From IMG/VR virus record IMGVR_UViG_3300017782_000260, positions 1 through 21,962 of that record: DNA of 21,962 nucleotides. One strand, written 5' to 3'. Positions 1-21,962 of this stretch are shown one piece after another (position 1 is the first letter of the stretch; each line of letters starts with the position of its first letter). The position numbers and the translations under genes are program-made. The notes under the pieces were generated by a model. That model was not told the origin of the DNA, did not search any database, and was given only the letters and a program-made list of their open reading frames with translations. This stretch comes from a virus.

Positions 1-306
1 AGTAGCAGAATTTATGTCGTCAAGATTTGAGGATATTACAAAATCTTCGCCCGTACCCGGAGCAGAACTAAAGCCGCCATCTGTCACGGTCACAGTTGTT
101 GACGTAGCGCTTTCAATGAATCGAACTTCCCAATCACCAGTGTTTGCGCCGTTTTTCCACAACAGGAATCTTTCTGCGTCACCGGAAGCAGGGGCATCGC
201 CAGTCGCAAACTGAATAACGGTCGTGGTGCTACCTGCATCACCAGTGAACGCCTTATAGGTGCCGCTGATCGTGATGCGTGTTGAGGTGCTAGTTATAGT
301 TGCCAT
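1..306 (-). CDS. Partial structural-region protein, N-terminal 102 residues
   Basis: The reading frame starts at an ATG at 304-306 on the minus strand and stays open for 102 codons to the window edge, so the C-terminus is missing. It begins MATITSTSTRITISGTYKAF and is rich in Thr, Ser and Gly, as expected of a beta-rich virion protein. It follows the 450-residue structural gene after 9 bases, with AAGGG about 7 bases before the ATG as a plausible ribosome site. I do not recognise the family. Its place at the end of a head-protein run suggests a structural role, but this is inference. Confidence 0.75.
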   Translation of the reverse strand, partial: MATITSTSTRITISGTYKAFTGDAGSTTTVIQFATGDAPASGDAERFLLWKNGANTGDWEVRFIESATSTTVTVTDGGFSSAPGTGEDFVISSNLDDINSAT

Positions 307-315
307 TCGATGCCC

Positions 316-1668
316 TTAAGAGTTATCGTAGTTCCTTTCGAGAGGAGCAACGAGTGAGATATTCTGACCTGTAGACCGAGTAAGAGTCGCTGTCTGAGAA
401 ACGTACTGGGCTGTTTCTAATCCGATAGCTACGACAGTTACATCAGCATCCGTACCGGCTGTTCTTCCACCTTGTGTATTGTTATCGTAATCAAAAGTAA
501 AACTAACAGAGCTGGCCCCACCGAGAGTACCTGAAATATCTACACCATTATTATCCTCTACGAGAATGGCGCTACCTGTCCCAAAGCCAGATGTAAAAAA
601 CATACGATATACTAAGTCAGAATCGTTAGAAGCGTTTGTATTAAAAATGAGTGAGCCTGAGGCGACGAATGGGAATGTTCTTTCTGTACCTGTGGAGTCT
701 ACAAACACTAGACGGTTAACATCTGCATCTTGGTAGTCATCAATAAAGACACCACCACCTCCACCATCTCCATTATTAATTAACTTGGTCTTGAGCGTGT
801 CACCAATAAACTCAACCATTTCATCTTGTAAGTTACCAATGTTTGCTTGACCAGCATCAACATCAATGTCTGTGCTTTGCCTCAACTGATATTGTACAAA
901 CTCATAAATTTGTTCTGCTGTACCTTGGTTGCCGTCAATAATTACACCAAAGTTATAGCTCACACCCCCGATGGTGCGTGCTTGAGCACTAGGATAGAGC
1001 CTAATTGTCATGCCAGTGTAAGGAGCGTTGTTTTGAATATCAGAATCACTAGCACTGATTTTTAAGTCAGTGTCTTCAGCAAGTGGGAACCGATTTGCTA
1101 TATAGTTAAGAGCAGTCAAACCAATAGATGTTGACGTAGCAGAATCGTAAGTATTACCCTGTGTTCTAATAAATACAGTCAGCGTGTCGCTGCGCTTATC
1201 GAAGTTGCCGTTTGTAGCATTTCCAAAAGTTTGAATGCCTTGGTTGACTACACCTGTAAAATCAAAGTCAGTTGCTGCTGTGTCAGTGCTGAATGCATAG
1301 TATGGCTGTGAACCTGAGTCTATGTTGCCCAAGCTAACAATGCCCATATATTCCCGTTCAACTGCATCTGCTGCTGTAATCTCTCGCCAACCGCAAGAGC
1401 GTAGCAAGTTACGCGTGGTGTCGTTAGCAGGTACCCAGTCTTCTACAAATTCAAACTGCTCCGGCGTAATAGACACCATTGGAAATGGATACGGTATAAG
1501 AGATGCGTCGTTTTTCCATTCTTCTTTTAAGAAAGAGTAGAACGCCTGTCCTGTAACACCGTCATTACTAAGATTACCCGTCGTTGTCAGCGTTATCTCT
1601 TTTGTAGTCGTATTAATTGTGATCTCAGTTCCTTGGTTGAGATCATCTGGATCTGTAATTAATGCCAC
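316..1668 (-). CDS. Putative virion structural protein, 450 residues
   Basis: The start is a GTG at 1666-1668, one base after the stop of the preceding gene, with GAGGG upstream. The N-terminus (MALITDPDDLNQGTEITINT) and the following NLS..GVTGQAFYSFLKEEW segment resemble proteins I recall from uncultured marine phages, usually annotated as hypothetical or structural. There is no signal peptide or membrane segment. A Gly-rich stretch (GGGGG) near residue 300 looks like a linker between a larger N-terminal part and a beta-rich C-terminal part of about 150 residues. The late-operon position downstream of the capsid gene supports a virion role. The exact role (tail, baseplate or head completion) cannot be told from sequence alone. 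Confidence 0.8.
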   Translation of the reverse strand: MALITDPDDLNQGTEITINTTTKEITLTTTGNLSNDGVTGQAFYSFLKEEWKNDASLIPYPFPMVSITPEQFEFVEDWVPANDTTRNLLRSCGWREITAADAVEREYMGIVSLGNIDSGSQPYYAFSTDTAATDFDFTGVVNQGIQTFGNATNGNFDKRSDTLTVFIRTQGNTYDSATSTSIGLTALNYIANRFPLAEDTDLKISASDSDIQNNAPYTGMTIRLYPSAQARTIGGVSYNFGVIIDGNQGTAEQIYEFVQYQLRQSTDIDVDAGQANIGNLQDEMVEFIGDTLKTKLINNGDGGGGGVFIDDYQDADVNRLVFVDSTGTERTFPFVASGSLIFNTNASNDSDLVYRMFFTSGFGTGSAILVEDNNGVDISGTLGGASSVSFTFDYDNNTQGGRTAGTDADVTVVAIGLETAQYVSQTATLTRSTGQNISLVAPLERNYDNS

Positions 1669-1669
1669 C

Positions 1670-2170
1670 CTATAGCCCTCTTAATCTTTCTTTTATGTCA
1701 TTAAGTTTTTCGTTATATTGTGAGATTAAACTTTCTGCATATTCTTCACGTTTAATTACGTCAAATCGACCAGCATCTAAAGCTTCTTTTAGTTTGTGGT
1801 ATGCACTTAAATTGTCTTTTAATTGTTTTTGATCAGCAGCTAACTTTTTAACTTTCTCTGCTAAACTAATTAAATCTTTTTGCATCTGAGCTTTTTGCTT
1901 AGTTATAATACTCTTTTCTTTTGCACTAGCTTCAGAAATAGAAGCTATAGAAGCCTCTGCTTCTTTCTTAGCCTCTTCTGCTAATTCTTGTTGTTTTTTA
2001 CAATAAGCTTCTATGCTGGAAGCTTTGTTGTATGCAGACAACTTTTTAGTAATAGCATCTTCTTTCTTTTTAATATCTTGCAAAAACTTCTTAGCTTTAC
2101 TAGGTTCAGCTAGAGCATCTAGCAAAGAATCTACAGAAGCTTGCTTAGTAGCAGAAAAGGTTTGTAACAT
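1670..2170 (-). CDS. Coiled-coil hypothetical protein, 166 residues
   Basis: The protein is Lys, Glu, Ala and Gln rich, with long helical stretches from about residue 30 to the end and heptad-like spacing of Leu, Ile and Ala, so an extended coiled coil is likely. It has no signal peptide, one Cys (near residue 57) and no recognised domain. Its ATG (2168-2170) shares one base with the TAA of the gene before it (TAATG), which suggests translational coupling. A helical coiled-coil protein among head genes could be a core, scaffold-accessory or internal virion protein; that is inference. Base use is more AT-rich than in the neighbouring capsid gene. Confidence 0.7.
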   Translation of the reverse strand: MLQTFSATKQASVDSLLDALAEPSKAKKFLQDIKKKEDAITKKLSAYNKASSIEAYCKKQQELAEEAKKEAEASIASISEASAKEKSIITKQKAQMQKDLISLAEKVKKLAADQKQLKDNLSAYHKLKEALDAGRFDVIKREEYAESLISQYNEKLNDIKERLRGL

Positions 2171-2445
2171 TATCTAACACCTCTAGATAGGTATATATTA
2201 ACTTCTCCAGAAGTTAAGTCTGCTTTAAATTTGTATTTAGTGTTATTACCTTTCTCTTCTAAAGTGCCGTTAAAGGCACACTTACCTTCACATTTAAACT
2301 CTCCATAAGGTAGAAAAGGAGAGCCAGCGACACTGCGTAATAGCTGGAGATCGCCTTGACCGCCATCAATAGCTAAGCTCTTAACCCCCTCGAATTCAAA
2401 CTCAGGGGACTCTGGCTGCTTAGAATCTAGTGTGTATATAGTCAT
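2170..2445 (-). CDS. Small hypothetical protein, 91 residues
   Basis: This small acidic, beta-rich protein has two close Cys (GEFKCEGKCAF) near residues 53-57. There is no signal peptide or membrane segment. It starts at an ATG at 2443-2445, after a 37-base gap that holds a GC-rich hairpin, and its stop overlaps the next start. No family was recognised. Genes of this size just after the capsid and decoration genes are often minor virion or head-assembly proteins, but nothing in the sequence proves it. Confidence 0.65.
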   Translation of the reverse strand: MTIYTLDSKQPESPEFEFEGVKSLAIDGGQGDLQLLRSVAGSPFLPYGEFKCEGKCAFNGTLEEKGNNTKYKFKADLTSGEVNIYLSRGVR

Positions 2446-2474
2446 ATAAAATATGGGGAGAGTTACCCCTCCCC
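2446..2474 (-). terminator. Weak terminator or attenuator after the capsid genes
   Basis: Between the 162- and 91-residue genes, the minus strand reads GGGGAG, an 8-base loop, then CTCCCC (2455-2474), followed by ATATTTTATAT. This is a GC stem with a broken U-rich tail. Placed just after the major capsid and putative decoration genes, it could reduce transcription of the genes further downstream. The tail is interrupted, so termination would probably be partial. Confidence 0.4.
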
Positions 2475-2482
2475 CTCAGTTA

Positions 2483-2971
2483 TTATACCTTCAAGTAACG
2501 AATTACAACTTTCAACTTACCTGCATCAGTAACTGTAGGTGTGGTACCACCCAAGCTAACTTCAATAGGCTCATCGTTTGCCAAGACTGCTGCAAATGTA
2601 CCTGCACCAGTAGAGTTGTAATAAGTACCAGCAGCCTCAGCGTTTGCTTCAGAAACTTCCATAACATAGTTAGTCTGGCTGTTGCCATCGTCACCAATGT
2701 TAATTGTAGGAGTTGTTCCGCCTAAAACGAAAGCTTCAGTAACTTCTGCAATAGCTTCGATAAACTTAGCACCTGCAGGGATAGTTAGCTGTGTATCAAA
2801 AGAAGTACCAGAACCAAAATCAGCACCAGTAACATATACAACCTTCTCTTGTACAACGCCGTTGCCATGAACTTGACCACCAGACACAATACCATCTTCT
2901 GTGCCGCGAGGGCCGTAGTGGTTGTATGCTGAACCAGTGGCTAGATTGATTGCGTTATTTTCATAACCCAT
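2483..2971 (-). CDS. Putative capsid decoration or head protein, 162 residues
   Basis: This is a 162-residue, beta-rich, Gly- and Thr-rich protein with no signal peptide. It lies 14 bases after the major capsid gene and has an excellent ribosome site (AGGAGAAAATATTATG). An internal near-repeat, LGGTTPTI near residue 86 and LGGTTPTV near residue 141, suggests two related beta-hairpins. The protein ends in a beta strand (KLKVVIRYLKV). Size, composition and position straight after the coat gene fit a capsid-surface or head-stabilising protein; no specific family was recognised. Confidence 0.7.
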   Translation of the reverse strand: MGYENNAINLATGSAYNHYGPRGTEDGIVSGGQVHGNGVVQEKVVYVTGADFGSGTSFDTQLTIPAGAKFIEAIAEVTEAFVLGGTTPTINIGDDGNSQTNYVMEVSEANAEAAGTYYNSTGAGTFAAVLANDEPIEVSLGGTTPTVTDAGKLKVVIRYLKV

Positions 2972-2985
2972 AATATTTTCTCCTA

Positions 2986-3957
2986 TTAAGCTGTAGCTGT
3001 AGCGCTAGTTACAATTACACCCAGTGAGTCTAGACGCTGTACACCAACGCCCCAGCGAGCGGTGGTATCAAACTCGTCACGCTTCTTAGAGCGATCACGG
3101 CCTGTCTCGACTTTAGGTGGCTGACGCCATGCAATCATTCCGGGCTTACACTGGTCATCAAGAACACACATAAACAAGTTAGCCTTACCGCTGGTAGAAC
3201 CAGAGTTATCGCCGTTAGCTTCTGCCAAAGTTTCACCAGAAACATCAGGAAGACGGTTAGAAGTCCAAAGAGAGAAACCATACATTTCTGTAACAAACTG
3301 GTGCTCTTTGTGGAACCCATCTTTAACTAGCTGCTGAGTAGTAGCAGATGCTGCATCTAGATTGGCGGTTAGCTGCGCTCGTTTTGAGAAAGCTGCTGCA
3401 GACACAGGGTCTACAATACCAATACGACCACCTTGTGGTACGTTAGCTTTATCAAAAGATAAACGCATGTCAATCAAATCCGCTTCAGACAATGTTAGGT
3501 TAGTACCTGCAGCCTTAAAGCGGTGACTAAAACCGTTAATCTCATTAGCATCGGCAGCAGTTTGTCCTGCATTCATAGTGGCTAAGAAACGAGTTTCAAA
3601 GTTTTCTTGAATAGCACGAGTAGCTTCTGCTGCACGAGCAGAGTGTAGTGCTTCTACTTGGCTACCATCCTGACGTAGAAGGTCAGTGATGTACCAAGCA
3701 TCACCAATGTAATCAGTGATTTGTAGCTGCACAGTACCCGAATCGATTGGGTTGTATGTTAGATCTTCGTTTTCAGTGATTTCTTGGATGGTTGCAGAAC
3801 CGACTGTTTTAATGTCAAGAACTGTACCAGAACCAAAGTCTGAAACATTTCGATAGAAAGTTGTTGGCAACAATCCATCGTGCAGATTCATCAGAATAAA
3901 ATCTGAATACTGCTGCGCCTCGATAAAGGCGGTAGTATTACCTGTAGTTTGAGCCAT
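2986..3957 (-). CDS. Major capsid (coat) protein
   Basis: This 323-residue protein follows a scaffold-like gene by 19 bases and has a strong ribosome site (TGAGGT). The gene order scaffold, coat, small beta protein, and the length, fit a tailed-phage coat protein. From memory, the N-terminus (QQYSDFILMNLHDGLLPTTF), the RNVSDFGSGTVLDIKTVG segment and a C-terminal RWGVGVQRLDSLGVIV strand resemble coat proteins of uncultured marine podovirus-like phages. Tailed-phage coats normally adopt the HK97 fold, but that fold cannot be read directly here. No protease gene or cleavage site is apparent, which fits an uncleaved coat assembled on a separate scaffold. This is the best-supported coat candidate in the window. 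Confidence 0.85.
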   Translation of the reverse strand: MAQTTGNTTAFIEAQQYSDFILMNLHDGLLPTTFYRNVSDFGSGTVLDIKTVGSATIQEITENEDLTYNPIDSGTVQLQITDYIGDAWYITDLLRQDGSQVEALHSARAAEATRAIQENFETRFLATMNAGQTAADANEINGFSHRFKAAGTNLTLSEADLIDMRLSFDKANVPQGGRIGIVDPVSAAAFSKRAQLTANLDAASATTQQLVKDGFHKEHQFVTEMYGFSLWTSNRLPDVSGETLAEANGDNSGSTSGKANLFMCVLDDQCKPGMIAWRQPPKVETGRDRSKKRDEFDTTARWGVGVQRLDSLGVIVTSATATA

Positions 3958-3976
3958 TTTAAATTACCTCAGTTAA

Positions 3977-4720
3977 TTAATCAGTTTGTGGAGCGGCTTC
4001 TCTCCATTTTGATATAAGAGGATCTGATCCACCCATAAGAGACTTTAGAGCTGCATCTTTCTTATCCGGCGCTGCGGGTGCAGTTAGGTTTTGAACAGTG
4101 TTTGTTGGTATTGTAGACTGTGAGGCAGTCTGAGCATTATCACCAAAAAACTGCAAAGCAGCTTCTGGAGATTGTTGTGCTAGCTGCTGCAAAGCAGTCT
4201 CACTAATACCTAACTGTTGAACCTTGCCATCTAAGACTTCTTTAGCTTTCTCGCCATATTTGTCGATCAAACTCTTACTAAATGCTGCCTCGTTAGCTTG
4301 TGCCACTTTAGCAGTTTCCTTTTGAGTGATTGTTTGCTCTACAAGAGCAGCAATCGAAGCTTCATCTAAACTATTAACAGAGGGTTGCTCTGGATTCGTT
4401 TCTTGTGTAGCTTGCATACGACTAATCATTTCTTCCATTCCACCAAATTTATTCAATTTCTCGTTTAACTCAGCCACTTGATTTTCCAAAGATTGTATAT
4501 GTGTTTGAGCGTGAGGTATTGATGTCAAAGCGGTGTTGACGTCCGCATACTTTTGACGACCATCAGATGTTTTAATATTTGAAAGCTGGTCTGCAAACAA
4601 AGTGTCCACATCAATAGTCTGAGCCGGTTTTACCTCTGGCTCTACTGGAGGTACAGGAGCTGGGGTAGCTTCTGTTGATTCTTGTTTCGGAGCTTCTTGT
4701 GGTTCAAAAAGTTCTGACAT
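3977..4720 (-). CDS. Capsid scaffolding protein
   Basis: The 247-residue protein is acidic and Gln, Ala and Glu rich. It has a Pro-rich disordered N-terminus (TPAPVPPVEPEVKPA), a central helical coiled-coil region at about residues 65-180, and a basic-containing C-terminal tail (SDPLISKWREAAPQTD). This layout, with placement directly before the coat gene, is typical of phage scaffold or capsid-assembly proteins, in which the C-terminal helix contacts the coat. AGGTGA lies upstream of the ATG. The call rests on composition and position, since scaffolds diverge too quickly to identify from sequence alone. Confidence 0.8.
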   Translation of the reverse strand: MSELFEPQEAPKQESTEATPAPVPPVEPEVKPAQTIDVDTLFADQLSNIKTSDGRQKYADVNTALTSIPHAQTHIQSLENQVAELNEKLNKFGGMEEMISRMQATQETNPEQPSVNSLDEASIAALVEQTITQKETAKVAQANEAAFSKSLIDKYGEKAKEVLDGKVQQLGISETALQQLAQQSPEAALQFFGDNAQTASQSTIPTNTVQNLTAPAAPDKKDAALKSLMGGSDPLISKWREAAPQTD

Positions 4721-4737
4721 ATTTCACCTATATTAAA

Positions 4738-4914
4738 TTAATTGTTAATTCTATTTTCAATTCTTGTTCGTGTTTCTTTTAAAATCTTTTCCACTTCTTC
4801 TTCAGTCAAATCTTCAGCAGAAAACAGTTTCATTATTTTTGTACCATCTTCTACAACCTTACTGATCAATCCTACAGCAGCAACAATGTCTGCTGCGGTT
4901 TGTAAATTACTCAT
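4738..4914 (-). CDS. Small hypothetical protein, 58 residues
   Basis: An ATG at 4912-4914 opens a 58-codon frame ending in TAA at 4738-4740. The start lies inside the last codons of the lipoprotein gene (8-base overlap), and the stop is 17 bases before the scaffold gene, so it fills an otherwise empty gap in the operon. The N-terminal 20 residues are mildly hydrophobic (AADIVAAVGLISKV), and the rest is a charged helix (EDLTEEEVEKILKETRTR). It lacks a clear membrane span, so I do not call it a holin. Function unknown. Confidence 0.6.
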   Translation of the reverse strand: MSNLQTAADIVAAVGLISKVVEDGTKIMKLFSAEDLTEEEVEKILKETRTRIENRINN

Positions 4915-5227
4915 TAGCTAATCCTCTTAAAACACCTTCGACCTCTTCTGAGATGGCTTGGATACACGAATTCGTACTTTCTTCTTCAGGGCAATACAAA
5001 GCGTTAACACCCTCCTCGATACCAAGTAGGAGATCGAGAGCAAACAAGATCTTCTTTTGCATTTCAATCTCACCCTCACTGCTAATCCAACCTCTCTTTT
5101 CATACTGGTCAAGTTGGTAAGAAAGGGAATCTAATGTTTCCGCTGTAATAACTTTAGTTTTGTTTGGTGTCAAAGCACACCCACTCAAACTAACTATAAA
5201 AATCAAACTAATAATAAATTTTTTCAT
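4907..5227 (-). CDS. Predicted phage lipoprotein, 106 residues
   Basis: The N-terminus MKKFIISLIFIVSLSGCALT is a classical lipoprotein signal: two lysines, a hydrophobic core, then the lipobox LSGC with Cys17 as the acylation site. Ala at +2 fits outer-membrane delivery in Gram-negative bacteria. The mature part is helical and acidic, with two more Cys about 10 residues apart (CPEEESTNSC) that could form a disulfide. It lies between the Ig-like genes and the scaffold gene. Possible roles are an outer-membrane spanin in lysis, or a lipoprotein that blocks receptors against superinfection. It is not Pro-rich like many o-spanins, and no inner-membrane partner was seen, so its role is open. Confidence 0.75.
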   Translation of the reverse strand: MKKFIISLIFIVSLSGCALTPNKTKVITAETLDSLSYQLDQYEKRGWISSEGEIEMQKKILFALDLLLGIEEGVNALYCPEEESTNSCIQAISEEVEGVLRGLANE

Positions 5228-5230
5228 AAA

Positions 5231-5938
5231 TCACCGTAAAAGTTTAAATTCAGGGTAGTCTTTTAAGAAGGCTTTTTTGGCTTGTCTAAACCCACCCCCA
5301 TAGCCATGAAACTCAAAGAAAGCCAGCATACGAGCTTTTGGAGTGGTGGCATTACTTCCTGTGCCAAACCACCCTTCTACAGGAGTTTGTACTGTAACGC
5401 TTCGGGTTACAGGTGTTGCCTCATTGCCTGCTTCGTCTGTATAGTTATATATTAATAATTGTGTACCTAAAGCGTTTACGTCTAAAGCTACATCTGCAAA
5501 TACAATCCCTGCACCATCAAAGTTATCAGTCCAAGAAGCCCCTTTATCAATGAAAACTTCTCCTTGTGTGTGAACCAAAGATGAAGCTCCGTTTACATTT
5601 AGCACTGGATTTTCTGTGTCTACAGCAGCTACCACTGTAACTGCTCTAGTTACTTGTGCAGAAATATTACCTGCTACGTCAGTGTAGCTATACATTAAGA
5701 TCTGTGTGCCTAATGTATTGACATCTAAAGGTGTTATAGGACCAACGTTACCAGACCCGTCGACGTTATCTGTCCAGTTAGCTCCCAGATCAGTGAAAGA
5801 GTCTCCTTGGGTGTGGGTTAGTGCTGACGCACCCACTAAAGTTAAAACGGGGGCGGTTGTGTCATCAGCAACGCCCAGAAGGTCGACCGGCCCAAGTAGT
5901 ATGGCCGAGTTTATGTCTACAGGGCCAAGAGCAATCAC
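5231..5938 (-). CDS. Tandem Ig-like (DUF5011-type) domain virion protein
   Basis: The start is a GTG at 5936-5938 that overlaps the TGA of the upstream gene (GTGA). The 235-residue protein has a short N-terminus with a repeated LGPVD. Two Ig-like domains follow at about residues 26-103 and 107-184, each with the pattern APVL.L.GA..LTHTQG...D.GA.WTDN.DG and ending YTD.AGN...VTR.VTV. This pattern is that of the bacterial DUF5011/HYR-like beta-sandwich. The C-terminal 48 residues (from EGWFGTGSN) form a distinct helical tail with GYGGGFRQAKKAF. Such domains usually sit on virion surface proteins and are thought to bind carbohydrate weakly. A host-adsorption accessory is likely, but the exact location is unknown. 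Confidence 0.75.
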   Translation of the reverse strand: MIALGPVDINSAILLGPVDLLGVADDTTAPVLTLVGASALTHTQGDSFTDLGANWTDNVDGSGNVGPITPLDVNTLGTQILMYSYTDVAGNISAQVTRAVTVVAAVDTENPVLNVNGASSLVHTQGEVFIDKGASWTDNFDGAGIVFADVALDVNALGTQLLIYNYTDEAGNEATPVTRSVTVQTPVEGWFGTGSNATTPKARMLAFFEFHGYGGGFRQAKKAFLKDYPEFKLLR

Positions 5939-7218
5939 GCTACGTTCACCGTGAAAGTGACGTCTTCAAGAGATATTGCTGAGCTTGTTGTTTTAGTTAG
6001 TACACCGCTAACGAATGTAATGCCTGCTGGTATGGCCTTGTCTGGCGTAAATACCAATGCTACGTTGTCAGGGTTAGTGATGTGCTGGTTTAGATCGTAA
6101 GGCGTTCCAGTCGCTAGGTTGATTGCAGAAGGAACAGGATTCCCTGTATTAAGTGTTGGCGCTGTTACGCCCACCTCAACCGTTACAGTCCTAGCCACTT
6201 GATTTGAGACATTACCTGCCGCATCTGTATAACTATAGGTTAAGACCTGCGCGCCAAGCGTATTAACATCTAGCGGAGACGCTGCACTGACAACACCAGA
6301 GCCATCAAAATCATCATTCCAGCTAGCACCCGGATCTGTAAAAGCCTGACCCTGAATATGGGTCATTGTTGCCGGGCCAATGATTGCCAAAACTGGCGCT
6401 GTAATGTCTGGCGCAGCGTTAACGTTTACTGTTCTAGTAACCTGAACAGCAGAGTTGCCAGCAGCATCATCTACGTCATACGTGAGCGTGTATTGACCTA
6501 CAACACCTACATTAACTGTGTCGCCGCCTACTGCTATGTCATCTGTAATGTTGCCATCAACGTTATCTAAAGCCGTAGCTCCGGGATCGATAAACGTATC
6601 GCCTTCAGTAATATCTACTATGGCACCACCTAACAATGTGATGATTGGGCTCTCATCATCAACAACATTAACTGTTCTGGTCACTTGGGTGGCTGCATTG
6701 CCAGCCGAGTCAACAACATTGTAAGTCAGTATGTATTGACCGACAGCGTTAGTATTAACTGAGCCGCCAACGGAAATATTACCACTAATATCACCGTCTA
6801 TATTGTCTGAAGCAGAAGCCCCTTGGTCGTTGTAAACTGACCCAAAAGACACTTGAACAGTTGCAGCGCCGATCAGTGTTAAGACTGGCGGCGTAGTATC
6901 TAGGTTTGGTGGAGAACCTACGACACCGGAAGGCTCAAACCCTTGCGCATGAACACGCTGAAAAGTCTGGCCGTCAATTAAAGTGTATTTGAAATTGTCC
7001 CCGTTAGTGCCCGTAACCATACCAGCACTATCAATATTGACCGCATTGGATTCATTCGAAGGCGTCTGCACCTCGAAAATATCCCCAGTCTGGAGATCGT
7101 CAAATACCGAAATTGCATAGTGAGATAGATTATCGAGACTTGCATAGTTAGTCGTTGATACGACAACTGCATCAAAGAAAGGTTCAACATTGATAGACTG
7201 GTTTGCTGAAAAAGCCAT
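5935..7218 (-). CDS. Multi-domain Ig-like (DUF5011-type) virion protein
   Basis: This 427-residue protein begins MAFSANQSINVEPFFDAVVV, with about 107 residues of unknown N-terminal domain. Three DUF5011-type Ig-like domains follow at about 108-187, 188-268 and 270-350. The first two are canonical (DN.DG.I...I.VGG..VN....GQY.LTY.V.D.AGN.A.QVTRTVNV). The third is the LDVNTLGAQ variant also found in the next gene. The last 75 residues look like another Ig or cadherin-like beta-sandwich ending VTFTVNVA. It starts 12 bases after the 1329-residue gene and ends overlapping the 235-residue gene. A virion fibre or surface adhesin is the likely role, by analogy with other phage Ig-like proteins. Confidence 0.75.
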   Translation of the reverse strand: MAFSANQSINVEPFFDAVVVSTTNYASLDNLSHYAISVFDDLQTGDIFEVQTPSNESNAVNIDSAGMVTGTNGDNFKYTLIDGQTFQRVHAQGFEPSGVVGSPPNLDTTPPVLTLIGAATVQVSFGSVYNDQGASASDNIDGDISGNISVGGSVNTNAVGQYILTYNVVDSAGNAATQVTRTVNVVDDESPIITLLGGAIVDITEGDTFIDPGATALDNVDGNITDDIAVGGDTVNVGVVGQYTLTYDVDDAAGNSAVQVTRTVNVNAAPDITAPVLAIIGPATMTHIQGQAFTDPGASWNDDFDGSGVVSAASPLDVNTLGAQVLTYSYTDAAGNVSNQVARTVTVEVGVTAPTLNTGNPVPSAINLATGTPYDLNQHITNPDNVALVFTPDKAIPAGITFVSGVLTKTTSSAISLEDVTFTVNVA

Positions 7219-7230
7219 TCGAATAACCCC

Positions 7231-10200
7231 CTAGGCTAGTAGCGCAGTGTGAGCACCAAGCATTTGCTCACTAGTTACTGCTTCTTTGATGTATGTGATG
7301 CGTGCGAAGTGAGCAAAGCCACCACGACCGTGAGCCATAACTTGGATACCATTCAGGTGGGTAATTGAGAACCCAGTAGCGTTGGGTATGTTGAGTACAA
7401 GCACTCCGTCAAAGTAGTAGCGAATTGTACCTGCCGGTAAGTCCCAAACCATTCCTACTGTGTGCCACTGGTTATCAATAAGGGATGATCCAAGATAGGC
7501 TTGCAGGAAGCTACCAATAGATAAACGAACCCTAGAATCGTTAGTCCAGCTTCCGACAGTACTACCTGCATTTGTACTTCTCGATGATGGTAGACGCATA
7601 AAGTCAACTTGCGCGTTTAGCTGTCCGGTTTGTCTAATAGCCATAGATAACGAATAGCTGCCCGTTTCAGGGTCAATAACTCCCGTACCCGGGTCCATGT
7701 CTAAAAATGCAATCCCCGTTAGGGTGTCGTTATTAACTTTCAAAAATTCGCCAGTATCATAGAAAAGGCCATCTCCGTTTGTACCCCCAAAAGCACCTGC
7801 AACAAAAATATTGCCTTTGATCCCGACAAAATCTTGGATAGGCAACGTAGGGACAGGTGTACCACCGCCCAAACCTCTCACATTTGTACCCATGTTGAAG
7901 AAGTCAGCATCATCTGCCGACTGGCCTTGTATGAATGTTACCCAGTCGAATGCGCCAGCAGCCTCAACTACGACTGTGCGCGTAACCTCGTTTGCAGCGT
8001 TACCCGCTGAGTCAGATACGTTATAGCGTATGACGTAGGTACCTGCCGCGTTAGTGTCGACCGTATCGCCTGACACAACTATGTCGCCAGTTATATCTCC
8101 ATCAATATCATCAACCGCTGTCGCGCCAGCATCAACAAATGCATCGCCAACGCTAATCGTAATTGACGCATTACCAAGCAAAGTGATAACTGGAATGGTT
8201 GAGTCCGCCACAACATTTACAGTTCTAGTAACCTCTGTCGCAGCATTGCCTGCGGCATCAGATACGTTGTAACGAACAATATATGTACCGGCTGCATTCG
8301 TGTCTACAGTATCACCCGTAACAGAAATATCCCCAGTGATATCGCCGTCAGTGTCATCTGAAGCGGTGGCACCTTGTTCTGTGTAAGAATCACCAACATT
8401 TAGCTCTATTAGAGCGGGACCAGTTAACGTAATAACTGGTGCAGTCGTGTCGAGATCGACAACGCCTAGTGATGCTTTGCGGCTTGCTACCGCAACACCC
8501 GAAGATCGAATAAGCACCGCCCAAACTTCAGCATTATTATCAGCAAGAGATGTTGTGAAGCTCTGAGTTGTTGCCGTACCTAGTGCTGTAACCGTTCCGC
8601 TTGCTGTCTTTTTGTACCACTGCACAGCGTTGTATGAACTACCTGACACAGTGAACACAGCGTTCGCGCCTGCGCCAATACCAGCTTGATCTTGAGGTTG
8701 AACAGAGATAGAAGGTGAGGCTAGAGGTACTGAAGAATCATAGTCAACATCATCTATGGTCGCTGCAGTCAAAAGCTCACTCGATATGTTGGAAATCTCG
8801 ACGGGGCTTAAAACTCTGTCGATGACTCCGTAAGCTACCAAGTCATGTGTAATCCCAGCTCTATCCCCTGTGATGGCCGAGCAGTCGTCCATAATTGGAA
8901 CAGTGCCCACAACAGTGCGTGTGACATTTGCTGTACCATTTAGATATGCAATCGCCTCTGAACTATTTGGATCAAAAGTGAGTGCGTAACAGTAGGCACG
9001 TTCGTTGCCGGTCTCTGTGATTAACTCAAACTCATCTGCTTCGTTGTCCGTCAAAGACCAGGACAACTTAGTGCGCCCGTTACGCATGATCAGCTTGATC
9101 GGGCCGTGTTCGCTTACATCAAGCGGTCCTGACCACAAAAAATCCGGTTCGTTTAAATTGCCTGTCCCTTTGTGACGGGACACATAAAGAACCGTAACAC
9201 CGTTAACGCTTGGATCGATGTTGGGTGCCACATGGAATATATGTGCACCACTATTAGCTCTAAGTCTTCCACCTGTGTAGATAGCGCTGTTCGTGACAAC
9301 TTCGGGTAATAGTTTGTGCTTTCCAGACACCCCAAGAAAACGTATAACAGAATCGTTATCCTGTACGGGCTGCCTTGCAGCACTCCCGTTGTTGTACAAG
9401 TAACGAGTATCACTAGTCGTAAAGATCTCGCCCTGTTGATCAAAAAGCATTGCTTTAGAGATTGGGAAAGGATTAGCTTCGTTTAGGGAGATTGTGTTAC
9501 CGTTGAGAGGATCAAAGCCGTCCTCTGGCAAGTCCGCGTCAAGAGTATTTCTATCTGTTACTGACAAATTAGGTATTGGTAAACCATCTAGCTGCACCTC
9601 ATCATACTTGTAAGCATCATCCACAGTAACGCTAAGCTCTGCACCGGCTTTTGCGCTAGCAGGTATTGAACCTGTTTGAATAGCGTTCCCTTCGGCTCTA
9701 AAGCCAGTCAAAGTACACACTGCTGAGCCAACGCCGTCAGGTACAACACCTGTGTCAAAATCCACAGCATTTAACGCAAAGCTGTGCAATAACGTATCAC
9801 TGGTATCTCTGATTCTCACTTCTTTTGCAGCCATCGCTAAGAAGGTCGAGCGAGCTTTGTTAGCCAGTAGGTAAACTGTTCCAGAGTTATTGGCTCCGGC
9901 CACTTCAACCTCTAGCACGTCATCCTCAGCGAGCGCTATAAAGTCAGCCACTGTAGATGCAACTACGTCGTTAATTCTGACTGTGCAATTTGTTGTGAAT
10001 AGGGAGCTGCCGGGTAGATCGCCAAAAGTTGCGGAAGCCCCTAGACCATCATCAGCGAATATTGAATTAGCGTTGATCTGATTGTTTGAGCCTCCTACGG
10101 GGTACATCTCTGCAACAACAACCTCAAACCTAAGATCTTGAGTGTCGTCAAAACCAGATAAAGTGATTCGGCTCTCTGGTGTATTAAAGACAATGTTTGC

Positions 10201-11220
10201 ACTTTCCGTTAAATCAACAGTAATCGACCCAATAGCGCCCACTGTGACAGTGGGTGCAGAATCGATGATATAAACGTTAAACGTTTGGTCGATACCCGGA
10301 TCTGAATCTAAAATTATCTCGCTGTCATCAGCGACAGTTATACCAACACTGCCGGGAGAAGTTACAAGGTCATAGACAATTTGATCTCCTTGTTGTGCGT
10401 CACTAGGATTAAACTGCGCCAGAACTGCGCCTGCTGCTGTTGATGGAGACGCACCCAAAGTGACAAAGGTTTTACCTGTTTCTGGCAAGTAAGGAATTTG
10501 ATCTGTGTCGACGGTCTCGCCGTCGATGTCCACTGTCCATACGTAGCCAGTTTGACTAAACAGCAATGGTGCTGTTCTTGGAATTGTAAAGGTAAGGACG
10601 TATGGGTCTGAACCCGTAACAGAATCAGGGGCAATTGAAGTCGCACCATTCTGCAATGTGGTGTTACCCGTTGTTGGTGTAGTAGCTGGATTACTCGCGG
10701 TAATCGTAAATGATTCCGTAGCTCGTGTTTCACTTGGTTCTGAGTCAATAGCCAGTCCTGCAGAAGCTGGCGTGTAGTCAAGATATAAAGCCAGTTCATC
10801 ATTTCTAGCAGTAAGACCCAGAAGATTTGCTGGAGCGCTTGGATATGCAGCATTGTTTTCTCTACTGACACCATCAGACGTATCTGAGCTTAGCACTGTA
10901 AAGCCCGTCGCAGACATGTGAGCGCCTAACCAATAATCTCCCGGAGACAAGACAACAGCAGATGGAAATGTAACTGTTGCTTGAGCTGCTGGCTCAGAAA
11001 TAGCACTCCCGGAATAAGGGTCGCTGCTCGCTACTAAGTCTCCATTGGAGTCATGGATGGTGCCAATAAAAGTGCGATCCGAACTATTTACATAGCGGAA
11101 ATAGCCCCGCATAAAATTAACAGTAGCTGTTTCTGTAAGCGTTACCCTGTATGCTATAAATCTAGCGTCTAAAACGCTGTGTCCGCTAGATCCCGAATCT
11201 ATCTTACCTAATTCTGCCAT
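7231..11220 (-). CDS. Giant LamG/Ig-like receptor-binding or tail-fibre protein
   Basis: At 1329 residues this is the largest gene. Domains are approximate. Residues 1-155 form a jelly-roll-like N-terminus (FRYVNSSDRTFIGTIHDSNG). A long beta-rich middle follows. Residues 650-825 look like a LamG/concanavalin-type sandwich (YALTFDPNSSEAIAYLNGTA; DLVAYGVIDRVLSPVEIS). Residues 830-915 form an Ig-like domain (AVFTVSGSSYNAVQWYKK). Two DUF5011 domains lie at 920-1003 and 1006-1085. Residues 1090-1329 form a second LamG domain (DNQWHTVGMVWDLPAGTIRYYFDGVLVL). Such modules bind sugars and surface polymers. Its ATG overlaps the previous TAA by one base. It most likely builds a tail fibre or other adsorption structure; an enzymatic domain is not evident. 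Confidence 0.8.
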   Translation of the reverse strand: MAELGKIDSGSSGHSVLDARFIAYRVTLTETATVNFMRGYFRYVNSSDRTFIGTIHDSNGDLVASSDPYSGSAISEPAAQATVTFPSAVVLSPGDYWLGAHMSATGFTVLSSDTSDGVSRENNAAYPSAPANLLGLTARNDELALYLDYTPASAGLAIDSEPSETRATESFTITASNPATTPTTGNTTLQNGATSIAPDSVTGSDPYVLTFTIPRTAPLLFSQTGYVWTVDIDGETVDTDQIPYLPETGKTFVTLGASPSTAAGAVLAQFNPSDAQQGDQIVYDLVTSPGSVGITVADDSEIILDSDPGIDQTFNVYIIDSAPTVTVGAIGSITVDLTESANIVFNTPESRITLSGFDDTQDLRFEVVVAEMYPVGGSNNQINANSIFADDGLGASATFGDLPGSSLFTTNCTVRINDVVASTVADFIALAEDDVLEVEVAGANNSGTVYLLANKARSTFLAMAAKEVRIRDTSDTLLHSFALNAVDFDTGVVPDGVGSAVCTLTGFRAEGNAIQTGSIPASAKAGAELSVTVDDAYKYDEVQLDGLPIPNLSVTDRNTLDADLPEDGFDPLNGNTISLNEANPFPISKAMLFDQQGEIFTTSDTRYLYNNGSAARQPVQDNDSVIRFLGVSGKHKLLPEVVTNSAIYTGGRLRANSGAHIFHVAPNIDPSVNGVTVLYVSRHKGTGNLNEPDFLWSGPLDVSEHGPIKLIMRNGRTKLSWSLTDNEADEFELITETGNERAYCYALTFDPNSSEAIAYLNGTANVTRTVVGTVPIMDDCSAITGDRAGITHDLVAYGVIDRVLSPVEISNISSELLTAATIDDVDYDSSVPLASPSISVQPQDQAGIGAGANAVFTVSGSSYNAVQWYKKTASGTVTALGTATTQSFTTSLADNNAEVWAVLIRSSGVAVASRKASLGVVDLDTTAPVITLTGPALIELNVGDSYTEQGATASDDTDGDITGDISVTGDTVDTNAAGTYIVRYNVSDAAGNAATEVTRTVNVVADSTIPVITLLGNASITISVGDAFVDAGATAVDDIDGDITGDIVVSGDTVDTNAAGTYVIRYNVSDSAGNAANEVTRTVVVEAAGAFDWVTFIQGQSADDADFFNMGTNVRGLGGGTPVPTLPIQDFVGIKGNIFVAGAFGGTNGDGLFYDTGEFLKVNNDTLTGIAFLDMDPGTGVIDPETGSYSLSMAIRQTGQLNAQVDFMRLPSSRSTNAGSTVGSWTNDSRVRLSIGSFLQAYLGSSLIDNQWHTVGMVWDLPAGTIRYYFDGVLVLNIPNATGFSITHLNGIQVMAHGRGGFAHFARITYIKEAVTSEQMLGAHTALLA

Positions 11221-12677
11221 TACGCTGCCAAACTCCTAACGCCGATTGTTTCGTTCCCCGTGACATAAGCCCCGGCGGGTATAACTGCATTCACAGCTCC
11301 ATACGTCCCAAGTAAATCACGTCCTAATGTCAGTGCTGGTGAACCTGCCTGAAGAGTGAAATCAAAGTTTGCTAAGTCTGTAAAAAGTGGATCTGAAGTG
11401 ATCGAATTAACGTCTCGACCTAATGCTTGCCAGTCAGCGATTGACACACCATTTAGTTGAGGGCTGTTTGTACCACTGCCGTAGTGTATGTCGCTTGTAC
11501 TGTCTAATCCGAATAAAACGTTTCTGTCTGAATCAATAAAGTCAGCTACATCCTGAAGAGTCGCGGTTTGATAACTGCCGACATAATGCCGAGACGAGTG
11601 ATAAATATTATTGAAGAAATTATTGTCTCTTGTTCTCGGCTCTATTACAGACTGAATAACTGCTGACTCAGAATTACCAAAACTATAAAAAACATTGTTA
11701 TAAACGCGAAGCCCATTAAAGTATGGAAGCCCTACTGAAGTAGTAGCTTCAAATCCTGTAAAACCATCACGGATAATATTGTTTCGAATGATGTTCTTTT
11801 CTGATGAATCTTTGACACCATGAAAACGGAATCCCTGACCAACATCACGAATGTGGTTTTTAAAAATCCTCATCCCGGTAAAGTCACCAGTCTTAAGCTG
11901 AATACCATGGCCACAGCCTGAAATGTCGTTGTGGGCAATAACTGTGTCTTCAGAGTAGTAACCAATCACTCCTGCTGTATTGTTTCTATTACCTGATCTA
12001 GTAAATTCAGCGATTATGTTGTCGACAATTTCTGAATCGGGAGATCGCTCAATTCGCACAGCACTGTAGTTATTGTTAGGCATTCCCAGCTCGCCATGCA
12101 AATCACACAGCTGAACTTTTGAACCTTCCGCCTCCCAGATCGCACAAGCACCGGAGTCTTCCCTAGCTTTGTTATTAGAATCTCTGTGATCTGACTTAAT
12201 CCCAATCCAATGAATATAAGCTCTCTGATAAGTCCCGAACGCAGGCGCTCCGCTGCCGGTAGATGTATCACCGCTGCGAATATCAGTAAATCCTGAATTG
12301 GAAATTGCAGCAGGATTCTCAGCCATAAACGTAATAGGATTGCCAGATGTGCCAGCGTTAGCTGGTCTAAACGCTGGGGTAAATCTGTTGCCGCTCCCAT
12401 CTCCAACATAAACACCGGGGCCAATCTGGACAACATTACCAGCCACGGCGTTCGTCATAGCTTCGTCAAGTGTCCAAGGACTGCCTTGTGTGCCGGAGCC
12501 GCCACCTGAAGCTGAAAAACTTACATAATGCGTAGGAGTTGGAAGCGTAATCGTTTCAGATGTCGTGTCTGGGTCTGCATAGGAGCCTGAAGGATCAAAT
12601 CCGCGCAATGCGCCATCCGCCCCCGGCGTATGTCCGCTCAAATCGATTGTTGATGGTTGTAGGTCGGGATAGGCCAT
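11220..12677 (-). CDS. Parallel beta-helix tailspike-like protein
   Basis: The 485-residue protein shows the pectate-lyase/NosD style of right-handed beta-helix. It opens with GTQGSPWTLDEAM and VVQIGPGVYVG (about residues 70-110). Repeating turns follow (IHWIGIKSD, SKVQLCDLHG, SEIVDNIIAEF, TVIAHNDISGCGHGIQL, MRIFKNHIRDVGQGFRF, NIIRNNIIRDGFTGFEA, LRVYNNVFYSFG), then NNFFNNIYHSS and a C-terminal SPAL..G cap. Phage proteins of this kind are usually tailspikes that bind or cut surface polysaccharide. Catalytic residues cannot be assigned by eye. The ATG follows directly on the TAG of the preceding gene (TAGATG) with no good ribosome site, so translation is probably by reinitiation. Confidence 0.8.
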   Translation of the reverse strand: MAYPDLQPSTIDLSGHTPGADGALRGFDPSGSYADPDTTSETITLPTPTHYVSFSASGGGSGTQGSPWTLDEAMTNAVAGNVVQIGPGVYVGDGSGNRFTPAFRPANAGTSGNPITFMAENPAAISNSGFTDIRSGDTSTGSGAPAFGTYQRAYIHWIGIKSDHRDSNNKAREDSGACAIWEAEGSKVQLCDLHGELGMPNNNYSAVRIERSPDSEIVDNIIAEFTRSGNRNNTAGVIGYYSEDTVIAHNDISGCGHGIQLKTGDFTGMRIFKNHIRDVGQGFRFHGVKDSSEKNIIRNNIIRDGFTGFEATTSVGLPYFNGLRVYNNVFYSFGNSESAVIQSVIEPRTRDNNFFNNIYHSSRHYVGSYQTATLQDVADFIDSDRNVLFGLDSTSDIHYGSGTNSPQLNGVSIADWQALGRDVNSITSDPLFTDLANFDFTLQAGSPALTLGRDLLGTYGAVNAVIPAGAYVTGNETIGVRSLAA

Positions 12678-12917
12678 CTATTTAATCCAACTTTTAATTT
12701 CAAGGAGTATTTTTTGTTTAGCCAACTCTTCTATATAAAACTCTGCTAAGTTGTAAACATCTTTGTGTACGGCTTTACGCATCAAGTCAATAGATTTATT
12801 TACTTCTGCTTCGAGCATTTCAGACAATCGCTCTCGTAAGAGGGCAGCAGCTTTATATTCTTGCTCTATGTCTTTGCTTTCTTCTTTATTTTTATTTCTA
12901 GTCCATGTAGGCATCAT
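12678..12917 (-). CDS. Small helical hypothetical protein, 79 residues
   Basis: This highly charged, helical protein (MMPTWTRNKNKEESKDIEQE, then EAEVNKSIDLMRKAV) has no signal or membrane segment. Two ATGs overlap the portal stop (ATGATG containing TGA), so either Met could start it; the second overlaps the stop directly. Its own stop abuts the beta-helix gene. Its place between portal and tailspike suggests a small connector, chaperone or assembly protein, but no family was recognised. Confidence 0.6.
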   Translation of the reverse strand: MMPTWTRNKNKEESKDIEQEYKAAALLRERLSEMLEAEVNKSIDLMRKAVHKDVYNLAEFYIEELAKQKILLEIKSWIK

Positions 12918-14665
12918 AGAGGTTCTTCCCCTTCAATAGGGGTCATAGCCTCTGCTTCTATACTCTCTTGCCCAGCGTTCATAAGACGCTGTGTATCCAT
13001 CTGCTCCATCAACCCTCTATTGTCACCATATAAATCGTAACGTTTGACATTAAGCAAATCTTCAAACAGCTTAGCAAGCTGCTTACCAGATATGTGTTGT
13101 TTAACATCGGGCCATACAGGGGTGTTGGCTAAGTTAATTAGGTTTTGCACCGTCTGTGCTTGCTGAGCAAAATGTCTAGCCCCAACAGGGCGTAGCTTAC
13201 CTTTAGCTGTAATGTCTTCTTTTGTAATAGACAAGAAGTCTGCAACACCTAAGTCGTCGTCCATAACGCGAATAACATCACCACCTGACATATTCCTAAC
13301 TGCCAACTCTAGCATGTTATTTAGCAAAGGCTCTAGCACATCTATCTCAAACTGTGTAACTTTCTCTTGAAAGATACGACCAGCAGCATTCTCTAAAGCA
13401 CCAACTTCAAACGCTGTTTTCTCGCCCGGAGTGCGAATACCCATAGCCTGTTTAGGTGCTCCAGCAGCCTCCTCCATCATATTCATCAGGAAGGCCATCT
13501 CAGCTTCTGCTGCTTGTAAGTTAACACCTGTGAATAGGGGAGCTACGTCTCCGTCTTCGTCCATCTGGAAGCGTGCAAATGGCCCCCACTGGCTGTCTTC
13601 TTGCAACTCTCCTCGCACCTTGAGTGGAGGCATAATAGTGAGGTCACGAGCATCTGCGGCAATGTTTTGCAAGTGGTCGAGTCGGTATTGCATCCCGACC
13701 AGATTATCAAGTGGACCCATGCCATAAAGATTATCAGGGCGCTTACGCCACGAAGTAAAAACTCTGTGTCCATTACGTTTCCATGCAGGGATTGGTGCTT
13801 TACGTAAAACTTTAGTTCTGTCTATAACAGTGACAATGTAGTCGTCTAGCATCTCCCCTGTATCAGGGTCATTAATAGTTCCAGTGAACTCTAGAATTTC
13901 CACAAACCCACTTTTTAGGTAAGTGTAGTAATCACCAAAACCATCTACACTATAACCTTCAGCTTTCTTAACATCATCCCTACTCCAATTAGTAAGATGT
14001 GATCTAGCGTTCTTAGCCTCGGCTAACGCCTTCTTGGCTGTCTCATCTCCAGTATCTTTATACTCTAACTCTAGGGTGCCGAAGTGTTTTATTGTACGGC
14101 TAATCTTCCAGCTATGTTCATAGGTTAATGCTGTGGGGTCAAACACTTCATCTAAAGGTGATCTTCTTATAGCTCGTGGTCCCACATATCCGGGGATAGA
14201 CTCTCCGCTATCGGGGTCTTGTTTTGTCTCATTAACCCAAACACAATCAGCAATAACAACACCATAATCAATGTAATCATAAAGAAGAGAGGAGATAACA
14301 CTACGCATATTATCTTCTCTAACTTTGTTAGACATATACGCTTGTATAGCTGACTTCTTTTCTTGAGTCTCGTCATCAATGCCATAACCTTCCCACTTAA
14401 GCCAATCATCATTAGGAAACAATGCAGAAATATAATTAGCATGTAGATTGTCACGTATTTGACAAATCTTTGGAATGGTCGTAGAATTACGCCACGGCAA
14501 GCTAGAATTACTAGTCTTGCTAGTATCTGTAGCAAAGACATAATTGCGAAGCTCTTGCTTCTCTGCTTCCCATGTATGTCTATTGCTTTTCTTTTCATCC
14601 CACTGCTCTACAATGAAAGATGCCAACCCTTCCATAGGGAAGTTGTCTAATTCTAATGTACTCAT
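12914..14665 (-). CDS. Portal (head-tail connector) protein
   Basis: This 583-residue protein follows the large terminase with a 4-base ATGA overlap, the standard portal position. Portal-like features include the N-terminal SSLPWRNSTTIPKICQIRDN, the mid-region RRSPLDEVFDPTA and WRKRPDNLYGMGPLDNLVGM, and the long C-terminal helices with MNMMEEAAGAPKQAMGIRTP and EKTAFEVGALENAAGRIFQE. The last stretch matches the conserved portal stem and crown region (GEKTA.E). Length fits the podovirus head-to-tail connector range. The portal forms the dodecameric ring through which DNA enters the head. The C-terminal tail is acidic and Met/Glu rich. Confidence is high from both motifs and context. Confidence 0.9.
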   Translation of the reverse strand: MSTLELDNFPMEGLASFIVEQWDEKKSNRHTWEAEKQELRNYVFATDTSKTSNSSLPWRNSTTIPKICQIRDNLHANYISALFPNDDWLKWEGYGIDDETQEKKSAIQAYMSNKVREDNMRSVISSLLYDYIDYGVVIADCVWVNETKQDPDSGESIPGYVGPRAIRRSPLDEVFDPTALTYEHSWKISRTIKHFGTLELEYKDTGDETAKKALAEAKNARSHLTNWSRDDVKKAEGYSVDGFGDYYTYLKSGFVEILEFTGTINDPDTGEMLDDYIVTVIDRTKVLRKAPIPAWKRNGHRVFTSWRKRPDNLYGMGPLDNLVGMQYRLDHLQNIAADARDLTIMPPLKVRGELQEDSQWGPFARFQMDEDGDVAPLFTGVNLQAAEAEMAFLMNMMEEAAGAPKQAMGIRTPGEKTAFEVGALENAAGRIFQEKVTQFEIDVLEPLLNNMLELAVRNMSGGDVIRVMDDDLGVADFLSITKEDITAKGKLRPVGARHFAQQAQTVQNLINLANTPVWPDVKQHISGKQLAKLFEDLLNVKRYDLYGDNRGLMEQMDTQRLMNAGQESIEAEAMTPIEGEEPL

Positions 14666-16185
14666 ACGTAAGCAATGCCACCAAAGCGTGAGTTAAAATT
14701 ATATTGCTGTTGTGTATCTCTGCCGTCTAGCTTTTGTTTTGGAGCTTTGGCAATCTCTACAGCAGATGCTAAACAATCTTTTAAGTCGTCGTGTGCTGGA
14801 CGAGCACGCAACAACTCTTCTTCTAATGCAGCAGTGTAACCACCTTTGTGGTGGTACATCTGTAGATTCTCATATCTAGGCTCTAAAACTGCAGCAATCC
14901 TTTCTTCTTTCTTCCCTTCGTGTCTATTAGGTCTGTGTTCATCAATCTTAATCATAGATCCGTTAGCTTTAAACCTATCTTTTAAATCTCTAACAATAAT
15001 CTGCTGAGCTACAGTTACTTCTGCTCGTAGTGTTTTAAATTCCCACTTCTGGTGCATACGCTCTATACGATTGTAATACTCTGCAATCTTATCGGTCTTA
15101 AACCGATCCATATCTAATACGTATACATCGTTAGATGTAGAGAGGCCAATAACAACTATAGCTGAATAGTCTGCATTCTTATTTAAAGAAAATGCAAAGT
15201 CTATTGCTGCATAGAGGTTTAACCTCTCATCTCCGTAATACCACTTTCCGTATGTTTGCTGTAGCTTACTTCTATCGAAGTATTGAAACCTGCTATTGTT
15301 CATTCTAGCAGATTCTGGGTCGTTGGGGTCGTTATAATACTGTGCGTAAAACTGTGTGCGGTCTGTATACTTAGCGCTAATCTTAGCTAGCTCTTGGCGA
15401 TTAAAGCCAAACAGCTTACCGTCTTTCCTTGCAGATCTAGGCCATAAAAACTTACCATCAACCTCTACAGCTTTTTCAAATATATCCCACAGATCTTCTT
15501 CACCAACAATATTATCCTTGTCATCAAACTGCGTAACAGTTTGCTCTTTCCATATACTGTATTGATCTGCTGGGTGGTAGCGTGTACCACAAGCTTTCTG
15601 TATACCGCCAGCATTAAGAATAGAGGCCATCTGAGACATTGCTGCAGACGTCTTACGTCTCCCTTCTTCTGTGTATGCGTTGTCTGGAACAACAACGTCA
15701 TCTGCCACTAAAACCTCACAATGCAGGCCAGTGGTGTTTGTTGTCAAACCAGCAGCAAAAACTGTAAAGTCCCTAATACCCTCTGCTTTACGTTTGGGGT
15801 GATCTACAGAGATGGCACCAGTTGTCCACTTCTCCCTCTTACCCTCTTCTTCATGAACCATCTCAGGCCAATAACGTTTATATATCTCACTGGTAAGAGT
15901 GTTCTTAATTGCGTATAGCTGCGCTTCTGCAAGCGTAGATGTAGCTGATAAATATAAGATGGAGGTGTCTGGATGCTTTGTTATCCACCAACAAGCCCAC
16001 ACTTCCATACAATGACTCTTCATGTGTGCTCGTGGTAGTAAGAGTAGTTGCTCTTGTTCGTTACACTCTAACCACTTAAAGACTTGCTTGTGTACATCTC
16101 CATAAACCCTTTCAGGGTGTACAAGCTTAGCGAATGCAAATAAACTACTTTCTGCTAACTCTCTAATCTCGTCTAGTTCATTCAT
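14662..16185 (-). CDS. terL: Terminase large subunit (packaging ATPase and nuclease)
   Basis: This 507-residue protein carries the expected two domains. The ATPase has a Walker-A-like PRAHMKS (51-57, with Lys56), a coupling motif SATST (80-84) and a Walker B EVLVADD (157-163). The nuclease has an RNase-H-like set: an Asp in AAIDFAF (329), an acidic residue in LRAEV (389) and Asp in DDLKDCLASAVE (466-470). It cuts genome concatemers and drives DNA into the prohead through the portal. Its ATG overlaps the stop of the small-subunit candidate, and its stop overlaps the portal ATG, both as ATGA. The length is typical for the family. This is the most certain functional call in the late region. Confidence 0.95.
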   Translation of the reverse strand: MNELDEIRELAESSLFAFAKLVHPERVYGDVHKQVFKWLECNEQEQLLLLPRAHMKSHCMEVWACWWITKHPDTSILYLSATSTLAEAQLYAIKNTLTSEIYKRYWPEMVHEEEGKREKWTTGAISVDHPKRKAEGIRDFTVFAAGLTTNTTGLHCEVLVADDVVVPDNAYTEEGRRKTSAAMSQMASILNAGGIQKACGTRYHPADQYSIWKEQTVTQFDDKDNIVGEEDLWDIFEKAVEVDGKFLWPRSARKDGKLFGFNRQELAKISAKYTDRTQFYAQYYNDPNDPESARMNNSRFQYFDRSKLQQTYGKWYYGDERLNLYAAIDFAFSLNKNADYSAIVVIGLSTSNDVYVLDMDRFKTDKIAEYYNRIERMHQKWEFKTLRAEVTVAQQIIVRDLKDRFKANGSMIKIDEHRPNRHEGKKEERIAAVLEPRYENLQMYHHKGGYTAALEEELLRARPAHDDLKDCLASAVEIAKAPKQKLDGRDTQQQYNFNSRFGGIAYV

Positions 16186-16718
16186 TCTTGAAGACGTCTT
16201 AAATCATCTTTAACCAAACTAACAACTTCTGCTTTCTTAGGCTTTCTGCCAGCCCTCTTGGGCTTGCCAACAGCATTCTTATCTAAATACCCTTTGTTAG
16301 CTAAATAGCTTAGCGTAGCCTGTGACGCCTCCCCTGCGTACATTTGGTCCAACATAACTTTAACAGCTTTAGCTTTTAAACGTTGTTGTAATTCATCTTT
16401 CATAGATTCGTATGCAGGTTTAAAGAATGCACACTCTTTTAGCTTTAGCCAATGTTGGTAGCAAGCAAAGTATTTGTTTGCAAATTCATATTCACTTACA
16501 TCTTCACACTCAACGTAAAGTTTGTGGATAGATGGATAGTGTTTACCATTCTTCTCTCTATCCCAAGGTTGCAAAGTGTACAAGGCATTCCTATCAGTTG
16601 CAGACTGATCTAAGAACAAACCATCAGTTAACCACTTAGTACCATTACCTTTAAATTTATCTCTTTGCAAAATATATCTCTGCATATAAGTGCATGGATG
16701 CACGTTAATGTCAACCAT
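16182..16718 (-). CDS. Putative terminase small subunit
   Basis: This is the first gene of the leftward operon: 178 residues, overlapping terL by 4 bases. The start of the protein (VDINVHPCTYMQRYILQRDK, then KWLTDGLFLDQS) is like proteins I recall preceding terL in marine podovirus-like phages. The middle is helical. The C-terminus is strongly basic (KPKRAGRKPKKAE), suited to DNA binding. Small terminase subunits recognise the packaging site. The call rests mainly on position and the basic tail. The ATG at 16716-16718 is the first possible common start after the in-frame stop at 16797-16799. It has no visible Shine-Dalgarno and is preceded by a hairpin only one base-pair step away. Confidence 0.65.
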   Translation of the reverse strand: MVDINVHPCTYMQRYILQRDKFKGNGTKWLTDGLFLDQSATDRNALYTLQPWDREKNGKHYPSIHKLYVECEDVSEYEFANKYFACYQHWLKLKECAFFKPAYESMKDELQQRLKAKAVKVMLDQMYAGEASQATLSYLANKGYLDKNAVGKPKRAGRKPKKAEVVSLVKDDLRRLQE

Positions 16719-16737
16719 CCAATGCTGGGAGCATTGG
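16719..16737 (-). repeat. Perfect hairpin abutting the small terminase start codon
   Basis: CCAATGCT-GGG-AGCATTGG has eight perfect pairs and a three-base loop. In the minus-strand RNA it ends immediately before the ATG at 16718-16716. It occupies the place where a Shine-Dalgarno would sit, and no purine-rich ribosome site is seen within about 25 bases upstream. It may hide or shape translation initiation, or bind a regulator. There is no U-tract, so it is not a terminator. Confidence 0.7.
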
Positions 16738-16751
16738 TGGGTGGGAATGTT

Positions 16752-16811
16752 ATGTCTTCGACAATGTTTAACTTCTTCCCTTAAGGGGAAGCAATATTAT
16801 GTCGAAGACAT
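16752..16811. repeat. Nested inverted repeat A
   Basis: Outer arms ATGTCTTCGACA (16752-16763) and TGTCGAAGACAT (16800-16811) are a perfect 12-base match. Between them lies an inner hairpin CTTCCC-TTAAG-GGGAAG (16775-16791). The element sits in the presumed late leader. It could fold as a long branched RNA hairpin, or serve as a two-half-site DNA operator. Confidence 0.7.
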
Positions 16812-16818
16812 TAGGGTT

Positions 16819-16855
16819 GGGAATATTCTATAGTCTTTTTAAAGACACAATTCCC
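16819..16855. repeat. Nested inverted repeat B
   Basis: Outer arms GGGAAT (16819-16824) and ATTCCC (16850-16855) flank an inner dyad GTCTTT-TT-AAAGAC (16833-16846). It lies 8 bases from repeat A and 16 from repeat C, and shares the same hairpin-inside-arms design. It is individually short, so the nested arrangement is the main reason to note it. Confidence 0.5.
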
Positions 16856-16870
16856 CCCTTCTGCAACACC

Positions 16871-16930
16871 GTTATAATCTAATCTCTCTAAGGAGAGATA
16901 AATAAATTAATCTCTTAATTAGATTATAAC
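16871..16930. repeat. Nested inverted repeat C with possible three-way junction
   Basis: Arms GTTATAATCTAAT (16871-16883) and ATTAGATTATAAC (16918-16930) match perfectly over 13 bases. Inside are two more hairpins: ATCTCTC-TAAG-GAGAGAT (16882-16899) and AATTAA-TCTC-TTAATT (16905-16920). Because these borrow a few bases from the arms, the best joint fold is a 10-pair outer stem carrying two tetraloop hairpins, a Y shape. Each arm contains a perfect TATAAT on opposite strands, so the element also spans promoter -10 sites. An ATATTTTTTT run follows on the plus strand. Confidence 0.7.
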
Positions 16931-16951
16931 ATATTTTTTTCCAAAAGTGTA
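16923..16951 (-). promoter_or_regulatory. Predicted late promoter, extended -10
   Basis: The minus strand reads TGTTATAAT, an extended -10 (TGN followed by a perfect TATAAT at 16928-16923). The -35 at the usual 17-base spacing, TACACT (16951-16946), is poor. Transcription would begin near 16916 and give a leader of about 200 bases before the terminase genes. A weak -35 with a dyad further upstream would fit an activated promoter. No start site is proven. Confidence 0.5.
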
Positions 16952-16965
16952 GTATTTTGAAGATT

Positions 16966-16985
16966 AAATTGTAACAAAATGTTAC
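16966..16985 (-). promoter_or_regulatory. GTAACA-N3-TGTTAC operator-like dyad upstream of the late promoter
   Basis: The minus strand reads GTAACATTTTGTTACAATTT. It contains the 15-base dyad GTAACA-N3-TGTTAC (16971-16985) and the motif TTACAATT (16974-16967). Its centre is about 62 bases upstream of the predicted late start. Nearly the same 20-base sequence recurs at 19441-19460. Confidence 0.5.
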
Positions 16986-17046
16986 TGCACTAAACTACGA
17001 TAATTTTATGAGAAATTTTTAAGTTGCAATGCATAATAAAAACTAA

Positions 17047-17070
17047 CCCCCATACCCCCCCTAGTACCCC
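17047..17070. repeat. C-tract cluster, possible G-quadruplex on the minus strand
   Basis: Three cytosine runs of 5, 7 and 4 bases are separated by ATA and TAGTA. On the minus strand this gives GGGG, a 5-base loop, seven G (enough for two GGG runs), a 3-base loop, then GGGGG. That satisfies the simple four-run G-quadruplex pattern. It stands out in an AT-rich region. Confidence 0.5.
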
Positions 17071-17227
17071 TGTTAGCATAGCTACGCATAACAATCAAAT
17101 AGTTTTTATTAATAACAATCCCCGCAACAATAGCTTTTAATTATTGGCACGATTCTTGTATGAAATTTTGTTGTATTAACACCCATCCATTCCCCGCACT
17201 TATTGCTGGCATACATATTGCTTTATA

Positions 17228-17265
17228 TTCAAATACTTAAAGTATAATTATTATTTATATTTGAA
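17228..17265. repeat. AT-rich dyad with inner palindrome
   Basis: Arms TTCAAATA (17228-17235) and TATTTGAA (17258-17265) enclose most of ATACTT-A-AAGTAT (17233-17245), which overlaps the left arm slightly. A TATAAT lies at 17243-17248, but no good -35 stands at the right distance. It could be an easily melted segment or a regulator site. Confidence 0.4.
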
Positions 17266-17322
17266 GGTGTAAGTATTGATTAGATGAATGTGTATTCAAT
17301 ATATTATTGGCATGGCTATTGC

Positions 17323-17344
17323 TACGCGCATGCGCGTGCACGCG
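17323..17344. repeat. Alternating purine-pyrimidine GC island with 14-base palindrome
   Basis: Twenty-two bases alternate strictly between pyrimidine and purine, mostly CG and CA/TG steps, a composition known to favour left-handed Z-DNA under supercoiling. It contains the perfect palindrome ACGCGCATGCGCGT (17324-17337). It lies about 60 bases upstream of the early promoter -35 and contrasts sharply with its AT-rich surroundings. Confidence 0.6.
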
Positions 17345-17366
17345 GTGAAGATAGTAGGTGTAGTGT

Positions 17367-17384
17367 TTACAATTCGTTACAATT
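17367..17384 (+). promoter_or_regulatory. TTACAATT direct repeat upstream of the early promoter
   Basis: TTACAATT occurs at 17367-17374 and again at 17377-17384, a 10-base period or about one helical turn, so both copies face the same side of the DNA. The centre is about 60 bases upstream of the predicted early start. The same octamer sits in the dyads at 16966-16985 and 19441-19460. Confidence 0.5.
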
Positions 17385-17400
17385 ATTTATTTCACAAGTG

Positions 17401-17428
17401 TTGAACTTGGGTTTGTGTTGTGTATAAT
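17401..17428 (+). promoter_or_regulatory. Predicted early promoter, sigma-70 type
   Basis: TTGAAC (17401-17406), a 16-base spacer and a perfect TATAAT (17423-17428) give a good sigma-70-like promoter. The predicted start near 17435 leaves a leader of about 29 bases before the first ATG. This would let host RNA polymerase begin early transcription. Confidence 0.7.
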
Positions 17429-17440
17429 TACAAACATCGA

Positions 17441-17455
17441 CAACAAACAAAGAGG
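17441..17455 (+). promoter_or_regulatory. Repeated A/C-rich translation leader, copy 1
   Basis: CAACAAACAAAGAGG precedes the first early gene. The A/C-rich stretch and the ribosome site are repeated before the next two genes. AGAGGTG at 17451-17457 is the Shine-Dalgarno for the ATG at 17464. A GTG at 17455 lies inside it and is therefore not the likely start. Confidence 0.6.
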
Positions 17456-17463
17456 TGAACACT

Positions 17464-17697
17464 ATGAAAGCTACAATAGAACATACAGATACTTTTGGGC
17501 ATGAGTTAAATTATTGTTGGGTGAATAGAGCGTCAATAGAATGCGACGGTTTAAGTGATTCACAGATAGTACGTAGACTAAAAAAAGCTATTGGGATAAA
17601 CGGCCTTAAGGCACGTAAGACTATAGATTGCGGTGACTATATACAATACAAATTAGATGGCCTATTCCAAGCGTTTATAATTACTTTTGAATATTAA
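17464..17697 (+). CDS. Conserved small early phage protein, 77 residues
   Basis: This is the first gene after the early promoter. The start is set at the ATG at 17464 because AGAGGTG sits 6 bases upstream, whereas an upstream in-frame GTG overlaps that site. The sequence (MKATIEHTDTFGHELNYCWV, later RRLKKAIGINGLKARK and GDYIQYKLDGLFQAFIITF) resembles a small family I recall in several phages, with a TDTFGGEANYSWV start and a C-terminal beta strand; no search was run. The function of that family is not known to me. A first-expressed small protein could act on host functions. Confidence 0.75.
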   Translation: MKATIEHTDTFGHELNYCWVNRASIECDGLSDSQIVRRLKKAIGINGLKARKTIDCGDYIQYKLDGLFQAFIITFEY

Positions 17698-17710
17698 CAA
17701 ACAAACGAGG
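17693..17710 (+). promoter_or_regulatory. Repeated A/C-rich translation leader, copy 2
   Basis: ATTAACAAACAAACGAGG overlaps the TAA of the first early gene and ends in the ribosome site of the second, 8 bases before its ATG. It closely matches the leader at 18004-18020. Confidence 0.6.
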
Positions 17711-17718
17711 ATATTATT

Positions 17719-17970
17719 ATGACTTTAAAAGAATTAAGAAAGGAGTTAGAAATTGCTTTAAATGGAGAAATAACAGTTAACGCATCTACACGTTGGTTGA
17801 TAGTTAATCATAGTTATCGCGCAGTGGATATTAAACTTGAACACGACATATTACAAATAACTTGGTTTGTTCGAGATCCTTACAGGCAAGTGAAGGAAGT
17901 ATACGAAAGGACAACATATAGCCAGTATATAAAACTACGGGATATGATAAAGAGTAAAATCCAGCTGTAA
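17719..17970 (+). CDS. Small early hypothetical protein, 83 residues
   Basis: The ATG at 17719 has CGAGG as ribosome site. The protein is mixed alpha/beta: an N-terminal charged helix (LKELRKELEIALNGEI), then beta strands (RWLIVNHSYRAVDIKLEHDI; ILQITWFVRDPYRQ), and a C-terminal helix. It has no Cys, signal peptide or membrane segment. No family was recognised. It is the second gene of the early operon, after a short spacer, and so is probably expressed with the first. Confidence 0.7.
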   Translation: MTLKELRKELEIALNGEITVNASTRWLIVNHSYRAVDIKLEHDILQITWFVRDPYRQVKEVYERTTYSQYIKLRDMIKSKIQL

Positions 17971-18003
17971 CGCTTAACCTAGTGTAAAGCATAAACAAAC
18001 ATT

Positions 18004-18020
18004 ATTAACAAACAACGAGG
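18004..18020 (+). promoter_or_regulatory. Repeated A/C-rich translation leader, copy 3
   Basis: ATTAACAAACAACGAGG ends 10 bases before the ATG at 18031 and differs from copy 2 by one missing base. The 33 bases before it, after the previous stop, hold no gene. Confidence 0.6.
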
Positions 18021-18030
18021 GTAATATAAA

Positions 18031-18252
18031 ATGAAAGTTGAAATAACACGCGAAGCATTCAGACAGCTAGTCAGTATAGATGCAATAGTGAACAAAGTAG
18101 AATGTGAAGAAACGTATAGAAGAACAATTTACGTTGAGCATGGGGTTCGAATAGAGCAATTAGACATATTAGCAGCCTTTAAGACTGTACCTACGGCAGA
18201 AAACTTTGCCTCATTCACCACACAATATTTTATAACCGATATTAATGCATAG
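18031..18252 (+). CDS. Small early hypothetical protein, 73 residues
   Basis: The ATG at 18031 follows CGAGGG. The protein begins MKVEITREAFRQLVSIDAIV and has a central segment YRRTIYVEHGVRIEQLDILA. It is mixed alpha/beta, with one Cys and no signal or membrane segment. I do not recognise it. It shares the repeated A/C-rich leader of the two genes before it, which supports it as a real translated gene of the early operon. Confidence 0.65.
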   Translation: MKVEITREAFRQLVSIDAIVNKVECEETYRRTIYVEHGVRIEQLDILAAFKTVPTAENFASFTTQYFITDINA

Positions 18253-18306
18253 TTAGAAGATTATTAATGATGATATCTTGTTTCGACAACACTAGATAGG
18301 TGACTT

Positions 18307-18432
18307 ATGTTAACGATTAAACGATCAATATGTAAAATGCATTACAAATTAATGTTAGGTAATGTGCAGATAGCGTGCTACGCTACAAAAGAAGAAGCGC
18401 AAAGCGCTTTAAATTGTTTTTTTAATAAATAA
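18307..18432 (+). CDS. Very small early protein, 41 residues
   Basis: The ATG at 18307 is preceded by TAGGTG at 4-5 bases, and the frame runs 41 codons to TAA at 18430. The protein is basic at the N-terminus (MLTIKRSICKMHYKLMLGNV) and ends in a helix with ATKEEAQSALNCFF, a plausible small alpha/beta fold. It neatly fills the gap between neighbouring genes, and its stop is 12 bases before the next ATG. Small size keeps confidence moderate. Confidence 0.5.
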   Translation: MLTIKRSICKMHYKLMLGNVQIACYATKEEAQSALNCFFNK

Positions 18433-18444
18433 ATAGGTGGAAAC

Positions 18445-18708
18445 ATGAGAAGATATAACAACGAAACACTACTAGAGATGGTTGAGCTATATGCAGAAGA
18501 GGGAGGTGCTATTAGTAGCGAGGAGATGCTAAGCGAAAGCTTTGATGCAATGTTGGAAGAATTAGATGCGGAAACTTTGTGCAAACTAGAAAACGATGTG
18601 GTTATGCTGTCAGAAGAATTTAATAATTATGCAGACTCATTGTGTAAAGACGGTGAAATTCATCCAGAACAATATAATCGGTATTGTTATGTTGGCATTT
18701 ATGGGTGA
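18445..18708 (+). CDS. Acidic early hypothetical protein, 87 residues
   Basis: The ATG at 18445 has AGGTGG 6 bases upstream. The protein is very acidic and helical (LLEMVELYAEEGGAISSEEM; AMLEELDAETLCKLENDVVM), with a Tyr-rich end (NRYCYVGIYG). Strong negative charge in a small early phage protein is seen in DNA mimics and in host-enzyme inhibitors. That comparison is only suggestive, because no family was recognised. Three bases separate its stop from the DenV-like gene. Confidence 0.7.
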   Translation: MRRYNNETLLEMVELYAEEGGAISSEEMLSESFDAMLEELDAETLCKLENDVVMLSEEFNNYADSLCKDGEIHPEQYNRYCYVGIYG

Positions 18709-18711
18709 CGT

Positions 18712-19092
18712 ATGACTAGGATCAATGTTGTTAGTGTCAAAGATTTGACAAACAAACACTTGTTTGCAGAGTATAGAGAGTTGCCACGTATATTTACGGC
18801 TGTAGGCAAGCTGGCACCCGGTGAAGGGTTTTTAGATGGTGGCTATAGGTTAGGTCAGGGTCATGTTAAGTTCTTTTATAACAAGCTTACGTGGCTATTA
18901 GATAGGTATAAACAATTGAAGGGGGAGTTAGATGGAAGAAACTACAATATTAATCTCGAAACATACGACAGCATTGTGAGCAATGCTGAACGATTGATCG
19001 AAGAAAGAAAGGGCTGGGATGTGGTTTATAATCCTACGCCAGATGAAAAATATACAAACATGCAAAGGTTAGTGGAGAGGTGGACAAAATGA
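18712..19092 (+). CDS. denV: Pyrimidine-dimer DNA glycosylase, T4 endonuclease V type
   Basis: The first 26 residues closely match T4 endonuclease V: MTRIN, then H16, then AEYRELPR (19-26). All known N-terminal active-site residues are present: Thr2, whose amino group attacks the sugar after Met removal, Arg3, Arg22, catalytic Glu23 and Arg26. GQGHVKFFYNKLTWLLDRY matches the T4 GAGHVTFFYDKL region. The enzyme removes one base of UV-induced cyclobutane pyrimidine dimers and nicks the strand, starting excision repair. At 126 residues it is shorter than the 138 of T4. The T4 C-terminal WYKYYG is replaced by NPTPDEKYTNMQRLVERW. It lies in the early operon and its stop overlaps the next ATG. Confidence 0.93.
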   Translation: MTRINVVSVKDLTNKHLFAEYRELPRIFTAVGKLAPGEGFLDGGYRLGQGHVKFFYNKLTWLLDRYKQLKGELDGRNYNINLETYDSIVSNAERLIEERKGWDVVYNPTPDEKYTNMQRLVERWTK

Positions 19093-19268
19093 ATGAATAT
19101 ATATGCAGTTACTCAGGTTTGAGTTGTAAGATAACAGCTAAATCACGATGGGAAGCGCGTTGTGTTATGCGTAACAAGATAGATGATGCGTTTAACGTTG
19201 AAGTGGATTTAAATAGTATTGTAATTGAGAAAATTAAAGAAACATTTTTGAAAGGGTGTGCAATATGA
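19089..19268 (+). CDS. Small early hypothetical protein, 59 residues
   Basis: The start is the ATG at 19089, which overlaps the DenV stop (ATGA) and follows GGAGAGGTGG. An in-frame GTG at 19080 lies in that ribosome site and is less likely. The sequence (MNEYICSYSGLSCKITAKSR, then WEARCVMRNK) has three Cys in its first 25 residues and a predicted strand-helix-strand layout. No family was recognised. Coupled translation with DenV does not by itself imply a repair role. Confidence 0.65.
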   Translation: MNEYICSYSGLSCKITAKSRWEARCVMRNKIDDAFNVEVDLNSIVIEKIKETFLKGCAI

Positions 19269-19444
19269 ATAGATATGAAATTGGTGTGGCTTTGGGCAGT
19301 TGGTTGGCTAGCAAGAGCGAGTTGATTGATAAGTGGGATGCGAGTGGCGATGAAGTTTTACACTATGATGTCAATGAAAACGTAGTTTTAATATGCATAT
19401 TAATTGCAGATCAAAGACCTAAGTTTATATTAAAAGAAAAGTAA
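19265..19444 (+). CDS. Small early hypothetical protein, 59 residues
   Basis: The ATG at 19265 overlaps the preceding TGA (ATGA) and has AAAGGG 8 bases upstream. An in-frame GTG at 19256 is less likely. The protein has an N-terminal helix (YEIGVALGSWLASKSELIDK) and a short hydrophobic strand (VVLICILIA) too brief for a confident membrane span. Its stop codon overlaps the operator-like dyad at 19441-19460, so the end of the gene and the next control site are merged. Function unknown. Confidence 0.65.
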   Translation: MNRYEIGVALGSWLASKSELIDKWDASGDEVLHYDVNENVVLICILIADQRPKFILKEK

Positions 19445-19460
19445 CAAACTGTTACAATTA
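19441..19460 (+). promoter_or_regulatory. GTAACA-N3-TGTTAC operator-like dyad upstream of primase
   Basis: GTAACAAACTGTTACAATTA contains the dyad GTAACA-N3-TGTTAC (19441-19455) and TTACAATT (19452-19459). It matches the element upstream of the late promoter at 16 of 20 positions, in the same orientation relative to its downstream gene. It begins the 139-base gap before the primase gene. Confidence 0.5.
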
Positions 19461-19477
19461 ATTGTTTTACTATGTTT

Positions 19478-19506
19478 TTAAAATATGCTATTATTATTTA
19501 TATATT
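19478..19506 (+). promoter_or_regulatory. Possible weak internal promoter for primase
   Basis: TATATT (19501-19506) matches five of six -10 positions, but the -35 at 17 bases (TTAAAA) is poor. The predicted start near 19513 puts the upstream dyad about 65 bases away, like the other two promoters. The stretch is so AT-rich that chance matches are easy. Confidence 0.25.
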
Positions 19507-19509
19507 ATA

Positions 19510-19531
19510 GCAACCTGCTTAAACAGGTTGC
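19510..19531 (+). repeat. Inverted repeat in the primase leader, first
   Basis: GCAACCTG-CTTAAA-CAGGTTGC has eight perfect pairs. The loop contains TTAA, so as DNA it is a 22-base near-palindrome with one mismatched pair. It is followed by ATATATATAAC rather than a U-tract, so a strong terminator is unlikely. An operator or leader hairpin is more likely. Confidence 0.6.
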
Positions 19532-19540
19532 ATATATATA

Positions 19541-19563
19541 ACAAAAGCTTTTAAAGCTTTTGT
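19541..19563 (+). repeat. Perfect 23-base palindrome in the primase leader, second
   Basis: ACAAAAGCTTT-T-AAAGCTTTTGT has 11-base arms around one central base. It ends 7 bases before the primase ribosome site (AAGGA). It may be a DNA operator or an RNA hairpin that influences translation of primase. Confidence 0.65.
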
Positions 19564-19583
19564 ATATTATAAGGAATATAACT

Positions 19584-20291
19584 ATGTTACTAAACACTAT
19601 ACTCCATTCTTTGCAAGAAGGAGTTACTAGACACGTATGCCCTTCTTGTGAAGGGGGTAGTAAGAACGAAAAGAGTTTGGTTTGCACTAAAGAAGGGCGG
19701 CGCATTAGGTGGTTTTGTCATCGCGCAAGCTGTGGGTATCGTGGATCGTCTGTATTATCTGGCGGTAAGCTTTGGGCAGAAACAACATCGGAATCCGATG
19801 ATAGTTTGTTTAATGATAGCTTGTTATCCGGCAATACATACACACTGAACACGGCAGGGAGAGAGAGGAGGGAGGTTAGGGATCACAAGGGGGCGGTACG
19901 TGGTGCAGTGTATCGCAAGCCAAAGGGATTGAATATTGTAGGGCCAAAGGATTTAAATGACATTGACAAGAATTGGTGTAAACTGCACTTTCCGTCTCCG
20001 TTAACAAGCGACAGCTTAATCTTAGTTGAGGACATACCCAGTGCCGAGAAGATGGATAAGCACTATCCTACTGTGAGTTTGCTCGGCGTTAACTTAAACG
20101 AAGCTAAGTTAAACTTATTGCTAGACAACGGCGTTAAACGTGTAATAATTGCACTGGACAATGACGCAACGCGGTTTGCACTCAGAATTGCAAAGAAATA
20201 TATGATTGAAACCACCGTCTTACCGCTTGAGCGGGATTTAAAAGACGAAACAAACGAAAGATTGATAAAGATTGCACAAGATATTAGATAG
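19584..20291 (+). CDS. Short DNA primase, zinc finger plus TOPRIM
   Basis: The ATG at 19584 has AAGGA 8 bases upstream. A longer in-frame TTG start at 19560 would lie in the palindrome and is rejected. The 235-residue protein starts with a zinc-ribbon (Cys19, Cys22, Cys45, Cys50), like the T7 gp4 primase finger. A TOPRIM domain follows: Glu149 in LILVEDIPSAEK and the DxD Asp192/Asp194 in VIIALDNDAT. It would make RNA primers for lagging-strand synthesis. There is no helicase domain, unlike T7 gp4, so a separate helicase is expected outside this window. It has its own control region, with two inverted repeats and an operator-like dyad. Confidence 0.88.
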   Translation: MLLNTILHSLQEGVTRHVCPSCEGGSKNEKSLVCTKEGRRIRWFCHRASCGYRGSSVLSGGKLWAETTSESDDSLFNDSLLSGNTYTLNTAGRERREVRDHKGAVRGAVYRKPKGLNIVGPKDLNDIDKNWCKLHFPSPLTSDSLILVEDIPSAEKMDKHYPTVSLLGVNLNEAKLNLLLDNGVKRVIIALDNDATRFALRIAKKYMIETTVLPLERDLKDETNERLIKIAQDIR

Positions 20292-20320
20292 TTAATTTGT
20301 CGTTTAGGAGTGATTTGAGG

Positions 20321-20686
20321 ATGAGTGAAGAATACCCGCTATACCCTGAGCTTTCAGAGCAAGGAAAAGAAGAAGCGCAAAGGATTATGGATAGCTTTAA
20401 ACCGCAGCTTAGAAAGCTACTAGATGACGTACTGGGAGACCTATATACGGACGTAAGTTATTACATAGAAAGTGATCATTGGACAAACTACCGCAATGCT
20501 TTAATGGATGGTTTTAAAGGCTACACTCACGGCAAAACGAACCATGCATATGATTATAAAGAGTTGCGTCAGTCTATTTACGAAAATCACAAGGATGAAA
20601 TTGTAAAAGACCTGAATCAAGACTTGGTTGAAGAAAACGAAAGGCTAAGGGCTTATATAGACCGCCTGCATGAGCAATTGAGATAG
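20321..20686 (+). CDS. Helical early hypothetical protein, 121 residues
   Basis: The start is set at the ATG at 20321. An in-frame TTG at 20297 would add eight residues but has no ribosome site. TAGGAG lies 11 bases and GAGG immediately before the ATG. The protein is helical and charged, with a Tyr-rich middle (DLYTDVSYYIESDHWTNYRN) and a C-terminal coiled-coil (DLVEENERLRAYIDRLHEQL). There is no signal or membrane segment. It follows the primase gene by 29 bases and may be co-expressed with it. No family was recognised. Confidence 0.65.
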   Translation: MSEEYPLYPELSEQGKEEAQRIMDSFKPQLRKLLDDVLGDLYTDVSYYIESDHWTNYRNALMDGFKGYTHGKTNHAYDYKELRQSIYENHKDEIVKDLNQDLVEENERLRAYIDRLHEQLR

Positions 20687-20733
20687 ACAAGCTAAAGATT
20701 TGTCGTTTTTTAGAGTTGATTAGAGGTGACTGA

Positions 20734-20799
20734 ATGACTAGAGAAAGATCACTTATGGACAGAGCATACGACCATATACACGGCATAGATAGAAGCTAG
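20734..20799 (+). CDS. Possible 21-residue peptide
   Basis: A GAGGTG sits 5 bases before the ATG at 20734, and the frame (MTRERSLMDRAYDHIHGIDR, then S) ends at TAG. The leader resembles that of the gene at 20321 (both contain TTTGTCGTTT), which suggests a repeated translation unit. At this length it could be a real peptide, a remnant or chance. Confidence 0.3.
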   Translation: MTRERSLMDRAYDHIHGIDRS

Positions 20800-20801
20800 A
20801 A

Positions 20802-20828
20802 CAATTGCATTTTCTATTAGGGCAATTG
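20802..20828 (+). repeat. Small inverted repeat between early genes
   Basis: CAATTGC (20802-20808) and GCAATTG (20822-20828) pair over seven bases with a 13-base loop. No U-tract follows. The surrounding gap (20800-20889) also holds GAGGT before an ATG (20851) that opens an eight-codon frame, too short to call. Confidence 0.35.
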
Positions 20829-20889
20829 CTCGGCAAAAATTGAGGTCACTATGAACCACGTTTTTAAACACAATTAAAGGTGAAGTAAT

Positions 20890-21219
20890 ATGAATACATA
20901 CATTGAACAACACAAGAGGACATTGGCACAGCTTGCAGAGTTTCTACTTTATGAGCTTAGAAATTGTGGGGAGTTCACATATACCACAGGCATTGGCATA
21001 GATGGGGAGGTGGCGCGCAGAAAGTACGCTGTAACGTTTTATGATTTAGTGAGCAAACCTAATACGGCTTTATTGGAAAGCTTAGAGCGCTATGTTTTTA
21101 GAACGGATGGCGCATTTATTTTAGATGCTATAAGAACAGAGATAGAGTATGAAGTGGAAGACCTATCCTTGGAAGAGCTGAGAGCAAACATTAAAGTTAA
21201 GGAATTGGAGGTAGCATGA
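20890..21219 (+). CDS. Early hypothetical protein, 109 residues
   Basis: The ATG at 20890 has AAAGGTG 7 bases upstream. The protein has an N-terminal helix (MNTYIEQHKRTLAQLAEFLL), a beta-rich centre (GEFTYTTGIGIDGEVARRKY) and an acidic helical C-terminus (EYEVEDLSLEELRANIK). There is one Cys and no signal or membrane segment. No family was recognised. Its stop overlaps the next start as ATGA, so the two are probably translated together. Confidence 0.65.
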   Translation: MNTYIEQHKRTLAQLAEFLLYELRNCGEFTYTTGIGIDGEVARRKYAVTFYDLVSKPNTALLESLERYVFRTDGAFILDAIRTEIEYEVEDLSLEELRANIKVKELEVA

Positions 21220-21962
21220 CTTTACAAGCATGGCAAAACGACCCGGCAAAAAAAGCTTTTTACATTGAACGAATAAAAGCTCATAGAGACGCAGATAATT
21301 TGATTCAAGGTAAAGGTTGGGACGGAACCAAGGGGTGTTCTATTGGATGCACGTTTGAAAATTATACCCACGCACTGCATGAAACTGAGCTTGGATTGCC
21401 TAAATGGCTGGCACATCTGCAAGACGCGATCCACGAACGGTTGAGCGCAGAGCATTCGAGAGAATGGACGCTGCAATTATATAGCGCGATCCCGGTCGGC
21501 GCAGATGTTGATTCGATTAGAAAGTGTATCGAGATAGATAGGCTTGATCGACTTATTGAGCTGCAAGGAAAAAGTGATTACCACGCTAAGCAAGATGTAA
21601 TTGATGCGTTGACGCTGTGCAAAAATTGCTGGCTTGGGAGAAGTGATGATTGGTCGGCGGCAGAGGAGGCGGCAAGGTCAGCAGCATGTTCAGCGGAGCG
21701 GCAAAGGTTAGCAGCAAGGTCATCAGCAAGGTCAGCAAGGTCAGCAGCATGGTCGGCGGAAAGGTCAGCATGGTCAGCAGCATGGTCAGCATGGACAGCA
21801 GCGTCAATAGCATGGTCAGCAGAGTGGTCAGCAAGGTCATCAGCAAGGTCAGCAAGGTCAGCAGCATGGTCAGCAGAGTGGTCAGCAAGGTCATCAGCAA
21901 GGTCAGCAAGGTCAGCAGCATGGTCGGCGGAAAGGTCAGCAACGGCATGGTTAGCAGAAAGA
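21216..21962 (+). CDS. Conserved protein with Ser-Ala-Arg/Trp repeat tail, partial
   Basis: The ATG at 21216 overlaps the preceding TGA, and the frame is open for 249 codons to the window edge. The first 140 residues (IKAHRDADNLIQGKGWDGTK, GCSIGCTF, ETELGLPKWLAHLQDAIHER, AIPVGADVD) resemble a conserved family of unknown function that I recall from phages and proteobacteria. From about residue 145 the sequence becomes a low-complexity series of SA-R, SA-W and SAE units (AWSAEWSARSSARSARSA), probably a long helix. The tail contains an exact 54-base tandem duplication, and codon use collapses to TCA, GCA, AGG and TGG. The function of the tail is unknown. Confidence 0.8.
   Translation, partial: MTLQAWQNDPAKKAFYIERIKAHRDADNLIQGKGWDGTKGCSIGCTFENYTHALHETELGLPKWLAHLQDAIHERLSAEHSREWTLQLYSAIPVGADVDSIRKCIEIDRLDRLIELQGKSDYHAKQDVIDALTLCKNCWLGRSDDWSAAEEAARSAACSAERQRLAARSSARSARSAAWSAERSAWSAAWSAWTAASIAWSAEWSARSSARSARSAAWSAEWSARSSARSARSAAWSAERSATAWLAER
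21811..21918 (+). repeat. Exact 54-base tandem duplication
   Basis: Bases 21811-21864 are repeated without change at 21865-21918, followed by a third, incomplete start. The unit encodes 18 residues (AWSAEWSARSSARSARSA), so copy-number change keeps the frame. Shorter GGTCAGCA units repeat throughout 21660-21950. Confidence 0.9.

Follow-up and report, generated by a model that had tools for sequence, protein, structure and literature searches.

A conserved hairpin array beside the predicted genome end of a Zobellviridae-like phage: a possible structured leader of the late mRNA

What is the role of a row of hairpins, several of them nested inside longer inverted repeats, that lies directly in front of the terminase genes of a phage? 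The question is raised by a stretch of viral DNA of 21,962 bases (the window), in which leftward late genes and rightward early genes are separated by a noncoding strip (Table 1). The large terminase subunit (TerL) is 64% identical to that of Vibrio phage VP41s3 and 63% identical to that of ICP2, over 99%, and by this related terminase and a related terminus the window is assigned to a Zobellviridae-like phage. Zobellviridae have no RNA polymerase of their own (PMC9960094). Since the open reading frame upstream of the TerL gene has no match in Pfam or PDB, its designation as small terminase gene (terS) is based on position, and its start may be Met12 at 16685. The early region also holds a pyrimidine-dimer glycosylase (denV-like) gene (18712-19092). 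At 21216-21962, an open frame with many tandem repeats of the SARSAAWSAE type continues past the window end.

Table 1. Positions of the features in the window and what characterizes them.
Feature	Position	Strand	Description
Terminase large subunit	14662..16185	-	
Presumed small terminase (terS)	16182..16718	-	Directly upstream of terL; PHROG 8035, unknown function
Small hairpin	16690..16703	-	GTGCA-TCCA-TGCAC (late sense), from the sequence; within the open reading frame of the first-pass annotation
8-bp hairpin	16719..16737	-	CCAATGCT/GGG/AGCATTGG, late-sense loop CCC; abuts the first possible terS start codon
Element A, nested hairpin	16752..16811	-	Outer arms 12/12; inner CTTCCC-(CTTAA)-GGGAAG
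Element B	16819..16855	-	6-base arms 16819-16824 / 16850-16855; inner hairpin 16833-16846
Element C	16871..16930	-	Outer arms 13/13; two inner hairpins, one ATCTCTC-(CTTA)-GAGAGAT
Late promoter-like extended -10	16923..16932	-	ATGTTATAAT; conserved as GTATGNTATAAT in relatives
15-bp dyad plus AATT	16967..16985	-	GTAACA-TTT-TGTTACAATT; second exact copy of the pattern at 19441-19459
Terminus element, family-wide	17001..17072	.	C runs, GTTGC(A/T)ATGCA, AT-rich flank; profile search
Second promoter-plus-hairpin module	19441..19583	+	Dyad, extended -10 (19485), two hairpins, primase start

The first-pass annotation had described four hairpin elements in a row, with outer arms of 12, 6 and 13 bases in the last three, and had judged the arrangement unlikely to be due to chance. 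Inspection of the sequence located all four at the positions and with the arms given there, and the folding energies agree with that judgment: the 217-base region folds at -72.4 kcal/mol on the plus strand (z -6.3) and at -73.1 kcal/mol on the minus strand (z -7.6), and on neither strand did any of 200 shuffles fold as well. Most of this signal comes from element A (alone, z -7.7 minus and -6.7 plus), followed by element C (z -3.7 and -4.6), while element B, already regarded as weak, is not significant when folded alone (z -1.4 and -1.2). A scan of the entire window for nested hairpins, with a minimum of 9 bases for the outer arms and of 5 for the inner stem, returned A and C only, and when inner stems of at least 4 were admitted the two nested elements of the leader were equalled in 0 of 60 shuffles. 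The array probably continues to the small hairpin near the terS start, whose TCCA-type loop recurs near terS in L022, L024 and L021; small hairpins with TCC(A/C/T) loops are found near terS in most of the relatives. With the covariance models of Rfam 15, the window gave no match at the gathering score and positions 16600-17460 gave none at E ≤ 5; in the relatives only tRNAs were matched. tRNA genes lie around terS in L021 (612-702, 1795-1950) and L023 (1430-1674), one of them directly before terS. No intrinsic terminator (G+C stem followed by a T run) is present in 16600-17460, and, judged by eye on the available sequences, no small open reading frame that crosses element A on the other strand is conserved.

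The window was compared with five other metagenome phages (L021, L022, L023, L024 and L050), which form a clade with it and in which, as in the window, the late genes begin with the presumed terS. Their presumed terS proteins are 46-57% identical to that of the window, and their leaders are packed with hairpins on both strands (z -6 to -10; -5.5 to -10 for the six species including the window). Nested elements occur in 6 of 6 terS-first leaders, with one A-like counterpart in the leader of each relative, and these counterparts have outer stems of 10-14 bp that are unrelated in sequence and still paired, around an inner pyrimidine/purine stem. In the outer stems of element A, 105 of 165 compared pairs were changed on both sides and 0 on one side, a zero that arises by construction, as the stems had been preselected as perfect. 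The hairpin located downstream of the promoter-like motif (hairpin 1) pairs in 100% of cells (four phages); 6 of its 9 pairs have changed at both positions, none at one position only, and none is broken; this was reached in 0 of 500 shuffles, and slid controls gave at most 1. By these alignments, the structure is conserved by compensatory change; pairing is kept while sequence is lost, which is the opposite of what the first-pass annotation had named as refuting its reading. Since the hairpin shapes persist despite changed letters, it is probably the fold that counts.

Most of the relatives also share loops and a promoter-like motif. The loops in their leaders read CTTAA, CTTA or CTTAAA in the late sense, and outside this setting the genomes have few such CTTA(A) loops. 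The hairpins that carry them lie downstream of the promoter-like motif: they follow a conserved TATGNTATAAT motif in L021, L023, L024 and L050 and a TGTATAAT motif in L022, and in most relatives the form GTATGNTATAAT is preceded by TTGTAAC-like repeats. While motif and CTTAA hairpins stay together, the pair of elements B and A shifts position. It follows the motif in the window; A lies downstream of the array in L021, L023 and L024, with a G run ahead of the motif in L023 and L024, and in L050 and L022 both B and A are upstream of the motif. The GGGGGG...TTCCC pattern of element B recurs in relatives. In the nearly identical phages L133 and L024, one leader has a 20-base piece (AACAATATACGTCAGTATAT) that the other lacks, gained or lost recently. 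A search with the flanks of hairpin 1 for further members of the clade returned known members and unrelated chance matches only, and no relatives were found in bacterial genomes.

The promoter-like motif is part of a larger arrangement that occurs a second time in the window. The exact dyad GTAACA-N3-TGTTAC is present twice, each time 26-35 bp upstream of a ATGNTATNAT motif, and its late copy is likely a regulator site, judging from the sequence. In the second module, dyad and extended -10 are followed directly before the primase gene by the hairpins GCAACCTG-(CTTAAA)-CAGGTTGC and ACAAAAGCTT-(TTA)-AAGCTTTTGT. A covariance model of promoter and hairpins matched, beyond its training set, positions 19485-19567 in the direction of early transcription (E 0.09). 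The module, which includes a AAAAGCTT hairpin, is 76% similar over 84 bases to the late leader of L024. Hairpins upstream of primase in L050 were considered as the same module and rejected, as they lie in or near coding sequence. The late -10 is not among the sites listed by a consensus promoter scan, and these promoter-like sites were no more numerous than in shuffles. The late -10 box sits within one outer arm of element C, and the other arm carries its mirror. Because of this overlap, full pairing of C in the late RNA is improbable, and C is probably a dyad of the DNA that covers the promoter-like -10 box, not a hairpin of the RNA. The late RNA could contain the inner hairpins of C, and element A could operate in either RNA or DNA.

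On the other side of the promoter-like motif, about 70-100 bases beyond the hairpins, a profile search detected the terminus element, which about 40 relatives have at the equivalent location. Matches to the profile cross the boundary at which the right direct terminal repeat is annotated to begin in Lentibacter phage ICBM2 (E 3e-9; cut ...TTTAGTCGC|ATTGTACA) and in Pseudoalteromonas phage RIO-1 (E 4e-5; cut ...GGTGCTA|TGCACCCC), and the counterpart in the window is ...TTAAGTTGC|AATGCATA. As homologues cross the repeat boundaries of both phages, a direct terminal repeat is predicted to start near 17027/17028. The hairpins would thus fill the space from the genome end to the first late gene and, provided that the homology holds, would lie about 100-310 bases in from the virion genome's right end. 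The direct terminal repeats of cobaviruses have a conserved G+C-rich 5' end (PMC6775973). A cohesive-end (cos) reading, taken from a note in the VP41s3 record, was dropped because the homologous spot in ICBM2 and RIO-1 is an annotated direct repeat. On the predicted terminal-repeat side (17028-17454), a 12-bp inverted repeat (17034-17045 / 17100-17111) flanks three C runs, and an early promoter-like TTGAAC-16-TATAAT lies at 17401-17428. Several records of Vibrio phage PS32B (MW865301, MW865297, MW824409) stop 61 bases beyond the portion of the terminus element that was matched, which might be as expected for a nearby physical end.

Taken together, we tentatively favor the reading that the strip mainly serves the late mRNA as a structured 5' leader, which overlaps the genome end (a probability of roughly 0.45). 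Leftward transcription would start at about 16915 from a phage-type promoter made up of the dyad GTAACA-N3-TGTTACAATT and the extended -10 TATGTTATAAT, and the late transcript would open with a chain of stem-loops that would shield its 5' end from decay and/or offer the CUUAA-type loop to a protein. Transcription start, protective or binding role and exact genome end are all inferred here from sequence. Direct support comes from the pairing, the compensatory change, the recurring loop, the promoter-like motif, the second copy before primase and the terminus homologue, and the case is built on six related phages, a terminus assigned by homology and a terS named by position. The presence of a 5' UTR hairpin 2.5 kb away, before primase, argues for a role in RNA or linked to transcription; as motif and CTTAA hairpins stay together and recur as that second module, a transcription-linked role is favored for the CTTAA hairpins, while element A is ambiguous. 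Stem-loops in 5' UTRs stabilize phage and bacterial mRNAs, and the array resembles them in its place, immediately downstream of a promoter and ahead of the first gene; it differs in its many tandem hairpins, the shared CUUAA-type loop and the absence of an Rfam match. Against the leader stand the equally structured antisense strand and stems without G-U excess (276 Watson-Crick, 5 G-U and 7 A-C pairs), unlike a structure conserved in RNA only, the outcome of the consensus promoter scan, and an E of only 0.09 for the second module. The G-U and A-C counts were not taken as proof of RNA or DNA, since the terminator control was uninformative, and sequence and both-strand structure do not separate the two roles. 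Of the options offered by the first-pass annotation, placement in a late leader gained from the extended -10 found before the CUUAA-loop hairpins of the relatives, and the link to a packaging site from the neighboring homology to the direct-terminal-repeat boundary of cultured relatives.

A role in DNA is a serious rival because in L050 and L022 the promoter-like motif is preceded by element A, which would accordingly be absent from that transcript. The palindromes may instead act as DNA at the concatemer junction, where they would help the terminase to find and process the right end or to duplicate the terminal repeat, on the model of the hairpin-ended intermediate proposed for T7; we consider this less likely than the leader, although the strand symmetry of the stems, their distance from the predicted terminal-repeat start and the retention of the form of A at any position relative to the motif all fit it. 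Chung, Nardone and Hinkle reportedly described inverted repeats at the T7 right end in 1990 and proposed such a concatemer intermediate. Modest inverted repeats lie in T7 about 90-150 bp left of the right terminal repeat, and as in the window they are just inside the repeat and near packaging genes. However, the T7 strip is weakly structured and folds no better than shuffles (z -0.66), and here a long array has nested elements and a conserved loop and contains a promoter-like motif. The T7 hairpin intermediate is cited in PMC4925675 and PMC4281155. The distance from terminus to A also varies widely, and one promoter-plus-hairpin copy is far from the genome end. Moreover, relatives in which a tail gene comes first keep the terminus element and mostly lack strong adjacent hairpins (mean z -1.6/-1.8, all relatives), although the same end processing would be expected. 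Cobaviruses and RIO-1, with direct terminal repeats (PMC6775973), are likewise homologous to the window across the annotated repeat boundary, but tail or other genes rather than terS adjoin their terminus and no strong hairpin array was found there.

An unlikely reading that joins both sides is that a sequence-independent element at the genome end, consisting of one nested hairpin per genome plus the CUUAA-loop array, would couple the processing of the terminus with the late expression of packaging genes, a phage protein reading loop and shape. That the strip consists mainly of DNA operators, with C over the -10 box and the upstream dyad bound by a phage regulator and the other hairpins secondary, is improbable: the repeated spacing of dyad and motif and the overlap of C with the -10 and its mirror would fit, but stem sequences vary in the relatives while pairing stays, unlike a sequence-specific operator, and element A and the CUUAA loops are left unexplained. 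Least probable of all is that the palindromes have no role and turn over rapidly, being generated by template switching close to a genome end during replication. Arms that are perfect yet unrelated between species and leader pieces that come and go, as between L133 and L024, would be expected from such turnover; leaders that each have one nested element, with similar inner hairpins and with linkers and loop conserved in several species, would not.

A targeted, narrow literature search returned no papers on such hairpin arrays, and the papers found give no account of late gene control in Zobellviridae. How phages regenerate their terminal repeats is still disputed. Within about 350 bases, this strip brings the predicted end of the genome together with a promoter-like motif and hairpins conserved in shape, and both repeat regeneration and late control may therefore be testable with one small DNA.

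Follow-up and report, generated by a model that had tools for sequence, protein, structure and literature searches.

A predicted leftward late promoter with a hairpin-rich leader at a composite dyad in the control region of a Zobellviridae-type podovirus

The dyad at 16871-16930 of the DNA analyzed here (the window, a virus contig of 21,962 bases) most likely sits on the late-operon promoter of a Zobellviridae-type podovirus, P_L, from which transcription would start leftward and pass at once into a leader made of hairpins, a reading to which we assign a probability of about three in four. The large terminase of the window is 63-64% identical to those of ICP2-like Vibrio phages (Zobellviridae), and the dyad falls inside a noncoding stretch (16719-17463) that separates a leftward late operon, with PHROG matches to terL, connector and major head protein, from rightward small early genes leading to the primase; the gene at 3977-4720 matches a PHROG family without a function and is named by position only. 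In the mechanism we propose, the minus strand of the dyad's right arm would offer the host sigma70 polymerase an extended -10 element of the TRTG type with a weak -35, and a protein bound to a GTnACAA-type site upstream would probably help or gate P_L. Transcription would begin near 16916, as predicted from the -10 and thus within the dyad, and proceed leftward into terS and the late genes. The inner hairpin with the CUUA loop would be the first of a structured array in an untranslated leader, which most likely shields the long RNA from Rho or RNases or else binds a factor. Of the two arms only the left would be transcribed, the right being part of the promoter, so that the late transcript could not form the full three-way junction, although DNA could. 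The sequences themselves show that the -10 is conserved in some relatives and which way it points, that the closest relatives have hairpin arrays, and that an operator, an extended -10 and a CUUAA hairpin recur together before the primase gene; the start site of P_L, the binding of a protein and the function of the leader are what we infer from these patterns, whose coordinates are collected in Table 1.

Table 1. Positions in the window of the predicted promoters, operator-like sites, repeats, hairpins and neighboring genes.
Feature	Position	Strand	Remarks
Large terminase (terL)	14662-16185	-	PHROG match
Putative small terminase (terS)	16182-16718	-	opens the late operon; matches phrog_8035, of unknown function; named for its place ahead of the large terminase
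Predicted hairpin-rich 5' leader of the late (terS) transcript	16719-16916	-	198 nt; -65.7 kcal/mol, z -6.7
GGGnGGG-(dyad)-GGGnnGGG module	16739-16822	+	G-quadruplex-prone flanks; recurs with unrelated but complementary arms
Second composite dyad	16752-16811	.	perfect 12-bp arms around CTTCCC-CTTAA-GGGAAG (minus strand)
Dyad left arm GTTATAATCTAAT	16871-16883	+	rightward TATAAT at 16873-16878, judged non-functional as a promoter
First leader hairpin	16882-16899	-	ATCTCTC-CTTA-GAGAGAT on the transcript strand
Inner hairpin 2	16905-16920		AATTAA-tctc-TTAATT; 3 nt in common with the right arm; overlaps the predicted P_L start site
Dyad right arm ATTAGATTATAAC	16918-16930	-	overlaps the P_L -10
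P_L, putative TRTG-extended -10 element AAAATATGTTATAAT	16923-16937	-	TATAAT at 16923-16928; predicted start ~16916
Operator-like dyad GTAACAAAATGTTAC	16971-16985	.	upstream of P_L
C-rich box, predicted left edge of the direct terminal repeat	17023-17070	+	cut site estimated at 17023-17030
Three sigma54-type -24/-12 sites	17145-17323	+	at 17145, 17207 and 17308; facing the early genes
Related operator-like site TTTACAATTCGTTAC	17366-17380	+	looser form, upstream of early promoter P_E
P_E, putative sigma70-type early promoter	17401-17428	+	TTGAAC-16-TATAAT
Second module copy	19441-19563	+	operator GTAACAAACTGTTAC, AAAATATGCTATTAT (19480-19494), hairpins 19510-19531 and 19541-19563; before the primase gene

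The structure of the dyad is as the original prediction had described it. The two arms form a perfect 13-bp inverted repeat, 34 nt apart, that carries TATAAT on opposite strands, and the two hairpins said to lie between them are present, the first being ATCTCTC-taag-GAGAGAT (16882-16899, plus strand); the predicted fold of the single-stranded DNA is the three-way junction (-12.5 kcal/mol, z -5.2), equaled by 0 of 200 shuffles. Perfect repeats of at least 13 bp with a gap of at most 60 arose in 4 of 2000 shuffles of the noncoding region, and in shuffles of the whole window (200 of them) the expected number is about 0.01, so that a 13-bp dyad is well beyond chance. At a threshold of at least 11 bp and the same gap the window holds four perfect repeats, three of them in the noncoding region and the fourth a short way ahead of the primase gene. 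The TATAAT hexamer is not enriched (17 observed in the window versus 17.8 expected), and its presence on both strands of the dyad follows from the symmetry of an inverted repeat, which copies the TATAAT of one arm automatically. A search of viral_contigs with exact 11-nt cores found the arm pair only in contig L001, which is 99.85% identical to the window over 9.1 kb, and in eight relatives the longest perfect repeat covering the leftward -10 measures 0-8 bp, compared with the window's 13 bp. Only in this virus and its near-identical contig was the dyad found at the promoter. Rfam covariance models gave no match, either at the gathering cut-off over the whole window or at E up to 5 over 16650-17470.

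What recurs among relatives is the promoter element. On the minus strand of the right arm, TGTTATAAT has TGn directly before TATAAT, making it an extended -10 of the sigma70 type that faces left, in agreement with the direction originally proposed; P_L escaped a simple sigma70 scan on account of its poor -35. In the 450 nt to the left of the C-rich box (for L017, left of the contig end), the exact leftward TGNTATAAT was found in 11 of 26 sequences, the window included, versus 1 of 26 for the rightward form. The longer P_L motif AAAATATGTTATAAT is matched at 14-15 of 15 positions in L017, L019/L127, L020/L110, L046/L124, L120 and L131, and the variant of L018 is missing the TG. The exact leftward extended -10 is absent from the zone in 15 of the 26 sequences, among them ICP2, CVT22, T5S1 and GX1, in which tail or uncharacterized genes stand between the noncoding region and terS. 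Downstream of P_L, terS was located by tblastn in L120, L131, L147 and L036 (L147 has the same terS match as L131) and by position in L017-L020 and L046. Complete promoters also occur in relatives, as TTGACA-17-TATAAT in L120 and TTGACA-18-TATAAT in L036. By these comparisons, conservation within the group is partial for the leftward -10 and lacking for the dyad.

Searched for with no more than one mismatch, the right-arm motif of the minus strand, AAARTRTGNTATAAT, was matched 13 times, in 10 of 11 records that had been selected in part for a motif already seen in them, and a reversed-pattern control gave 0. Eight of the 13 lie at the P_L position, two of these in near-duplicate records. The five matches elsewhere comprise one in the primase-side module (L001), two in the record of L120, one of which is a rightward promoter beside P_L, one in L036, which is an A/T-rich neighbor, and one in L072, which overlaps a terminase match and is probably due to chance. 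In L120, at 14004-14097 (G007 47406-47499), two extended -10 promoters with TTGACA -35 elements stand back to back and point apart, plausibly a divergent pair, unlike the arrangement in the window.

The sequences compared differ in their distance from the window, with terminase identities of 71-76% for L017, L018, L019, L020 and L046, 64% for L036, 51% for L147 and 47% for L120. Pattern matching gave 41 loci, of which 19 were kept in addition to the window and 22 were dropped by eye for unrelated flanks, duplication or too little left flank (L114, L139); the near-duplicates L110/L141 and L111/L130 were retained in this set, and L131/L147 is a further near-duplicate pair among the sequences compared. 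Through terS, 14 relatives were found and the upstream DNA of 10 was compared, in which the control region was present only in L001 and the others were unlike it by eye. A DNA search of the region against cultured phages placed the best 20 of 84 matches all in the terminase, and a primase query returned only the near-identical contig from viral_contigs and nothing from genome_contigs. A hairpin immediately precedes the first ATG of terS, for which no ribosome-binding site is evident (16696-16718); its PHROG match begins at residue 18, so the true start may lie further in.

Upstream of P_L, the candidate protein site also recurs, although not at a fixed place. The pattern GTWACAAWNTGTWAC is matched, at one mismatch or none, by just two stretches of the window, 16971-16985 and 19441-19455, versus 0.08 matches expected, and 0 of 100 shuffles had as many; the second stretch overlaps the stop codon of the preceding ORF (19256-19444). 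In five relatives (L017, L018/L121, L019/L127, L020/L110 and L046/L124) a TTGT-N6-TTGTNA tandem ends 29-30 nt upstream of the leftward TATAAT, and this tandem is missing upstream of that hexamer in the window, L131, L120 and L036. The window operator lies near -62 versus -48 for the tandem of the five relatives, about 14 nt farther from the start. The TTGTAA/GTAAC tandem may resemble OmpR or CpxR boxes. The second of the two operator-like places opens a further copy of the module, in the orientation opposite to that of P_L, in which the operator is followed by AAAATATGCTATTAT, by GCAACCTG-CTTAAA-CAGGTTGC, by a second hairpin and by the primase gene, whose likely start is the ATG at 19584, after AAGGAA. 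The CTTAA(A) loop lies on the plus strand at the primase module and on the minus strand at P_L, which is the transcript strand in both cases, and this is the best argument that the hairpins act in RNA.

The number of hairpins behind P_L is high in most of its closer relatives. Perfect hairpins with a stem of at least 6 between P_L and terS number 4 in the window, 8 in L017, 10 in L018, 4 in L019, 9 in L020 and 5 in L046, against shuffle means of 0.47-0.92; L036 has 3 against a shuffle mean of 2.18 and thus no excess. L120 and L131 have one hairpin each in 412 nt, so that in these two and in L036 P_L is kept without the array. Loops of the form CTTA, CTTAA or CTTAAA on the late strand account for 12 of 43, and the reverse form for 2 of 43; when stems of at least 7 bp are taken from seven records and the window, 11 CTTA-type loops are on the transcript strand and 2 of 13 on the wrong one. 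The predicted folds are strong on both strands, with z between -5.9 and -11.1 except in L036 (-0.1, -1.8), and z is stronger on the plus strand in L017, L019 and L020. Folding energy as a test of the strand was rejected, both strands being about equally structured.

The G-flanked module, with perfect arms of 9-13 bp around an inner hairpin, was seen in the window, L017, L018, L019, L020 and L141, and a similar form was seen by eye in L046. A script that scanned 1.45 Mb returned the known members and one likely chance site (L098), and because it was written after the members had been seen, this recovery is no independent test. At the right end of VpV262 (L188 1025-1474), seven hairpins with stems of 6-7 lie in the 450-nt flank on the left side of the right terminal repeat; the same flank has two in RIO-1 and none in ICBM1, with no CTTA-type loop in any of the three (counts without shuffle control).

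Several of these features would also suit a structure that works at the level of DNA, in which the terminase or replication proteins would make use of the repeats and G-rich modules on DNA that is single-stranded or supercoiled. The region adjoins the predicted edge of the terminal repeat, composite dyads recur with arms that are unrelated and yet perfectly complementary, the two strands are about equal in how well they fold, and the G-flanked module of L018 and L046 stands upstream of P_L, outside its transcript. The hairpins of VpV262, in a flank where the P_L motif is missing, point the same way, but their loops are not of the CTTA type and their count, made without shuffle control, drops to two in RIO-1 and none in ICBM1. 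The orientation of the loops also argues against a DNA-level role, since in the window promoters of either orientation are followed by CTTAA-loop hairpins whose loop is on the transcript strand; we regard such a role as unlikely.

Somewhat less probable still is that the long hairpin, with ATATTTTTTT (16931-16940) behind it, forms an intrinsic terminator of rightward read-through that keeps antisense transcription out of the early region. Seven consecutive T do follow the hairpin on the plus strand, and the plus-strand RNA fold has a z of -5.4; however, the site was not listed by a terminator scan, the stem consists mostly of A-T pairs where a terminator would have a G+C-rich stem, and the late genes to the left of the hairpin read leftward. 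On the opposite strand, moreover, the T run is the A tract that belongs to the conserved promoter motif, and it comes to only 3-4 T in the dyad-less L110, L120, L124 and L127.

The compact two-way switch of the original prediction, in which a cruciform or a regulator would cover the -10 elements of both strands and toggle both promoters together, has very little probability left, for although the dyad is far beyond chance, one DNA strand folds as a three-way junction and both arms hold TATAAT, the rightward TATAAT is without a TG and has a -35 of 3/6 at best, the doubling of the hexamer is automatic in any inverted repeat, and the lack of conservation of the dyad, which is missing in the eight relatives with the leftward -10 and matched in the viral collection (exact 11-nt cores) only by the near-identical contig, leaves the switch unsupported. 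A lack of conservation among relatives, which had been named as grounds for refutation, thus holds for the dyad but not for the leftward -10. The earlier interpretation was half right and is partly supported, in that there is one leftward promoter, partly conserved, and no symmetrical switch. N4-type hairpin promoters were also considered and were provisionally set aside.

The late promoter P_L would lie close to one end of the genome. The C-rich box proper (17028-17070), with TAATTTTATGAGAAATTTTTAAGTTGC just before it, follows a pattern that occurs exactly once in each of 22 records, all of them selected for holding it, and 0 times with the reversed control. By eye, the annotated terminal repeats of ICBM1 and RIO-1 begin with the corresponding C-rich stretch after a similar flank, and the window shares with them both the C-rich start and the A/T-rich, TGAGAAATTTTTAAG-like flank; VpV262, also by eye, has the flank in common but its terminal repeat begins differently. 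The direct terminal repeats of ICBM1-3 are 159-173 bp long, and cobaviral terminal repeats have a conserved G+C-rich 5' end, as reported in PMC6775973. The C-rich box is probably the terminase cut site, and its resemblance to the repeat starts of ICBM1 and RIO-1 suggests that the window probably contains the point at which the two ends of the genome meet; the early promoters would then lie at the left end, and P_L near the right one. A perfect 12-bp inverted repeat, TAATAAAAACTA / TAGTTTTTATTA, surrounds the C-rich stretch at 17034-17111.

On the early side of this junction lie the three sigma54-type sites. The sigma54 consensus is TGGCAYG-N4-TTGCW, and the sites have GG-N10-GC within it, except that one of the three in the window has GT instead of GC; 0 of 2000 shuffles reach three. 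Across 25 control regions (L110, L112 and L141 were left out, their right flank being too short), the early strand carried 26 sites and the opposite strand 7, where 1.4 would be expected for each, and at least one early-strand site was present in 13 of the 25; the same count found none in ICP2, CVT22, T5S1, RIO-1 and ICBM1. In whole records, exact TGGCAYGNNNNNTGCW gave 14 matches in 8 of 16 and the reversed control 0, and 13 of the 14 fall within about 550 bases of the C-rich box, four of them in VpV262 (L183) at 173-325. Only close matches are telling, since a search that tolerated one mismatch, in 15 records overlapping with these 16, gave 10 matches for the real pattern and 6 for the control; the four exact ones are all in control regions. 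Sites of this type, often in tandem, were also seen beyond the terminal-repeat edge, directed at the early genes, in VpV262, L125, L137, L140, L121, L127, L036 and GX1.

Tentatively, and with more doubt than confidence, we suggest that one divergent control region across the terminal-repeat junction may run the whole phage. At one end of the genome the early genes would be expressed from tandem host sigma54 promoters, perhaps through an envelope-stress activator triggered by infection, and at the other the late genes from the extended -10 gated by a protein on the GTnACAA-type operator, with the clade-specific array of CUUAA-loop hairpins as a cis element on the late RNA. In place of a speculative two-way switch, the analysis as a whole offers a testable map of where late and early genes start in a little-studied group of marine phages.

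A literature search, conducted mostly at the level of listings, found no published description of these promoters, though one may exist in the genome papers of VpV262 and RIO-1, and the nearest parallels come from other phages. TRTG-extended -10 sigma70 promoters include phage promoters that are assisted by an activator, such as the T4 middle promoters with MotA. Like these, P_L has TGnTATAAT with TRTG, a weak -35 and a conserved sequence resembling a protein site upstream; unlike the MotA box, which is at -30, the sequence here lies near -48 in five relatives, where it is a TTGTAA-type tandem, and near -62 in the window, where it reads GTAACAAAATGTTAC. The put RNA antiterminators of HK022 are likewise phage leader hairpins, and both systems open a phage transcript, presumably read by the host polymerase, with stem-loops whose loops are related. 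The leaders described here differ from put in having 4-10 hairpins, many with CUUA(A) loops, and stem sequences that are not conserved.

Within the family, the box at 17023-17070 resembles the starts of the ICBM1 and RIO-1 repeats and so agrees with the terminal repeats reported for Zobellviridae and cobaviruses (PMC6775973), whose account, in its accessible text, mentions neither sigma54 sites nor a hairpin array nor a late promoter; the word "promoter" occurs 0 times in the accessible text of that paper and of PMC9960094. The use of sigma54 by phages is described as rare but not unprecedented in PMC5053324, according to which phage YuA of Pseudomonas aeruginosa is strictly dependent on the sigma54 of its host. 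The window resembles YuA in having sigma54-type sites, here before early genes, and differs from it in that the candidate sites stand in tandem behind the edge of a terminal repeat in part of one podovirus group. If the sites are used as proposed, some Zobellviridae would be lytic phages whose early expression is driven by sigma54, and given the rarity of sigma54 use among phages (PMC5053324), a group with tandem sites behind its terminal repeat would matter for phage biology and for host range.
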